This document shows positions 1 to 64,000 of a stretch of 64,000 bases of DNA, one piece after another; position 1 is the stretch's first letter; every line of letters begins with the position of its first letter. The notes below the pieces were generated by a model that saw nothing but the letters and a program-made list of their open reading frames with translations, was not told the DNA's origin and did no database searches. The DNA comes from Rubrivivax sp. (GTDB taxonomy: Bacteria > Pseudomonadota > Gammaproteobacteria > Burkholderiales > Burkholderiaceae_C). Position numbers and translations under genes: made by a program. The DNA is taken from the NCBI GenBank assembly GCA_027491255.1, contig JAIXWM010000085.1, positions 1 to 64,000 of the forward strand, written 5' to 3'.

Positions 1-3000
1 ATGCTGCCGTTGGTGGTGGTCGTCAGATCCAGCCCACCCACCGTCAGCACACCCGTGGCCTGGCTCACGTTGCCCGTGGACGTCAGCGTGAAGTTGCCCG
101 CCGTCACCGCACCCAGCGATGTGTTGCCCGTGTCCGTCAGCTTCGCATCGGCCGTGCCCGCAGCCAGCGCCACGTTGCCGCCCAGCGCGTTACCTGTAGC
201 GTTCAGCGTGATCGCCCCGTTGACCGTCGTGGCCGTCAGGTCACCCGTCACGCTCAGCGTGGTGCTCGCAGCCTGCGTCAGCGTGTTCGCCTCGCCGGTC
301 ACCGTGACGCTGGCCGAGCCCGCCGTCACGTTGCCCAACTGGGTGGCCCCGTTGTTGGTGAGCGTCAGCGCGCCCGTACCGGTGCTGGCCGTGACCGTGC
401 CTGAGATGTTGCTGCCTGCCGCAGTCAGGCTGGCGCTTTGGTTACCAGAAGTTATCAGACTCAAGGCGCCCACTGTCAGCACGCCGCTCGCGTTGGCTGC
501 AATGCCCGAGCTGGAGGAAGTGGACCTCAGCGTCAGGGCCTGCGCACCGCTGGTGGTGACCGCGCCATTGACGTTGATGCCGCCGCCGAAGATGGTGGTG
601 GGAGAGTTGAATGTAAGGGCACCAACCACGGTGGTGCTGCCAGTCTGGGCGGATGTACCGACCTGCACCTGCCCCGCGCCATTGGCCTGCAGGCGCTGCA
701 GGCTCGACGCCTGGACCGACAGGTCGCCCCCAGTGGCGCTGCCCAACACGATGGTGTTGCCGACGGCCGGGGCGCGCAGTGTGACGGTGCCAGACGGGGC
801 CGATACATTGGCGCCCAAGTTCAGTGCGAGCGTGCTCAAGGTGACGTTGCCGCCTGTCGCAAGCATCGTGCCCGAAGCATTGGAAGAGATGCCCGCCGAC
901 TGGATGGTCAAGGCGGAAGCGTCAGACCGGCTCAGCGCGCCGTTGACATTCACCTGACCCTGAGCCCCGTTGCCGGTGACCAGGGTCAGGGCGCCGCTAC
1001 CACCCAGGGCGCCGTCGATCGTCAAGGTGCCGCTGTCGCGGGCGGTGAGGGTGGCGCCATTCAGCGAACTCACCGCACCCTGGGCACTCACGTCATTGCC
1101 AGTCAAATTGACAGATCCGGCGGTGGCCGTGAGAGAGAAGCTGCCGCTGCCGGGGGTGACCGTGCCCGCCGACAGCGTCAGGTTGCCGGTGCTGCGGGTG
1201 ATGTCGCGTACGGTCAGCGTGGCCGTGCTCGGGGTGCTCAGCGTCAGGTCACCGTCGCCGGTGATATTGCCGTTGAAGACGAGGTTGCCTGCGGAGGTGC
1301 TGATGTTGGAGGTGCCACCGGCACTGCCGATCGAGCCGCCCGTGCCCGCAGCGCCTGTGTTGACCGTCAGCGCCCCGTTGTTGGTGATCTGGATGGCGCC
1401 GACGCTGGTAGCGTTCAGCGTCGAGACCTGGGTCTTGATCTGATTGGTCGTTGCCACGCCACCAGTCAGTTGCAGACTGGAAGATGCAAGATCCGTGCCC
1501 CCGCCGGCAGACAGTGTGCCGTTGGCGTTGATGATGATGGAACCACCGGTGTTGGTGACCCCACCGCTGCCGAAGCCGATGTCTCGGCCGATGATGGTCA
1601 AGTTACCGCCCGTCGCGCGCGAAAGCGCGAGACCGCTGACGGCAGCGTTGCCGAAGTTCAGCGCCGGATTGGCGGCGCTCAGCGTCAGGGTGCCGGTCTG
1701 GGTGAGGTTGCCGGTGGTCTGCGGTTGGATGCTCAGGTTGCCGGCAGACCTGACAGCGCCCAGGTTCAGGTTGCCCTGGAAGTCGATGAACACGTCACGG
1801 GGCGTCTGGTCGTCGGCGTTGCCGACCACAGACACAGACGTGGCATTGAGCGAAATGCTCTTGTTGGCCCCGGACTCCCCGACGTCGGTACCCGTGTTCG
1901 ATTTGAAAACGATGGCGTTCGCATTGACGGAATGCGAGCCACTGCTCGGCCGGCCGAACGCCACCCCGGCAGACCTACCCGACGACAAGGTCAGATTCCC
2001 TGCCCCGAGGTTGATCGAACCGATTATCAAGGGGTTGGTCGCTGAAGCATGCTCCACGGTCGCGGTAGTGCCCTGCGTGGTGATGTCGAGGCGCCCGGTG
2101 TTGTCGGTCCGGATGTTCACGACACCCGAGTTGGTCGTGATCCCGACCTGGTTGGGGGCCGAGATCACCACGTTGTCGGTGCTGATCGACCCGGAGTCGG
2201 TGGTGATGAACACGGTGCCCGCCACCAGCGAGCCCCCCGTGATCGAGACGTTGCCCCCCTGGCTGATCAGGCTGATGGCGCCGGTGCTGACGCCGGTCTG
2301 GCCCACCTGCGCCTGGGTCTGGATGCCGGATGTGCCGTTCGAGTTACCGACGATGCTCAGATTGAAGGAGGGGTGAGTCACCGAAGCAGAATTTGAGGCG
2401 GTGAACGATGGCATTCCAGACAGTGCCGTGTTGGCGCTGGTTGCATCGGAGATGTTGGCGTGAAGATCTCTGGTGGAGAAGACGAGGCCCGCGCCAGCCG
2501 ACATCAGGTTGTTGACATTGATTCCGGAGCCGATCTGGAAGCCATTCGGGTTCACGAAAATCACGCCCCGCACGCTGTTGGTGCCGAGCGTGTTGTCGGC
2601 ACCGATCGTGCCGCTCATCACACTCAATCCATTACCAGTCACCTTGTTCAATACCAGGGCTTGATCACCGTTTGTGAACTGGAGGGTTTGACCGGAGCTC
2701 AGACCCAATTCGCCCCACAAGACGACCGCCCTGTTGGATTTGTTGTCGCCAGCACCCAGGTTGACCGTGCCGGTGGTGGAGCCATCCAGGACGTAAGTAC
2801 CGTTGAACAGGGTGCCGCTTCTGGTGATGCCATGAACCGTTACACCCGAGCTCGGCAGAGACGTGAACGTCTGCGCCGTCGACTGCACCGCATGCAAGCT
2901 GGAGAACACCGCCATCGCGATCTGCGAGCGGCGCCTGCGCTTGTACTCGCGGCGAATCTGGCGCGCACGAGCCGCTTCTTCGGCGTTGGCAAAGACCGGC

Positions 3001-3032
3001 TCGGCGCGCCGCGGCGAGAACTTGAAAGTCAT
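1..3032 (-). CDS. Two-partner-secretion exoprotein (filamentous haemagglutinin-like), C-terminus off window
   Basis: The minus frame stays open from ATG at 3032 to the window edge (at least 1010 codons); AGGGACG lies a few bases upstream. Residues 1-55 form a long, arginine-rich extended signal region ending near STAQ. Then comes a TPS haemagglutination domain with the NPNG motif (about residues 166-169, in VIFVNPNGFQIG). The rest is low-complexity, rich in Gly/Ser/Thr/Asn/Leu, in repeats like GNLTLSAG and TGNVSQATGVL, typical of a beta-helix. By family it should be exported through a TpsB outer-membrane channel and act as an adhesin or surface fibre; no tpsB gene is in view. Base composition is visibly less GC-rich than the neighbours. 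Family certain, exact role unknown. Confidence 0.85.
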   Translation of the reverse strand, partial: MTFKFSPRRAEPVFANAEEAARARQIRREYKRRRRSQIAMAVFSSLHAVQSTAQTFTSLPSSGVTVHGITRSGTLFNGTYVLDGSTTGTVNLGAGDNKSNRAVVLWGELGLSSGQTLQFTNGDQALVLNKVTGNGLSVMSGTIGADNTLGTNSVRGVIFVNPNGFQIGSGINVNNLMSAGAGLVFSTRDLHANISDATSANTALSGMPSFTASNSASVTHPSFNLSIVGNSNGTSGIQTQAQVGQTGVSTGAISLISQGGNVSITGGSLVAGTVFITTDSGSISTDNVVISAPNQVGITTNSGVVNIRTDNTGRLDITTQGTTATVEHASATNPLIIGSINLGAGNLTLSSGRSAGVAFGRPSSGSHSVNANAIVFKSNTGTDVGESGANKSISLNATSVSVVGNADDQTPRDVFIDFQGNLNLGAVRSAGNLSIQPQTTGNLTQTGTLTLSAANPALNFGNAAVSGLALSRATGGNLTIIGRDIGFGSGGVTNTGGSIIINANGTLSAGGGTDLASSSLQLTGGVATTNQIKTQVSTLNATSVGAIQITNNGALTVNTGAAGTGGSIGSAGGTSNISTSAGNLVFNGNITGDGDLTLSTPSTATLTVRDITRSTGNLTLSAGTVTPGSGSFSLTATAGSVNLTGNDVSAQGAVSSLNGATLTARDSGTLTIDGALGGSGALTLVTGNGAQGQVNVNGALSRSDASALTIQSAGISSNASGTMLATGGNVTLSTLALNLGANVSAPSGTVTLRAPAVGNTIVLGSATGGDLSVQASSLQRLQANGAGQVQVGTSAQTGSTTVVGALTFNSPTTIFGGGINVNGAVTTSGAQALTLRSTSSSSGIAANASGVLTVGALSLITSGNQSASLTAAGSNISGTVTASTGTGALTLTNNGATQLGNVTAGSASVTVTGEANTLTQAASTTLSVTGDLTATTVNGAITLNATGNALGGNVALAAGTADAKLTDTGNTSLGAVTAGNFTLTSTGNVSQATGVLTVGGLDLTTTTNGS

Positions 3033-3081
3033 TCTTCGTCCCTTCGGGCAAGCCCCATTTCTTGGAAAAGCGGTCTTGCCG

Positions 3082-3110
3082 AATACAACCCACGAAGCTG
3101 CCAGACGCAA
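3082..3110 (-). promoter_or_regulatory. Candidate sigma-70 promoter for the adhesin gene
   Basis: Read on the minus strand, TTGCGT is separated by 17 bases from TGTATT, and the adhesin start codon lies about 50 bases downstream. Both hexamers differ from consensus, so this is only a candidate. The remaining gap between this site and the phosphodiesterase gene shows no other gene. Confidence 0.3.
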
Positions 3111-3275
3111 CTTCACTCCCTTTCAGTGTACGGTCAAAAGTTAAGGTAACTCAAGGCCCATCTCTGAAGCGGTCGGCAGAGCTGGGCGGGGACTGTGGCA
3201 GCCTCGCCACGCCAGGGCAGCGCCTCTCAGGCCCTGGGGGGGAAACGACGGGACGGCCTGTCTACCGAGGCCGGA

Positions 3276-4274
3276 TCACCGCACCACCAGCGGCACCGGC
3301 AAGGGCAGGCCGCGGCGCGCCAGGGCCTCGCGCAGGCGGTCGGGGTAGTCGGTGATCAGGCCGTCGACGCCCCAGACGATCAGGCGGTCCATCGTCGGCG
3401 CGTCGTTGACGGTCCAGGGCACGACGGCAAGACCAAGCGACCGCGCCTCGCGCAGGTCGGCCTCGGACAGATCGCCGTGGAACGGTGACCAGGCGCGCGC
3501 GCCCGAGGCCTTGACCAGGCGCGGCACCGAGCCGCCGTGATCGGCCAGGCGCAGGCCCGCCGTCCAGCGGCCGTCGCCCACGTTGTCGAGCCAGGACTGG
3601 CGCGCCGTCAGCGCCACGGTGGCGATCTCGGGTGCCAGGCGCTGCACCGCCGCGAGCGTGCGCCAGTCGAAGCTCTGCACCGTGACGCGCCCGGCCAGGC
3701 CATGGCGCCGGACGGCCTCGACCACGGCGGTGGCAAAGGCCTCGGGCGGCGCCGTCAGTCCCGGCTCCAGCGGGTTGATCTTGGTCTCGACGTTGAAGCG
3801 CACCGCCGTGGCGCCCCAGGCGCGCGCGCGCTCGAAGACATCGTCCAGTGTCGGCATGCGCTCGCCGTCGGCCGGGCGCTGCTGCGGCCAGGCCTGCGCG
3901 TAGCGCGTGCCTGGCTTCAGACGGCCGACGTCGTAGGCCTGGATCTCGGCACGCCTAAGGCTGAAAAGCGGCGCGCCGGGCTCGGCGATCCATTGGCCCG
4001 CGGCATCGCGCGTGAAGGCCGGGTTCAGCCGCGGATCGTGCGCGACGATCAGCGCGCCGTCGCGGCTGAGCCCCAGGTCCAGCTCCAGCGTGTGCACGCC
4101 GATATCGAGCGCACGCCGGAAGGCCGCGAGCGTGTTCTCGGGCGCCAGGCCCCGGGCGCCGCGGTGGCCCTGCAGGTCGAAGGCCGGGGCGGCTGCGGGC
4201 AGCAGCAAGGCGAGGCACAGACCGGCGGTGGACAGCGCCCGAAAGGGCCGCAGCGGGCGGGTTCGGAGCGACAT
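3276..4274 (-). CDS. Periplasmic glycerophosphodiester phosphodiesterase
   Basis: 332 residues. Residues 1-31 are a signal peptide (arginines, then a Leu/Ala core ending APA). The mature part begins with the GDPD hallmark GHRGARGLAPENT (HRG at 37-39, Glu46) followed by LELDL and the second catalytic histidine in VAHD (about residue 79). The C-terminal VPWTVND and GVDGLITDYPDRL are also typical. The enzyme should cleave glycerophosphodiesters to glycerol-3-phosphate and an alcohol in the periplasm. Length fits the secreted (GlpQ-like) type. ATG at 4274 has AAGGAA about 10 bases upstream. Divergent from trpE; single gene. Confidence 0.9.
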   Translation of the reverse strand: MSLRTRPLRPFRALSTAGLCLALLLPAAAPAFDLQGHRGARGLAPENTLAAFRRALDIGVHTLELDLGLSRDGALIVAHDPRLNPAFTRDAAGQWIAEPGAPLFSLRRAEIQAYDVGRLKPGTRYAQAWPQQRPADGERMPTLDDVFERARAWGATAVRFNVETKINPLEPGLTAPPEAFATAVVEAVRRHGLAGRVTVQSFDWRTLAAVQRLAPEIATVALTARQSWLDNVGDGRWTAGLRLADHGGSVPRLVKASGARAWSPFHGDLSEADLREARSLGLAVVPWTVNDAPTMDRLIVWGVDGLITDYPDRLREALARRGLPLPVPLVVR

Positions 4275-4439
4275 GGTGGGGCGGTTCCTTTCGAAGAGGG
4301 CGTCGCCCGCCGGGCCGTGCGGCGCTGACGGGGGCGGACGGGGCCGGCCGGGAGGGCACGGCTATCATCGACGAAGTCGGGCCTGTCGCGCCGAACCTCC
4401 ACCCCAGCCTTGCACGCGCCCCGGGCGCGGCCGCTTCCC

Positions 4440-5915
4440 GTGATCACCGAACTCGAATTCAAGAGCCTGGCCGCGGCCGGCTACAACCGCATCCCGCTGA
4501 TCGCCGAGGCCTTCGCCGATCTCGAGACCCCGCTGTCGCTGTACCTGAAGCTGGCCGCCGGCGGGCGCAACAGCTTCCTGCTGGAATCGGTGGTCGGTGG
4601 CGAGCGCTTCGGCCGCTACTCCTTCATCGGCCTGCCGGCGCGCACGCTGGTGCGCGCCACCGGGCAGCGCTGCGAGGTCGTCACCGACGGCCAGGTGGTC
4701 GAGACGGCCGACGCCAATCCGCTGGATTTCGTGGCCGCCTACCAGGCACGCTTCAAGCCGGCGCTGCGCCCAGGGCTGCCGCGCTTCTGCGGCGGCCTGG
4801 CCGGCTACTTCGGCTACGAGACGGTGCGTGCCATCGAGAAGCGTCTGGCCGGCACGCGCAAGCCCGGCGGGCTCGGCACGCCGGACATCCAGTTGCTGCA
4901 GACCGAGGAGGTGGCCGTCATCGACAACCTCTCCGGCCGCCTGTACCTGATCGTCTGGGCCGACCCGCGCACCCCGGATGCCTGGTTCCAGGGCAAGCGC
5001 CGCCTGGCCGAGCTGACCGACAAGCTGCGCTTTTCCGTCACCGCGCCGCAGGTGCGGCGCGGGCCCAGCTACGGCGTCGAGCATGACTGGTCGCAGGCCG
5101 ACTTCGAGGCCGCGGTGCGGCGCACCAAGGAGTACATCGCCGCCGGCGACTGCATGCAGGTGGTGGTCGGTCAGCGCATGCGCAAGCGCTACACCGAGAG
5201 CCCGCTGTCGCTGTACCGAGCGCTGCGGGTGCTGAACCCGAGCCCCTACATGTACTACTACGACATGGGCGGGTTCCAGATCGTCGGCGCCTCGCCCGAG
5301 ATCCTGGTGCGCCAGGAGCAGGGCCCCGAGGGCTGCTCGGTCACCGTCAGGCCGCTGGCCGGCACGCGCGCGCGCGGCGCCACACTCGAGCAGGACAAGG
5401 CGCTCGAGGCCGAGCTCGTGGGCGACCCGAAGGAGCGCGCCGAGCACGTGATGCTGATCGATCTGGCGCGCAACGACATCGGCCGCATCGCCGAGACCGG
5501 CAGCGTCAAGGTGACCGACGCCTTCGGGATCGAGCGCTACTCGCACGTGATGCACCTGGTGAGCAACGTGGAGGGGCGGCTCAAGCCCGGCCTGGGCCCA
5601 CTGGACGTGCTGCGCGCCACCTTCCCCGCAGGCACCCTCAGCGGCGCGCCGAAGATCCGGGCGATGGAGATCATCGACGAACTCGAGCCCGTGGAGCGCA
5701 GCATCTACGGCGGCGCCGTGGGTTACCTGAGCTACGCCGGCGACATGGACGTGGCCATCGCGATCCGCACCGGCGTGGTCAAGGACCAGACGCTGTACGT
5801 GCAGGCCGGCGCCGGCGTCGTCGCCGACTCGGAGCCGGACCTGGAGTGGAAGGAAACCGAGGCCAAGGCCCGCGCCGTTCTGCGCGCGGCCGAACTCGTC
5901 GAGGAGGGTTTCTGA
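4440..5915 (+). CDS. trpE: Anthranilate synthase component I
   Basis: Converts chorismate plus glutamine-derived ammonia to anthranilate, the first step of tryptophan synthesis. I chose GTG at 4440, giving [16 protein letters not shown] as in related TrpE proteins (491 residues); an in-frame ATG lies at 4410. The N-terminal domain has LLES, the tryptophan feedback-inhibition motif. The catalytic domain has PLAGTRARG with Ala where PabB carries Lys, supporting TrpE over PabB, and ends with the conserved [21 protein letters not shown] hexamer at 4363 is a weak -10 candidate. The usual trpG-trpD-trpC partners do not follow; instead the stop codon overlaps the start of an exported hypothetical (TGATG). 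Confidence 0.95.
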
Positions 5916-6577
5916 TGTCCATGACCAAGCGCGCTCAGCCCGCCCGGCTGCGCACCCTGGCCCCCCTGCTGGCCGGCCTGATGCTGGTCCTCGCGGCTCC
6001 GGCGCAGGCCTACATCATCCAAGGTGCGGCGAGCTGCCGCGAATGGGCCTCGGACGACTACGACCGCGGCTGGGCGCTGGGCTATGTCAGTGGCTACAAC
6101 GCCGCCAAGTCGTCGGAGCTCAGCAAGGGCATGAAGACGGACGAGATCGTCCGCCGGGTGGCTGAGCTGTGCCGAGCCGAACCGGACCTGGACTTCGACG
6201 ACGCGTTGCAGAAATTCCTCGACAGCCTGCAGGCCAAGTCCCCCGAGCCGCCCCGTCCCGCAGCCCGCAGCGGCGGTGCCGCGGCGGATTTCCGCAACCT
6301 CTCGATCACCGACCTCAAGCTCGACATCGCCAGCATGGGCGGCCAGCGCGTTGCCGTGCGCGCCAAGCTGATGCTGATGGGCGGCATGGCGATGCTGACC
6401 GACCCACGCCAGCCCTTCGACACGAATCCGGTGTTCGCCGACACCGAGAGCCTGCCCCGTGACGACCGGCAATACATCCTGACGCGCTGCAGCACCGGCT
6501 GCGAGGTCACGGTGCGCGGGGTCGTGAGCGAAGTGATGCTGCAACCGGGAGTGCGGGTGCTGTCGCTGGTGCGCTGA
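5915..6577 (+). CDS. Exported hypothetical protein coupled to trpE
   Basis: 220 residues, not recognised as a named family. The ATG at 5915 overlaps the trpE stop by one base, so translation is probably coupled. Residues 1-31 are a clear signal peptide (Lys/Arg, Leu/Ala core, PAQA cleavage). The mature N-terminal half holds two cysteines (in ASCREW and ELCRAEP) around a helical segment GYVSGYNAAKSS, reminiscent of small periplasmic Rap1a/HdeA-like folds. After a Pro-rich linker (about 110-120) the C-terminal half looks like a beta domain with two more cysteines (TRCSTGCEV) and ends LSLVR. Likely periplasmic; no link to tryptophan is evident. Confidence 0.75.
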   Translation: MSMTKRAQPARLRTLAPLLAGLMLVLAAPAQAYIIQGAASCREWASDDYDRGWALGYVSGYNAAKSSELSKGMKTDEIVRRVAELCRAEPDLDFDDALQKFLDSLQAKSPEPPRPAARSGGAAADFRNLSITDLKLDIASMGGQRVAVRAKLMLMGGMAMLTDPRQPFDTNPVFADTESLPRDDRQYILTRCSTGCEVTVRGVVSEVMLQPGVRVLSLVR

Positions 6578-6752
6578 CCGGCCGCGACGGCGGCATCGCG
6601 TCGGCAGCACGCCATGGGCGGCACCCCATCGGCGCCGCGGCGTCGTCGACGCCGTGAATCGGCGTTCCCCGGCAGGCGGCCAGGGCCGGCTCAGAGGCTG
6701 AGCGTTTTTCCGCCGTGCCCGACAGGCGCGTCCAAGCGCCCTGGATCGAGGC

Positions 6753-6792
6753 GCAAACCACAGCCATAGCCCGGGCCATGGCTGTGGTTTGC
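6753..6792. repeat. 40-bp perfect inverted repeat between convergent genes
   Basis: Two 15-base arms (gcaaaccacagccat and its exact reverse complement) flank a 10-base, GC-rich centre. It sits between the trpE-hypothetical pair and the convergent uvrA, and so could end transcription from both sides. No T-run follows on either strand, so it is not a classical intrinsic terminator. The rest of 6578-6852 holds only a weak 7-bp hairpin at 6638-6654. Confidence 0.6.
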
Positions 6793-6852
6793 AGCGATGA
6801 GCCAGCGGCTTTGGGCGTGCAAGAGGGGCATGGGGGAAGGACTCTCAGCCTC

Positions 6853-9800
6853 TCAGGCCGTGCGCGCCAGCACCGGCGCCAGCGCAACCCCGGTGTGCGT
6901 GCCGGCGCCCACCACCTGTTCGGGCGTGCCGGCGCTGACGACCCGGCCCCCTTCGGTGCCGCCCTCGGGACCGAGGTCGACGACCCAGTCGGCCTCGGCG
7001 ATCACGTCGAGGTCGTGCTCGATCACGACCACGCTGTGGCCGCCGTCGACGAGCCGGTGCAGCACCCGGATCAGCTTCTCGACGTCGGCCATGTGCAGAC
7101 CCACCGTGGGCTCGTCCAGCACGTACAGCGTGTGCGGCGCGCGCCGGGCGGCGTCGTCGCGCACCTTGGCCAGCTCGGTCACGAGCTTGATGCGCTGCGC
7201 CTCGCCGCCCGACAGCGTGGGACTGGGCTGGCCCAGCGTCAGGTAGCCCAGGCCCACGTCCTTCAGCAGCTGCAGCGGATGCGCGACCGACGGCATGGAG
7301 GCGAAGAACTCCACCGCCTCGTCCACCTCCATGCGCAGCACGTCGCCGATGCTGCGGCCGCGCCAGGTGACGGCCAGGGTCTCGGCGTTGAAGCGCTGGC
7401 CGTGGCAGACGTCGCAGGGCACCTTGACGTCGGGCAGGAAGCTCATCTCGATCGTGCGCAGGCCCTGCCCTTCGCAGGCCGGGCAGCGCCCATCACCGGT
7501 GTTGAAGGAGAAGCGCGCCGCGCCATAACCGCGGGCGCGGGCCTCCAGCGTCTCGGTGAAGAGCTTGCGGATCGTGTCCCAGAAGCCGATGTAGGTGGCC
7601 GGGCAGGAGCGCGGCGTCTTGCCGATGGGCGTCTGGTCGACCTCGAGCACCCGCTCCAGGGTCTCGACGCCCTCGAGCCCGGCGCAGCCGGCCCAGGCCG
7701 GGCCGCGGCCATCCGCCCAGGCCTCGCGCCCGGCCTTCGTCGAGCGCTGCGCCACCGCAGCAAGCACGTTGGTCAGCAGCACGTCGCGCGCGAGCGTGCT
7801 CTTGCCCGAGCCCGAGACCCCGGTCACCGCGACCAGCCGGCCCAGCGGCACGCGCAGGTCGACGTCGCGCAGGTTGTGCAGGCGCGCGCCGCGCAGCGTC
7901 AGCGCCGGCGTGGCGCCGTCGACGCCGCGCCGCGCGCGCAGCGGGTGGCGCAGCGGCGCGGCGAGCAGGCGACCGGTCAGCGAATCGGGGTTGCCCGCCA
8001 GGTCGTCGACAGAGCCCTGGGCGACGAGTCGACCGCCTCTTCGGCCCGCACCGGGGCCGATGTCGATCAGGTGGTCGGCGCGGCGTATCGTGTCCTCGTC
8101 GTGCTCGACGACCACCAGCGTGTTGCCCTGCGCGCCCAGGTGTTGCAGCGCGCCGAGCAGGATGCCGTTGTCGCGTGGATGCAGGCCGATGGTGGGCTCG
8201 TCCAGCACGTAGCACACGCCCTGGAGGTTGCTGCCGAGCTGCGCCGCCAGGCGGATGCGCTGCGCCTCGCCGCCCGACAGCGTCGGCGCGGCACGGTCCA
8301 GCGTCAGGTAGCCCAGACCGACCTGCTGCAGGAAATCAAGGCGGCTGCGGATCTCGGCGATCACGTCGCGCGCGATGCCGGTCTCGCGCGCGCTCAGCCG
8401 GCCTGCGGCGGCAAGCGCAGCGACCCAGTCCGCCGCCTCGCGCACGCTCATGCGCGCGACGTCGGCGATCGGCCGGCCCTGGAAGCGCACCGACAGCGCC
8501 TGCGGGTTCAGGCGCGCGCCTGAGCACTCCTGGCAGGGCTCGTCGACCAGGCCGTCGACCTCGGGCTCCTCGGACGGGAAGCTCTGCTCGCGCCCGCGCG
8601 CGTCGTCGTCGCGCACCGAGTCGTCGAGCGCGCGCCGCTGCTCGCGCGTCAGCTGCAGGCCCGTGCCCACGCAGGCCGAGCACCAGCCGTGCTTGCTGTT
8701 GTAGCTGAACATGCGCGGGTCCAGCTCGGGGTAGCTGGTGCCGCACTGCGGGCAGGCACGCCGCGTCGAGAAGACCTGCACCCGGCCGATGCCGGCCGTG
8801 GACTGCCCGTCGGCCATGGCCTGCGCCAGGCCGTCCAGCGGGCGCAGCAGATGCAGCACGCCCTTGCCGAGCTCCAGCGCCTTGGACAAGGCTGCACGCA
8901 GCACGCCCTCGCGCGCCGGGTCGACGACCAGGTCGGCCACTGGCAGCTCGATCGTGTGCTCCTTGAAGCGGTCGATGCGCGGAAAGGGGTCGACCTTCAC
9001 GAACTCGCCATCGATGCGCAGGTGGGTGTGGCCGCGCGCCTTGGCCCATTTGGCCAGGTCGGTGTAGACCCCCTTGCGGTTCACGACCAGCGGCGCGAGC
9101 AGGCCGACGTGGGTTCCCGCATGCTCGCGCAGCAGCTGCGCGGCGATGCTCTCGGCGCTCTGCGGCCGGACCTCGGCACCGTCGTGGGTGCAATGCTGGA
9201 TGCCGAGCTTGACCCACAGCAGGCGCAGGAGGTGCCAGACCTCGGTCGTCGTCGCCACCGTGCTCTTGCGCCCGCCGCGCGACAGGCGCTGCTCGATGGC
9301 CACCGTCGGCGGGATGCCCCAGACGGCATCGACCTCGGGCCGGCCGGCCGGCTGCACGATGCTGCGCGCGTAGGCGTTCAGGCTCTCGAGGTAACGGCGC
9401 TGGCCCTCGTTGAACAGGATGTCGAAGGCCAGCGTGCTCTTGCCCGAGCCCGAGACGCCGGTGATGACGCTGAATTTCCCGCGCGGGATCTCCACCGTCA
9501 TCGACTTCAGGTTGTGTTCGCGCGCGTTGACGATGCGGATCGCGTCGCCGAGGTAGGCGCCGCCGGAGCCCGGCTGCGTGTCGAAGCCCCCGGCGCCCAC
9601 CCCCTGCCCTGCGAGCGCAGAGGCGCCGAATGCGCGCGGCGCCGGCGCCTCGGCGGCCACCGGCGCGGACTGTCCCATCGCCACGTCGTACTCCCGCAGC
9701 GCCGTGCCGGTGTGCGAGTGCGGGTGCGCGCGCAGGACGTCGGGCGTGCCGGCGCAGACCAGCTCGCCGCCGGCCTCGCCGCCCTCGGGACCGAGGTCGA

Positions 9801-12630
9801 TCACCCAGTCGGCGGCGCGGATCACATCGAGGTTGTGCTCGATCACCACCAGCGAGTGCCCGGCATCGAGCAGCTTGCGCAGCGCCCGCATCAGCTTGGC
9901 GATGTCGTCGAAGTGCAGACCGGTGGTCGGCTCGTCGAAGAGGAAGAGCGTGCCCTTCTTGGCCACCCGCTGCGCCGGCGAGGTGGCCGCCTCGGCCAGG
10001 AAGCCGGCGAGCTTCAGGCGCTGCGCCTCGCCGCCGGACAGCGTGGGCACCGGCTGGCCCAGGCGCACGTAGTCCAGGCCGACGTCGACCAGCGGCTGCA
10101 GGCGCGCGACGACCTCGCGATCCTCGCGGAACAACGCCACGGCCTCGCTGACCGTGAGCTCCAGCACGTCGGCCACCGAGAGCTGGCGCGGACCGCGCAC
10201 GATCTTCACCTCCAGCACCTCGGGCCGGTAACGGCGCCCGTCACAGTCGGGACAGCGCAGGTAGACGTCGGAGAGGAACTGCATCTCCACGTGCTCGAAG
10301 CCCGAACCACCGCAGGCCGGGCAGCGCCCGTCACCGGCGTTGAAGCTGAACATGCCCGCGCCATAGCTGCGCTCCAGCGCCAGCGGCGCCAGCGCAAACA
10401 GCTTGCGCACCTCGTCGAAGGCGCCGACATAGCTGGCCGGGTTGCTGCGCGCGGTCTTGCCGATGGGGGACTGGTCGACGAAGACGGCACCGGCCAGCCA
10501 GTCGGCGCCCAGCAGGCGCTCGTGCGCGCCCGGCGTCTCGCTCGCCTGGCCGAAATGGCGCGCCAGCGCCGGATGCAGCACGTCCTGCACCAGCGTGCTC
10601 TTGCCCGAGCCCGAGACCCCGGTCACGCAGACCAGGCGCTGGAGCGGGAGTTCCACCGTCACGCCCTTGAGGTTGTGCTCGGTCGCCCCTTCGAGCACCA
10701 GGCGCGGCGTGGCCTCGGTGACGAGGCGACGCAAGCCCAGGCCGACCTGCTTGCGCCCGCCCAGATAGGCGCCGGTCAGCGTGTCGGCGTCGCGCGCCTG
10801 CGCGGGCGTGCCGTCGAAGACGATCTGACCGCCGCGCTCGCCCGGGCCCGGGCCCATGTCGATCAGGCGGTCGGCCGCCAGCATCACGGCCGGGTCGTGC
10901 TCGACGACGACCAGAGTGTTGCCGGCATCACGCAGGCGATGCATGGCCTGCACGATGCGGTTCATGTCGCGCGGGTGCAGGCCGATGCTCGGCTCGTCGA
11001 GCACGAACATCGTGTTCACGAGCGAGGTGCCGAGCGCGGTCGTCAGGTTGATGCGCTGGACCTCGCCGCCCGACAGCGTGCGGCTCTGCCGGTCCAGCGT
11101 CAGATACCCCAGACCGACATCGCACAGGTACTTCAGCCGCGTCCGCACTTCCTCCATCAGCAACTTCAGGGCCTCGTCGCGCAGCGTGTCGGGCAGCGTC
11201 AGGCCGTCGAAGAAGCGGCGCAGGCGCTGCAGCGGCAGCTGCATCAGGTCATGCAGGTGCAGGCCGGGCAAGGCCTCGAGCTGGGCTGGCGTCCAGGCCA
11301 CGCCCACGGGCATGAAGCGGCGGTAGCCCGCGCCCGCCCCGTCACCGGCCTCGAGCACCGCGTCGGCATCGGCCTTCGAGCCCAGGCGCCACAGCAGCGC
11401 CTCCAGCTTCAGCCGCGCGCCGCCGCAGCTCTGGCAGGGCGTGTAGCTGCGGTACTTGGACAAGAGCACGCGGATGTGCATCTTGTACGACTTGCTCTCG
11501 AGGTAGCCGAAGAAGCGGCGCACCCCGTACCACTGGCGGTTCCAGTCGCCCTTCCAGTGCGGCGAGCCTTCGATCACCCAGTCGCGCTGCGCCGGGGTGA
11601 GTTGGCCCCAGGCGGTGTCGCGCGGAATGCCGGCCTCGCCGGCGTACCTGATCAGGTCGTCCTGGCACTCCTTCCAGGCCGGGGTCTGCAGCGGCTTGAT
11701 CGCGCCGTTGCGCAGGGTCTTGCGGTGGTCGGGGATGACGAGACCGAAGTCGACGCCGATCACGCGCCCGAAGCCACGGCAGGTGTCGCAGGCGCCGAAG
11801 GCCGAGTTGAAGCTGAACAGGGCCGGGCGAGGCTCGGCGTAGCGCCGCCCGCTCTCGGGGCAGTGCAGGCCGCTGGAGTAGCGCCAGGGCAGCGGCATCT
11901 CGGCCGCACCGTCGACGCCGCCCTCGGGCACCGCGGGCATCGGGTAGACGTCGAGCCGGCCACCGCCGCGCTTGAAGGCGAGCTCGATCGCCTCCATCAC
12001 GCGCGCGCGCTCGGCGCCGCCCAGGCGCAAGCGGTCTGCGACGACCCGCAATACCTTGCGGCCGCCCTCGATGTGCTCCTCGTGGACGCGTGTGAAGCCG
12101 CTGGCCGCGAGCCACTGCGCCTGTTGCTCGGCGCTGGTGTCGGCGGGCAGTTCGACCGGGAAGGTGAAGACCAGGCGAGGGTCTCCCGACGCCGCGGCGC
12201 GCGCCACCAGGTCGGCGTGCACGGTCTCGGGCGTGTCGTGGCGCACCGGCAGCGCCGTCTCCTGGTCGAAAAGCTGCGCCGCGCGCGCGTACAGCAGCTT
12301 CAGGTGGTCGTTCAGCTCGGTCATCGTGCCGACCGTGCTGCGGCTGGTGCGCACCGGGTTGGTCTGGTCGATGGCGATCGCCGGCGGCACGCCGTCGACG
12401 CGGTCCACCGCCGGGCGGTCCATGCGGTCGAGGAACTGGCGCGCATAGGCGCTGAAGGTCTCGACGTAGCGGCGCTGGCCCTCGGCGTAGAGGGTGTCGA
12501 AGACGAGACTGGACTTGCCCGAACCGCTCGGCCCGGTCACCACCGTCATCGCGCCGGTGCGGATGTCGAGGTCCAGGTTCTTCAGGTTGTGCTGGCGCGC
12601 GCCGCGGATGCGGATCAGCCCGGTGGACAT
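6853..12630 (-). CDS. uvrA: Tandem-duplicated UvrA (excinuclease ABC subunit A, double length)
   Basis: 1925 residues, about twice a normal UvrA (about 940). Two complete UvrA modules are joined by an Ala/Gly/Pro-rich linker (around residues 980-1030). Each module has two ABC ATPase sites, giving four Walker A motifs (GPSGSGKS at 33-40, then three GVSGSGKST), four LSGGE signatures and four Walker B lines ([52 protein letters not shown]). Zinc-finger CxxC pairs appear in both modules (CDTC, CQSC, CPAC/CPDC; CPQC, CSAC, CQEC, CPAC/CDVC). UvrA recognises damaged DNA as a dimer and loads UvrB; here one chain could mimic the dimer. Start is ATG 12630 with AAGGCG just upstream; an earlier in-frame TTG lacks a ribosome site. 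Related double-length proteins occur in other Burkholderiales (recollection). Confidence 0.93.
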
Positions 12631-13009
12631 GGTTCGCCTTGCAGGGCCCCGCAAGGGGCGGAACCGATCATTCTAGGGAGCCAGCCGCCCGCACGCAGGC
12701 GTGCGGTTCGCGCGACACCCCGGAACCAGGCGCCGCAGTGCGCAGCCTCAAAAAGACGGCGCCGCCGGGACCGCGCCTGCGGGATAGAGGCGCCACGAGG
12801 CGACAGGCGCCCCTGCGCCGACATGGCAGCCCGAACGGGCTTGCGGCAAGTCCGGCGGGCACCGCAGTCTCGAGCACGCTGCGTGGCGTCCACGCCACGC
12901 CCACATCAGTGACGCTTCTCACCGCCCGGCCCGGGAAACCTGTTCCACTACCGCCGGTCAACAGGTGAGCCGCCGACGCTGTCGCCGGCGGCCCTGCAGG
13001 AGAGAACTG
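12631..13009. other. Intergenic region between divergent uvrA and a sensor kinase gene
   Basis: About 380 bases with no gene I can support. The one structured element is a perfect inverted repeat at 12881-12900 (9-base arms gcgtggcgt / acgccacgc around two bases), about 110 bases before the kinase start. It could be an operator or a short hairpin. No convincing sigma-70 promoter could be read on either strand. Confidence 0.4.
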
Positions 13010-14569
13010 ATGAGCCCGTTTTCGCAACCCGTGGCGTCTGGCGGACAGCGTGTGGGCTTGTCCGTGGGTGACGGCGGGGTCGGGCTCGAGCGCCTGCTGG
13101 TCGGCCAGGTCGAGCGCCTGGGGCAGCTCGGGGGCTGGGATTGGTCGCTCGACACCGACCAAACCCACTGGAGCCCCTACCTGTACGAACTGTTCGGCCT
13201 CGACCCGGCCGGACCACCGCCCGCCTTTTCCCACGGGGAAACGCTGTTCACCGCGGCCACCTGGCCACGCCTGAAAAAAGCCATCGATGCCACCCTGGCC
13301 AGCGGCGGGGGCTTCGAAGTCGAGGTCGAGTTCGTGCGCGCCGCCAGCGGCATCGGCTCGGCGGTCGTGCGTGGCGAGGCCATCCTCGACGCCCATGGGC
13401 GACCGGTGCAGTTGTTCGGCACCGTCCAGGACATCAGCTGGCGCAAGCAGACCCAGCAGGAGCTTTCCGCCACACGCGCGATGCTGGACGCCGCGCTTGC
13501 GAGCATGAGCGATTCGGTGTGGCTGTGTGACACCGAGGGCCGTTTCGTGGAGGTCAACGAGGCCTTCGTGCGCAGTCACCGCTTCGCCGACAAGGCGCGG
13601 TGCCTGGAAGCGTTCACTTCCGACCCGCAGCTGCTCGAGCTGAGCTGGCCCGATGGTACGCCCGCGGACGCCGCCCAGTGGCCGGTGCAGCGGGCCCTGC
13701 GCGGCGAGGTGGGCTCGAGCGTGGAGTACGCCGTCAAGCGCAAGGACAGCGGCGAGGGCTGGACGATGAGCTACAGCTTCGGCCCGGTGCGCGACCGCGC
13801 CGGCCATTTGATCGGCGCCGTGGTCACCGGGCGGGACATCACGGTGCTCAAGCAGATGCAGGTTTCGCTCGAGACCTCGCGCCGCCAGTTGCAGCAGGTG
13901 CTCGCCGACCTGCAGCGCGCCGAGGAGCGCGAGCGCCAGCGCATCGCGCGCGAGCTCCACGACGACCTGCAGCAACTGCTGGCCGCCATCCGGCTCGACC
14001 TGTCGGCCATCGGCCGCCAGGCCGACCTCGAGCACACGGCCGTCCCGGCCCTGCTGGAACGTACGGCCGCGATCGCCGACCTCGCGCTCGAGGCGGTGCG
14101 CCGCATCGTCAGCGACCTGCGGCCGCGCATCCTCGACGACCTGGGCCTGGTGGCGGCACTCGAGTCGCTGAGCGCGGACTTCCAGGCGCACACCAAGATC
14201 GTGACCTCGGTCCAGGTGCGGGGTGCGCAAGACGCTGACTCTCAGCTATCGCCGGAGGCAGCGACCTGTCTGTTCCGCGTCACCCAGGAGGCACTGAACA
14301 ACGTCCAGAAGCATGCCGGCGCCGCCACGGTGAAGCTGCTGCTGGACTTCGAATCGACGCCGGGCACCGTGCTGCTGATCGACGATGACGGCAAGGGCAT
14401 CGACATCGCGGACCTCGGCAAGAGCGGCTCCTTCGGTCTGCAGGGCATGGTGGAGCGGGTGCAGGGGCTGGGCGGCCACCTCAGCGTCGAACCCGGCCCC
14501 GCCGGTGGCACGCGTGTGGCCGCCTCGCTGCCTCAGCAGACCGCCTCGAAGGGCGGCAAGGCGGCCTGA
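13010..14569 (+). CDS. PAS-domain sensor histidine kinase, HisKA_3 (NarL-partner) type
   Basis: 519 residues, no transmembrane segment, so cytoplasmic. Two PAS-like domains occupy about residues 25-150 (GGWDWSLDTDQTHWSP) and 155-285 (MSDSVWLCDTEGRFVEVNEAF). A coiled linker leads to the HisKA_3 dimerisation segment with the phospho-acceptor histidine (about residue 317, in ARELHDDLQQLL). The C-terminal HATPase domain has FRVTQEALNNVQKHA, DDDGKGI and GSFGLQGM. The family phosphorylates LuxR/NarL-type response regulators, but no regulator gene is adjacent. ATG 13010 is preceded by GGAGAG at good spacing; an upstream in-frame GTG at 12965 is less likely. Confidence 0.9.
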   Translation: MSPFSQPVASGGQRVGLSVGDGGVGLERLLVGQVERLGQLGGWDWSLDTDQTHWSPYLYELFGLDPAGPPPAFSHGETLFTAATWPRLKKAIDATLASGGGFEVEVEFVRAASGIGSAVVRGEAILDAHGRPVQLFGTVQDISWRKQTQQELSATRAMLDAALASMSDSVWLCDTEGRFVEVNEAFVRSHRFADKARCLEAFTSDPQLLELSWPDGTPADAAQWPVQRALRGEVGSSVEYAVKRKDSGEGWTMSYSFGPVRDRAGHLIGAVVTGRDITVLKQMQVSLETSRRQLQQVLADLQRAEERERQRIARELHDDLQQLLAAIRLDLSAIGRQADLEHTAVPALLERTAAIADLALEAVRRIVSDLRPRILDDLGLVAALESLSADFQAHTKIVTSVQVRGAQDADSQLSPEAATCLFRVTQEALNNVQKHAGAATVKLLLDFESTPGTVLLIDDDGKGIDIADLGKSGSFGLQGMVERVQGLGGHLSVEPGPAGGTRVAASLPQQTASKGGKAA

Positions 14570-14612
14570 GAACCACGCCCCGGCCCGGAGCGGCCGAGCT
14601 GCGCAGGTGCTG

Positions 14613-15110
14613 TCAGGACCGGGATGCCGAGTCCAACGGCCCGTTCGCCGAGCGCCCCTGCAGCCCGGCCAGCACCTGCAGGAAGGTCGGGGCCAGGGCC
14701 ACCGGCCGCCGTGTCTGGCGATCGACATACACGTGCACGAAGCGGCCATGCGCGGCACTGTGCGTGTGCTCGTGGCGGAACAGGCCGATCTCGTAGCGCA
14801 CGCTGGAGCGGCCGACATGGGCCACGCGCAGGCCGGCCTCGACGGGCTCCGGGAAGGCGATCGGAGCGAAGTAGTGGCACTGGGTCTCGACCACCAGCCC
14901 GATCGTCGAGCCCGCGTGGATGTCGAGCACACCCTGCTCGATCAGGTAGCGGTTGACCGCCGTGTCGAAATAGCTGTAATAGACGACATTGTTGACGTGG
15001 CCGTAGACATCGTTGTCGGCCCAGCGCGTCTGCATCTCGACGAAGACCGGGAAGGCCTCGCGGCCGACCGGGGCCGGGCGACCAGAAGCAGAAGCGGAAG
15101 CAGCATCCAT
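14613..15110 (-). CDS. Acyl-CoA thioesterase, 4-hydroxybenzoyl-CoA thioesterase/YbgC-like
   Basis: 165 residues with a single hotdog fold. The catalytic stretch TRWADNDVYGHVNNVVYYSYFD carries the Asp of the YbgC/4HBT family (D in ADND) followed by the GHVNN helix, then FDTAVNRYLIE. It should hydrolyse an acyl- or aroyl-CoA to the free acid. It is the last gene of the compact minus-strand liv operon, 21 bases after the preceding gene, which suggests a role in recycling CoA or releasing acids related to the imported substrate. Substrate is not readable from sequence. Start is the ATG at 15110. Confidence 0.85.
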   Translation of the reverse strand: MDAASASASGRPAPVGREAFPVFVEMQTRWADNDVYGHVNNVVYYSYFDTAVNRYLIEQGVLDIHAGSTIGLVVETQCHYFAPIAFPEPVEAGLRVAHVGRSSVRYEIGLFRHEHTHSAAHGRFVHVYVDRQTRRPVALAPTFLQVLAGLQGRSANGPLDSASRS

Positions 15111-15131
15111 GGCGCAACTCCTGGCGGCCCT

Positions 15132-15905
15132 TCAGGCCCCGGCATCGCCCGGCGGTGCCACGGCCGCCCCCTCGATGCCGTGCCGCGCCAGCGCGCGCGC
15201 CACGCGTCCTTCGGCCTTCGCCGCCTCGACATAGGCCGCCAGCGCCTGCGCGGCCTGCAGCCCCCGCTCCCGCGCCACGCCCATGGCCTGGCGAATGACC
15301 ATGAAACGGCCCTCGAGCAGGCGGTGCCCGGGATGGGCGCGCAGGTCGGACTCGAGCTGCTGGCGCACACCGGCGGCCACTTCGAGGCCTTGCGACAGGT
15401 ACAGCGCAAACCCTTCGGGCGCCGTGGGCGCGCGGTGCAGCCCGGCGTGGCGCAGCGCGCGCGACAGGTGCAGGTCATAGGCACTGCCCTGCGCCACGGC
15501 CACGCGCACGCCCGGGTGGTCGACCTCGTCGTGGCCGCGGATCGGCGAAGCTTCGCGCACCGCGTAGCACCCCTCGATGAGCACGTAGGGCGGCGTGAAG
15601 GCGATGGTCTCGGCGCGCGCCGGATCGATGGCGAAGAAGCCGACATCGGCGCGGCCCTCGGCCACGGCCGCCACCGACTCCGCCGCCTTGTCCACGACGA
15701 CGGTCTGCAGCGCCACACCCAGCAGGCGCGCCAGATCGGCCGCGAGGTCGACCGACACCCCGCTCGGGCCGGCACCGGCATCACCGGGCGCTGCCAGCAC
15801 CGGGTTGCCCACGTTGATCGCGGCACGCAGCATCCCGTGGGGCGCCAGAGCGCGCCGCAACTGGGGCACGTCAAAGGGAGGCGTCGTCATCATGTCGATG
15901 CCCAT
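15132..15905 (-). CDS. Family-3 solute-binding-protein-like protein without signal peptide
   Basis: About 257 residues. The core (LRAAINVGNP, GVSVDLAADLARLLG, GRADVGFFAIDPARAETIAFTPPYVLIEG) matches the periplasmic binding-protein family 3 fold, and the C-terminal helix LAAYVEAAKAEGRVARALA fits. Unusually, no signal peptide precedes the fold, so it should stay in the cytoplasm unless the start is wrong. Possible starts are TTG 15911, ATG 15905 and ATGs at 15893/15890; none has a good ribosome site. It may be a cytoplasmic sensor or an enzyme of the cyclohexadienyl-dehydratase type. It lies in the liv operon between a hydrolase and a thioesterase. Confidence 0.7.
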   Translation of the reverse strand: MGIDMMTTPPFDVPQLRRALAPHGMLRAAINVGNPVLAAPGDAGAGPSGVSVDLAADLARLLGVALQTVVVDKAAESVAAVAEGRADVGFFAIDPARAETIAFTPPYVLIEGCYAVREASPIRGHDEVDHPGVRVAVAQGSAYDLHLSRALRHAGLHRAPTAPEGFALYLSQGLEVAAGVRQQLESDLRAHPGHRLLEGRFMVIRQAMGVARERGLQAAQALAAYVEAAKAEGRVARALARHGIEGAAVAPPGDAGA

Positions 15906-15933
15906 TCTCAACCGACTCCCGCGGGTCGCCGCA

Positions 15934-16875
15934 TCACGCCGTCAGAAAGCGCTCGACGACCGCAAACTGGTCCGCGGTGTTCAGCGCCGGCGCATGGCCG
16001 CAGCCGGCGATCTCGACGACCACGGCGCGCGGGCCGCGCACGCGCATGGCCTCGGCGGTCTCGCGCAGCAGCAGGTCCGAGTCCTCGCCACGCAGACACA
16101 GCACCGGCAGGTCGAGCCGGTCCCACTCGTCCCAGCGTTCGTAGTCGCGCGGGTGGTGGGCGAACTGCTGCACCATCGCCGGGTCGTAGTGCGGCGTCAC
16201 GCGGCCGTCTGGCAGGCGCCGCGCCGAGCTCTCGGTCAGACGGCGCCACTGCGCGTCGCTGAGCCAGCCGTAGGGGGCGTAGACGGTGCGGAAGTAGCGC
16301 TCGAGCTCGGTCACGGTGGCAAAGGCCGGCGGCTGGCCGGCATAGGCACGGATGCGCTCGACTGCCACCGGATTCAAGCTCGGCCCGACGTCGTTGAGGA
16401 CGAGGCGGCGGATGCGCCCGCGCAGCGCGCCCGCCGCGGCGACGAGACCGATCGCGCCGCCCATCGAGGTGCCGAGCCAGTGCGCCTCGGCCACGTCGAG
16501 CGCGTCGAACAAGGCCGCCGCGGTGCGGGCATAGGCCTCCAGGCAGTAGTCGGCGGCGGGGTTGGCGCTCCACTGGCTGAGCCCGCGCCCGGGCGTGTCA
16601 GGGCAGATGACGCGCCAGCGCGGCGCGAGGTGGGCTGCGATGTCGTCCATGTCGCGCCCGGTGCGCGCCAAGCCGTGCCAGGCCACGAGCACCGGTGCGT
16701 CGGCCGGCCCCCATTCGGTGACGTGCACCTCGAGCCCGGCGCAGGCCACGTAGCGCGAGCGCGGGCCGGCGTCGACGGCACGCCGCGCGGGCTCGGCCCG
16801 CCAGGCCGCGGGCGCGCTTGCGGCCGCCGCCACACGCGGGGCATCCAGGGGCTGCAGGGTGGCCAGCGGCGCCAT
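15934..16875 (-). CDS. Alpha/beta hydrolase
   Basis: About 313 residues. An Ala-rich N-terminal extension of some 40 residues precedes the fold. Visible landmarks are the oxyanion strand VAWHGLARTGRD, DTPGRGLSQW, the nucleophile elbow GTSMGGAIG (Ser), LRGEDSDLL with the probable acid, and the catalytic His in GCGHAPALN. Likely a carboxylic ester or C-C bond hydrolase; the substrate cannot be told. It follows livM with about 13 bases between, in the same operon. Start may be ATG 16875 or GTG 16884; neither has a strong ribosome site and translation is probably coupled to livM. Confidence 0.82.
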   Translation of the reverse strand: MAPLATLQPLDAPRVAAAASAPAAWRAEPARRAVDAGPRSRYVACAGLEVHVTEWGPADAPVLVAWHGLARTGRDMDDIAAHLAPRWRVICPDTPGRGLSQWSANPAADYCLEAYARTAAALFDALDVAEAHWLGTSMGGAIGLVAAAGALRGRIRRLVLNDVGPSLNPVAVERIRAYAGQPPAFATVTELERYFRTVYAPYGWLSDAQWRRLTESSARRLPDGRVTPHYDPAMVQQFAHHPRDYERWDEWDRLDLPVLCLRGEDSDLLLRETAEAMRVRGPRAVVVEIAGCGHAPALNTADQFAVVERFLTA

Positions 16876-16888
16876 CGGCGACACCCGG

Positions 16889-17953
16889 TCAGGCCCGCGC
16901 CCGCGCCCGCAGGCGCCCGACGACGCCGGTGGGGAAGTGGTAGACCGACAGCACGAACAGCAGGCCCAGCCACAGCAGCCAGCGGTCGGGTGTCAGCACG
17001 GCTTCCAGCAGGGGCACCCCCTTGACGGCACCACCGGCGAGCTTGAGCAGGTCCTGCAGGTAGTTCTGCGCCAGCACGAACAGCACGCTGCCGATGACGG
17101 CGCCATACAGCGTGCCCATGCCGCCGATGACGACGATGAGCAGGATGTCGAGCATGATCTCGAAGCTCAGCGTGGTGTCAGGGCCGGTGTAGCGCAGCCA
17201 CAGCGCCAGCAAGGCGCCGGCGACGGTGGCGAACAGCGCGGCCAGCACGTTGGAGACGGTTCGGTAGTGCACCGTGCGCAAGCCGATCGCCTCGGCGCGG
17301 AAGTCGTTCTCGCGGATCGCCTGCAGCACGCGACCGAAGGGCGAGTTGACGATGCGCAGCAGCAGCAGGAACAGGCCGAGCACGCACGAGAAGATCAGCC
17401 AGTAGCAAAGCGTGCGCCCGTCGATGGTCCGGCCGAGGATCTCGCCCTCGAAGGGCACGAAGGACGGGCTCAGCCAGGCCGGATTCTTGAAATTCAGCCC
17501 GTCCTCGCCGCCAGTGAATCCGCTCAGTTGCGAGGCCAGCGTCTGGAAGGCCGAGGCCACGGCAAGCGTGATCATCGCGAAGAAGATGGCCTTGACGCGC
17601 AGACTGAACAGCCCGATCAGCAGCGACAGCAAGGCCGAGACCGCCAGCGCCAGCACCAGCCCCAGGACCACGGCCGCCCAGCCCGCGCCCATGCGCTCGC
17701 TGGCGATGGCGATGCCGTAGGCGCCGATGCCGAAGAACATCGTGTGCGCGAAGCTGACGATGCCGGTGTAGCCCAGCAGCAGGTCGTAGCTGGCCACCAG
17801 CAGCACGAAGACCAGGATCTTGGCCGCCACCGACATCGCGCGCGCGCCCTCGAACAGGAAGGGGGCGAAGGCCAGCACGACCAGCACCAGCAGCAGCGCC
17901 AGCGCCAGCCAGGGGCTGCGCGGGAGGTCGTGCGACAGCAGTCGTTGCAGCAT
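16889..17953 (-). CDS. livM: Branched-chain-type ABC transporter permease LivM
   Basis: 354 residues, about nine to ten membrane segments. Family marks include LLLGYTGIVSFAHTMFFGIGAY near the N-terminus, FRAEAIGLRTVHYR in the cytoplasmic loop and DILLIVVIGGMGTLYGAVIGS near the end. It pairs with LivH to form the membrane channel of a high-affinity uptake system. ATG 17953 follows the livH stop; a GTG at 17962 would overlap it by four bases (GTGA). Within the livK-G-F-H-M operon; the hydrolase and thioesterase companions suggest a non-amino-acid substrate. Confidence 0.92.
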   Translation of the reverse strand: MLQRLLSHDLPRSPWLALALLLVLVVLAFAPFLFEGARAMSVAAKILVFVLLVASYDLLLGYTGIVSFAHTMFFGIGAYGIAIASERMGAGWAAVVLGLVLALAVSALLSLLIGLFSLRVKAIFFAMITLAVASAFQTLASQLSGFTGGEDGLNFKNPAWLSPSFVPFEGEILGRTIDGRTLCYWLIFSCVLGLFLLLLRIVNSPFGRVLQAIRENDFRAEAIGLRTVHYRTVSNVLAALFATVAGALLALWLRYTGPDTTLSFEIMLDILLIVVIGGMGTLYGAVIGSVLFVLAQNYLQDLLKLAGGAVKGVPLLEAVLTPDRWLLWLGLLFVLSVYHFPTGVVGRLRARARA

Positions 17954-17958
17954 CGGGG

Positions 17959-18969
17959 TCACCGGTTGGCCACGGGGTACAGGCCCTGCGGGCGCCACAG
18001 CAGCACGCCGACCATCAGTGCGATGTTCGAGAACAGCGCCACCTTGGGTGCGAGATAGCCCGTGTAGTTGGCCATCAGCCCCACCAGCAGCGCGCCGACG
18101 AAGCAGCCGAAGGTCGAGCCCAGGCCGCCGATGATGATGACGATGAAGATCAGCACGTTCACCTGGGCCCCGATCTGCGGGATCACGCTCTGCTGGTACA
18201 GGCCCCAGAGCACGCCGCCCAGGCCGGCCAGGGCCGAGCCGGCGACGAAGACGCCGACGAACAGCCGCCGGATGCGGTAGCCCAGGGCCTCGACCATCGA
18301 GCGGTCCTGCACGCCGGCACGGATCAGCAGCCCGAGCTTGGTGCGGTTCAGCGTCCACACCAGGGCAGCAAAGACGACCAGGCCGATGACCGATGCGAGC
18401 ACGCGGTAGCGCTCGATGGCGGCCTCGCCGACGAGCCAGGCCCCGCGCAGGTCCTGCGGCAGCGGCAGCGCCACCTGCTGGGGGCCCCAGATCACCTTGA
18501 TCAGTTCCTCGCCGACGATCATGCCGCCCATCGTGATGAGGATCTGCTTCAGGTGCAGGCCGTAGACCGGGCGCACGATGAGGCGCTCGAACACCAGGCC
18601 CGCGGCGCCAGCCACGGCCATGGCCACCAGCATCGAGGCGAACACGCCCGCCACCGTGGGACCGTCCGCGGCCGCGGTCCAACCCATGACGCTCGTGGCC
18701 ATGAAGGCGCCGAGCGCGATGAACACGCCGTGGCCGAAGTTCAGCACGTCCATCAGGCCGAAGACCAGGGTCAGCCCGGAGGCGATGACGAAGATGATCA
18801 GGCCCATCGTCAGGCCGGCGAAGGTGAGCGTGAGCCAGGTGCTGCCGCTGCCCAGCAGCGGCCAGGCCAGCAGGGGCAGCGCGAGCAGCAGCGCCACCGG
18901 GCGCCAGTCGAAGGCCGCGCGCGGCACGGACTGCGCGGCGGCGGATGCGGCGGGGGCGACCGAGGACAT
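17959..18969 (-). CDS. livH: Branched-chain-type ABC transporter permease LivH
   Basis: 336 residues. An Ala-rich N-terminal tail precedes about eight to nine hydrophobic helices. Typical LivH marks: MGLIIFVIASGLTLVFGLMDVLNFGHG, RAGVQDRSMVEALGY and VIIIGGLGSTFGCFVGALLVG. The start ATG at 18969 overlaps the livF stop by a base, so translation is coupled. Forms the transmembrane pore with LivM. The longer open frame upstream of this ATG overlaps livF and is not real. Confidence 0.93.
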   Translation of the reverse strand: MSSVAPAASAAAQSVPRAAFDWRPVALLLALPLLAWPLLGSGSTWLTLTFAGLTMGLIIFVIASGLTLVFGLMDVLNFGHGVFIALGAFMATSVMGWTAAADGPTVAGVFASMLVAMAVAGAAGLVFERLIVRPVYGLHLKQILITMGGMIVGEELIKVIWGPQQVALPLPQDLRGAWLVGEAAIERYRVLASVIGLVVFAALVWTLNRTKLGLLIRAGVQDRSMVEALGYRIRRLFVGVFVAGSALAGLGGVLWGLYQQSVIPQIGAQVNVLIFIVIIIGGLGSTFGCFVGALLVGLMANYTGYLAPKVALFSNIALMVGVLLWRPQGLYPVANR

Positions 18970-19727
18970 CAATGGGCTCCCAAGGACAGGCCGAGCAGGC
19001 GCTGCTGCAGCGCCGTGTCGGCGGCCAGTTCGGCCATGGCGCCGCGGTGGACGATGCGACCGTCTTCCATGACGGCCACCGTATCGCCGAGCGCACGCGC
19101 GACCTGGAAGTTCTGCTCGACGAGCAGGACGGTGGTGCGCTGGGCCTTGAGCTCGCGCAGCGCGGCGATCAGGTTGCCGACGATGGCCGGCGCCAGGCCC
19201 TTGCTCGGCTCGTCGATCAGCAGCAGGCGGCGCGGCTCGACGATGGCGCGGCCGATCGCCAGCATCTGCTTCTGCCCGCCGCTGAGCTTGCCGGCCGGGT
19301 AGAGCCAGAACTTGCGCAGGGCCGGAAACAGGCTGAAGATCCACTCGAGGCGGGCGCTGTCGAGCTCACCCGCATGGCGCGCGCCGCGCGCGGCCAGCAC
19401 CATGTTCTCCTGCACGGTCAGGTCGGTGAATATGCCCATGGCCTCGGGCACGTAGGCGATGCCCAGGCGGGCGATGTCGGGGGTGGGCATCGAATGCAGC
19501 GCCTGGCCGGCAAAGCCGATCTCTCCCCGGCTGGCAGGCCACAGGCCCATCACCGTGCGCAGCGTGGTCGTCTTGCCGGCGCCGTTGCGGCCCAGCAGCA
19601 TCGTCACCTGGCCCTCGGGCACCTCGAGGTCGATCCCGTGCAGGATGTGGTACGCGCCGATGTGCGTGTGCACGCCGCGCAGCGACAGCAGCGCGAGGTC
19701 GGCGCCGGACGGCATCGTGGGGTTCAT
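18969..19727 (-). CDS. livF: Branched-chain-type ABC transporter ATPase LivF
   Basis: 252 residues. Complete ABC ATPase: Walker A GRNGAGKTT (about 45-53), Q-loop region GIAYVPEAMGIF, signature LSGGQKQMLAIGRA, Walker B LLLIDEPSKGLAP, H-loop in VLLVEQNF (Gln-Asn in place of the usual His, as is normal for LivF). Powers import with LivG. Start ATG 19727 overlaps the livG stop by four bases. Confidence 0.93.
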   Translation of the reverse strand: MNPTMPSGADLALLSLRGVHTHIGAYHILHGIDLEVPEGQVTMLLGRNGAGKTTTLRTVMGLWPASRGEIGFAGQALHSMPTPDIARLGIAYVPEAMGIFTDLTVQENMVLAARGARHAGELDSARLEWIFSLFPALRKFWLYPAGKLSGGQKQMLAIGRAIVEPRRLLLIDEPSKGLAPAIVGNLIAALRELKAQRTTVLLVEQNFQVARALGDTVAVMEDGRIVHRGAMAELAADTALQQRLLGLSLGAH

Positions 19728-20509
19728 GGCACTGCTTCTTCCTCGGCCGCGAGTCCGAGGTAGGCCTGCTGCACCACGGGCGAGGCGATGACCTCGGCCG
19801 GGGCGCCGTCGGCCACGAGGCGGCCGTTGTGCAGCACGACGATGCGGTCGGACAGCTCACGCACCACGTCCATCTTGTGCTCGACGAGCAGGATGGTTCG
19901 GTCGCGCCGCGCCTTGAGCGCGCGGATCAGGTCGAGCACGACCGGCGCGTCGTCCAGGCTCATGCCCGCGGTCGGCTCGTCGAACATGTAGACCTTGGGG
20001 TCGAGCGCCATCAGCAGCGCGACCTCAAGCTTGCGCTGGTCGCCGTGCGGCAGCGAGGCCGCCGGCTGGTCCACGCGGTCGCCGAGATGCACCTGGTGCA
20101 GCAGGTCGCGCGCCTGTGCGATCCAGTCGGCCCGGTCGAGCCAGACCTTGAACAGATCGAGCCCGCCGAGGCGACCACCGCCGGCGCGGCCCTGCTCGCG
20201 CGCCTGCACCGCCAGGCGCACGTTCTCGAGCACGCTCAGGTTCGGGAAGAGCTGCGTGAGCTGGAAGGCGCGGCCGAGGCCGCGGCGCGTGCGCAGCGGC
20301 GCCGGCAGGCGCGTCAGGTCCTCGCCGTCGAGCAGCACCCGGCCGGCGCTGGCCTGCAGCTGACCGCTGATCAGGTTGAAGTAGGTCGTCTTGCCGGCCC
20401 CGTTGGGCCCGACGATGGAGGTCAGCGTGCCGGGCTCGAAACGGCACGACACGGCGTCGACGGCCACATGGCCGCCGAACCGGATCGTCAGATCGACAGT
20501 CTCGAGCAC
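19724..20509 (-). CDS. livG: Branched-chain-type ABC transporter ATPase LivG
   Basis: 261 residues starting at GTG 20509. Walker A GPNGAGKTTYFN, the LivG-type stretch RTRRGLGRAFQLTQLFPNLSVLENV, signature-like SLPHGDQRKLEVALLMA (degenerate LSHGDQ form usual in LivG), Walker B MFDEPTAGMS and the His switch in LLVEHKMDVV. Sixteen bases separate it from livK upstream, and it overlaps livF downstream. Second nucleotide-binding subunit of the importer. Confidence 0.93.
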   Translation of the reverse strand: MLETVDLTIRFGGHVAVDAVSCRFEPGTLTSIVGPNGAGKTTYFNLISGQLQASAGRVLLDGEDLTRLPAPLRTRRGLGRAFQLTQLFPNLSVLENVRLAVQAREQGRAGGGRLGGLDLFKVWLDRADWIAQARDLLHQVHLGDRVDQPAASLPHGDQRKLEVALLMALDPKVYMFDEPTAGMSLDDAPVVLDLIRALKARRDRTILLVEHKMDVVRELSDRIVVLHNGRLVADGAPAEVIASPVVQQAYLGLAAEEEAVP

Positions 20510-20525
20510 GGCTCGCCGGGCGCGT

Positions 20526-21770
20526 TCAGCGCTTGTTGCGCACCGGGATCTGCAGCTCCTCGGCCTTGATCACGCGCACGAGCTCGGGCACGCCCCAGGC
20601 GAAGGCCGGGTCGTTCTTGATGCGGAAGTGGTACATGTCCTGCATCGCCTGGTGATCTTCCTTGCGGAAGGTCATCCGGCCCTTGGGCGTCTCGAAGCTC
20701 ATGCCGGCCATGGTGGAGATCAGCCGCTCGGTGGCGGTGTCGCCGTTGGTCTTCTTCAGGGCCTCGACCACGGCCAGCGCCGCGCTCATGCCCCCGGCGG
20801 TGAAGAAGTCCGGCGGTTCCTTGTAGCGGCTGAAGTGGTTGGTCACCAGCCAGTCGTTGATCGGGTTCTTCGGGATCCCGAAGTAGTAGTACAGCGCGCC
20901 TTCCATGCCGGGGAAGTTCTTGTAGGCCACCATCGCCGGCAGGATGTTGCCGCCGGTGGCGAGCTCGATGCCGAAGCGCCGCTTCAGGTCCAGGTCGGCG
21001 ATCTTGGGGAAGGGCGTGGGCGACCCCGCCCAGCCCACCGAGAGGAACTTGCGCCCGGGCTGGTCCTTGAGCTTGTCGATGATGCGCTGCAGGCCGGCGG
21101 TGAAGTCGGTCGTGCCCAGCGGCAGGTATTCCTCGTGGACGATCTTCGCGTTCTTGGTGAATTCCTTGACCGCCTTGACGCCGTCGCGGCCGAAGGCGTT
21201 GTCGTTGGCCAGGGTGGCGACGACGTTGCCCGCCTGGTCCAGCGCTGCGGCGTTGGCCGCGGCGTCCTGGCTGCTGTTGCGGCCGGTGCGGAAGATGTAG
21301 CGGTTCCAGCGCTCTCCGGTGATCGAGTCCGCCACGGCGGGTTCCACGAGCAGGATCTTCTTGTATTCCTCGGCCACCGGCAGCATGGCCAGCGCCACCG
21401 GGCTCGCCGTCGTGCCCACGGCGATGTCGACCTTGTCGTCGGCGTAAGCCTGGGCCAGCACGGCCTTGCCCACGTCGGGCTTGGTCTGGTCGTCTTTCTC
21501 GATGACGACGATCTTGCGTCCAGCCACCGTCATCGTGCCGCCCGTGGCGTACTCCAGGCCCATGTTGAAGCCGATGACGGTCTGCTTGGCGTAGGCCTCG
21601 AGAGGACCGGTCTTGCCGACGATGAGCGCAATCTTCACGTCGGGCCGGGCCTGGGACAGGGCCACGGCAGGCAAAGCGGCCGCCACGGCGGCCGCGGCAG
21701 CCAGGGTCAGCGCGCGGCGGCGCGGCAGGGCGCGCGCATGGTGCGCGGGGGAGCGGGGAGAAAGGGCCAT
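20526..21770 (-). CDS. livK: ABC transporter periplasmic substrate-binding protein (LivK-like)
   Basis: 414 residues. Residues 1-38 are a signal peptide with an Arg-rich start (ALPRRRALTLAAAAAVAAALPAVALSQA). The mature protein has the type-1 periplasmic fold of family Peripla_BP_6: VKIALIVGKTGPLEAYAKQ, IVVIEKDDQTKPD, GTTASPVALAMLPVAEE, then DNAFGRDGVKAVKEF. Conserved pieces resemble binding proteins for amides and aromatic acids as much as for amino acids. First gene of the operon; ATG 21770 has AGGAGA at good distance. A sigma-54 promoter lies about 85 bases upstream. Confidence 0.92.
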   Translation of the reverse strand: MALSPRSPAHHARALPRRRALTLAAAAAVAAALPAVALSQARPDVKIALIVGKTGPLEAYAKQTVIGFNMGLEYATGGTMTVAGRKIVVIEKDDQTKPDVGKAVLAQAYADDKVDIAVGTTASPVALAMLPVAEEYKKILLVEPAVADSITGERWNRYIFRTGRNSSQDAAANAAALDQAGNVVATLANDNAFGRDGVKAVKEFTKNAKIVHEEYLPLGTTDFTAGLQRIIDKLKDQPGRKFLSVGWAGSPTPFPKIADLDLKRRFGIELATGGNILPAMVAYKNFPGMEGALYYYFGIPKNPINDWLVTNHFSRYKEPPDFFTAGGMSAALAVVEALKKTNGDTATERLISTMAGMSFETPKGRMTFRKEDHQAMQDMYHFRIKNDPAFAWGVPELVRVIKAEELQIPVRNKR

Positions 21771-21853
21771 GAAGGATCTCCTGGATGAGTCGCCGACGCA
21801 CCGGTCGGCCAACAGGATGGGCCGACGCCTGCGTGCAGGGGCCTCGTGTCTGC

Positions 21854-21868
21854 GCAAGCACCATGCCA
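21854..21868 (-). promoter_or_regulatory. Sigma-54 (-24/-12) promoter of the liv operon
   Basis: On the minus strand the sequence TGGCATGGTGCTTGC matches the RpoN consensus TGGCACGR-N3-TTGC in 14 of its 15 positions (N counted as match), with the GG and GC doublets at exact spacing. It points to livK, leaving a leader of about 70 bases. A sigma-54 activator gene lies about 1 kb upstream, supporting function. Transcription start is inferred near 21842. Confidence 0.8.
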
Positions 21869-21987
21869 GGAGCCGGATATCGAGGGCCCACCCTCGATTT
21901 CGCCAAAGATGAGGCGCCCGACCGCCGGTTTGCGGACCGGACGGACAAGAAATGCCGAGGTTGGGTCCCGTTCAAGACCACGAAGTG

Positions 21988-22043
21988 CCTGAAATTCAGA
22001 CGACAACCTGAAATTCAGACACCGCATACTGTCTTGAAGACAG
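21988..22043. promoter_or_regulatory. Upstream activator sites: three tandem palindromes
   Basis: Two exact copies of the 14-mer cctgaaattcagac (21988-22001 and 22007-22020) each contain the perfect palindrome CTGAAATTCAG; a third palindrome, CTGTCTTGAAGACAG, follows at 22029-22043. Centres are 19 and 23 bases apart, about two helical turns. They lie roughly 150-200 bases upstream of the inferred sigma-54 start, the usual place for enhancer-binding proteins. The likely binder is the Fis-type HTH activator encoded at 22905-24500 (inference). The rest of the 327-base gap 21771-22097 contains the promoter and leader only. Confidence 0.7.
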
Positions 22044-22097
22044 ACACACAGACCGGGTACGCGATGCGGGGTCGGGCGCGGCGCCCGATGGCCGCCC

Positions 22098-22823
22098 TCA
22101 CTCTGCCTGCGGCCCGAACCCGAGCAGCAAGTCCGCCAGTTCCTGTGGATGGTCGACCATGGGCGCGTGCCCCCAGGCGCGCTCGATCACGGTCCAGCCC
22201 GGCAGGCTGCGCGCGCGTTGCCGCGCCGTGGCGATCGTCGGGTAGGCCGGGTCGGCGCAATCGATGAACAGGCGCGGCAGACGCGCCAGGCGAGCGGCGT
22301 CGAAATGCAGCGGCTCGCGGTAGGGCCCGAAGGGATGGGGAACCTGGCGGCGCAACAGCCACTCGCGGTCGGCTCCCTGGAGCCCGAAGCCCGCGGGGTC
22401 GGGCGGTGGCAGCGCGCCGCCATGCGCTGCGGCGAGTGCCGTGCGGTCGGCCACGACCTGCGGCGCATGCGGACTGCTCCAGCTCTCGCCCGGCAACGGG
22501 ATCGCGGCATCGACGTGCACCACGCCGCGCAGCGCAAGCCCCTCCTCCAGCAGGCGGTCGGCCGCGCCGGTGACGACGATGCCGCCGTAGCTGTGACCCA
22601 CCAGGACCAGCTCGCGCAGTTCCTCGGCGCGCACGAGGCCCAGGACATCGGCAATGTGGGTGCGCAGCCCGATGGAGGGGCCGAGCAGGTGCGCGCGCTC
22701 ACCGACCCCGGTGAGCGTGACGGCATGCACCTCGTGCCCGGCGCCGCGCAGCAGCGGCAGCACCCGGCGCCAGATCCAGGCCCCTCCCCAGGCGCCATGG
22801 ACGAGGACGATTGCAGGTTTCAT
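22098..22823 (-). CDS. Alpha/beta hydrolase (plant-esterase-like)
   Basis: 241 residues, no signal peptide. Landmarks: IVLVHGAWGGAWIWRRV (oxyanion region), GVGERAHLL, nucleophile LVGHSYGGIVV (Ser), FIDCADPAYP and catalytic His in GHAPMVDHPQ. The overall pattern resembles the salicylate-esterase/hydroxynitrile-lyase-like group found widely in bacteria. It lies between the activator gene and the sigma-54-controlled liv operon, same strand, so it may process the imported compound or the inducer (inference). ATG 22823; no strong ribosome site seen. Confidence 0.85.
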   Translation of the reverse strand: MKPAIVLVHGAWGGAWIWRRVLPLLRGAGHEVHAVTLTGVGERAHLLGPSIGLRTHIADVLGLVRAEELRELVLVGHSYGGIVVTGAADRLLEEGLALRGVVHVDAAIPLPGESWSSPHAPQVVADRTALAAAHGGALPPPDPAGFGLQGADREWLLRRQVPHPFGPYREPLHFDAARLARLPRLFIDCADPAYPTIATARQRARSLPGWTVIERAWGHAPMVDHPQELADLLLGFGPQAE

Positions 22824-22904
22824 CGGTTGGTCTCCGAGGGTTCGTCGAGAAATGGACAGGCCAGGACGCGAAGGGGGGCGGCCCGCACGACAAGGACGCC
22901 GGGG

Positions 22905-24500
<1,596 letters not shown>

Positions 24501-24742
24501 CGCCCGCCGATTCTGCGCCAGCCGCTCGGGCGCGCCTCTGAACGACCGCGCGCCACCGCTGCGGGCAGCACTCACGAGCAGTGATTGCTGACTTGCGTTC
24601 ACCGCGCCTGCCCCCCAAACTCCGCACCATCGTCGCACCCGACAGGGCGCGGGGATGACTGCAATCAAGGCGTCGGCATGGAGGCTGCGGCAGGCCGGCG
24701 CGGAATCTTGCGGCGCCGCACACTCGCACAAGGATGATGCCG

Positions 24743-25744
24743 ATGACTTCACACAGCGACCTCGTGCCCCTGACCAGCGCGGCCGGCCTGCCGATCGCGC
24801 GCATGCGCACGGTCTTTCGACCGGCCGATGTCGTGAAGCGCCTGGACAAGCTGCCGGCGCGCGAGCACGAACACCTGCGTCACACCTACGAGCGCATGCT
24901 CGAGAAGGGCCCCGAGCGCTTCCAGGTCAAGCCCGCCGGACTGCCGGCGATGGACCACCTGTACGAGGAACTGCCGAATTTCCACCCGGCGCTGGACGAC
25001 CTGAAGCGCCAGATCGCGCTGTGCCAGGACAGCGGTGACGCGCTCGAGGTCACGCCGATGCTGCTGCTGGGTCCGCCCGGGGTGGGCAAGACGCACTTCG
25101 CGCGCGCGGTGGCGCAACTGCTGGGCACGGGCATGGGCTTCGTGAGCATGAGCAGCCTGACCGCCGGCTGGGTCCTCAGCGGCGCGTCGAGCCAATGGAA
25201 GGGCGCGCGCCCGGGCAAGGTCTTCGAGACCCTGGTGGACGGGGCCTACGCGAACCCCGTCATGGTGGTCGACGAGATCGACAAGGCCCGCGGCGAGCAC
25301 GCCTACGATCCGCTGGGCGCCCTGTACAGCCTGCTCGAGCAGGACACCGCGGGGACCTTCACCGACGAATTCGCAGAGGTGCCGATCGACGCGAGCCAGC
25401 TCATCTGGGTGGCCACCGCCAACGAGGAGCGCGCCATCCCCGAGCCCATCCTGAACCGGATGAACGTCTACGAAGTGCAGTTGCCCGACCGCGACGCTGC
25501 GCGCGCGATCGCGCGGCGCCTGCACGCCGGCATCCGCGCCGTCCACGACTGGGGTCGGCGCTTCGAGCCCGAGCCGAACGACGAGGTGCTCGACGCACTG
25601 GCTGCGCTCGCCCCGCGCGAGATGCGGCGCGCGCTGATGACTGCCTTCGGCAATGCACGCCTGGATGGCCGCCACCGCATCGAGATGCGCGACCTGCCTG
25701 CGGGCAGCAACGCCCGGCGCAGCCCGATCGGCTTCATGCACTGA
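24743..25744 (+). CDS. Lon-like AAA ATPase lacking a protease domain
   Basis: 333 residues. N-terminal helical part (to about 90), then an AAA+ module: Walker A GPPGVGKTHFARA, Walker B VMVVDEIDKA, sensor region IWVATANEE, arginine-finger area EPILNRMNVYEVQLPDR, and the C-terminal lid. The module resembles the ATPase core of Lon, but neither the Lon N-domain nor the Ser-Lys protease domain is present. It probably remodels an unknown partner. Start chosen at ATG 24743 because AAGGA lies 8 bases upstream; ATGs at 24734 and 24737 sit on top of that site. Divergent from the sigma-54 activator gene. Confidence 0.8.
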   Translation: MTSHSDLVPLTSAAGLPIARMRTVFRPADVVKRLDKLPAREHEHLRHTYERMLEKGPERFQVKPAGLPAMDHLYEELPNFHPALDDLKRQIALCQDSGDALEVTPMLLLGPPGVGKTHFARAVAQLLGTGMGFVSMSSLTAGWVLSGASSQWKGARPGKVFETLVDGAYANPVMVVDEIDKARGEHAYDPLGALYSLLEQDTAGTFTDEFAEVPIDASQLIWVATANEERAIPEPILNRMNVYEVQLPDRDAARAIARRLHAGIRAVHDWGRRFEPEPNDEVLDALAALAPREMRRALMTAFGNARLDGRHRIEMRDLPAGSNARRSPIGFMH

Positions 25745-25778
25745 CCCCGCAGCCCTGGCCCGGGCCCGTACCCGGGAG

Positions 25779-26489
25779 TCACCGCGGCCGGAAAGCCCGC
25801 AGCCGCGGCAGGTCGAGCACGCGTACGCCGCCGTACTCCACACGGATCAGCCCGTGGCCCGCCAGCGCCGCGAGCGCCTCGTTCACGCGCTGGCGCGACA
25901 AGCCCACCAGGTAGCCGAGTTCCTGCTGGGTGATGCGCAGCAGACTGCCCACGCCCGGGTACAGCACCGGGTGGAAGAGCTGCGCGAGACTGCCGGCCAC
26001 GCGGCTCTCGGGGTCGGTCTGGCGGTCGATCTCACGCGCGGCGATGAACTGGCCCAGGCGCTCATTGAGCAGGTTCATCACGCTGCGGTTGAAAGGGATG
26101 CTGCTGTCGAGCAGGGCGTGAAAGTCCTCGATCGGCAAACCGGCGACGACACTGCTGCGCAAGGCCTCGATGTTGTAGCGGTAGGGCTCGCGCTTGAGCA
26201 GCGTGCCCTCGCCGAACCAGGCCCCCGAAGGAATGCCGGTGTAGGTGATGGTGCCACCCGCGGCCGTGTCGTTGCTCATCTTCAGCAGGCCGTCGACGAC
26301 GCCGAACCAGAAGGTGGGCGGGCGGCCGAAACGGATGATGCGCTCGCCCGGTCGCACAGGGGCCACGCGCAGCGCCCGCGCGGCCTGCTCGCGGTCGGCG
26401 TCGCAAAGAACGCCCAGCCACGGGATTCCAGCGAGTTCGGTCTCGGAAGCGGGCCGCGCGCGTTCGAGGACAGGGTTGTTGATCGGCAT
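25779..26489 (-). CDS. Crp/Fnr-family transcriptional regulator
   Basis: About 236 residues. The N-terminal cyclic-nucleotide-like beta-barrel (APVRPGERIIRFGRPPTFWFGVVDGLLKM, GEGTLL) leads through a dimerisation helix to a C-terminal winged HTH (LRITQQELGYLVGLSRQRVNEALAAL) with the Crp recognition helix pattern. No cysteine cluster of the FNR type is seen, so it is unlikely to be an oxygen sensor. Divergent from the acyl-CoA ligase/liv operon and probably its regulator (inference). ATG 26489 is chosen; longer in-frame starts at 26549 and 26591 would cover the presumed operator region. Confidence 0.85.
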   Translation of the reverse strand: MPINNPVLERARPASETELAGIPWLGVLCDADREQAARALRVAPVRPGERIIRFGRPPTFWFGVVDGLLKMSNDTAAGGTITYTGIPSGAWFGEGTLLKREPYRYNIEALRSSVVAGLPIEDFHALLDSSIPFNRSVMNLLNERLGQFIAAREIDRQTDPESRVAGSLAQLFHPVLYPGVGSLLRITQQELGYLVGLSRQRVNEALAALAGHGLIRVEYGGVRVLDLPRLRAFRPR

Positions 26490-26528
26490 CAAGACTACGG
26501 GAAACTCCCCCCCGTAAAAACCCCAGGA

Positions 26529-26546
26529 TTGTCGCCACAAGGACAA
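26529..26546. promoter_or_regulatory. Candidate operator for the Crp/Fnr regulator
   Basis: Inverted repeat TTGTC-N8-GACAA in the 171-base gap between the Crp/Fnr gene and the divergent CoA-ligase operon. Half-sites resemble, but do not match, the TGTGA/TTGAT half-sites of Crp and Fnr. A second short palindrome, CGCATATTGCG, lies nearby at about 26586-26596. Weak evidence, based on position and symmetry only. Confidence 0.25.
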
Positions 26547-26660
26547 CATGGCGTCAAACAGATCTCTAGCATGCCATGACGAACAGCGCATATTGCGTGA
26601 CGGCGGCGGTCCGGCCCTCGATCACAGCCTGCTCGCTTTGCGGCACGCCAGGAGACACCC

Positions 26661-28607
26661 TTGGAGACGACCTTTCCGCGCCTGATGCTCGAGCACGCAC
26701 GGGCCCGTCCCGACGCGCCAGCGCTGCGCGAGAAGGAGTACGGCATCTGGCAGACGACGACCTGGCGCGCGTTGACCGAAGCGGTGCGCGCACTGGCCTG
26801 CGGCTTGGCTGAAGCCGGCCTCGGGCGCGGGCAGCATCTGGTCATCGTGGGCGACAACCGGCCGCGCCTGTACGCCTGCATGCTCGCGGCCCAGGCCCTG
26901 GGCGCGATCCCCGTGCCGCTGTACCAGGATGCGGCCGCCGCCGAAATGGTCTTTCCGATCAACAACGCCGACGTCGCTCACGCCGTCGTCGAAGATCAGG
27001 AGCAGGTCGACAAGCTCATCGAGATCCGCGCCCAGTGCCCGCAACTTGCGCGCATCTGGTACGACGATCCGCGCGGCCTGCGCAAGTACAGCGAGCCGGG
27101 GCTCGACGCGATCGACGCCTTGCTGCGGGCCGGGCAGGCCCGCCTGCAGCGCGAGCCAGGCTTCTTCGACGAGGCCGTCGCCCAGGTGCAGTCACAGGAT
27201 GTGGCGGCGATGTTCTTCACCTCGGGCACCACCGGCAACCCCAAGGGCGTGGTGCACACGCACCGCTCGCTGCTGGACCGCGCGCGCGCTGGGGCTGACT
27301 TCGACAAACTCACCGCGGCCGAAGAGGTGCTGGCCTACCTGCCGCCAGCCTGGATCGGCCAGAACATCTTCAGCTACGCCCAGTGGCTGGCCTGCGGCTA
27401 TGTCGTCAACTGCCCCGAGTCGGGCGCCACGGTCTCGATCGACATGAAGGAGATCGGACCCACCTACTACTTCGCGCCGCCGCGAGTCTTCGAAGGCCTG
27501 CTGACAAGCGTGACCATCCGCATGGAGGACGCGGGGGCCCTCAAGCAGTGGCTCTACAAGACCTTCATGCGGGTGGCGCGACGGGTCGGTCCCGACCGCA
27601 TGGACGGCAAGCCCGTGTCCTTGGTCGACGGGCTGAAGTGGCGCCTGGGCGACCTGCTGGTCTACGGGCCGTTGCGCAACACGCTGGGCCTGTCGCGGCT
27701 GCGCGTGGCCTACACCGCTGGCGAGGCCATCGGCCCGGACCTCTTCACCTTCTACCGATCCATCGGCATCAACCTCAAGCAGCTCTACGGCTCCACCGAG
27801 ACGGCCGTCTTCGTGTGCCTGCAGCCCGACCACGAGGCGCGCGCCGACACCGTGGGCGTGCCCATCACCGGCGTGGAGATCCAGGTTGCGGCCAACGGCG
27901 AGATCCTGATCAAGAGTGCCGGCCTGCTCAAGGAGTACTACAAGAACCCCAAGGCCACGGCCGAGGTGCTGACGCCTGAGGGCTGGTACCACACAGGCGA
28001 CGCCGGCTTCCTCGACAGCCACGGCCACCTGAAGATCATCGACCGCGCCAAGGACGTGGGCCGCCTCATGGGCGGCGCCCACGACGGCGCGATGTTCGCC
28101 CCCAAGTACGTGGAGAACAAGCTCAAGTTCTTCCCCTACATCAAGGAGGCGGTGGCTTTCGGCGACAAGCGCGAGAAGGTCTGCGCCTTCGTCAACATCG
28201 ACTTCGAGGCGGTGGGCAACTGGGCCGAGCGGCGCAACCTGTCCTATGCCGGCTACACCGACCTCGCCTGCAAGCCCGAGGTGCTGGAGTTGGTACGCGA
28301 GTGTGTCGAGAAGGTCAACGCCGACCTCGCGCAGGACGACAAGCTTGCCGGCAGCCAGATCAGCCGCTTCCTCGTGCTGCACAAGGAGCTCGACGCCGAC
28401 GACGGCGAGCTGACGCGCACACGCAAGGTGCGGCGCGGCTACATCGGCGACAAGTTCCAGGTGCTGGTGGACGCGCTGTACGGCGGCCGCAGCGAGCAGT
28501 TCATCGAGACCGCGGTGAAGTTCGAGGACGGGCGCAGCGGCAGCGTCAGCGCGACGCTGAAGATCGTCGACGCGAAGACCTTCGACCCCCTGCGCAAGGC
28601 GGCCTGA
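26661..28607 (+). CDS. AMP-forming acyl-CoA ligase (long-chain fatty-acid/aryl type)
   Basis: 648 residues. AMP-binding motifs: P-loop MFFTSGTTGNPKGVVHTH, the A5-like LKQLYGSTETAVF, the A7 motif EGWYHTGDAGFLD and hinge KIIDRAKDVGRLMGG. The enzyme should activate a carboxylic acid with ATP to the acyl-AMP and then the CoA thioester. The start is TTG at 26661, supported by AGGAGA six bases upstream and lack of a better start. Two bases separate its stop from livG, so it heads an uptake-and-activation operon. Close family members accompany liv-type importers in other betaproteobacteria (recollection); substrate is likely an aromatic or long-chain acid. Confidence 0.9.
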   Translation: METTFPRLMLEHARARPDAPALREKEYGIWQTTTWRALTEAVRALACGLAEAGLGRGQHLVIVGDNRPRLYACMLAAQALGAIPVPLYQDAAAAEMVFPINNADVAHAVVEDQEQVDKLIEIRAQCPQLARIWYDDPRGLRKYSEPGLDAIDALLRAGQARLQREPGFFDEAVAQVQSQDVAAMFFTSGTTGNPKGVVHTHRSLLDRARAGADFDKLTAAEEVLAYLPPAWIGQNIFSYAQWLACGYVVNCPESGATVSIDMKEIGPTYYFAPPRVFEGLLTSVTIRMEDAGALKQWLYKTFMRVARRVGPDRMDGKPVSLVDGLKWRLGDLLVYGPLRNTLGLSRLRVAYTAGEAIGPDLFTFYRSIGINLKQLYGSTETAVFVCLQPDHEARADTVGVPITGVEIQVAANGEILIKSAGLLKEYYKNPKATAEVLTPEGWYHTGDAGFLDSHGHLKIIDRAKDVGRLMGGAHDGAMFAPKYVENKLKFFPYIKEAVAFGDKREKVCAFVNIDFEAVGNWAERRNLSYAGYTDLACKPEVLELVRECVEKVNADLAQDDKLAGSQISRFLVLHKELDADDGELTRTRKVRRGYIGDKFQVLVDALYGGRSEQFIETAVKFEDGRSGSVSATLKIVDAKTFDPLRKAA

Positions 28608-28609
28608 GC

Positions 28610-29395
28610 ATGGCAGAACGCAAGATCGGCGAGGTCATCCTCGACGTCAGGAACATCAGCCTGCGCTTCGGCGGCGTCAAGGCCCTGACCGACATCAGCT
28701 TCGACGTGCGCGAGCACGAGATCCGCGCCATCATCGGACCCAACGGCGCGGGCAAGAGTTCGATGCTGAACTGCATCAACGGGGTCTACACGCCGCAGGA
28801 GGGCTCGATCACCTTCCGCGGCCAGACCTTCGACCACATGAACTCGCGCCAGGTGGCGGAGATGGGTATCGCCCGGACCTTCCAGAATCTGGCGCTGTTC
28901 AAGGGCATGAACGTCATCGACAACATCATGTCCGGCCGCAACCTGAAGATGAAGACGAACCTCTTCCAGCAGGCCATCCGCTGGGGCGCGGCCGAGCGCG
29001 AGGAGGCCGAGCACCGCGCCTTCGTCGAGCGCATCATCGACTTCCTCGAGATCCAGGCCTGGCGCAAGACGCCGGTGGGGCGCCTGCCCTACGGACTGCA
29101 GAAGCGGGTGGACCTGGGGCGCGCGCTCGCGATGGAGCCGCAGGTGCTCCTGCTCGACGAACCCATGGCCGGCATGAACGTCGAGGAGAAGCAGGACATG
29201 TGCCGCTTCGTGCTCGACGTCAACGACGAGTTCGGCACCACCATCGTGCTGATCGAGCACGACATGGGCGTGGTGATGGACATCTCCGACCGCGTGGTCG
29301 TGCTCGACTACGGCAAGAAAATCGGCGACGGCACACCCGAGGAGGTGCGCTCGAACCCCGAAGTCATCAGCGCCTACCTGGGTACCTCGCACTGA
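28610..29395 (+). CDS. livG: Branched-chain-type ABC transporter ATPase LivG (second system)
   Basis: 261 residues. Walker A GPNGAGKSSMLN, the LivG stretch GIARTFQNLALFKGMNVIDNIM, degenerate signature LPYGLQKRVDLGRALA, Walker B LLLDEPMAGMN and His switch VLIEHDMGVVMDI. Starts at ATG 28610, directly after the ligase stop. It differs clearly from the livG at 19724-20509, so the two operons are separate systems and not a recent duplication. Confidence 0.92.
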   Translation: MAERKIGEVILDVRNISLRFGGVKALTDISFDVREHEIRAIIGPNGAGKSSMLNCINGVYTPQEGSITFRGQTFDHMNSRQVAEMGIARTFQNLALFKGMNVIDNIMSGRNLKMKTNLFQQAIRWGAAEREEAEHRAFVERIIDFLEIQAWRKTPVGRLPYGLQKRVDLGRALAMEPQVLLLDEPMAGMNVEEKQDMCRFVLDVNDEFGTTIVLIEHDMGVVMDISDRVVVLDYGKKIGDGTPEEVRSNPEVISAYLGTSH

Positions 29396-29407
29396 AGGGC
29401 ACACGCC

Positions 29408-30337
29408 ATGGGATTCCTCCTCGAGACGCTGATAGGCGGCCTGATGGCCGGAATGCTGTACTCGCTGATCGCGCTGGGCTTCGTGCTGATCTTCAAGGCC
29501 AGCGGCGTCTTCAACTTCGCCCAGGGAGCGATGGTGCTGTTCGCCGCGCTGGCGATGGCGCGCTTCTCGGAGTGGTTCCCGCAGTGGCTGGGCTTCGACA
29601 GCAAGGTGCTGGCCAACGTGCTGGCCTTCGCCGCCGCGCTGGCGGTGATGGTAGTCGTCGCCTGGCTGATCGAGCGCCTGGTGCTGGGCAAGCTGGTCAA
29701 CCAGGAGGGCATCACCCTGCTGATGGCCACGCTGGGCATCACCTACTTCCTCGACGGTTTCGGCCAGACGCTGTTCGGCAGCGAGATCTACAAGATCGAC
29801 GTCGGCCTGCCGAAGGACCCGATGTTCCTGCTCGAGAGCGTGTTCCAGGGCGGCGTCCTGGTCAACAAGGAAGACCTCTACGCTGCGTGCATCGCCGCGG
29901 CATTGGTGATCCTGCTGTCGCTTTTCTTCCAGTACACGTCCACCGGCCGCGCGCTGCGCGCAGTGGCCGACGACCACCAGGCCGCGCAGTCCATCGGCAT
30001 TCCGCTGAACCGGATCTGGGTCATCGTCTGGAGCGTGGCAGGTTTCGTCGCCCTGGTGGCGGGCGTGATCTGGGGCAGCAAGCTCGGAGTGCAGTTCTCG
30101 CTGTCGCTGGTGGCGCTGAAGGCGCTGCCGGTGGTCATCCTCGGCGGCCTGACCTCGGTGCCCGGGGCCATCATCGGCGGGCTGATCATCGGCGTGGGCG
30201 AGAAGGTCTCCGAGGTCTACCTCGGCCCGGCGCTGGGCGGCGGCATCGAGATCTGGTTCGGCTACGTGCTGGTGCTGTTCGTGCTGCTCGTGCGGCCCCA
30301 GGGCCTGTTCGGCGAGAAGATCATCGACCGGGTGTGA
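29408..30337 (+). CDS. livH: Branched-chain-type ABC transporter permease LivH (second system)
   Basis: 309 residues, about eight membrane helices. LivH features: GLMAGMLYSLIALGFVLIFKASGVFNFAQGAM at the start, RAVADDHQAAQSIGIPLNRI in the cytoplasmic loop and VVILGGLTSVPGAIIGGLIIG near the end. ATG 29408 lies 12 bases after livG. Forms the membrane pore with the downstream LivM. Confidence 0.92.
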   Translation: MGFLLETLIGGLMAGMLYSLIALGFVLIFKASGVFNFAQGAMVLFAALAMARFSEWFPQWLGFDSKVLANVLAFAAALAVMVVVAWLIERLVLGKLVNQEGITLLMATLGITYFLDGFGQTLFGSEIYKIDVGLPKDPMFLLESVFQGGVLVNKEDLYAACIAAALVILLSLFFQYTSTGRALRAVADDHQAAQSIGIPLNRIWVIVWSVAGFVALVAGVIWGSKLGVQFSLSLVALKALPVVILGGLTSVPGAIIGGLIIGVGEKVSEVYLGPALGGGIEIWFGYVLVLFVLLVRPQGLFGEKIIDRV

Positions 30338-30405
30338 TGCGATGCAGCGCTTCGAGTTTCAATCCAGTACCAAGCACGCCGCGGCCCTCGCCAGGCTGCG
30401 GCATG

Positions 30406-30438
30406 CGCTCCCGCAAGGGGCCGCGACCTACGGGAGCG
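30406..30438 (+). promoter_or_regulatory. Intercistronic hairpin over the livM ribosome-binding region
   Basis: Arms CGCTCCCG (30406-30413) and CGGGAGCG (30431-30438) pair perfectly around a 17-base loop, inside the 108-base livH-livM spacer. The right arm contains GGGAG, the only plausible ribosome-binding sequence before the livM ATG at 30446. Pairing would hide it, suggesting translational control or mRNA processing (inference). Confidence 0.4.
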
Positions 30439-30445
30439 TCCGGGC

Positions 30446-31522
30446 ATGATCTATCGTGAGAACGGCCAGTTCAAGACCAGCTACCGGAAAGATCAGCAGA
30501 TCTTCCCGATTGCGCAGGACCGCCTGGCCATCATGCTGCTGCTGCTCTTGGCTGCGCTCGTCGTGCCCGTGCTGGCCGACGAGTACATGTTCCGCGCCAT
30601 CCTGATCCCGTTCCTGATCCTGTCTCTGGCGGCGCTGGGGCTGAACATCCTCGTGGGCTACTGCGGCCAGGTGTCTCTGGGCACCGGCGCCTTCATGGCG
30701 GTGGGCGCCTATGCAGCCTACAACTTCATGGTCCGCATCGACGGCATGCCGCTGGTGGTGGCCTTGCTGCTCGGCGGCGCCTGCGCGACCGTCTTCGGCG
30801 TGCTGTTCGGCATTCCATCGCTGCGTATCAAGGGCCTGTACCTGGCGGTGGCTACGCTGGCAGCACAGTTCTTTGTCGACTGGATGTTCCTGCGCGTGTC
30901 CTGGTTCACCAACAACAGCACCTCGGGCTCGGTGTCGGTGTCCAACCTCAGTTTCTTCGGCATCCCCATCGACTCGCCGCACGAGAAGTACCTGATGTGC
31001 CTGGCGATCGTCGCCGCCTTCGCGCTGCTGGCCAAGAACCTGGTGCGCAGCCACATCGGGCGCGAATGGATGGCCATCCGCGACATGGACGTGGCCGCCG
31101 CAGTCATCGGCATCCGGCCGGTCTACGCCAAGCTCACCGCCTTTGCGGTCAGCTCCTTCATCGTCGGCGTGTCCGGCGCGCTGTGGGCCTTCGTGCACCT
31201 GGGCTCCTGGGAGCCGGCTGCCTTCTCGATCGACCGCAGCTTCCAGCTGCTGTTCATGGTCATCATCGGCGGCCTGGGGTCGATCATGGGGAGCTTCTTC
31301 GGTGCCGCCTTCATCGTGACCCTGCCGATCTTCCTGAACCAGTTCCTACCCGCGGCGGGCAGTCTGGTGGGGGTGGAGATCAGCACCGCGATGGTGGCGC
31401 ACGCCGAACTGATGATTTTCGGGGGCCTGATCGTCTTCTTCCTGATCGTCGAGCCGCATGGGCTGGCACGCCTATGGTCCACGGCCAAGGAGAAGCTGCG
31501 TTTGTGGCCCTTCCCGCACTGA
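30446..31522 (+). CDS. livM: Branched-chain-type ABC transporter permease LivM (second system)
   Basis: 358 residues. A polar N-terminal stretch of about 28 residues is followed by about ten membrane segments. Family marks: LNILVGYCGQVSLGTGAFMAVGAYAAY, REWMAIRDMDVAAAVIGIRPVYAKL and FMVIIGGLGSIMGSFFGAAF. The C-terminus EPHGLARLWSTAKEKLRLWPFPH is typical. The preceding 108-base gap contains the hairpin at 30406-30438. Confidence 0.92.
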   Translation: MIYRENGQFKTSYRKDQQIFPIAQDRLAIMLLLLLAALVVPVLADEYMFRAILIPFLILSLAALGLNILVGYCGQVSLGTGAFMAVGAYAAYNFMVRIDGMPLVVALLLGGACATVFGVLFGIPSLRIKGLYLAVATLAAQFFVDWMFLRVSWFTNNSTSGSVSVSNLSFFGIPIDSPHEKYLMCLAIVAAFALLAKNLVRSHIGREWMAIRDMDVAAAVIGIRPVYAKLTAFAVSSFIVGVSGALWAFVHLGSWEPAAFSIDRSFQLLFMVIIGGLGSIMGSFFGAAFIVTLPIFLNQFLPAAGSLVGVEISTAMVAHAELMIFGGLIVFFLIVEPHGLARLWSTAKEKLRLWPFPH

Positions 31523-31605
31523 GTGTGTCCTGACGGCCGACGGGCCCCACGAACTTTTTCCGGCACTGACGAGTGCTCCCTTGACATCCCCACTGGAGGC
31601 AAACC

Positions 31606-32943
31606 ATGAGATTCCGATCGATCGCGATGGCTGCCGCTCTGGCCGCCGCGGGCGCCAGCGCCCTGCTGGCCAGCGGCGCCGTCCTGGCCCAGGCCAAGGT
31701 GCAGTTTTTCCCCAGCCTGACAGGACGCACCGGGCCGGTGGCGCCAAACGCGACGCCGTTCGCCAACGGCTATGCCGACTACATGAAGCTGGTCAACCTG
31801 CGCGGCGGCATCAACGGCGTGCAGACGCTGGTGGAGGAGTGCGAGACCGCCTACGCCACCGACCGCGGTGTCGAATGCTACGAGCGGCTGAAGGGCAAGC
31901 ACGGCGGCGCCACTGTGTTCCAGCCGCTTTCCACCGGCATCACCTTCGCGCTGACCGAGAAGATCCCGAACGACAAGATCCCGATGATCACCTCGGGCTA
32001 CGGCCGCAGCGACAGCGCCGACGGCGGCATGTTCAAGTGGAACTTCCCACTGATCGGCCACTACTGGGTTGCCGGTGACACGGTGCTGCAGCACATTGCC
32101 AAGAAGGAAGGCGGCTGGGACAAGCTCAAGGGCAAGAAGATCGCCGTTGTCTACCACGACAGCCCCTTCGGCAAGGAGGTGCTGCCCATCATCACGGAAC
32201 GCAGCAAGATGCATGGCTTCGAAACCTTGCTGCTGCCGGTGCCGGCGCCTGGGGTGGAGCAGAAGTCGATCTGGCTGCAGGTGCGCCAGCAGCGCCCCGA
32301 CTTCGTGATCATGCAGACATGGGGCGTGATGACGCCCACGGCGATCAAGGAGGCCGTAGCCACCGGCTATCCACGCGAGAAGATGTTCGGCACCTGGTGG
32401 TCGGGCGCCGAGCCTGATCTGCGCGACATCGGCGCCGCGGCCAAGGGCTACAGCGCGGTCATGATGCAACATGGCGCCGAGCCTGGCGCAGCGGTGGTCA
32501 AGGAAATCCTGCAGAAGGTGCACGACAAGAACCAGGGCACGGGTCCGCGCGAAGAGGTCGGCCAGGTGCTCTACATGCGTGGCGTCGTCGGTGCGATGCT
32601 TGCTGTCGAAGGCGTGCGCGCAGCACAGGAGCGCTTCGGCAAGGGCAAGGTCATGACTGGCGAGCAGGCGCGCTGGGGCTACGAGAACCTGAACCTCACG
32701 CAGGCCAAGCTCGATGCGCTGGGCTTCAAGGGCGTGATGCGGCCGGTGTCCACCAGTTGCGTCGACCACATGGGCTCTGCCTGGGCCCGCGTCCACACCT
32801 GGGATGGCGCCAAGTTCACCTGGGCCTCCGACTGGCTGGAGGCCGACGAACAGATCATCAAGCCGATGGTCCGCGCCTCGGCCGAGAAGTACGGCGCAGA
32901 GAAGAAGCTCACGCGTCGCGCGCCGGCCGACTGCCAGAGCTGA
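31606..32943 (+). CDS. livK: ABC transporter substrate-binding protein (LivK-like, second system)
   Basis: 445 residues. Signal peptide residues 1-28 (ending AVLAQA). The Peripla_BP_6 fold follows: QFFPSLTGRTGPVAPNATPFANG, GGINGVQTLVEECETAYATDRG, YHDSPFGKEVLPIITE. Cysteines pair in ECETAY/ECYERL and TSCVDH/ADCQS. It differs clearly from the first LivK and resembles binding proteins linked to aromatic or fatty acid CoA ligases. ATG 31606 has GGAGG upstream. Two stacked hairpins follow the stop. Confidence 0.9.
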   Translation: MRFRSIAMAAALAAAGASALLASGAVLAQAKVQFFPSLTGRTGPVAPNATPFANGYADYMKLVNLRGGINGVQTLVEECETAYATDRGVECYERLKGKHGGATVFQPLSTGITFALTEKIPNDKIPMITSGYGRSDSADGGMFKWNFPLIGHYWVAGDTVLQHIAKKEGGWDKLKGKKIAVVYHDSPFGKEVLPIITERSKMHGFETLLLPVPAPGVEQKSIWLQVRQQRPDFVIMQTWGVMTPTAIKEAVATGYPREKMFGTWWSGAEPDLRDIGAAAKGYSAVMMQHGAEPGAAVVKEILQKVHDKNQGTGPREEVGQVLYMRGVVGAMLAVEGVRAAQERFGKGKVMTGEQARWGYENLNLTQAKLDALGFKGVMRPVSTSCVDHMGSAWARVHTWDGAKFTWASDWLEADEQIIKPMVRASAEKYGAEKKLTRRAPADCQS

Positions 32944-32957
32944 ACTCTCCATACTCC

Positions 32958-33011
32958 CAAGGGCCCCGGACGGGGCCCTTGTCCCAGCGCCGCGCGCGGC
33001 GCTGGGACAAG
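32958..33011 (+). promoter_or_regulatory. Two overlapping, mutually exclusive hairpins between livK and livF
   Basis: Hairpin 1 (32958-32981) has 11-base arms caagggccccg / cggggcccttg. Hairpin 2 (32978-33011) pairs cttgtcccagcgccgc with its exact complement, about 16 base pairs. They share bases 32978-32981, so both cannot form completely. No T-run follows. Such structures after a binding-protein gene commonly protect its mRNA and lower expression of the next gene; a switch is possible but unproven. Confidence 0.6.
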
Positions 33012-33028
33012 ATCGTCGAAAGCGTGCC

Positions 33029-33835
33029 ATGAGCAACACCTTCCTCAACGTCAACGGCATCGAGGTCATCTACAACCACGTGATCCTGGTGCTCAAGGGC
33101 GTCTCGCTGCAGGTGCCCGAGGGGCGCGTGGTGGCGCTGCTCGGCGGCAACGGCGCGGGCAAGACGACGACGCTGCGCGCCGTCAGCAACCTGCTGGCCG
33201 GCGAACGAGGCGAGGTCACCAAGGGCTCGATCGAGCTCAAGGGCGAGCGCATCGAGAAGCTCTCGACCGCCGAGATGGTCGAGCGCGGGGTGATCCAGGT
33301 CATGGAGGGCCGGCACTGCTTCGGCCATCTGACGATCGAGGAGAACCTGATGACCGGCGCCTACACCCGCAAGGACGGCAAGGCGGCGGTGGCGCAGACG
33401 CTGGAGAAGGTCTACGCCTACTTCCCGCGCCTGAAGACGAGGCGTACCTCGCAGGCGGCCTACACCTCCGGCGGCGAGCAGCAGATGTGCGCCATCGGCC
33501 GCGCGCTGATGGCCAACCCGAAGATGGTGCTGCTCGACGAGCCCTCGATGGGCCTGGCGCCGCAGATCGTCGAGGAGGTGTTCGAGATCGTCAAGGACCT
33601 GAACACCAAGGAGGGCGTGACCTTCCTGCTCGCCGAGCAGAACACCAACATGGCGCTGCGCTACGCGGACTACGGCTACATCCTCGAGAACGGTCGCGTC
33701 GTGATGGACGGCGAGGCGAAGTCGCTGCGCGAGAACGAGGACGTCAAGGAGTTCTACCTCGGCATGGGCGGCGGCGACCGCAAGAGCTTCCGCGACGTCA
33801 AGAGCTACAAGCGACGCAAGCGCTGGCTGGCCTGA
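33029..33835 (+). CDS. livF: Branched-chain-type ABC transporter ATPase LivF (second system)
   Basis: 268 residues from ATG 33029. Walker A GGNGAGKTTTLRA, the LivF stretch VIQVMEGRHCFGHLTIEENL, signature TSGGEQQMCAIGRALM, Walker B VLLDEPSMGLAPQ and LLAEQNTNMAL at the switch. The C-terminal tail DRKSFRDVKSYKRRKRWLA is longer and more basic than in LivF of amino-acid systems, a feature I associate with liv systems linked to CoA ligases. Completes the second importer. Confidence 0.92.
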   Translation: MSNTFLNVNGIEVIYNHVILVLKGVSLQVPEGRVVALLGGNGAGKTTTLRAVSNLLAGERGEVTKGSIELKGERIEKLSTAEMVERGVIQVMEGRHCFGHLTIEENLMTGAYTRKDGKAAVAQTLEKVYAYFPRLKTRRTSQAAYTSGGEQQMCAIGRALMANPKMVLLDEPSMGLAPQIVEEVFEIVKDLNTKEGVTFLLAEQNTNMALRYADYGYILENGRVVMDGEAKSLRENEDVKEFYLGMGGGDRKSFRDVKSYKRRKRWLA

Positions 33836-33890
33836 GGTGGCCGCCGACCGCACCCGGACACATGCACCACCGCCCCTGCAAGCCCTGACC

Positions 33891-34202
33891 ATGACCGGCG
33901 GCGACACCGACGGCTGGGCCTTCGCCCCCCCGCCCTTCAAGCCCGACGAGGCGCTGCAGCGGCTCGAGCGCGAGTGGCGTGATCTCGGTCTGGTCAAGCG
34001 CGAGGGCCACTTCGAGCGCCGCGGCTTGGCCGTCGCGCGCGCCGCGGTCGATGGCGCAGTCGTGGCGGCAGCGCTGGTGCGCCAGCCCTCCCGGCTCAGC
34101 CCCGAGTGGCAGACCCGAGTGCTGAAGTCCTCCGCCGACGCGCGTGATCTGACGAACGACCTGAAGAAGAAGCTCGCTGCCTGGAGCGACCGCGATGAAT
34201 GA
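33891..34202 (+). CDS. Small conserved-looking protein between livF and the PaaK-like ligase
   Basis: 103 residues from ATG 33891 (an upstream in-frame start at 33837 is less likely). No signal peptide or membrane segment. Its stop lies inside the start region of the ligase gene (8-base overlap at 34195-34202), so it is translationally coupled to it. The sequence is Ala/Arg/Asp-rich and helical (PDEALQRLEREWRDLGLVKREG; SSADARDLTNDLKKKLAAW). No family recognised; a small partner or stabiliser of the ligase is one guess. Confidence 0.7.
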   Translation: MTGGDTDGWAFAPPPFKPDEALQRLEREWRDLGLVKREGHFERRGLAVARAAVDGAVVAAALVRQPSRLSPEWQTRVLKSSADARDLTNDLKKKLAAWSDRDE

Positions 34203-35478
34203 CCTGAACCGGCGGGCCCACCCGCGCCATCTGGACGCCCTGGAGACCCGCAGCCCCGAAGCCCGCGAGTCTGCGCTGCTGGCTGCCCTGCCCGGCATCA
34301 TCACGGCGGCACGCCACGCGCCCGCGATGGCGCAGGCACTGGCCGGCGTCGACGCCGGCGCGGTCGCGAGCCGCGCCGCGCTCGCCGCGCTGCCCGTCAC
34401 CCGCAAACCCGAGTTGCTGGAGCGCCAGAAGGCGCAGCGCGCCACCGATCCCTTCGGCGGCTATTCGGCCATCGGCTGGCGCGGCCTGCGCGGCCTTGCC
34501 GGCGCGCGCCGCGTCTACCAGTCGCCCGGACCGATCTACGAGCCCGAGGGCGACGCTGCCGACTATTGGCGCATCGCGCGCGCACTCGTGGCCGCCGGCT
34601 TCGAGGCCGGGGACCTGGTGCACAACAGCTTCAGCTACCACCTGACGCCTGGCGCCTGGATGATGGAGAGTGGCGCGCAGGCGATCGGCTGCACGGTCTT
34701 CCCCGGCGGCGTGGGCAACACCGAGTTGCAGTTGCAGGCCATGGTCGACCTGCGCCCCGACGCCTACTGCGGCACGCCGAGTTTCCTGCGCATCGCGCTG
34801 GAGAAGGCGGCCGAGGCCGGCATCGAGTTGCCTTCGCTGCGCAAGGCGCTGCTCAGCGGCGAAGCCTTCCCGCCCTCGCTGCGCGACTGGCTGGCCGAGC
34901 GCGGCGTGGCCGGCTACCAGGCGTATGCCACCGCCGACGTCGGCCTGATTGCCTATGAAACAGCGGCGCGCGAGGGTCTGGTCGTCGACGAGGGCGTGAT
35001 CGTCGAGATCGTCCGCCCCGGCACCGGTGACCCGGTCCCCGACGGCGAGGTCGGTGAGGTCGTCGTCACCGTGCTGCACCCCCAATACCCGCTCGTTCGC
35101 TTCGGCACCGGCGACCTGTCCGCCGTGTTGCCGGGGCTGTGCCCGACCGGACGCACGAACCGGCGCATCAAGGGCTGGATGGGACGGGCCGACCAGACCG
35201 CCAAGGTGCGAGGCATGTTCGTGCACCCGAGCCAGGTGGCCGAGGTCGCGCGCCGCCATCCGGAAGTCATCCGCGCGCGTCTGGTTGTGACGGGCGAGAT
35301 GGCCAAGGATGCGATGATGTTGAGAGTGGAAGCCACCTCAGCCCCCGAGGGCCTTGCGCAGGCCGTGGCCGCCACCGTGCGTGACGTCACGAAGCTGCGC
35401 TGCGACGTCGAGATCGAAGCCCCCGGATCGTTGCCCAACGACGGCAAGGTCATCGAGGATGCGCGAAATTACGATTGA
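34195..35478 (+). CDS. Phenylacetate-CoA ligase-like AMP-binding enzyme
   Basis: 427 residues. Adenylate-forming enzyme of the PaaK class: LPVTRKPELLERQ, SPGPIYEPEGD, the core YQAYATADVGLIAYE in place of the YG-TE motif, FGTGDLSAVLPG, and RADQTAKVRGMFVHPSQV with the C-terminal ACT-like segment. Missing is a clear Gly-rich P-loop (SGTTG), so adenylation should be tested. Expected to attach CoA to an aromatic acid. Overlaps the small gene upstream and lies in the operon 26661-36571, giving that operon two CoA ligases. Confidence 0.85.
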   Translation: MNDLNRRAHPRHLDALETRSPEARESALLAALPGIITAARHAPAMAQALAGVDAGAVASRAALAALPVTRKPELLERQKAQRATDPFGGYSAIGWRGLRGLAGARRVYQSPGPIYEPEGDAADYWRIARALVAAGFEAGDLVHNSFSYHLTPGAWMMESGAQAIGCTVFPGGVGNTELQLQAMVDLRPDAYCGTPSFLRIALEKAAEAGIELPSLRKALLSGEAFPPSLRDWLAERGVAGYQAYATADVGLIAYETAAREGLVVDEGVIVEIVRPGTGDPVPDGEVGEVVVTVLHPQYPLVRFGTGDLSAVLPGLCPTGRTNRRIKGWMGRADQTAKVRGMFVHPSQVAEVARRHPEVIRARLVVTGEMAKDAMMLRVEATSAPEGLAQAVAATVRDVTKLRCDVEIEAPGSLPNDGKVIEDARNYD

Positions 35479-35602
35479 TGCCTCGGGTGGCTGTTGCGGG
35501 CGTGCGCATGCGCGTCGCGTGCTGCCCTGCGCCCACGGACCCTGAGGGCTTGTACGTCCGAAGTCGCCCCGAACCCTGTTGTTCCCACCGCTGGAGATCC
35601 CG

Positions 35603-36571
35603 ATGAAGAAGATCCTCGCCACCCTGGCCACGGTCACCGTGGCCGTCGCCGTCCAGGCCTATCCCGACAAGCCCATCAGCATCGTCGTGCCGTTTGCTGC
35701 CGGCGGTCCCACCGACAAGGTCGCCCGCGACCTCGGTGTCGCGCTGTCGAAGCAGCTCAAGGGCCAGACCATCGTCATCGACAACGTCGGTGGCGCCGGC
35801 GGAACGCTGGGCGCCGCCAAGGTCGCCAAGGCGGCACCCGACGGCTACACGCTGCTCGTCCACCACATCGGCATGGCGACCTCGCCCGCCCTGTACCGGA
35901 AGATGCCCTACGACACGCTGGGCGACTTCGAGTACCTCGGCATGATCAACGACGTGCCGATGACCATCGTGGGCCGCCCGACGCTGCCGCCCAACACCTT
36001 CCCAGAGCTCGTGAAGTGGCTCGAGGCCAACAAGGGCAAGATCAACCTCGCCAACGCCGGCCTGGGCGCGGCCTCGCACCTGTGCGGTCTGCTGTTTCAG
36101 CAGAGCCTGAAGATCGACATGGCCACCATCCCCTACAAGGGAACCGCCCCGGCGATGACCGATCTGCTCGGCGGCCAGGTCGACATCATGTGCGACCAGA
36201 CCACCAACACCTCGGGACAGATCGAGTCGGGCAGCATCAAGGCCTACGCAGTGACGAGCGCCAAGCGACTGACGACACCGGCACTTGCCAAGTTGCCGAC
36301 GCTGGACGAGTCGGGCATGAGGAGCTTCAACGTCGGCATCTGGCACGGCCTGTACGCACCCAAGGGGACGCCCAGGGCGATCCAGGACCAGTTGAACGCC
36401 GCGCTGCGCGCCGCACTCAAGGACACGGACTTCATCAAGAAGCAGGAGGCTCTGGGCGCGGTGGTGATGACCGACGCTCGTACCGGTCAGGCCGAACACA
36501 AGAAGTTCGTCGAAGCCGAGATCGCCAAGTGGGGCCCGGTCATCAAGGCCGCCGGGCAGTACGCCGACTGA
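35603..36571 (+). CDS. Tripartite tricarboxylate transporter binding protein (TctC/Bug family)
   Basis: 322 residues. A short signal peptide (MKKILATLATVTVAVAVQA) precedes the Bug-family fold: YPDKPISIVVPFAAGGPTDKVAR, NVGGAGGTLGAAKVAKAAPDGYTLL, IPYKGTAPAMTDLLGGQVDIMCDQ. Such proteins bind carboxylic acids in the periplasm, often without cognate TctAB nearby; none is seen here. Start ATG 35603 has GGAG upstream; 124 bases separate it from the ligase. Last gene of the operon, followed directly by an intrinsic terminator. Confidence 0.92.
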   Translation: MKKILATLATVTVAVAVQAYPDKPISIVVPFAAGGPTDKVARDLGVALSKQLKGQTIVIDNVGGAGGTLGAAKVAKAAPDGYTLLVHHIGMATSPALYRKMPYDTLGDFEYLGMINDVPMTIVGRPTLPPNTFPELVKWLEANKGKINLANAGLGAASHLCGLLFQQSLKIDMATIPYKGTAPAMTDLLGGQVDIMCDQTTNTSGQIESGSIKAYAVTSAKRLTTPALAKLPTLDESGMRSFNVGIWHGLYAPKGTPRAIQDQLNAALRAALKDTDFIKKQEALGAVVMTDARTGQAEHKKFVEAEIAKWGPVIKAAGQYAD

Positions 36572-36595
36572 GCGGGGCTCATCGCTCGACTTCGG

Positions 36596-36620
36596 GGGCC
36601 GGCACTGCCGGCCCTTTTTT
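36596..36620 (+). terminator. Intrinsic terminator of the second uptake operon
   Basis: GGGCCGGC and GCCGGCCC pair perfectly (8 base pairs, loop ACT) and are followed by six T residues at 36615-36620. It lies 25 bases after the TctC-like stop codon and abuts the end of the convergent dtd gene. Confidence 0.85.
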
Positions 36621-37069
36621 CAGTCCGGATCGGTAATGCGCAGCGGAATCGTCACCGGCCCGTCGTTGACCAGGTGCACCTGCATGTCGGCGCCGAAGTG
36701 CCCGCAGGCCACCGGCGCGTGACGCTCGCGCGCGCAGCGCAGCACTTCCTCGTACAGCGCCTGCCCGAGTGCCGGCGGCGCCGCAGCCGAGAAGCTCGGC
36801 CGGTTGCCGCCGCGCGTGTCGGCGGCCAGCGTGAACTGCGACACCACCAGCAGCCCGCCACCGACATCGACGACGCTGCGGTTCATCTTGCCGGCCTCGT
36901 CGGCGAACACGCGCAGCTTCAGCACCTTGTCGACGAGCCGTGCTGCAGTCGCCGGCGTGTCCGCGGGTTCGGCGCAGACCAGGACGAGCAGGCCGCGGTC
37001 GATCGCGCCCACAGTCTCGCCTGCGATGTCGACCCGGGCGGAAGCCACCCGTTGCAGCAAGGCAATCAC
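36620..37069 (-). CDS. dtd: D-aminoacyl-tRNA deacylase
   Basis: 149 residues, the usual DTD length. Removes D-amino acids mis-attached to tRNA. Signature pieces: [13 protein letters not shown] at the start, [20 protein letters not shown] in the centre and the cross-subunit motif [10 protein letters not shown] near the end. The start overlaps the stop of the upstream cation efflux gene by four bases, so the two are co-transcribed. Confidence 0.95.
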
Positions 37070-37956
37070 AGCAGGTCCTTCGGGTCGCCGAAATGGGCCT
37101 CGACGTCCATCGGCAGCAACTGTATGGACGCACGCAGTCCGGGCACCGCGCTCATCAAGGCCTGTTCGACCGAGGTGCGCAGCGCCGCGGCCCGGCCGAG
37201 TGTCCAGCCCGACGGCATGTGCATGTGCAGGTCGACAAAGCGGCGCTGGCCGGCGCGGCGCGTGTGCACGTGGTCGAAGCGGATCGCCTGGTGGCGGAAG
37301 ACGTCGAGCGTGCGCTCGATCTCGGCCCGCACGTCAGGCTCGAGCGCCTGGTCCATCAGTCCGTCGGCCGAGCGTCGCACCAGCGACACGCCTTCGCGCA
37401 GGATGTTCAGCGCCACGGCGATGGCCACCAGCGGGTCGATCCAGAGCCAGCCGCTGAGCTGGACAGCCACCAGGCCGCCGACCACGCCGATCGAAGTCCA
37501 GACGTCGGTGAACAGGTGCCGAGCGTCGGCCTCGAGCGCCATCGACCGGTGCTCGCGCGCCTTGCGCAGCATCGCGAAGGCGAGCGCGCCGTTCAGCGCC
37601 GAACTCACGAGCGACAGCGCCAGACCCAGGCCCACGGCCTCCAGCGGCTGCGGATCGAACAGGCGCTGCAGCGCCGCGGCGCAGATCGCCAGCGCCGCGG
37701 CGACGATCATCACGCCTTCGAAGCCGCTGGAGAAGTACTCGGCCTTGTGGTGGCCGTAGGGGTGCTCCTCGTCAGGCGGCTGTGCCGCCAGCGTCACCAT
37801 CAGCAGCGCGAACGAAGCGCCGGCCAGATTGACCAGCGACTCCAGCGCATCGGACTGAAGGCTCACCGAACCGGTGACCCACCATGCGCTGGCCTTCAGC
37901 GCGATCGTCGCGACCGCGACCGCCACCGAGAGCTGGAGGTAGGTGCGGACCTGCAT
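37066..37956 (-). CDS. Cation diffusion facilitator family transporter
   Basis: 296 residues. About six membrane helices with the two metal-site motifs: SDALES in helix 2 and HLFTDVWTS in helix 5, plus [13 protein letters not shown] in the loop. The C-terminal cytoplasmic domain ([24 protein letters not shown]) has histidines typical of the regulatory metal site. Expected to export Zn, Co, Fe or similar divalent ions by proton exchange; the metal cannot be told. Upstream of and overlapping dtd. Confidence 0.92.
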
Positions 37957-37981
37957 GAGGTGGGAGCGCCCGCGGAGCCTC

Positions 37982-39229
37982 TCAACCCGTCAGCGTCACG
38001 CGCGCGAACTTGCGCTTGCCGACCTGGACGACGTAGGTGCCTGCCGCCAGCTTCAGCGCCTTGTCGCAGACCGTGGCGCCGTCCACGCGCACGCCGGCCT
38101 GCTCGACCAGGCGCAGCGCCTCGCTGGTCGACGGCGCCAGCCCGGCCTGCTTCAGCAACGCGCCGATGCCCAGCGGTGCGCTCGACATCGTCACCTCGGG
38201 AATCTCGTCAGGGATGCCGCCGGCGGCGCGATTCTGGAAATCCTGCACCGCCGCCTCGGCCGCGGCCGCGCCGTGGAAGCGGGTCGTGATCTCACGCGCC
38301 AGCATCACCTTGGCGTCCTTCGGGTTGCGCCCAGCTTCGACCTCGGCGCGGCGCACCGCGATCTCGCGCTCGGGCAGGAAGCTCAGCAAGGTGTAGTAGC
38401 GCCACATCAGGGTGTCGCTGATCGACAACAGCTTCGCGTACATCGTGTTCGCAGGCTCGGCGATACCGATGTAGTTGTTCTTGCTCTTGCTCATCTTCTC
38501 GACGCCGTCCAGGCCTTCGAGCAGGGGCATGGTCAGGATGCACTGCGGCTCCTGGCCGTATTCCGATTGCAGCGCGCGCCCGACGAGCAGGTTGAACTTC
38601 TGGTCGGTGCCGCCAAGCTCGAGGTCGGACTTCAGCGCCACCGAGTCGTAGCCCTGCATCAGCGGGTACAGGAACTCGTGCACCGAGATCGGCGTGCCGG
38701 CCTTGAAGCGCTTGGAGAAGTCGTCGCGCTCCATCATGCGCGCCACGGTGTAGCGCGCGGCGAGCTGGATCATGCCGCGCGCGCCCAGCGGGTCGCTCCA
38801 CTCGCTGTTGTAGCGGATCTCGGTGCGCGCCGGGTCCAGCACCAGGCTCGCCTGGCGGTAGTAGGTCTGGGCATTCGCCTCGATCTGCTCGCGTGTCAGC
38901 GGCGGGCGCGTGGAATTGCGACCCGAGGGATCACCGATCATCGACGTGAAGTCGCCGATCAGGAAGATCACCTGGTGGCCGAGGTCCTGCAACTGGCGCA
39001 TCTTGTTCAGCACCACGGTATGACCGAGGTGGATGTCTGGCGCGGTCGGGTCGAGACCGAGCTTGATGCGCAGCGGCACACCCGTGGCCTGCGAGCGCGC
39101 CAGCTTGCGCACCCAGTCGGCTTCAGGCAGAAGTTCGTCGCAACCCCGACGCGAGACGGCCAGCGCCTCGAGGACGCGCTCGTCAACGGGATGGCCATTC
39201 GCGGAATCGACCGGCTGGGACATGGTCAT
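37982..39229 (-). CDS. tyrS: Tyrosyl-tRNA synthetase
   Basis: About 415 residues, TyrS of the type with a C-terminal S4 domain. Class I motifs: HIGH-like [11 protein letters not shown] in the N-terminal half and KMSKSKNN; the tyrosine pocket line [28 protein letters not shown] is present. The C-terminal S4 domain ([18 protein letters not shown]) binds tRNA. ATG 39229 (MTMSQPVD) is preferred; ATG 39223 is an alternative. Divergent from the M23 peptidase gene. No T-box or other leader was seen. Confidence 0.95.
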
Positions 39230-39389
39230 TGTGTTTTCCAGAGGCCGCAGCCCCCTTGAGGTTGGATACAATCCGCGCCCCGGGCATGTGCTTTGAGCGT
39301 CCAAACTCCATGCGCCGCTGTGTGCGGCGCGGCATGGATGTGGATCAGCGGAAGTTCGGGATTTTAGGTGACGGCTCTGCGGTCACGGC

Positions 39390-40841
39390 GTGTCGGTCAG
39401 CCCCGCCCAGGCGGTGCCGTCCGGCGAGGACAGTGGTCTTCGGACCTGGGTTGGCAGGACCTGTGTCTTGGACAGATGGGATGACATCGCGGCACGTGCC
39501 GCCGACGGCCTGACGCGCTTCAAGGCGCGACACGGCAAGGGGGTCATGATTGCCGTCGCCGCAGCGCTCGGCGGTTGCGGCGTGCTGGCCTTCGCGGTGG
39601 CACCGATGGCGCCGGACGCCGCGCGCCTGCCGCTGAGCATGGTCAGCGAAGATGTCGCGACGCTCGACGTCGCTCCGCAGCTCGAGGCCTTGGCCGGGCA
39701 CACGCTCGACCTCAGCTTCAGCGAGGTGCTTCGAGGCGGCGCCGCCCTTGACACCGTGCTGCGCCGACTCGGCATCACCGACCCTTCGACGGTCTCCGCG
39801 CTGCGCAAGGACACGGCTGTGCGGCGGGCCGTCGAAACGGGCGGCCCGCGCATTGCGCAGGCGCGCGTCGACGAGCGCGGGCGTCTGCTGGAGATGGTCG
39901 TGCGCATGCCTGCAGCCAAGCGCGAACAGGCGTCCACCCATTTCACGCGTCTGACCGTCCAGGCCGTGGATGGCCGCTGGCTCACGCGTAGCGAGACGGC
40001 GCCTCTGGAAAGCCAGATCCGCCTGGCCAGCAGCACGATACGCAGCTCGCTCTTCGTCGCCACCGACGAGGCCCGCATCCCCGACGCCGTGGCCACGCAG
40101 ATGGCCGAGATTTTCTCCGTCGACATCGACTTCCACCGGGAACTGCGCAAGGGCGACCACTTCAGCGTGGTCTACGAGGGCCTGACCGCCGACGGCGAGC
40201 CCGTGCCGTGGAATCAGGGTGCAGGCAGGGTGCTTGCCGCCGAGTTCGTCAATGCGGGCAAGCTGCATCAGGCGATCTGGTTCGAAAATGCGGGTCGCGG
40301 CGCCTACTACGACCCGAGCGGGCGCAGCCGCAAGCGCGCATTCCTCGCCAGCCCGATGGAGTTCTCGCGCGTCACATCGGGGTTTGCCATGCGCATGCAT
40401 CCCATCCTGCAGCGCATGCGCGCGCATCTGGGTGTGGACTACGGCGCGCCTACCGGCACGCCCGTGCGCGTGATCGGTGACGGCACGGTGGAATTCGCTG
40501 GCTGGCAGAACGGCTACGGCAACGTCGTCCAGGTGCGTCATGACAAGGAGCGCACGACGCTCTATGCCCACCTCAGCCGCATCGACGTCCGCAAGGGCCA
40601 GAAGGTCGAGCAGGGTCAGAACGTCGGCGCCGTCGGCGCCACGGGCTGGGCCACCGGGCCGCATCTGCACTTCGAGTTCCGCGTCGGCGGCGTCCACCAG
40701 GACCCTCTGAAGATGGCCAAGGCCGCAGAAAGCGTGCCCCTGGACCCCGCGGCCCGTCCGCGCTTCGTCGAGTTGGCCCGGGTGGCGCAAGGCAAGCTGG
40801 ACCTGGCCGAGACGCTGGGCAGCCGGGCCACCTTCGAATAA
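39390..40841 (+). CDS. M23 family metallopeptidase (LytM-type), membrane-anchored
   Basis: 483 residues from GTG 39390. A single hydrophobic segment at about 52-72 (VMIAVAAALGGCGVLAFAVAP) anchors it with the bulk in the periplasm. A middle Csd3/OapA-like region is followed by the M23 domain: zinc ligands in MRMHPILQRMRAHLGVDYG (H...D) and HLHFEF (HxH), and a Gly-rich beta core. Cuts peptidoglycan cross-links or regulates amidases. Downstream is anmK, a peptidoglycan-recycling gene, so the pair makes sense. The start is uncertain; the ribosome site is not clear. Confidence 0.9.
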   Translation: MSVSPAQAVPSGEDSGLRTWVGRTCVLDRWDDIAARAADGLTRFKARHGKGVMIAVAAALGGCGVLAFAVAPMAPDAARLPLSMVSEDVATLDVAPQLEALAGHTLDLSFSEVLRGGAALDTVLRRLGITDPSTVSALRKDTAVRRAVETGGPRIAQARVDERGRLLEMVVRMPAAKREQASTHFTRLTVQAVDGRWLTRSETAPLESQIRLASSTIRSSLFVATDEARIPDAVATQMAEIFSVDIDFHRELRKGDHFSVVYEGLTADGEPVPWNQGAGRVLAAEFVNAGKLHQAIWFENAGRGAYYDPSGRSRKRAFLASPMEFSRVTSGFAMRMHPILQRMRAHLGVDYGAPTGTPVRVIGDGTVEFAGWQNGYGNVVQVRHDKERTTLYAHLSRIDVRKGQKVEQGQNVGAVGATGWATGPHLHFEFRVGGVHQDPLKMAKAAESVPLDPAARPRFVELARVAQGKLDLAETLGSRATFE

Positions 40842-40906
40842 GCCGGCGCAGCCCGCGGCTGGCTCGTAGCGCATTGGCTGCCGTCAGCGCAGCAAGGTCC
40901 TCACCC

Positions 40907-42016
40907 ATGCTCTACCTGGGCTTGATGTCGGGCACGTCGCTCGATGGCGTCGACGGCGTCGTGGCCCGCTTCGACGCGGGTCGCCCGTGTGTGCTGGGGC
41001 ACCTGCACCAGCCTTTCGACACGGTGCTGCGGCGTGAACTGCTGGCACTGAATACGCCGGGCGAGGACGAGATCCACCGCTGCGCGCTCGCGGCCAACGC
41101 CGTCTCTCGCGCCTATGCCGGTGTCGTGGACGGCCTGATTCGGGCCTGCGACCTCGACCTCCGTGACATCCGCGCGCTCGGCGCACACGGGCAGACGGTG
41201 CGGCATCGGCCGCATCAGTTCGACGGCACCGGCTACACGGTACAGCTCCTCAACGGAGCGCTCCTGGCGGAACTGACAGGGACCGACGTGGTCTGCGACC
41301 TGCGCAGCCGCGACCTTGCCGCTGGCGGGCAGGGCGCCCCGCTGGTGCCGGCCTTCCACGCCGCGCTGTTCGGCCGGCCTGGCGAGGCTGGTGCCGTCCT
41401 CAACCTGGGCGGGATCGCCAACCTGACGCTGCTCGGCCAGGACGGCGACGACGTGCGCGGTTTCGACTGCGGACCTGGCAACGCCTTGATGGATGCCTGG
41501 TGCGAACGCCACACCGGCCGCTCTTACGACGATGACGGGCGCTGGGCCGGGGCAGGCCGTGTGGACCAGACCCTGCTCGCACGCCTGCTGGCCGAGCCGT
41601 ACTTCGCTCAGCAGCCCCCGAAGAGCACGGGACGCGACCTCTTCCACACCGGCTGGCTTGACGCCGTGCTGCAAACCTGCGGCCGCCTGGCCGAGCCTGT
41701 GGACGTGCAGGCCACGCTCGCCGAATTGACCGCCCGCGCCGCCACCGAGGCCCTGGCGCGCCACAGCGCCGGCGCCCGACAACTGCTCGTCTGCGGCGGC
41801 GGCGCCTTTAACGGCCACCTCATGCGGCGGCTGTCGGCGCTGGCACCCGAGGTCGAGGTGCTGAGCACAGGCGCCAAAGGCGTACCTCCAGACCAAGTGG
41901 AAGCACTCGCCTTCGCCTGGCTGGCGCGGCAATTCATCGATCGTCGGCCGGGCAACCTGCCCGCCGTCACCGGAGCGCGCGGTACGCGGGTGCTGGGAGC
42001 GCTGCACCCGGCTTGA
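40907..42016 (+). CDS. anmK: Anhydro-N-acetylmuramic acid kinase
   Basis: 369 residues. Phosphorylates and opens 1,6-anhydro-MurNAc to MurNAc-6-phosphate in peptidoglycan recycling. Sequence marks: YLGLMSGTSLDGVDGV at the N-terminus (ATP site), GAHGQTVRHRP, NLGGIANLTLL, GFDCGPGNALMDAW and LLVCGGGAFNGHLMRRL. ATG 40907 begins at the conserved start; an upstream in-frame TTG at 40874 is unlikely. Follows the M23 peptidase by 65 bases. Confidence 0.95.
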   Translation: MLYLGLMSGTSLDGVDGVVARFDAGRPCVLGHLHQPFDTVLRRELLALNTPGEDEIHRCALAANAVSRAYAGVVDGLIRACDLDLRDIRALGAHGQTVRHRPHQFDGTGYTVQLLNGALLAELTGTDVVCDLRSRDLAAGGQGAPLVPAFHAALFGRPGEAGAVLNLGGIANLTLLGQDGDDVRGFDCGPGNALMDAWCERHTGRSYDDDGRWAGAGRVDQTLLARLLAEPYFAQQPPKSTGRDLFHTGWLDAVLQTCGRLAEPVDVQATLAELTARAATEALARHSAGARQLLVCGGGAFNGHLMRRLSALAPEVEVLSTGAKGVPPDQVEALAFAWLARQFIDRRPGNLPAVTGARGTRVLGALHPA

Positions 42017-42046
42017 GCAAGGGCCGTCGCCGGCCCCGAGGTTCGA

Positions 42047-42421
42047 TCAGACCGAGAACGAGGATCCGCACCCGCAGGTGGTTGTCGCATTCGGATTCTT
42101 GATCACGAATTGCGCGCCCTGCAGGTCTTCCTTGTAGTCGATCTCGGCGCCCATCAGGTATTGCAGGCTCATCGAATCGATCAGCAAGGTCACGCCGTTC
42201 TTCGTCATCGAGGTATCGTCCTCGTTGACCACCTCGTCGAAAGTGAACCCGTACTGGAAGCCCGAGCAACCGCCGCCCTGCACGAACACGCGCAACTTCA
42301 GATCCGGGTTGCCTTCCTCGTCGACCAGGTCCTTCACCTTGGCCGCGGCGCTGTCAGTGAACATCAAAGGCGCCGGCATCTCTTCCGTCGCGGGGACCAG
42401 GGCTTCAGCGATCGCGTTCAT
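42047..42421 (-). CDS. erpA: Iron-sulfur cluster insertion protein ErpA
   Basis: 124 residues, A-type carrier. Three cluster cysteines are visible: [11 protein letters not shown] and the C-terminal CGCGSSFSV. The acidic region [29 protein letters not shown] is typical of ErpA rather than IscA. It delivers Fe-S clusters to target enzymes; the several 2Fe-2S hydroxylases in this window may be clients (inference). Last gene of the rplM-rpsI-DUF6776-bactofilin-erpA run. Confidence 0.95.
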
Positions 42422-42503
42422 CGGTTTTCCTCACTCATGGGAATCTTCACGGTAAGCCGCATTCTCGCGCGGGAAGCGCCTGCGTGCAGGACAAACACCC
42501 GCT

Positions 42504-42902
42504 TCAGATGCCATTCGATGCGGCCAGTTTCAAGGCGGGGCGCTCGACGCTCTTCAGGGGTCGCAGTTCGCCGTCGACGACAGACCCTGCATGCATCTCG
42601 AGGCTCTCGTAACGGATCGTGCCGGTGACTCGGGCGGTGGGCTGCAATTCGACGAGCACATCGGACTCCACCGGGCCTACCACCTCTCCGCCGATGATCA
42701 CATGGCCCGCCTTGACCCTCCCATGGACCCTGGCTTTGGGTCCGACAACCACGATGCTGGGCTGTGCGGCGTCACCCAGCACGTCGCCTTCGACCTCGCC
42801 ATCGATGCGCAGCCCCTCGCAGAAGCTGATGGGGCCGCGGATCACCGTGCCCTCGCCGATCAGGCTGCGGATCGGGGGCGTCTTTCTGCGGGCAGCAAAC
42901 AC
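42504..42902 (-). CDS. Bactofilin (polymer-forming cytoskeletal protein)
   Basis: 132 residues. Core of short beta-helix repeats: GEGTVIRGPISFCEGLRIDGEVEGDV, ARVHGRVKAGHVIIGGEVVGPV, ARVTGTIRYESLEMHAGSVVDGELRP. Bactofilins self-assemble without nucleotide and organise envelope enzymes; an M23 peptidase gene lies 1.7 kb away. I chose GTG 42902 because AAGGAG stands 8 bases upstream; the longer frame beginning GTG 42920 would place that ribosome site inside the gene. Confidence 0.92.
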   Translation of the reverse strand: MFAARRKTPPIRSLIGEGTVIRGPISFCEGLRIDGEVEGDVLGDAAQPSIVVVGPKARVHGRVKAGHVIIGGEVVGPVESDVLVELQPTARVTGTIRYESLEMHAGSVVDGELRPLKSVERPALKLAASNGI

Positions 42903-42923
42903 GGCGGGTCTCCTTTGCACGGA

Positions 42924-43631
42924 TCACATCGCGACGGACTGCGTGGCCCTGACTGAGCCCTTCTCGTCCAGCACCCTCACCTGCACCGCTTTTACCACGG
43001 CATCGGCAGGATGGTCGAACACGCCTTCGACGCGAAGCACCTGACGCAGGCGAAGTTCGCGCGGATCCCCGGGCTGGACGCGGCTCCACGGCTTGCCACC
43101 GAGCGAGCCGCTGAGCGTCACCTCGTAGCGGCCGACAAAATCGAACCGGCTGCCCCCGCCTTGCGTCAGGAGCATGCGGATCCTCAGATTTCCGGGTCCC
43201 CGCGGCTCGGCCTGCAAGCCGCGAACGGTCAACCCGGGACCGCCGGAAGGCAGCAGCCTTTCGTAGAAGCCGAGATCGGATTCGAGCGACCGCTTCTGCG
43301 CCTCCAGTTCGCGAACCGTCTGCGCGAGGCGCTCCTGGGTTGCGCGTTCGGCGCGCAACAGACTGTCGGCAGAGTTCGCCACCGCCTGCGCGCGCTCGTT
43401 CTCCGCGCGCAAGCGATCGACCTCGGCCCGCAGCGAGCGCCGCTCCGCCTCCGCCTCGCGGTCCAGACCCGCGATGTCCTTGCCGAACTCGAAGGCCCAC
43501 AGGGCCAGCGCGCCGCAGAAGCCGAGCACGACCGCAGCCAGCGCCCAGCGCAACGGCCAAGGCAGGTGGCTGCGCACCGTCATACGGGGCGCACTCACCG
43601 AAAGACGGCGCCGCAGCAGGTTCCAGCGCAT
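42924..43631 (-). CDS. Membrane-anchored coiled-coil protein (DUF6776-like)
   Basis: 235 residues from ATG 43631. A basic N-terminus is followed by one membrane helix (about 25-47, WPLRWALAAVVLGFCGALAL) and a long coiled coil (REAEAERRSLRAEVDRLRAENERAQA). The C-terminal half is a beta-rich domain (GGPGLTVRGLQAEP, FVGRYEVTLSGSL). I recall this as a Burkholderiales family next to bactofilin, function unknown. Its position beside bactofilin suggests an envelope-scaffold role. An earlier in-frame start would cross rpsI and is not real. Confidence 0.85.
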   Translation of the reverse strand: MRWNLLRRRLSVSAPRMTVRSHLPWPLRWALAAVVLGFCGALALWAFEFGKDIAGLDREAEAERRSLRAEVDRLRAENERAQAVANSADSLLRAERATQERLAQTVRELEAQKRSLESDLGFYERLLPSGGPGLTVRGLQAEPRGPGNLRIRMLLTQGGGSRFDFVGRYEVTLSGSLGGKPWSRVQPGDPRELRLRQVLRVEGVFDHPADAVVKAVQVRVLDEKGSVRATQSVAM

Positions 43632-43693
43632 GGCGCGCAGATTGTGGACTGCTGGCGACCGGAGCAAGGCGCCCGGCCGCCAGGCCCGCAGGA

Positions 43694-44086
43694 TCAGCGC
43701 TTGCTGAACTGCTTGCGCCGGCGCGCGCTGTGCAGGCCGACCTTCTTGCGCTCGACCTCGCGCGCGTCGCGCGTGACGAAGCCGGCGCGGCTGAGTTCGG
43801 GCTTGAGCGCCGCGTCGTAGTCGATCAGCGCCCGCGTGATGCCGTGCCGCACCGCGCCTGCCTGACCCGACTCGCCACCGCCGTGGACGTTGACCTTGAT
43901 GTCGAAGGCCTCGGCATTGGCCGTCAGCAGCAGCGGTTGCTGGACGATCATGATCGAGGTCTGGCGGCCGAAGTACTCGTCCAGCGGCTTGCCGTTGACT
44001 TCGATCTTGCCCGTACCCTTGCGGATGAAGACCCGAGCCACCGACGACTTGCGGCGGCCGGTGCCGTAATTCCATTGTCCGATCAT
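43694..44086 (-). CDS. rpsI: Ribosomal protein S9 (uS9)
   Basis: 130 residues, exact family length. Begins [19 protein letters not shown] and ends with the conserved [23 protein letters not shown] tail, which reaches the ribosomal P-site. ATG 44086 is preceded by TGAGG at correct distance; a TTG two codons upstream is not the start. Eight bases after rplM. Confidence 0.98.
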
Positions 44087-44094
44087 GGCCAACC

Positions 44095-44523
44095 TCAGAT
44101 CTCGAGCGTCTTGGGTTGCTGTGCGGTGTGCGGGTGTGTGGGCCCGGCATACACCTTCAGCTTCTTGATCATCGCGTAGCCCAGCGGGCCCTTGGGCAGC
44201 ATGCCCTTGACCGCCTTCTCCAGGGCGCGACCGGGGAAACGGGCCTGCATGTCCTTGAAAGGCGTGGCGGTGATGCCGCCAGGGAAACCCGAGTGCCGGT
44301 AGTAGATCTTGTCAGTGGACTTGGATCCGGTGACGCGGATCTTGTCGGCGTTGACGACGACGATGAAATCACCGGTGTCGACGTGAGGCGTGTAAATGGC
44401 CTTGTGCTTGCCGCGCAAACGGGCTGCTGCTTCGCTGGCAACTCGCCCGAGCACCTTGTCGGTGGCGTCAATCACAAACCACTCGTGCTTCACTTCGGCC
44501 GGCTTGGCGCTGAAGGTCTTCAT
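44095..44523 (-). CDS. rplM: Ribosomal protein L13 (uL13)
   Basis: 142 residues, the normal length. Starts [20 protein letters not shown] and contains [15 protein letters not shown] and [21 protein letters not shown], as in bacterial L13. First gene of the rplM-rpsI operon. The 253-base gap upstream to srkA contains a possible -10 element only. Confidence 0.98.
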
Positions 44524-44741
44524 GAGGGTCTTTCACTGTGGCGCGGGCTGGCCCGCGCCGGTTTGCGGCATGTCCGCGCCTGAGAACCTTCGGTATCGCT
44601 TGTGACACCGCCGAGAGGCTTCGCCTCCCGACGGCACGCGACCTCTCGGGCTCGCCGACCGCGCCGCTCGCCCGGGCTTCGCCCACGCTGCCGCGCTGTC
44701 TTGACGCGCTTGTTCCCGGCCGTTTTCGGGAAAAGCCAAAT

Positions 44742-44747
44742 AGTATA
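44742..44747 (-). promoter_or_regulatory. Possible -10 element for the rplM operon
   Basis: TATACT on the minus strand in an AT-rich island of an otherwise GC-rich 253-base gap between divergent rplM and srkA. No good -35 hexamer lies 16-18 bases upstream, and the leader to rplM would be about 215 bases. The opposite strand could also serve srkA. Tentative. Confidence 0.3.
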
Positions 44748-44776
44748 TCGCTTGTGCTTCGCCATAGCCCCACCCG

Positions 44777-45850
44777 ATGAGCCGCCCACCCGCGCAAACG
44801 CCCGGCGGCTTCCGCCACCTGACCCCGCAGACCGTGCTCGCCGCGCTCGACGCGGTGGGCCTGCGAGGAGACGGACGCATCCTGCAGCTGAACTCCTACG
44901 AGAACCGCGTCTGGCGCGTGATGCTGGAGGACGGCGGCGCCGTGGTGGCCAAGTTCTACCGCCCTGGGCGCTGGAGCGATGAGCAGATCCTCGAGGAGCA
45001 CGCCTTCACGCTCGAGTTGGCTGCCGCCGAGGTTCCGGTGCTGGCGCCGCTGCCGATGCAGCTGCTGGCGGCCGAAGCCGGTGCCTGGCCCGCTGGCGCG
45101 CGAGTGGCCGGAGCCCGCGGCACGCTGCTGCACTGGCCTGATGCCGAGGCCGGGCCCCGCGCGGCACCGCTGCGCGTGAGCCTCAGCCCCTGGCTCGGCG
45201 GCCGCGACCCCGAAGTCGAGAGCGCGCAGGCCTTCGAGCGCCTGGGCCGCCTGATCGGCCGCGTGCACGCGGTCGGCGCACGCGGACGCTTCGCCCACCG
45301 GCTGCGCCTGGACGGCACGCTCGCCCGCCGGGCCGTGGACACGCTGATCGCTCTGGACGTGGTCGAACCCGGCCTGCGCCCGCGCTGGGAGGCCGCCGCG
45401 CGCGCCGCGGCCGATGCGGTCGAGCAGGCCTTCGAGCGCGCCCTTGGCGGCAACGGCAGCACCTGCGCACTGCTGCGCCTGCACGGCGACGCCCACCGCG
45501 GCAACCTCCTCGAGCGTGACATGACCTTGCACCTGGTCGACTTCGACGACGCCTGCAGCGGCCCGGCCATGCAGGACCTGTGGCTCTTCCTCGACGGCCA
45601 CGAAGGAGAGAGCCGGCGTCGCCAGCTCGACGCGCTGCTGCGCGGCTACGAGGACTTCATGCCCTTCGACGACGCTCAGTGCACGCTGATCGAGCCGCTG
45701 CGCACGCTGCGCCTGCTGCGTCACAGCGCCTGGATTGCCGAGCGCTGGGGTGACCCGGCCTTCCCGCACGCCTTCCCCGGCTTCGGCTCACCCAACCACT
45801 GGGCTGACCAGACGGTGCTGCTGCAGGAGCAGATCGAGAGGATGGCATGA
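44777..45850 (+). CDS. srkA: Stress-response Ser/Thr protein kinase SrkA (YihE/RdoA)
   Basis: 357 residues. APH-fold kinase: LNSYENRVWRVMLEDGG (nucleotide loop), VVAKFYRPGRW with the ATP-binding lysine, EEHAFTLELAAAEVPV, catalytic loop RLHGDAHRGNLLE and metal site LVDFDDACSGPAMQD. In enterobacteria SrkA limits programmed death under envelope or oxidative stress. Start ATG 44777. Followed by a hypothetical gene after 19 bases, probably co-transcribed. Confidence 0.95.
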   Translation: MSRPPAQTPGGFRHLTPQTVLAALDAVGLRGDGRILQLNSYENRVWRVMLEDGGAVVAKFYRPGRWSDEQILEEHAFTLELAAAEVPVLAPLPMQLLAAEAGAWPAGARVAGARGTLLHWPDAEAGPRAAPLRVSLSPWLGGRDPEVESAQAFERLGRLIGRVHAVGARGRFAHRLRLDGTLARRAVDTLIALDVVEPGLRPRWEAAARAAADAVEQAFERALGGNGSTCALLRLHGDAHRGNLLERDMTLHLVDFDDACSGPAMQDLWLFLDGHEGESRRRQLDALLRGYEDFMPFDDAQCTLIEPLRTLRLLRHSAWIAERWGDPAFPHAFPGFGSPNHWADQTVLLQEQIERMA

Positions 45851-45869
45851 CCAGAATCCCCACCGCGCC

Positions 45870-46679
45870 ATGAGCCGCCTGCACGCCGAATGGCGGCGCC
45901 TGTTCGCCGTCGATCCGATTCCGCACGCCAGGCCAGGCCCCCTGTTCGACGCCGACGGAGCGCGTACGCGCACCCTGGTCATCGAATGGGGAAGGCCGGC
46001 CGACTGGCCGACGCTGCGCACCCTGTGGCAGGCGGTGCAGGTCGAGTTCGATTGGCCCGCGCCGCTCATCGCGATCGACGGGCGCCACGCCTTCCAGCTC
46101 TGGATCTCGCTGGCCGAGCCCGTGCCGGCGTCGGCGGCCTGCGAAGCGGCTGCGACCCTGGCCCGGCGCTGGCTGCCGCAGGCGCCAGCCGCGGTGGCGG
46201 CAGCGCGCCTGGCCGTGTGGCCACGCCCCGAGTCGCAGGCCGGCGGCGTCTGGCAGCACGCAGCGCCGGTCCCGGCCCTCCACGCGGGCCCGCAGCCGCG
46301 CTGGTCAGCCTTCGTGACGCCGGACCTGGCCGCGGTGTTCGGCGACGACCCGGCGCTCGACATCGACCCGGGAGACGAGGCGCAAGCCGAGGTGGCCGCG
46401 CGCTGCGGCAGCGTCAGTGCTCTGGCTTGGACACGCGCACGCGACGCATTGCGCCTCAACGCAGCCGGGTCGCAACGCGTCGCCGATGGCGCGCCGGGGC
46501 CGGCCGCGGGCGCCGCAGACGGACCGGCCGACACGTCCGGGCCAACCGCGGTCGTCGCGACGGAGGGGCCGGACCTGGGCGGCCCCCATGACGACCCCGC
46601 AGCGTTTCTAAAGGCCGTCATGAACCACCCGGCGGTCCCGCTGGCGCTGCGCATCGAGGCGGCCCGGGCGCTGCTGTGA
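45870..46679 (+). CDS. Hypothetical protein downstream of srkA
   Basis: 269 residues, no recognised family. Two regions: residues 1-130 form a folded domain (LVIEWGRPADWPTLRTLWQAVQ; FDWPAPLIAIDGRHAFQLWISLAEPV), whose pattern of a lone Asp after a strand recalls archaeal-eukaryotic-primase-like or primpol folds, although I cannot see a full active site; a low-complexity Ala/Gly/Pro stretch lies near 205-235 and a short helical tail ends it (AFLKAVMNHPAVPLALRIEAARALL). No signal peptide. ATG 45870. Convergent with ridA. Confidence 0.75.
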   Translation: MSRLHAEWRRLFAVDPIPHARPGPLFDADGARTRTLVIEWGRPADWPTLRTLWQAVQVEFDWPAPLIAIDGRHAFQLWISLAEPVPASAACEAAATLARRWLPQAPAAVAAARLAVWPRPESQAGGVWQHAAPVPALHAGPQPRWSAFVTPDLAAVFGDDPALDIDPGDEAQAEVAARCGSVSALAWTRARDALRLNAAGSQRVADGAPGPAAGAADGPADTSGPTAVVATEGPDLGGPHDDPAAFLKAVMNHPAVPLALRIEAARALL

Positions 46680-46737
46680 AATCTGGCCGCCGGCGCCGGC
46701 GCGCCGAGGACGGGCGTGCCGCATGGCGCCCCCTGGT

Positions 46738-47103
46738 TCAGGGGATCTCGGCGGTGAATGCGGCCTCCACCCGCATGCCCGCCTGCAGCACGACCCCATA
46801 GCAGCGCCGCACGACGGGATGGTTGCCGAAGTATTCCTTCCAGACAACGTTGACCTCTGGGACGTCGTGGATCACGTTGTGGAGGTACAGGCGGGCCGTG
46901 CAGACCGCGTGACGATCGACGCCGGCTTCCTTCAACAAGACGTCGAGTTGGCGGAATGCCTCACGCATCTCGGCCGCGGCGCCGCCGGGAACAGGCTTGG
47001 TCTGGCCGTCGGGAATGCCGGTGACCACGGCTTCGAAGGTCTTGCCGGAATGGATCACGGCAGAGCTGATGGGAAAGCCGGGGTTGGAATCGATGAATTT
47101 CAT
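46738..47103 (-). CDS. RidA/YjgF family protein
   Basis: 121 residues. RidA fold: GFPISSAVIHSGKTFEAVVTGIPDG, MREAFRQLDVLLKEAGVD, CTARLYLHNVIHDVPEVNVVWKEYF, and the C-terminal MRVEAAFTAEIP. True RidA deaminates reactive enamine/imine intermediates and uses a conserved Arg near the C-terminus; here the region is MRVEAAF, so the arginine sits slightly differently and the protein may belong to another YjgF subfamily. ATG 47103 has GGAGG 6 bases upstream. Confidence 0.85.
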   Translation of the reverse strand: MKFIDSNPGFPISSAVIHSGKTFEAVVTGIPDGQTKPVPGGAAAEMREAFRQLDVLLKEAGVDRHAVCTARLYLHNVIHDVPEVNVVWKEYFGNHPVVRRCYGVVLQAGMRVEAAFTAEIP

Positions 47104-47355
47104 GAGTGCCTCCTGATCAACCAGAAGTCTGGCACGCCTTCTGGCCGATGACACCGGATGGCTCGCCCGACGAAACGAATCGCGCCTGCAGCGCAGCCAA
47201 GCCGGGCGCCCTGACGCCGCCTCAGTGGCCCCCTCCACCAAGGCGGGCCGCCGTCCCGGCACGCCCCGCCTCTATCATCCTGGTGCAAATGGGCTGCGCT
47301 GGCGCGGTCGCCGGGCAAGACCGGCGACCCAGCCGCACCCCGAAGGGAAATCGAC

Positions 47356-48210
47356 ATGGCCCCGCGGCAGGACGACGAACGGCAGTACTGGACGCAACAG
47401 CTGGAAGCGGCCTGGCGCTTCATGTTCGAGAGCATCCTGCCCTACCCCGTGGTCGAGTGCGGGCAGGCGCTGGTGGACCTGCCCTCGGCTGCCCGCGCGG
47501 CCGGGGTCGACGTCTATTTCGCCGACCAGCCCCATGTGCGCGGGCTGCCGCGGGTCTTCTGCCTGCGTGAGGGACAGATCCCCGGCTTCCTGGGCGCCGC
47601 GCGCGAAATGAACGCGCGCGGCTGGGCGCTGCGGATCGAGGACGGCTTTCGCTCGCGCGAGATGCAGAAATACCTCGGGCGCACGCCCGAGGTGTTCGAT
47701 TCGATCCTGGAGCGGGTGATGTGGGAACTCGGCGGCTGCGAGCCGTCGCCGGAGTTCATGTTCCGGCGCTGCTCGGCACTGGTGGCCACCGTGCCGAAGT
47801 TCGGCACCCACATGTCGGGCAGCGCCATCGATCTCTCGGTGGTGCTGCGCGACGCGCCCGACACGGAGGTGGACCGCGGCGCGCCCTACATCGACATGTC
47901 GGCGCGCACGCCGATGGATTCCCCCTACGTGTCAGCCCAGGCGCAGCACCACCGGCGCGAGATCACGGCCCTGATGGCGCGCCACGGTTTCGTGGCCTAT
48001 CCCTGGGAGTTCTGGCACTACTCCAGCGGCGACGCATACGACCAGTTCCTGCGGCAGACCGGCCGACCGGCGATCTACGGCCCGGTCGACTGGGATGCGG
48101 CCTCCGGCCGGCTGACGCCGATGGCCGATGCCACGCAGCCGTTGAACACCGACGAGGAAATCCGCGACGAGATCGCAGCCGCGCTGCAGCGGCGCGCGGC
48201 CGCTGCGTAA
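47356..48210 (+). CDS. D-alanyl-D-alanine dipeptidase-like (VanX/M15D) metallopeptidase
   Basis: 284 residues, no signal peptide. Zinc and catalytic motifs of family M15: EDGFRSREMQ (Arg of the substrate site), GTHMSGSAIDLSV (His and Asp ligands, HxxGxAxD) and YPWEFWHYS (catalytic Glu and third His). It should cut D-Ala-D-Ala or similar dipeptides in the cytoplasm. In Gram-negative bacteria such enzymes serve peptidoglycan turnover, not vancomycin resistance; no vanHA or vanRS genes are present. Convergent with htpG, 7 bases apart. Confidence 0.88.
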   Translation: MAPRQDDERQYWTQQLEAAWRFMFESILPYPVVECGQALVDLPSAARAAGVDVYFADQPHVRGLPRVFCLREGQIPGFLGAAREMNARGWALRIEDGFRSREMQKYLGRTPEVFDSILERVMWELGGCEPSPEFMFRRCSALVATVPKFGTHMSGSAIDLSVVLRDAPDTEVDRGAPYIDMSARTPMDSPYVSAQAQHHRREITALMARHGFVAYPWEFWHYSSGDAYDQFLRQTGRPAIYGPVDWDAASGRLTPMADATQPLNTDEEIRDEIAAALQRRAAAA

Positions 48211-48217
48211 ACCCGCT

Positions 48218-50086
48218 CTACGCCGTGAGCAGCCGCGTCATCCGCTGCACGTGCGCGGCCGGGTCCTCGAGCTGCCCGCCCTCGGCCAGCACGGCCTGGT
48301 CGAACAGCAGGTGGGCCAGATCGTCGAAGCGCGCGGCGTCGTCGAGACGCTTCACCAGCGCATGCGCCGGGTTGACCTCGAGGATGGGCTGGGCGGCGGG
48401 CGCCGACTGCCCCGCCTGCTTGAGCATCCGCGCCAGGTGCGCGCTCATCGCCCCGTCCTCCACCACCAGGCACGCCGGTGAATCGACGAGCCGGGTCGTG
48501 GTGCGCACGTCCTTGGCACGGTCCTTCAGCGCGGCCTGCAGCTTCTCCAGCACCGGCTTGAAGGCCTCGGCCGCTTCCTCGGCCTGCTTCTTCTCGGCCT
48601 CGTCCTGCAGTTTGCCGAGGTCGACCGCGCCCTTGGCCACGCTTTGCAAGGGCTTGCCGTCGAACTCGTACAGGTGGCTGAGCATCCACTCGTCCACCCG
48701 ATCGGTCAGCAACAGCACCTCGAGGCCCTTCTTGCGGAAAACCTCGAGCTGCGGGCTGCCCTTGGCTGCAGCCAGCGTTTCCGCGGTGATGTAGTAGACG
48801 GCTTCCTGGCCCTCCTTCATGCGGCCGACGTAGTCGGCGAAGGACACGCCCTCGTCGGCCTGCGTCGAGGCGAAGCGCAGCAGCTTGGCCAGGCGCTCCT
48901 GGTTGGCGAAGTCCTCGCCCACGCCCTCCTTCAGCACCGCGCCGAATTGCTTCCAGAACTCGGCGTACTTGTCCTTCTGGTTCTCGGCCACGTCCTCGAG
49001 CATCGACAGCACGCGCTTGGTCGAGCCCTCGCGAATGGCCTTGACGTCGCGGCTTTCCTGCAGCAGCTCGCGGCTGACGTTCAGCGGCAGGTCGGCCGAG
49101 TCGATCACACCCTTGACGAAGCGCAGGTACACCGGCATCAGCGCCTCGGCGTCGTCCATGATGAACACGCGCTTGACGTAGAGCTTGACGCCGCCGCGCT
49201 TGTCGCGGTTCCACAGATCGAACGGCGCCTTGGCCGGCACGTACAGCAGCTGCGTGTACTCGGTGCGGCCTTCGACGCGGTTGTGGGTGTAGGCCAGCGG
49301 GGCCTCGCTGTCGTAGGAGATCTGCTTGTAGAAGTCCTGGTACTCGGCGTCGGTGACGTCGCTCTTGCTGCGCGTCCACACCGCGGCGGCCTTGTTGACG
49401 GTCTCCCACTCGTCCTTGACGACCTGCTTCTTCGCCTCGGCGTCCCACTCCTCCTTCTTCATCAGGATGGGCAGCGAGATGTGATCGGAGTACTTCGAGA
49501 CGATGGACTTCAGCTTCCAGGTCGACAGGAACTCGGCCTCGTCGTCACGCAGGTGCAGGATGACGTCGGTGCCGCGCGCAGGCTTGGTGACGGCCTCGAC
49601 CTCGAAGTCGCCGGTGCCGGCGCTGCTCCAGCGCACGCCTTGGTCGGCGCTCAGGCCGGCGCGCCGCGTCTCCACCGTCATGCGTTCGGCAACGATGAAG
49701 CCCGAGTAGAAGCCCACACCGAACTGGCCGATCAGGTTGGCATCCTTCTTCTGATCGCCCGACAGGCGCGACATGAACTCGCGCGTGCCGCTCTTGGCAA
49801 TCGTGCCCAGGTGGGCCACGGCCTCGTCGGCGCTCATGCCGATGCCGTTGTCGCGGATCGTCAGCGTCTTGGCGTCGGCGTCGAAGAAGATGCGGATGTC
49901 CAGGTTGGGCTGGTCCTCGTACAACGCCGCGGCGTCCAGCGCCTCGAAACGCAGCTTGTCGCAGGCGTCGGAGGCGTTGGAGACCAGCTCGCGCAGGAAG
50001 ATCTCCTTGTTCGAGTACAGCGAGTGCGTGACGAGGTGCAGGATCTGCTGAACCTCGGCCTGGAAGGAATGGGTCTGCTTGCTCAT
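48218..50086 (-). CDS. htpG: Molecular chaperone HtpG (Hsp90)
   Basis: 622 residues from ATG 50086 ([12 protein letters not shown]), the usual HtpG size. N-terminal GHKL ATPase domain: [57 protein letters not shown]. Middle domain has the catalytic Arg segment [19 protein letters not shown]. The C-terminal dimerisation domain follows. ATP-driven chaperone of stress clients. No sigma-32 promoter could be defined in the 106-base gap upstream. Confidence 0.97.
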
Positions 50087-50192
50087 CGTCTTGTGCTCAG
50101 GGGAAGAGGCACCCGGCGCCACGGCGCCGCGGAAAGTCGAGAACTGGGGATGGGAGCGTTGAATTCAAGCCCGGGGCAGCCCGGGCGGGCTC

Positions 50193-50870
50193 TCAGCGAA
50201 TCTCGCGCGCCACGTCGGCGTCGAAATCGGCCCCGCCGCCGGCTCCTGCAGCCTCGACCCAATTCGGATAGGCGGCGCGGAACCCATCGATGATGCGCTG
50301 CAGCGGCACGTCATCGAAGCTGCCGTGCTGGGCGACGTATTCCATATGGCGCTGGCCGGTCTTGTCGAAGGGGTGGTAGAGCGAATCGGCCACACCGTCG
50401 AAATCCAGCGGCAGCAGCCCGAAGCGGTCGCACAGCTCGATGTTGAAGGCCGGCGTGCATTTGCGCCAGGCACCGTCCAGCCACAGTTCGACATAGCCGT
50501 GCCAGACGAAGATGTCGGTCTGCATCGTGCGGCGCAGGCGCTCGGTGCTCAGATGATTGCGTACATCGGCATAGCCCACGCGGGCGGGAATGCCGGCGGC
50601 ACGCGCGGCGGCGGCCAGCAGCGCAGCCTTGGTCACGCACCAGCCCACGCCAATGTCGATGACACCGCTGGCGCGCATTCCGGGCGGCGAAAGGTCGATG
50701 CGGTAGGGGTCGTAGCGGAAGCCGTCGCGCACGGCGTAGTACAGCGCCACGGCACGCTGCCGGCTGCTGCTGCCCGAGGCATGCCGGCGCGCGAAGTCCA
50801 CCACGGCGGGATGGTCGCTGTCCAGAAGCGCACCAGGCGCAAGGGTCGCGGGGGTGGGTTGGTCGCTCAT
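50193..50870 (-). CDS. Transglutaminase-like cysteine protein
   Basis: 225 residues from ATG 50870. Transglutaminase-like core with Cys-His-Asp triad candidates: GWCVTKAALLAAAARAAGIPARVGY (Cys), FVWHGYVELWLDGAWRKC (His) and the following Asp. The N-terminal DHPAVVDFARRHA segment fits the family. No signal peptide, so it is cytoplasmic. Such proteins act as peptidases or amidases; the target is unknown. Divergent from the IorAB-Sox operon. Confidence 0.85.
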   Translation of the reverse strand: MSDQPTPATLAPGALLDSDHPAVVDFARRHASGSSSRQRAVALYYAVRDGFRYDPYRIDLSPPGMRASGVIDIGVGWCVTKAALLAAAARAAGIPARVGYADVRNHLSTERLRRTMQTDIFVWHGYVELWLDGAWRKCTPAFNIELCDRFGLLPLDFDGVADSLYHPFDKTGQRHMEYVAQHGSFDDVPLQRIIDGFRAAYPNWVEAAGAGGGADFDADVAREIR

Positions 50871-51135
50871 GTCGTGGGTGCAGGGCCGGTCCGGCCCGGC
50901 CAAGTTCACCACCCGGATTGTCGGACACCGGGACCTGCGGGCTCGGGTCGGGCCCCGGCCATCCGCGACTGCGGTGGTCTCGAGCAAGCTCAGGCACCGG
51001 GAAAACCCGGAAGAAATGACCTCACTCGCCGCCAGGTTCAAATGAAAAATACTTGGCAGGCGAAGGCCTTCCATGCTCACATCCCCCTGATAGCAACACG
51101 GGCACCGCAGCCCACGCACCGAGGAGACCGCCCCC

Positions 51136-51633
51136 ATGCCCCAACTCCATGTCAACGGCCAGCTGCTGAACTACGAGGCAGAAGGCGACACCCCGCTGCT
51201 GTGGGTGCTGCGCGAACAGCTCGGCATGACCGGCACGAAGTACGGTTGCGGTGTCGCCCAGTGCGGCGCGTGCACCGTGCACATCGACGGCGCGCCGATC
51301 CGCTCCTGCGTCCTTCCTGCGGCTGCCGTGCAGCCGACGCAGAAGATCACGACCATCGAAGGCCTGTCACCCGATGGCAGCCACCCGGTGCAGAAGGCCT
51401 GGGCGGCGCTGGACGTACCGCAGTGCGGCTATTGCCAGAGCGGCATGATCATGGCTGCGGCGGCGCTGCTGAAGGACAAGCCCAAGCCCACCGACGCCGA
51501 CATCGACGACGCCATCACCAACATCTGCCGCTGCGGCACCTACAACCGGGTGCGCGCCGCGATCAAGGTGGCCGCGGGTGCCGAGCTCAAGTCGGCGGGT
51601 CTGGATATCGTTCACGTCACGAGGAGGGCCTGA
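51136..51633 (+). CDS. iorA: Isoquinoline-1-oxidoreductase alpha-type 2Fe-2S subunit
   Basis: 165 residues, no signal peptide. Plant-type 2Fe-2S cluster cysteines at 38, 43, 46 and 58 (CGVAQCGAC ... C), and the second cluster in CGYCQSG (about 97) and ICRCGTY (about 131). Electron-transfer subunit of a molybdenum hydroxylase. Start ATG 51136 has GAGGAG upstream. Two bases separate it from iorB, whose Tat signal would carry the folded pair out together. The 265-base gap before it contains a small hairpin (50997-51010) but no clear promoter. Confidence 0.93.
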
Positions 51634-51635
51634 AC

Positions 51636-53876
51636 ATGAGCAAGCTCTACCAGGATGCATTCGAGGCGCAGGCGCGCAGCAGCGCCGGCGTCGCACCGGC
51701 CACCGGCATCAGCCGCAGGCGTTTCATCGGCAGTGCCGCTGCCGCCGGCTCCCTCGTCGTCGGTTTCCAGGTGTCGCTGCCGGCGCGCGCGCAGCAGGGC
51801 GCGGCCGCGTTACCGCCGGAGGTCAATGCCTGGGTCGTCGTCCAGCCCGACGAGCGCGTGATCATCCGCATCGCCCGCTCCGAGATGGGCCAGGGCACGC
51901 TGACCGGTCTGGCGCAGATGGTGGCCGAGGAACTGGAGTGCGACTGGGCCCGGGTCACCACCGAGTACCCCACGCCGGGCCAGAACCTCGCGCGCAACCG
52001 TGTCTGGGGCAACTTCTCCACCGGCGGCAGCCGCGGCATCCGCGAATCGCAGGACTACGTGCGCAAGGGCGGTGCCGCAGCGCGGATGATGCTGGTCCAG
52101 GCCGCGGCCAACGGCTGGGGCGTGCAGGCGGCCGAATGCCGTGTCGCCGCTGGCGTCATCACGCACCCCGGCTCGGGCCGCCGCACGACCTACGGTCAGG
52201 TGGCCGCGCCTGCAGCCAAACTGCCCGTGCCGGCGAACCCGGCGCTGAAGGATCCGAAGGACTGGAAACTCGTCGGTGCGCGCCTGGCCCGCCTCGACAC
52301 GGTGGAGAAGACCACCGGCGCCCTCGTCTACGGTGCCGACCTGAAGCTGCCCGGCATGCTGAACGCGGCGATCCGCGACTGCCCGGTCTTCGGCGGCAAG
52401 GTCCGCAGCTTCGATGCCGGCGCCATCGCGTCGCGCCCTGGCGTGCGCAAGGTATTGAAGGTGGGCGACAGCGCCGTGGCGGTCGTCGCCGACACCTGGT
52501 GGCGTGCCAAGACCGCACTCGATGCGCTGCCCATCGATTGGGATGTCGGACCCAACGCAGCCGTCCAGCAGGCGGCCATCGACGCGACGCTGAAGGCCGG
52601 TCTGGACGCCGCGGATGCCGCTGTCGGCAACCGCAACGGCGACGCGAAGGAGGTGATCGCCAAAGCCACGCGCAAGGTCGAGGCGGTGTACTCCTACCCG
52701 TTCCAGAACCACGCGACGATGGAGCCCATGAACGCCACCGCGGTCTGGACGCCCGAGCGTTGCGAGGTCTGGACGCCCACCCAGAACGGCGAGTCGGCGC
52801 TTGCGGCCACGGCCGCTGCCGCAGGGCTGCCCCCGGCGAAATGCGACGTCTACAAGCTGCCGCTGGGCGGGGGCTTCGGGCGCCGGGGCATGGCCGACTG
52901 GGTCACACAGGTGGTGCTGATCGCGCGCGAGATGCCGGGAACGCCCGTCAAGCTCCTGTGGACGCGTGAGGAGGACATGCAGCATGGGCGCTACCACCCG
53001 GTGACCCAGTGCAAGATGACCGCGGCGCTCGATGAGCAGGGTGAGGTCACGGCGATGCACATGCGCATCTCCGGGCAATCCATCCTCGCCGCCGTGTTCC
53101 CGCAGAACATCCGCAATGGCCTGGACCCGGTCGTCTTCCAGGGGCTGAACGCCGGCGGTGGCGAGGCCATGATCGGCTACAGCTTCCCGCACCTGCTCAT
53201 CGACCACGCGATGCGCAACCCGCACGTGCCGCCAGGCTTCTGGCGCGGGGTCAACCTGAACCAGAATGCGCTCTACCTCGAGTGCTTCATCGACGAGATC
53301 GCGCACGCGACGAAGCAGGATCCGCTCGCGCTGCGGCGCAAGCTGATGGCGCGTCACCCCAAGCATCTGGCGGTGCTGAACGCAGTGGCCGAGCGCGCTG
53401 GCTGGGGACAACCCGCCCCCGACGTCGGCGGCCTGAAGGTCTACCGTGGGCTGTCGCAGACCCACGGCTTCGGCAGCTACGTCGCCGCCTGCGCCGAGGT
53501 CTCGGTCACGGCCGACGGCGAGTTGAAAATCCACCGCATCGTCGCCGCCACCGACTGCGGCTACGCCGTCAATCCGCAGCAGATCGAAGCCCAGATCGAG
53601 GGCTCCTTCGTCTATGGACTGGGCGCGATGCTGTTCCAGGCCTGCACCGTCAAGGACGGCGCGATCGAGCAGAAGAACTTCGACACCTACCCCTGCCTGA
53701 AGATCGCGCAGATGCCCAAGGTCGAGTCCATCGTCATGCCGTCGGGCGGCTTCTGGGGCGGTGTCGGCGAGCCGACCATCGCCGTGGCAGCGCCCGCTGT
53801 GCTGAACGCGATCTTCGCCGCCACCGGCAAGCGCGTCCGCGACATGCCACTGAGCAGGCACAGTCTCAAGGCATGA
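51636..53876 (+). CDS. iorB: Isoquinoline-1-oxidoreductase beta-type molybdopterin subunit, Tat-exported
   Basis: 746 residues from ATG 51636 (GAGGAGG upstream). Twin-arginine signal SRRRFIG at 26-32 followed by an Ala-rich core ending ARAQ, so it acts in the periplasm. Xanthine-oxidase-family molybdenum domain: EMGQGTLTGLAQM, LGGGFGRRGMADW, and the C-terminal active-site Glu in WGGVGEPTIA. Single-chain Mo subunit without FAD, typical of IorB; electrons leave by the 2Fe-2S subunit to a cytochrome. IorB names isoquinoline, but family members oxidise many aldehydes and N-heterocycles. Its stop overlaps soxX (ATGA). Confidence 0.93.
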   Translation: MSKLYQDAFEAQARSSAGVAPATGISRRRFIGSAAAAGSLVVGFQVSLPARAQQGAAALPPEVNAWVVVQPDERVIIRIARSEMGQGTLTGLAQMVAEELECDWARVTTEYPTPGQNLARNRVWGNFSTGGSRGIRESQDYVRKGGAAARMMLVQAAANGWGVQAAECRVAAGVITHPGSGRRTTYGQVAAPAAKLPVPANPALKDPKDWKLVGARLARLDTVEKTTGALVYGADLKLPGMLNAAIRDCPVFGGKVRSFDAGAIASRPGVRKVLKVGDSAVAVVADTWWRAKTALDALPIDWDVGPNAAVQQAAIDATLKAGLDAADAAVGNRNGDAKEVIAKATRKVEAVYSYPFQNHATMEPMNATAVWTPERCEVWTPTQNGESALAATAAAAGLPPAKCDVYKLPLGGGFGRRGMADWVTQVVLIAREMPGTPVKLLWTREEDMQHGRYHPVTQCKMTAALDEQGEVTAMHMRISGQSILAAVFPQNIRNGLDPVVFQGLNAGGGEAMIGYSFPHLLIDHAMRNPHVPPGFWRGVNLNQNALYLECFIDEIAHATKQDPLALRRKLMARHPKHLAVLNAVAERAGWGQPAPDVGGLKVYRGLSQTHGFGSYVAACAEVSVTADGELKIHRIVAATDCGYAVNPQQIEAQIEGSFVYGLGAMLFQACTVKDGAIEQKNFDTYPCLKIAQMPKVESIVMPSGGFWGGVGEPTIAVAAPAVLNAIFAATGKRVRDMPLSRHSLKA

Positions 53877-54334
53877 GGCTGGGCGGGAGCCACGGCGCCG
53901 CAGGGGTCGCCCTGGCTCTTGGCATCGCCGCCACGGCGCCTGCGGCACGGGCTGCGGGCGTCGCACCTCACGAGGTCGAAGGCGACAGGATCGAGCAGCC
54001 TCTGCTCGGCCTGCGCGGCGACCCCGCCAGGGGCCGCGCCATCGTTGCCGACCGCCGCACCGGCCTGTGCCTGCTGTGCCACCAGGCCCCGTTGCCCGAG
54101 GAACGTTCGCAAGGCAACCTGTCGAGTGATCTGTCCGGCGCCGGGAGCCGCTGGACGGCGGCGCAGTTGCGGCTGCGCATCGTGGATGCGCGCTTACTGA
54201 ACCCGGCGTCGGTGATGCCGTCGTTTCACCGCACCGAGGGGCTGAGCCGCGTCAGCGCGGCTTGGCGTGGCCGTCCGATCCTGGACGCGCAGCAAGTGGA
54301 GGATGTCGTGGCTTACCTGGAGAGCTTGAAATGA
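53873..54334 (+). CDS. soxX: Sulfur-oxidation cytochrome SoxX
   Basis: 153 residues. Signal peptide to about residue 28 (ending ARAA). Single heme c motif CLLCH (Cys66), axial Met in NPASVMPSFH, and the SoxX line WTAAQLRLRIVDAR. With SoxA it forms the c-type cytochrome that couples sulfur compounds to the carrier SoxYZ. The ATG overlaps the iorB stop by four bases, an unusual coupling to a molybdenum hydroxylase. Its own stop overlaps soxY the same way. Confidence 0.9.
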   Translation: MRLGGSHGAAGVALALGIAATAPAARAAGVAPHEVEGDRIEQPLLGLRGDPARGRAIVADRRTGLCLLCHQAPLPEERSQGNLSSDLSGAGSRWTAAQLRLRIVDARLLNPASVMPSFHRTEGLSRVSAAWRGRPILDAQQVEDVVAYLESLK

Positions 54335-54843
54335 AACAGGCCGTCGCACCGCCCACAGACGGGCCACGAGCCGCCGTGGCAATGTCTCGCCGAAAGTGTC
54401 TGATCGGTTCGGGACTCGCCCTGGTGGCCTGCGCGGTGCCGCCATCCGCCGCAGCAGCCTCGCCGGACCTGCGCGATTCGCCCCAGCTTCACGAGGCGCT
54501 CAGCCGCTTCGTCGGCGGCGCGGTGGTGCGTGAAGGTCGGGTCGAGTTCGACTTGGCGGAACTGGTGGAGAACGGCAACGCCGTTCCGGTGACCGTGTCC
54601 GTGGCGAGCCCGATGAGCGACAGCGACCACGTGGTCGCGATCGCCCTGTTCGCGGGCCGCAATCCGCTGCCCGAGGTCGCCGAATTCAAGCTCGGCCCGC
54701 GCGCCGGCCGCGCCCGCATCGCCACCCGCATCCGCCTGTCGACGTCGCAGCGCGTGATCGCCGCCGCAAGGCTTTCGGACGGCACCGTCTGGACGCGCAC
54801 CGTCGATGTCCTCGTGACTCTCGCGGCCTGCATCGAGGAGTGA
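54331..54843 (+). CDS. soxY: Sulfur carrier protein SoxY, atypical C-terminus
   Basis: 170 residues. Tat-type signal near MSRRKCLIGSGLALVACAV, then the SoxY Ig-like fold (LVENGNAVPVTVSVASPM, VVAIALFAGRNPLPEVAEFKLGPRAG, RLSTSQRVIAAARLSDGT). Classical SoxY ends in GGCGG, with the cysteine carrying the sulfur substrate; here the end is LVTLAACIEE, so the cysteine remains but the flexible glycines are replaced and two acidic residues follow. Overlaps soxX by four bases. Likely periplasmic with SoxZ; carrier activity uncertain. Confidence 0.85.
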   Translation: MKQAVAPPTDGPRAAVAMSRRKCLIGSGLALVACAVPPSAAAASPDLRDSPQLHEALSRFVGGAVVREGRVEFDLAELVENGNAVPVTVSVASPMSDSDHVVAIALFAGRNPLPEVAEFKLGPRAGRARIATRIRLSTSQRVIAAARLSDGTVWTRTVDVLVTLAACIEE

Positions 54844-54909
54844 GATGACCATGTCGAATCGCGTTCATCGCGGCCTACACGCAAACAGGCGCCGACCGGC
54901 GCAACAGCC

Positions 54910-55230
54910 ATGACCCGCGCCATCGTCACCCTGCCGCGACAAGCCCGCAAGGGCGAGGTGATCGAGGTCCGTGCGCTCGTCGCCCATCCGATGGAGACGG
55001 GGCACCGGCCCGACAGCGACGGGCGCGTCCTGCCGCGCAACATCATCCGCCGTTTCACCTGCCGCTATGACGGCCAGACCGTCTTCAGCGCCGACCTGCA
55101 CCCGGCCATCGCAGCCAATCCCCTGATCGTCTTCCACACCGTGGCCACCGTGACCGGCCCGCTGACCTGCACCTGGGAGGGCGACGGCGGCTTCGCTCAC
55201 GAGCACGTGGCGTCGCTGCAGGTGGTGTGA
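54910..55230 (+). CDS. soxZ: Sulfur carrier partner SoxZ
   Basis: 106 residues, no signal peptide (exported bound to SoxY). Family lines: LPRQARKGEVIEVRALVAHPMETGHRPD and NIIRRFTCRYDGQTVFSADLHPAIAANP. It forms the heterodimer that supports SoxY. Start ATG 54910 follows soxY by 66 bases. The end overlaps the soxA start (GTGA). Confidence 0.93.
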   Translation: MTRAIVTLPRQARKGEVIEVRALVAHPMETGHRPDSDGRVLPRNIIRRFTCRYDGQTVFSADLHPAIAANPLIVFHTVATVTGPLTCTWEGDGGFAHEHVASLQVV

Positions 55231-56102
55231 AAAGGGCCCGTTCGACGGACGTGGCGGCTGTGCATCGCGTGCCCTCCCAGGGGAGGCGTGTCGAGGTCTG
55301 CCAACGTCGCAGCCGACGGCCCACCGATCTGGCCCTGGCCCTGGCCACCACGTTGCTGGCCAGCTTGATGGCAATCCCCCGAGACGCAAGCGCACAGCCG
55401 CAAGGGCGCAGCGGCTACGACCTGATGAGCAGGGACCTGCAGGCCATGCAGCGCGACGACTCGCTCAACCCCGGGATGCTGTGGGTGCTCGAGGGCCAGG
55501 CGCTGTGGACCCGGCGCGAGAGCGCCGCAGGGCGCGCGTGCGCCGACTGCCACGGCGCCACCCCCGCGGAACAATTGCGCGGCACGGCGGCGACCTACCC
55601 GGCCTGGGATGCGCTGCTCGGCAAGCCGGTCTCACTGGGTGAGCGCATCGCGCAGTGCCGCACCCGCCACCAGGGGCTGGCGGCTTCCGCCCCCGGCGCA
55701 CAGGCACTGCTGGCCCTCGAGGCGGCGGTGGCCCACGCCTCCCGCAGCCTGCCCATGCGCCCACCGGACGACACGCGACTGACCCCGTGGCGCGAGCGTG
55801 GGCAGAAGCTGTGGCTGCAGCGACTCGGGCAACTCGACCTGTCATGCGCCCAATGCCATGACGAGCGTGCGGGCGGCCGCCTCGGCGGCGCCGTGATCCC
55901 CCCCGGCAACGCCGCAGGCTATCCCACATACCGGCTCGAATGGCAGGGGCTCGGCACGCTGCAGAGGCGCCTGCGCAACTGCATGACCGGCGTGCGCGCA
56001 GAGCCCTACGCCACAGGCTCCGACGAGATGCGGGCCCTGGAGGTCTACCTGGCCTGGCGCGACCGCGGCCTGGCGGTGGAAGTCCCGGCCGTGCGGCCTT
56101 GA
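55227..56102 (+). CDS. soxA: Diheme sulfur-oxidation cytochrome SoxA
   Basis: 291 residues from GTG 55227, overlapping the soxZ stop. A basic N-terminus and Leu/Ala core (about 33-55) serve as signal peptide, although the start could be one of several downstream GTGs. Two heme motifs are present, CADCH (Cys105) and CAQCH (Cys207), and the third landmark, the catalytic Cys of RNCMTGVRAEPY that becomes the persulfide ligand in SoxA. With SoxX it would load substrate on SoxYZ. Last of the coupled genes; no soxB or soxCD follows. Confidence 0.9.
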   Translation: MKRARSTDVAAVHRVPSQGRRVEVCQRRSRRPTDLALALATTLLASLMAIPRDASAQPQGRSGYDLMSRDLQAMQRDDSLNPGMLWVLEGQALWTRRESAAGRACADCHGATPAEQLRGTAATYPAWDALLGKPVSLGERIAQCRTRHQGLAASAPGAQALLALEAAVAHASRSLPMRPPDDTRLTPWRERGQKLWLQRLGQLDLSCAQCHDERAGGRLGGAVIPPGNAAGYPTYRLEWQGLGTLQRRLRNCMTGVRAEPYATGSDEMRALEVYLAWRDRGLAVEVPAVRP

Positions 56103-56199
56103 ATGCTGCCTGGGCCGCGGCCTTGAGTGCGGCCATTGGGGGCTGATCGCCGATTGCGCTTCGGGACATCCCCCCAGCCGGCGTGAAACAATCATTCTG

Positions 56200-57207
56200 A
56201 TGAAAGTTTGCATCGTCGGTGCCGGAGCGGTGGGCGGCGTGTTGGCGGCCGGGCTTGCCGGCCGCTTGCCCGCCGGCGAGGTCGAGGTCAGCGCGTTGGC
56301 ACGCGGCGCGACGCTTCAGGCCCTGCGCAGCGACGGACTGCGGCTGGAGTCACCGGACGCGCCGACGCGGCACCTGCGCCTGACCGCCAGCGACGACCCG
56401 GCCGCGCTCGGTGCGCAGGACGTGGTCATCGTGGCCGTCAAGGGCCCGGCGCTGGCTGCTGCCGCGCCGGCCATCGGCGCGCTGTGCCACCAGAACACGA
56501 CCGTCCTGGTGGCCATGAACGGCGTGCCCTGGTGGTTCTTCGACGGACTGCCCGGCCCCTGCGACGGCCTGCGCCTGACCAGTGTGGACGCAGGCGACGG
56601 CATCCGGGCCCACATCCCGACCGAGCGCGTCGTCGGCTGCGTCGTCCACTTCAGCGCCGCCACACCCGCGCCAGCGCAGGTCCGCCTCGTTCAAGGCCGG
56701 CGCCTCATCATCGGCGAGCCCGCCGGCGGCACCAGCCCCCGCGTTCAGGCGCTGGCCCGCATGCTCGAAGGCGCCGGCTTCGAGGTCGAGCGCAGCGCGC
56801 GCATCCAGCGCGACATCTGGTTCAAGCTCTGGGGCAACATGACGGTCAACCCCGTGTCGGCGCTGACCGGCGCCTCCACCGACCGCATCCTCGACGACCC
56901 GTTGGTGCGCGCCCACATCAGCGCCGTCATGCTCGAGGCGCGCGAGATCGGGCGCCGCTTCGGCATCCCGATAGAGCAGGAGCCCGAGGACCGACACGCC
57001 GTCACGCGCAAGCTCGGCGCCTTCCGCACCTCGATGCTGCAGGACGTCGAAGCCGGGCGGCCGCTGGAGATCGACGGGTTGCTCGGCGCCGTGCGCGAGG
57101 TCGGCCAGCGCCTGGCCATGCCCACGCCCCACCTGGACAGCCTGCTCGGCCTGGCGCGCCTGATGGCGCGCACACGCGGGCTCTATCCTGAACCAGCCCT
57201 CCCCTGA
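56200..57207 (+). CDS. 2-Dehydropantoate 2-reductase family protein
   Basis: 335 residues. Rossmann motif GAGAVGGVLAAGL at the N-terminus, Lys in VAVKGPAL, and the C-terminal helical domain FKLWGNMTVNPVSALTG with the conserved Lys/Asn segment of PanE/ApbA. Such enzymes reduce 2-keto acids with NADPH; paralogs often act on substrates other than ketopantoate in catabolic clusters. Start ATG 56200. Followed by the ABM gene after 16 bases. Confidence 0.88.
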   Translation: MKVCIVGAGAVGGVLAAGLAGRLPAGEVEVSALARGATLQALRSDGLRLESPDAPTRHLRLTASDDPAALGAQDVVIVAVKGPALAAAAPAIGALCHQNTTVLVAMNGVPWWFFDGLPGPCDGLRLTSVDAGDGIRAHIPTERVVGCVVHFSAATPAPAQVRLVQGRRLIIGEPAGGTSPRVQALARMLEGAGFEVERSARIQRDIWFKLWGNMTVNPVSALTGASTDRILDDPLVRAHISAVMLEAREIGRRFGIPIEQEPEDRHAVTRKLGAFRTSMLQDVEAGRPLEIDGLLGAVREVGQRLAMPTPHLDSLLGLARLMARTRGLYPEPALP

Positions 57208-57223
57208 AGCCCACGGAGCCCCG

Positions 57224-57523
57224 ATGATCCTCGAAGTTGCCGACATCAGAATCCCGCCCGGCCGCCAGGTCGAATTCGACGAGGCCATCCAGCGCGGCGT
57301 GACGACGGTGATCGCGCAGGCCCGGGGCTTCCTCGGATGGCAGGTCCACAAGGGTGTCGAGAGCCCGGAGCGCTACCTGCTGACCATCCGCTGGGCAACG
57401 CTGGAAGACCACACGGTGCATTTCCGCCAGGGGCCGCTATTCCCGCAGTGGCGCGCCATCGTCGGGCCGTTTTTCGCCCAGCAGCCGGTGGTCGAGCACT
57501 TCGTCCTCGTCGGTACATCCTGA
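57224..57523 (+). CDS. Antibiotic-biosynthesis-monooxygenase-fold protein
   Basis: 99 residues. ABM/dimeric alpha-beta barrel pattern: MILEVADIRIPPGRQVEFDEAI, ARGFLGWQVHKGVESPERYLLTIRWATLEDHTVHF, and PLFPQWRAIVGPFF. Small members act as cofactor-free monooxygenases or as sensors for ring compounds; activity here unknown. Fourteen bases separate it from the M20 gene, so the three genes panE-like, ABM and M20 look like one unit. Confidence 0.85.
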   Translation: MILEVADIRIPPGRQVEFDEAIQRGVTTVIAQARGFLGWQVHKGVESPERYLLTIRWATLEDHTVHFRQGPLFPQWRAIVGPFFAQQPVVEHFVLVGTS

Positions 57524-57537
57524 ACGAAGCCCGATCC

Positions 57538-58983
57538 GTGAGCAGCCGCGGACACGCGCTCGATCTGGCGCGCTCACACTTCGACAGTGGCGGCTTCGCA
57601 TGCGACCTCGCTCGCCGCGTGGCCTTCCGCACCGAGAGCCAGGACCCGGGCGGAGGAGCGCGGCTGCGCGCCTACCTCGACGACGAGCTGATGCCCGCCG
57701 TCCTGGCACTGGGTTTTCGCGGCGCCGTGCACGACAACCCGGTCCCTGGCGCAGGGCCGCTGCTCGTGGCCACAAGGCACGAGGGCGATGCCCTGCCGAC
57801 CGTGTTGCTGTACGGCCATGGCGACGTGATCCGTGGCCAGGACGCCTCCTGGAGCCGCGGATCCGGCCCGTGGACCATGACCGCCGACGGCGAGCGCCTC
57901 TACGGGCGCGGCACGGCCGACAACAAGGGGCAGCACAGCATCAACCTCGCCGCGCTGGGTCAGGTGCTGGCGGCGCGCGGCAGCCTCGGTTTCAACGCGA
58001 CCTGGCTGTTCGAAACCGGCGAGGAGACGGGCTCACCGGGGCTGGCCGCCTTCTGCGCCGCGCAGCGCGAGGCGCTCGTCGCCGACGTGCTGATCGCCAG
58101 TGACGGCCCGCGATGGCAGCGGGACCGGCCCACGGTCTTCCTCGGCTCGCGCGGGGTGGCCAACTTCGACCTCGTGCTGCGATCGCGCGAGGGCGCACAC
58201 CACTCGGGCAACTGGGGTGGACTGTTGCGCAACCCGGGCACCGTCCTCGCGCACGCCATCGCCTGCCTCGTCGATGCGCGCGGGAGCATCTTGGTGCAGG
58301 CGCTGCGGCCACCGCCGATCCCGGATCGGGTGCGGCAAGCCCTGGCGAGTCTGAGCATCGACCCCGCGCCCGGGGACCCCGCCATCGACGCCGACTGGGG
58401 CGAGCCCGGCCTGAGCCCGGTCGAGCGCGTGATCGCGTGGAACACGCTGGAGGTGCTGGCCTACCGCACCGGCAACCCCGACCACCCCGTCAACGCCATA
58501 CCGGCCGCGGCCCGTGCAACGATGCATATGCGCTTCGTCGTCGGCACCGACACGGCCTGCTTGCGTGAGCACGTCCAACGGCATCTGGCGGCGCACGGCT
58601 TCGGCGCGGTCGAAGTCGGCGAGCCGGTGATCACACCGGCCACCCGGCTCGACCCGGACAACCCCTGGGTGCGGTTCACGCTCGACAGCCTGCAACGCAC
58701 CAGCGGCAAGAACCCGGTACTGCTGCCCAACCTGGGGGGCTCGCTGCCGAACGACGTCTTCGCCGAGCTCCTGGGCCTGCCCACCGTCTGGGTGCCGCAC
58801 AGCTACCCGGCCTGCAACCAGCATGCACCCGACGAGCACCTGCTCGCGCCCGTGGCGCGCGAGGCGCTCGAGCTGATGACGGGATTGTTCTGGGACCTGG
58901 GCGAGCACGGCGCCAGGATGCCGCGCCGTGGCGAGCAGGTCGCCCCGCCAACGGGCTACGATCGGGTCTCGCCCGGCGCCTGA
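57538..58983 (+). CDS. M20 family metallopeptidase/amidohydrolase
   Basis: 481 residues from GTG 57538. Dizinc motifs of M20: LLYGHGDVI, GRGTADNKGQ, and ETGEETGSPG with the catalytic Glu pair; HSGNWGGLL lies in the dimerisation/lid domain. No signal peptide. Cuts peptides, acyl-amino acids or carbamoyl groups; context suggests release of an amine or acid during catabolism (inference). The end lies about 100 bases before the next hydroxylase pair. Confidence 0.88.
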   Translation: MSSRGHALDLARSHFDSGGFACDLARRVAFRTESQDPGGGARLRAYLDDELMPAVLALGFRGAVHDNPVPGAGPLLVATRHEGDALPTVLLYGHGDVIRGQDASWSRGSGPWTMTADGERLYGRGTADNKGQHSINLAALGQVLAARGSLGFNATWLFETGEETGSPGLAAFCAAQREALVADVLIASDGPRWQRDRPTVFLGSRGVANFDLVLRSREGAHHSGNWGGLLRNPGTVLAHAIACLVDARGSILVQALRPPPIPDRVRQALASLSIDPAPGDPAIDADWGEPGLSPVERVIAWNTLEVLAYRTGNPDHPVNAIPAAARATMHMRFVVGTDTACLREHVQRHLAAHGFGAVEVGEPVITPATRLDPDNPWVRFTLDSLQRTSGKNPVLLPNLGGSLPNDVFAELLGLPTVWVPHSYPACNQHAPDEHLLAPVAREALELMTGLFWDLGEHGARMPRRGEQVAPPTGYDRVSPGA

Positions 58984-59087
58984 GATGGCCCGTTGCCAGC
59001 CATGTCGGGTCCAGCTGCTCGCGGGAACGCGTAGAGCGCGCGGCCCCTCAAACGCACGGGACGACAGTCACCACACCGCCTGAAACC

Positions 59088-59600
59088 ATGCCCGCACTGA
59101 ACCTCCTCTTGAACGGCCAGGCCGTCGCCACCGAGGCGGCCCCCACGACCCTGCTCGTCGACCTGATCCGCGAGGGCAGGCGCCTGACGGGCACCCACAG
59201 CGGCTGCGACACCGCGCAGTGCGGCGCCTGCACCGTGCTCGTCGACGGCCGGCCGGTCAAGAGCTGCAGCGTGCTTGCACTGCAAGTCCAGGACTGCGAT
59301 GTCACGACCGTCGAGGGGCTGCCGGCACTGGCCGGCGCCGCCACCACCACCGAGGGCCTGCACCCGCTGCAGGACGCCTTCATGGCCTGCCACGGGCTGC
59401 AGTGCGGCTTCTGCACCCCGGGCATGTTGATGGCTGCCGCCGGCCTGCTGCGCACCAACCCGGCCCCCAGCGACGCCGAGATCGCGCAAGCGCTCGAGGG
59501 CAACCTCTGCCGTTGCACCGGTTACGTCAACATCATCGCTGCCGTGCGGCAGGCTGCGCAGGCGATGCGGGGCGCCGCCACCCAGGGAGTCCAGGCATGA
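59088..59600 (+). CDS. CO-dehydrogenase/xanthine-dehydrogenase-type small 2Fe-2S subunit
   Basis: 170 residues. Cys40, 45, 48 and 60 form the plant-type cluster (CDTAQCGAC...C); the second cluster is in CGFCTPGM and CRCTGY. Electron-transfer subunit of a molybdenum hydroxylase, CoxS/QorS type. Its stop overlaps the large subunit start by four bases. It differs in pattern from IorA (51136) and has no signal peptide. Confidence 0.93.
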   Translation: MPALNLLLNGQAVATEAAPTTLLVDLIREGRRLTGTHSGCDTAQCGACTVLVDGRPVKSCSVLALQVQDCDVTTVEGLPALAGAATTTEGLHPLQDAFMACHGLQCGFCTPGMLMAAAGLLRTNPAPSDAEIAQALEGNLCRCTGYVNIIAAVRQAAQAMRGAATQGVQA

Positions 59601-61942
59601 ACGCGCCCAAGGAACTGTCCGGCGAGGCGCTGCGCTTCGGCAGCGGCCACACCGTGCGCCGCATCGAGGACCCGACGCTCGTGAGCGGGCGGGGCCAGTA
59701 CACCGACGACCTGCAGCGCGAGGGACTGGCCCACCTGGTCTTCGTGCGCTCGCCGCATGCGCATGCGCGCATCGCCGCCATCGACGCCACGGCTGCGCTG
59801 GCGCTGCCGGGGGTGCTGGCGGTCTACACCGGCGCGGAACTGGTGGCCGCTGGCGTCAAGCCTCTGGCCGGGCCGCCGCCCGCCTTCAAGCGCCCTGACG
59901 GCACCCCATCGGCCACGGCGCCGCGGCGCGCTCTGGCGCACGGGGTCGTCCGCTACGTGGGCGAGGCCGTCGCTGCGGTCGTCGCCGACACCCGCGAGGC
60001 CGCCGTCGACGCTGCCGAGGCGGTGATGGTCGACTACGAAGAACGACCCGCGGTCACGACGCTGGAGGCCGCGCTGGCCCCCGGGGCGCCGGCGCTGTGC
60101 GAGCAGGCGCCGGACAACATCTGCGCCGAGGGGCGCGAGGGCGATGCCGCCGCCTGCGTCGCCGCCTTTGCAGCCGCAGCGCACGTGGTGCGGCTCGAAC
60201 TCGTCAACCAGCGCCTGGCGCCCTCGCCGATCGAGCCACGCGTCATCCTGGCCGAGCCCGAGCCCGGCACCGGCCGGCTGCTCGTGACCCTGTCCAACCA
60301 GATGCCCACCGGCATCCGCGACAGCCTCGCGGCCCTGCTGCACGGCATCGGCAAGGAACAGATCCGGGTCAAGGTCGGCGACGTCGGCGGCGGCTTCGGC
60401 ATGAAGACCGGCCTGTACCCCGAGGACCTGGTCGTCGCCCACGCCGCGCGCACGCTGCAGCGCCCGGTGCGCTGGCGCGCGCAGCGGCTCGAGGAGTTCA
60501 TGGCCGCCGTGCACGCGCGCGACTGGCGCACCACGGCCGAACTGGCGCTGGACGCCAGCGGCCGGGTGCTCGCGATGCGCCAGCGCACGCATGCCAACGT
60601 CGGCGCCTACGCCATCCCGACCGGCGTCATGATCCCGCTCGTACTCGGGCCCTTCGTGGCCACGAGCGTCTACGACATCCCGGTCGTCGACCTGCACGCC
60701 ACCGCGGTGCTGAGCAACACCGGCCCCCTGGCCGCCTACCGCGGCGCAGGACGGCCCGAGGCCATCTACGTCGTCGAGCGCCTGATGGACGAGGCGGCGC
60801 GCGTCACCGGCCTGGACCCGGCCGAACTGCGCCGACGCAACCTCGTGCAGCCGCAGCAGATGCCCTACACCAGCCCGACGCGGCAGGTGTACGACACCGG
60901 CGAGTTCGAGAAGATGCTCGACCAGGCGCTCGCGCTCGGGGACTGGGCGGGCTACCCGGCACGTGCAGCGGGCACCGCGGCGCGTGGCCACCTGCGCGGC
61001 CGCAGCGTGACGACCTTCCTCGAATGGACGGGGGGCAACGCACTTACCGAGAAGGTGCAGGTGCAGGTCCGGGCCGACGGCATCATCGAGCTCAGCTCGG
61101 CCACGATGGCCATGGGCCAGGGCATCGCGACGAGCTACGCCCAGCTCGCGGTCGACATCTTCGGCGTGCCCATCGACCGCATCCGCATCCTGCAGGGGGA
61201 CACCGACCGCGCCAACGGCTTCGGCAGTGCCGGCAGTCGCTCGCTGTTCACCGGCGGTGGCGCGGTGCGCGTGGCCAGCGAGCGCACGGTGGACCACGCG
61301 CGCGAGCTCGCTGCCCAGGCGCTCGAGGCCGCGCCGTCGGACATCGAATACCGCGCCGGCGCCTTCAACGTCGTCGGCACCGACCTGCGCATCGGCCTGT
61401 TCGATCTTGCCGGGCGCCAAAGCGGCGGCCTGATCACCGTGGCCGCCGAGGCCAGCGCCAGCGCCGCGAGCTGGCCCAATGCCGCCCACGTGTGCGAGGT
61501 CGAGATCGACCCCGGGACCGGCGAGGTCGAGGTCGTCGCCTACGCCAGCGTCAACGACATCGGGCGCGTGATCAGCCCGCAGATCGTGCAAGGCCAGGTC
61601 GAGGGTGGTGCGGTCCAGGGCATCGGTCAGGCGCTGTGCGAGCAGGTCGCCTACGACGAGGCGGGCCAACTGCTGACCGCGAGCTTCATGGACTACGCGA
61701 TGCCGCGCGCCGACGGCTTCATCGGCTTCAAGACCCTGTTCGACACCTCGGTGCCGTGCAAGACCAATCTGCTGGGTGCCAAGGGCGTCGGCGAGCTGGG
61801 CACGATCGGTGCCACGCCGGTGGTGGCCAACGCCGTCGTCGACGCGCTGCTGGCCGCCGGCGTGCCGCGAGCCGCGGCTCTGGCGCTGCAGATGCCGTTC
61901 ACGGCGCAGAAGGTCTGGCAGGCGTTGCAGCAGCGGCGCTGA
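59597..61942 (+). CDS. Xanthine-dehydrogenase-family molybdopterin large subunit
   Basis: 781 residues from ATG 59597. Family landmarks: RIEDPTLVSGRGQYTDDL at the N-terminus, VGDVGGGFGMKTGLYPED, AYRGAGRPEAIYVVERLMD, AMGQGIATSYAQ, and the catalytic Glu in LGAKGVGELGTIGATPV. AYRGAGRPE lacks the AYRCSFR active-site cysteine loop of true CO dehydrogenase, so it is a form II/other hydroxylase (aromatic, heterocyclic or nicotinate-like substrates). No FAD-binding medium subunit is encoded beside it. No signal peptide. Confidence 0.93.
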   Translation: MNAPKELSGEALRFGSGHTVRRIEDPTLVSGRGQYTDDLQREGLAHLVFVRSPHAHARIAAIDATAALALPGVLAVYTGAELVAAGVKPLAGPPPAFKRPDGTPSATAPRRALAHGVVRYVGEAVAAVVADTREAAVDAAEAVMVDYEERPAVTTLEAALAPGAPALCEQAPDNICAEGREGDAAACVAAFAAAAHVVRLELVNQRLAPSPIEPRVILAEPEPGTGRLLVTLSNQMPTGIRDSLAALLHGIGKEQIRVKVGDVGGGFGMKTGLYPEDLVVAHAARTLQRPVRWRAQRLEEFMAAVHARDWRTTAELALDASGRVLAMRQRTHANVGAYAIPTGVMIPLVLGPFVATSVYDIPVVDLHATAVLSNTGPLAAYRGAGRPEAIYVVERLMDEAARVTGLDPAELRRRNLVQPQQMPYTSPTRQVYDTGEFEKMLDQALALGDWAGYPARAAGTAARGHLRGRSVTTFLEWTGGNALTEKVQVQVRADGIIELSSATMAMGQGIATSYAQLAVDIFGVPIDRIRILQGDTDRANGFGSAGSRSLFTGGGAVRVASERTVDHARELAAQALEAAPSDIEYRAGAFNVVGTDLRIGLFDLAGRQSGGLITVAAEASASAASWPNAAHVCEVEIDPGTGEVEVVAYASVNDIGRVISPQIVQGQVEGGAVQGIGQALCEQVAYDEAGQLLTASFMDYAMPRADGFIGFKTLFDTSVPCKTNLLGAKGVGELGTIGATPVVANAVVDALLAAGVPRAAALALQMPFTAQKVWQALQQRR

Positions 61943-62024
61943 CAGGCTGCAGGGGCCGCCCGACAGTCTCACCGTCGTGTTGGCCACCCGTTCGCAGACC
62001 CCACCCTCGCGCAGGAGCCATTCG

Positions 62025-62636
62025 ATGAACCCGAGCACCACCGCACTGATCCTGGTGGGCTACCAGAACGACTACTTCGCGCCGGGTGGCATCCTGCGGG
62101 GCGTGGTCGAGGAGCCGGACCGGGTGGACCGGGTGCTCGCGAACACGCTGGCCTTCATCCGCGCCGTGGCGGCCACGCCGACGACGCTGGTCTCGACGCC
62201 CATCGTGCTCACGCCGGACTACCGTGCTCTCGCCCACTCGGTAGGCATCCTGGGGACGATCAAGCAGTCCGGCGCCTTCCAGGAAGGCAGCGCCGGTGCC
62301 GACACCATCCCCGAGCTGCAGGCCTTCGGCGACCGCATCCTCTACGTGCAGGGCAAGGTCGGCTTCAACGCCTTCTCGAGCACGGCGCTGGACCAGGTGC
62401 TGCGCGAACGGGGTATCCACGACGTGCTGGTCGCCGGCATGGTCACCTCGCTGTGCATCGACTCCACCGGCCGTGCCGCGTACGAGCGCGGCTATGCGGT
62501 GACGATCCTGTCGGACTGCACCTCGGCCCGCACGCCGCAGGAGCAGGACTTCTTCTGCCAGACCATCTTCCCGCTGTACGGGCGCGCGGCCACCAGCACC
62601 GAGGCCCTGCGCGAACTGCAGGGCGTGGGCGCCTGA
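62025..62636 (+). CDS. Isochorismatase-like cysteine hydrolase lacking the first catalytic Asp
   Basis: 203 residues. Fold of the nicotinamidase/isochorismatase family: catalytic Cys in MVTSLCIDSTGRAAYERG and Lys in VQGKVGFNAFS. The opening motif is normally VDxQNDF with the catalytic Asp first; here it reads LVGYQNDYF, so that Asp is replaced by Gly. Either another acid takes over or the protein binds a ligand without cutting. It is 23 bases upstream of the sensor kinase, hinting at a joint role in sensing (inference). Confidence 0.85.
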   Translation: MNPSTTALILVGYQNDYFAPGGILRGVVEEPDRVDRVLANTLAFIRAVAATPTTLVSTPIVLTPDYRALAHSVGILGTIKQSGAFQEGSAGADTIPELQAFGDRILYVQGKVGFNAFSSTALDQVLRERGIHDVLVAGMVTSLCIDSTGRAAYERGYAVTILSDCTSARTPQEQDFFCQTIFPLYGRAATSTEALRELQGVGA

Positions 62637-62659
62637 CAGGCCCTCAGGAGCGCGCCCCC

Positions 62660-64000
62660 ATGGCCACGGGCTCCGACAGCGCCGAGCCCACGCTCGCGAC
62701 CGACCTGCATGTCGAGGCGACCTACCGTCTGACGGAGGCGCTCGTCGCTGCCGAGAAGCGCATGCGGCGGCGCGTCGAGATGCTGTCGGAGGCGGTGTTC
62801 GAGAGCGATGCCGACGGCCGCATCGTGTTCATGAACCCGGCCGCGCGAGACATCTTCGGCCGCGACGCCGACGATTGCCTGGGCCTATCCCTTGGTGAAC
62901 TGCTGCTCGACGAAGACCGCGAGGCCTGGATGTCGCGGCAGACAAGCGCGGACGGCGGCGGCACCGCCCCCGTGTCATTGCGCGCGCCTCGGCCCGATGG
63001 CAGCCTCGCCTGGATCGAGGTCTCGACGGCGCAGACCGAGGAGGGCGGCACCGTCGGCGTGATCCGCGACGTGACGCGGCAGAAGCTTGCTCAGGACGAA
63101 CTCGCGCGCCTGTCCATCGTCGCGAGCTCGACAGACAACATGGTCATCATCACCGATGCGCAGGGTCGCACCGAGTGGGTCAATCGCGCCTTCACGGAGT
63201 TGACCGGCTACTCGCTGGCCGACATCGGCGGCCGCAAGCCCGGAGCCATGCTCCAGGCGACCGAGACCGACCCGCAGGCGGTGGCCCGCATCGCGCAGGC
63301 GCTGCGCGACGGGCGCTCGGTACGCGAGGAACTGCTCAACCGCACGAAAGACGGTCGCCCCTACTGGGTGTCACTGCAGATCACGCCCGTGCTCGACACG
63401 CGCGGCCGTGTCGAGCGCTTCGTCTCGGTCCAGGCCGACATCACCGAGCGCAAGCGGCAGGAACGCACGATCCTGGACCACAACCTCCAACTCGAGGAGC
63501 GCGTGCGCGCGCGCACGGCCGAGCTTGCGCGCGCGAAGGAACTGGCCGAGGCGGCCACCCAGGCGAAGAGCCAGTTCCTGGCGAACATGAGTCACGAGAT
63601 CCGCACCCCGCTGAACGCCATCATCGGCCTGTCGCACCTGTGCCTGGCCACCGCGCTGCAGCCGCGGCAGCAGGACTACCTGACCAAGATCGAGCAGGCG
63701 GGTCAGAACCTGATGCGCGTCGTCAACGACATCCTCGATTTCTCGAAGATCGAGGCGGGCAGTCTGAATCTGGAACTCGCGCCCTTGAGCGTGGCCGAAG
63801 TCGGCAAGCGCGTCCTCGCGCTGCTGTCCGAGAGCGCACGCGCCAAGGGTCTGCAACTGGCGATCGAACTGGCGCCAGAGGTACCGGATGTGCTGGTGGG
63901 AGACGCACTGCGGCTCGAGCAGGTCCTGCTCAACCTGTGCGGCAACGCCGTGAAGTTCACGCACCGTGGATCGGTGCGGCTGGTCATCGGCCGCAGTGCC
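62660..64000 (+). CDS. PAS-PAS sensor histidine kinase, C-terminus off window
   Basis: At least 447 residues, cut by the window end. After a short N-terminal helix come two PAS domains (MLSEAVFESDADGRIVFMNPA, about 40-155; TDNMVIITDAQGRTEWVNRAF, about 160-280), a coiled coil, then the HisKA H-box SHEIRTPLNAIIG (His312) and the N-box LLNLCGNAVKFTH of the HATPase. No membrane segment, so cytoplasmic. The style is that of hybrid kinases; any receiver domain would lie beyond the window. ATG 62660 has AGGAG about 10 bases upstream. Confidence 0.9.
   Translation, partial: MATGSDSAEPTLATDLHVEATYRLTEALVAAEKRMRRRVEMLSEAVFESDADGRIVFMNPAARDIFGRDADDCLGLSLGELLLDEDREAWMSRQTSADGGGTAPVSLRAPRPDGSLAWIEVSTAQTEEGGTVGVIRDVTRQKLAQDELARLSIVASSTDNMVIITDAQGRTEWVNRAFTELTGYSLADIGGRKPGAMLQATETDPQAVARIAQALRDGRSVREELLNRTKDGRPYWVSLQITPVLDTRGRVERFVSVQADITERKRQERTILDHNLQLEERVRARTAELARAKELAEAATQAKSQFLANMSHEIRTPLNAIIGLSHLCLATALQPRQQDYLTKIEQAGQNLMRVVNDILDFSKIEAGSLNLELAPLSVAEVGKRVLALLSESARAKGLQLAIELAPEVPDVLVGDALRLEQVLLNLCGNAVKFTHRGSVRLVIGRSA

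Follow-up and report, generated by a model that had tools for sequence, protein, structure and literature searches.

A Sox-like carrier gene set paired with a molybdenum hydroxylase in Rubrivivax sp. and many other bacteria: a candidate pathway

The six genes iorA, iorB, soxX, soxY, soxZ and soxA are open and read on the plus strand at positions 51136-56102 of the window, the 64 kb stretch of Rubrivivax sp. DNA analysed here. Inspection of the ORFs bore out this layout, reported in an earlier note on the sequence, together with the ATGA overlaps at iorB/soxX and soxX/soxY and the GTGA overlap at soxZ/soxA. Two bases separate iorA from iorB, and 66 bases separate soxY from soxZ. The features are the following.

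51136..51633, plus strand: iorA, [2Fe-2S] subunit of the molybdenum hydroxylase (PF01799 and PF00111)
51636..53876, plus strand: iorB, molybdopterin subunit with a Tat signal (PF02738, PF20256)
53769..53771, plus strand: codon of the IorB GEP glutamate E712, kept in 66/67 linked loci
53873..54334, plus strand: soxX, monohaem cytochrome c (TIGR04485, 75.8 bits, cut-off 61)
54331..54843, plus strand: soxY-like carrier of the AACIE arm family (TIGR04487, 181.4 bits, cut-off 172)
54823..54840, plus strand: carrier arm AACIEE of SoxY, cysteine codon at 54829-54831
54910..55230, plus strand: soxZ (TIGR04490, 79.6 bits, cut-off 76)
55227..56102, plus strand: soxA, dihaem cytochrome c with a C-terminal cysteine (TIGR04484, 203.2 bits, cut-off 110), start uncertain

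The start of soxA is uncertain in that GTG 55227 gives a long leader ahead of a signal-like stretch. Promoter, terminator and fold scans gave no signal above chance. Pfam assigns the flanks of the window to Hsp90, M15 and M20 peptidases, a transglutaminase-like protein, ketopantoate reductase, a second molybdenum hydroxylase and an isochorismatase-like protein. The lack of soxB and soxCD in the 64 kb, already remarked in the earlier note, was verified by tblastn with the host genome's own SoxB, SoxC-like and SoxD-like proteins, which returned zero matches.

The two [2Fe-2S] sites, the molybdopterin domains and the GEP glutamate are all present and place the enzyme in the xanthine dehydrogenase family, IorAB type. 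No NCBIfam equivalog reaches its cut-off, and "Ior" is used here as a family label that does not imply isoquinoline 1-oxidoreductase activity. IorB carries the Tat signal previously proposed for it (motif SRRRFIG); IorA has no export signal of its own and is probably co-exported with IorB. The cluster and catalytic residues are conserved: the eight cluster cysteines of IorA are found in 67/67 linked loci, and E712 of IorB, which we take to be catalytic as in other enzymes of this class, is invariant among 24 aligned sequences. The nearest solved chain to IorB is 8gy3_C, the large subunit of an aldehyde dehydrogenase (E 6e-76). IorAB shares with 8gy3 and the periplasmic aldehyde dehydrogenases of the xanthine dehydrogenase family the two-subunit build, the molybdopterin domains and the GEP glutamate, but has sox genes behind iorB in place of a three-haem cytochrome.

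The canonical Sox system consists of SoxXA, SoxYZ, SoxB and SoxCD, with SoxYZ as part of the textbook thiosulfate machinery. SoxX, SoxZ and SoxA of the window pass the Sox models, and the haem motifs and the cysteines of SoxA and SoxY are retained. SoxX has CxxCH and the methionine in 61/61 linked loci, SoxA, which was aligned with 1h31 and 2c1d, has its C-terminal cysteine in 61/62, and the arm cysteine of the carrier is kept in 67/67. SoxXA thus has the haem motifs and active cysteine that canonical Sox requires. The differences lie in the molybdenum hydroxylase IorAB, which stands in the place of SoxB and SoxCD, and in the carrier, whose arm is AACIEE where the canonical SoxY has GGCGG. The label soxY has to be amended, since the protein is not a true SoxY: it scores 94.5 bits with TIGR04488 (cut-off 125) and belongs to TIGR04487, the NCBIfam "SoxY-related AACIE arm protein". 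That model, compared by name and score, names the protein by its arm; the tie to IorAB and the missing SoxB are added here. One plasmid record labels an IorB-linked carrier plain SoxY. A SoxYZ-like carrier adjoining a periplasmic dehydrogenase also recalls TIGR04557 (quinoprotein dehydrogenase-associated SoxYZ-like carrier), whose cut-off of 140 is not reached (57.2 and 37.5 bits); in TIGR04557 carriers SoxY and SoxZ are fused, whereas here they are separate and have SoxXA alongside. For the fused SoxYZ a role in carbon metabolism is suggested in PMC11237559.

The description of iorAB and soxXYZA as one conserved unit holds well beyond this strain. A search with SoxY alone found 28 related loci, 25 of them with all six genes. 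Among 290 genomes of the host's order, Burkholderiales, iorB lies within 6 kb of 52/64 SoxY matches, and every one of the 51 genomes with a SoxY of at least 100 bits has IorB; in a second order (288 genomes) iorB adjoins 26/26 SoxY matches that reach the end of the model. Fisher tests of SoxY-IorB co-occurrence gave p values of 1.3e-49 when counted by genome and of 2.9e-21 when counted by genus, both made too small by relatedness. Many genera have the set, sometimes with its genes rearranged, and plasmids carry it too, so a local rearrangement confined to this strain was rejected. Gene order varies: iorAB is divergent in three loci, and contig C126 of the host genome holds a second, reordered copy with iorAB behind soxA. 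The ratio dN/dS is below 1 wherever computable (seven pairs, six genes), which led us to drop the idea of decayed copies; the values are rough, with ORFs taken stop to stop and the first 12 percent trimmed, and dS is saturated for SoxY and SoxA in the pair L104/L106. Clustering of flanking ORFs in 49 and 55 loci, as a clue to the substrate, gave no cross-lineage partner except the six genes, an FCSD flavoprotein and a small cytochrome; the last two lie between iorB and soxX in several lineages. A TPP enzyme adjoining the iorAB-soxXA set of locus L151 fits PRK06154 and not sulfoacetaldehyde acetyltransferase. A search in a limited body of papers found no description of the IorAB-Sox pairing.

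Searching the host genome for soxB and soxCD, as had been proposed, revealed a complete canonical sox cluster elsewhere, with SoxB on contig C37 accompanied by its own SoxY. The earlier note had named such a cluster, combined with decay of the copies in the window, as a refutation; the cluster exists, but the decay was not borne out. SoxB is absent from the IorAB-linked clusters themselves; it is encoded elsewhere in 7/12 tested genomes, and four genomes with the full six-gene set have no SoxB anywhere. Missed by the earlier note is that SoxY comes from a different SoxY family, one whose arm varies according to whether IorB or SoxB is the partner. In the loci read here a GGC arm is found in 0/68 IorB-linked SoxY and a GGCGG terminus in 21/21 SoxB-linked SoxY. 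A SoxY tree built with the arm removed (138 columns, no known root, L080 and L211 left out) separates the IorB-linked and SoxB-linked groups once, with an SH-aLRT of 95; L211, whose tail is abnormal, is counted among the partnerless SoxY in the arm tally. The change of arm could have been caused by the departure of SoxB rather than by the arrival of IorAB. In a post hoc covariation test two columns of IorB are basic with an acidic arm and otherwise not; control clade pairs reached two such columns in 9/300 cases and a single charge reversal in 0/300. A column from this test varies too in IorBs without SoxY, and we build no conclusion on covariation.

We privilege the hypothesis, at a probability of about one half, that the six genes encode one periplasmic Sox-like carrier pathway in which IorAB replaces SoxB and SoxCD. 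SoxXA would oxidatively load a sulfur compound as a disulfide onto the arm cysteine of SoxYZ, and the arm of type AAC-x-acid, instead of GGCGG, would serve IorAB and not SoxB or SoxCD. IorAB would then hydroxylate the bound compound with water, and its Fe-S clusters would pass the electrons to c-type cytochromes, namely SoxXA and, in some lineages, the added small cytochrome with the FCSD flavoprotein. In support stand the conserved gene set, the lack of SoxB in the clusters and in four whole genomes, the agreement between arm and partner, and the conserved catalytic residues, all of them observed. Four loci in which soxYZ accompanies iorAB without soxXA link the enzyme to the carrier, and the FCSD flavoprotein that some sets include is a pointer to sulfur. 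That IorAB acts on carrier-bound substrate is our inference. Our guess for the substrate is an organic thiol oxidised at its alpha carbon, leaving a persulfide on the carrier. More specific, and tentative enough that we consider it rather improbable, is the proposal that this is the first xanthine dehydrogenase-type molybdenum hydroxylase to work on a protein-tethered substrate, SoxXA attaching an organic thiol to the arm of SoxY, IorAB oxidising the carbon adjacent to the sulfur while the thiol is still tethered, and the carrier exiting as persulfide. Several observations count against the carrier reading. Locus L151 holds iorAB-soxXA without soxYZ, and its genome yielded no SoxY. IorAB is found also without sox genes nearby, partly in genomes where no AACIE-type SoxY was detected. 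The closest solved relative of IorB, an aldehyde dehydrogenase, needs no carrier, and the soxXYZA sets of L169-L171, although of the AAC type, lie in stretches that have no IorAB.

IorAB might instead be a conventional periplasmic enzyme that hydroxylates free aldehydes or heterocycles, for which SoxXA replaced the three-haem cytochrome as electron acceptor while SoxYZ has a side role. The kinship with an aldehyde dehydrogenase and the L151 set fit such an arrangement, as do two distant relatives (L158, L159; IorB about 40% identical) with a three-haem ORF directly behind iorB. The latter also lend substance to the earlier view that SoxX occupies the slot of a cytochrome, a view that is weakened by the small cytochrome and FCSD flavoprotein inserted between iorB and soxX, by the four loci that hold iorAB-soxYZ but lack soxXA, and by the L151 set, which lacks soxYZ. 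The four loci also speak against a mere electron outlet, which would not need the conserved cysteines of SoxY and SoxA and leaves no reason for an arm that differs according to partner; we consider it unlikely. Slightly less probable still is a single catabolic route whose two steps involve no contact: IorAB would oxidise the carbon moiety of a compound and SoxXYZA its sulfur moiety, with diffusion handing it over. The conserved neighbourhood, the added FCSD flavoprotein and the SoxB encoded elsewhere in 7 of the 12 tested genomes agree with it, but it leaves unexplained both the arm difference from SoxB-linked carriers and the sets in SoxB-less genomes.

Enzymes of IorAB's class require a labile sulfido ligand, and SoxYZ could carry the sulfane sulfur that, in the periplasm, renews this terminal ligand on the molybdenum cofactor of IorB. 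The minimal iorAB-soxYZ sets would suit such an upkeep role. We regard it as improbable, for IorAB of the same subfamily is found without such a carrier and SoxXA is left without a clear use. In L112, too, the set is followed by a gene for an XdhC-MobA fusion, the route normally used in the cytoplasm, and L111, L113 and L114 have ORFs homologous to it. Chance or operon hitchhiking without a functional link could be read into the variable gene order (C126, the three divergent loci), but genes that keep company while their order varies argue for function, and the co-occurrence p values, even though relatedness lowers them, and the recurrence of the pairing on plasmids and in another order of bacteria make it very improbable.

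The Sox-like carrier pathway that we favour lends itself to direct experiment, with one six-gene operon, SoxB-less genomes and clear cysteine mutants. A large SoxY survey (PMC11237559) removed sequences without the GGC motif. Counts of soxXYZA alone do not prove thiosulfate oxidation. Many bacteria carry this Sox-like system paired with a molybdenum hydroxylase, which points to a candidate pathway; if the tethered-thiol proposal were true, organosulfur compounds would have a Sox cycle that dispenses with SoxB and SoxCD. If a widespread form retains the chemistry of loading while both its arm and the enzyme that does the processing are exchanged, the Sox carrier would serve another chemistry, possibly that of organic sulfur.

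The genes for the molybdenum hydroxylase IorAB, the Sox loading enzyme SoxXA and the carrier SoxYZ follow one another on the plus strand. A second molybdenum hydroxylase pair (59088-61942, plus strand) is found 3 kb downstream, separated from them by ketopantoate reductase and M20 peptidase genes.

51136-56102, plus strand: iorA, iorB, soxX, soxY, soxZ, soxA in that sequence (ORFs read)
59088-59600, plus strand: [2Fe-2S] subunit of the second molybdenum hydroxylase
59219-61942, plus strand: CoxL-like large subunit ORF of the second molybdenum hydroxylase

Reading of the junctions showed that the 4-base gene overlaps described in the earlier note are real. IorB has the Tat motif expected from the signal attributed to it, and SoxY has a twin-arginine leader. 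SoxB, SoxC-like and SoxD-like queries gave zero matches in the 64 kb window, in agreement with the reported lack of soxB/CD. The sox labels proposed earlier are correct for SoxX, SoxZ and SoxA, which pass the normal NCBIfam models, and need revision for SoxY, which fails the GGCGG model. Its arm, the C-terminal tip bearing the carrier cysteine, reads AACIEE, and the protein passes TIGR04487 ("SoxY-related AACIE arm protein"), a family that NCBIfam already names by this arm.

The pairing of iorB with sox genes recurs in many genera and is not confined to one strain, as the suggested neighbourhood search established. A scan of a species-genome collection with the window SoxY gave 28 loci, among them Rubrivivax, Roseateles, Pelomonas, Rhizobacter, Rhodoferax and other beta-proteobacterial bins. 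The order iorA-iorB-soxX-soxY-soxZ-soxA is found in 25 of these (tblastn, six proteins as queries); L035 starts within iorB, and two Rhodospirillaceae loci (L026, L041) have soxB adjoining and no IorAB. TIGR04487 is over cut-off in 15/398 genomes of the phylum, including the window's, all 15 with iorAB beside this SoxY and soxB absent from the stretch read. The set is also plasmid-borne, in Methylobacterium sp. NMS14P, Neorhizobium galegae and Roseomonas marmotae, where it comes with genes for a small cytochrome and a FAD protein; these two genes lie between iorB and soxX in the first two and behind soxA in Roseomonas. Pfam assigns the Methylobacterium FAD protein to the flavoprotein chain of flavocytochrome c sulfide dehydrogenase (FCSD); the Neorhizobium iorB and small cytochrome were detected by tblastn and are absent from the record's gene table. 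The Roseomonas IorB-linked SoxY (L119, 9857-10297; arm GACVETG) is annotated as a plain thiosulfate carrier SoxY. A methanethiol S-methyltransferase gene (mddA; L117, 19359-20093) lies about 8 kb behind the Methylobacterium set, which could be chance.

In 290 genomes of the window's order, Burkholderiales, there are 64 TIGR04487 matches (E 1e-20 or better) and, among the best few candidates per genome, 72 IorB matches (1e-180 or better). iorB lies within 6 kb of 52 of the 64 SoxY, on the same strand in 49; it is upstream in 48 pairs, downstream in one and divergent in three. Five of the other 12 SoxY score below 97 bits, and the two of them that were read (L176, L177) are GGCGG proteins with soxB. 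L172 has its SoxY at a contig end, L174 a more distant IorAB adjoining SoxY, L175 its IorAB on other contigs, and L173 a GGCGG arm with no iorB match within 6 kb. The sox sets at L169-L171 are second ones, each genome having a linked set as well. Two of them, L169 (1570-8386) and L171 (7558-15658), have soxXYZA with the arm ETACLDA and, no more than about 5 kb away, genes for SoxC-like and SoxD-like proteins, IorAB being absent from the stretch. Of the 72 IorB matches, drawn from the best few candidates per genome, 20 lack a SoxY within 6 kb. All 51 genomes whose SoxY scores at least 100 bits hold IorB, as do seven others, two of which (G506, G575) have a diverged SoxY beside it. Fisher p values are 1.3e-49 by genome and 2.9e-21 by genus (22/131 genera), both too small through relatedness.

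A second order of the same phylum (that of G217; 288 genomes) yielded 45 SoxY examined among the matches listed. Within these, iorB is within 6 kb of 26/26 SoxY reaching the last model position and, by coordinates, of 0/19 stopping at 144 or 145, one of which (G898, L220) has the end of an iorB at its contig edge. SoxY stands beside 26/28 IorB matches over 1000 bits; the stretches read in G809 and G826, also above 1000 bits, have zero sox genes, and ten weaker matches have no SoxY beside them by coordinates.

The arm differs with the partner enzyme. Most of the 107 SoxY loci that we read were selected for their TIGR04487 score or because they were exceptions, and near relatives are among them. 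IorB is near 68, SoxB near 21 and neither near 18. GGC occurs in none of the 68 IorB-linked arms (46 AAC, 15 SAC, 2 AGC, one each PAC, GAC, ASC, TAC and SSC), 61 of which have an acidic residue at most two positions after the cysteine, whereas all 21 SoxB-linked SoxY, L080 included, end in GGCGG. Partnerless SoxY have GGC (10), NGC (2) or TAC, AAC or SAC (6). An arm-free, unrooted tree of 105 SoxY, built on few columns (138), separates 20 SoxB and 9 partnerless rows from 68 IorB and 8 partnerless rows (SH-aLRT 95); IorB against SoxB requires one change, which may have gone in either direction. Two of these eight (L088, L173) have GGC arms and long branches. Linked and unlinked enzymes are intermixed on the IorB tree, which indicates repeated gain or loss of the link on that side. 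SoxYZ adjoins a FCSD-like flavoprotein at L225 (6984-9372), L091 and L120, with arms that end in GGCLT, NGCK and NGCL and no IorAB or SoxB in the stretch, perhaps another carrier variant.

The set is real, conserved and under selection. Linked loci retain the SoxY cysteine and twin arginines (67/67), the SoxX CxxCH and methionine (61/61), the IorB GEP glutamate (66/67), and both SoxA haem motifs with the C-terminal cysteine (61/62; L118 is an alignment gap). SoxA aligns with 1h31 and 2c1d through this cysteine, which we take to be the active one. The iorB of L111 is interrupted by an in-frame stop; one in-frame TGA lies within the IorB match at both G323:C1:699318-701531 and G309:C38:82144-84351 (L111, L112; one genus).

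The host assembly (6.5 Mb, 202 contigs, 98 percent complete) does hold a canonical sox cluster elsewhere, as the earlier note had envisaged, without the present copies being decayed. This cluster, on contig C37, encodes SoxB, SoxC (TIGR04555, 595 bits), a SoxD-like cytochrome, a GGCGG SoxY, SoxZ and SoxA, and an ORF 46 percent identical to the FCSD flavoprotein described above is nearby. A third SoxY belongs to a second copy of the set, soxX-soxY-soxZ-soxA-iorA-iorB, on contig C126 (L043, G000:C126:33000-44899, about 6190-11256; IorB 55-57 percent identical, arm ESACLDMG). SoxB is over cut-off in 7 of 12 tested genomes and in none of the other five: G323, G309, G075 and G220, which have the full set and one SoxY each among the matches listed, and G139, which bears iorAB-soxXA.

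Since SoxXA and SoxYZ are kept, SoxB and SoxCD are missing, IorAB is present and the arm differs, the simplest interpretation has the carrier still loading a sulfur compound, with IorAB as the enzyme that it serves. Thiosulfate, being doubly negative, should fit poorly on an arm with an acidic residue near the cysteine, and for this reason we lean to an organic thiol. Enzymes of the IorAB class use water to hydroxylate carbon, and the closest relative of known structure is an aldehyde dehydrogenase. An alpha-hydroxylated disulfide on the carrier would give an aldehyde and a carrier persulfide, whose sulfur could be taken up by FCSD or a resident Sox system. The alternative that IorAB works on a free substrate, with SoxXA replacing a three-haem cytochrome as electron acceptor, has real support from L151 of G139 (7783-11916), where iorA-iorB-soxX-soxA occurs without soxYZ and the genome has no SoxY found at E 0.1, and from three-haem ORFs at L158 and L159. 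Loci of four families (L198, L199, L205, L206) have iorA-iorB-soxY-soxZ and no CxxCH-motif ORF in the 16-17 kb read; their genomes all hold SoxA elsewhere, with its own SoxZ at the SoxA loci read. soxX was not seen at L190 and L201.

No description of the IorAB-Sox pairing was found in the literature searched, mostly at the level of search results. A SoxY survey removed sequences without GGC and puts forward other roles for other divergent SoxYs (PMC11237559). In Bradyrhizobium diazoefficiens, which has soxY1 and soxY2, thiosulfate oxidation requires soxY1 but not soxY2 (PMC5748708). The present set departs from the canonical Sox system in two features that were tested, the type of SoxY and the lack of SoxB, and probably shares its loading step with that system.
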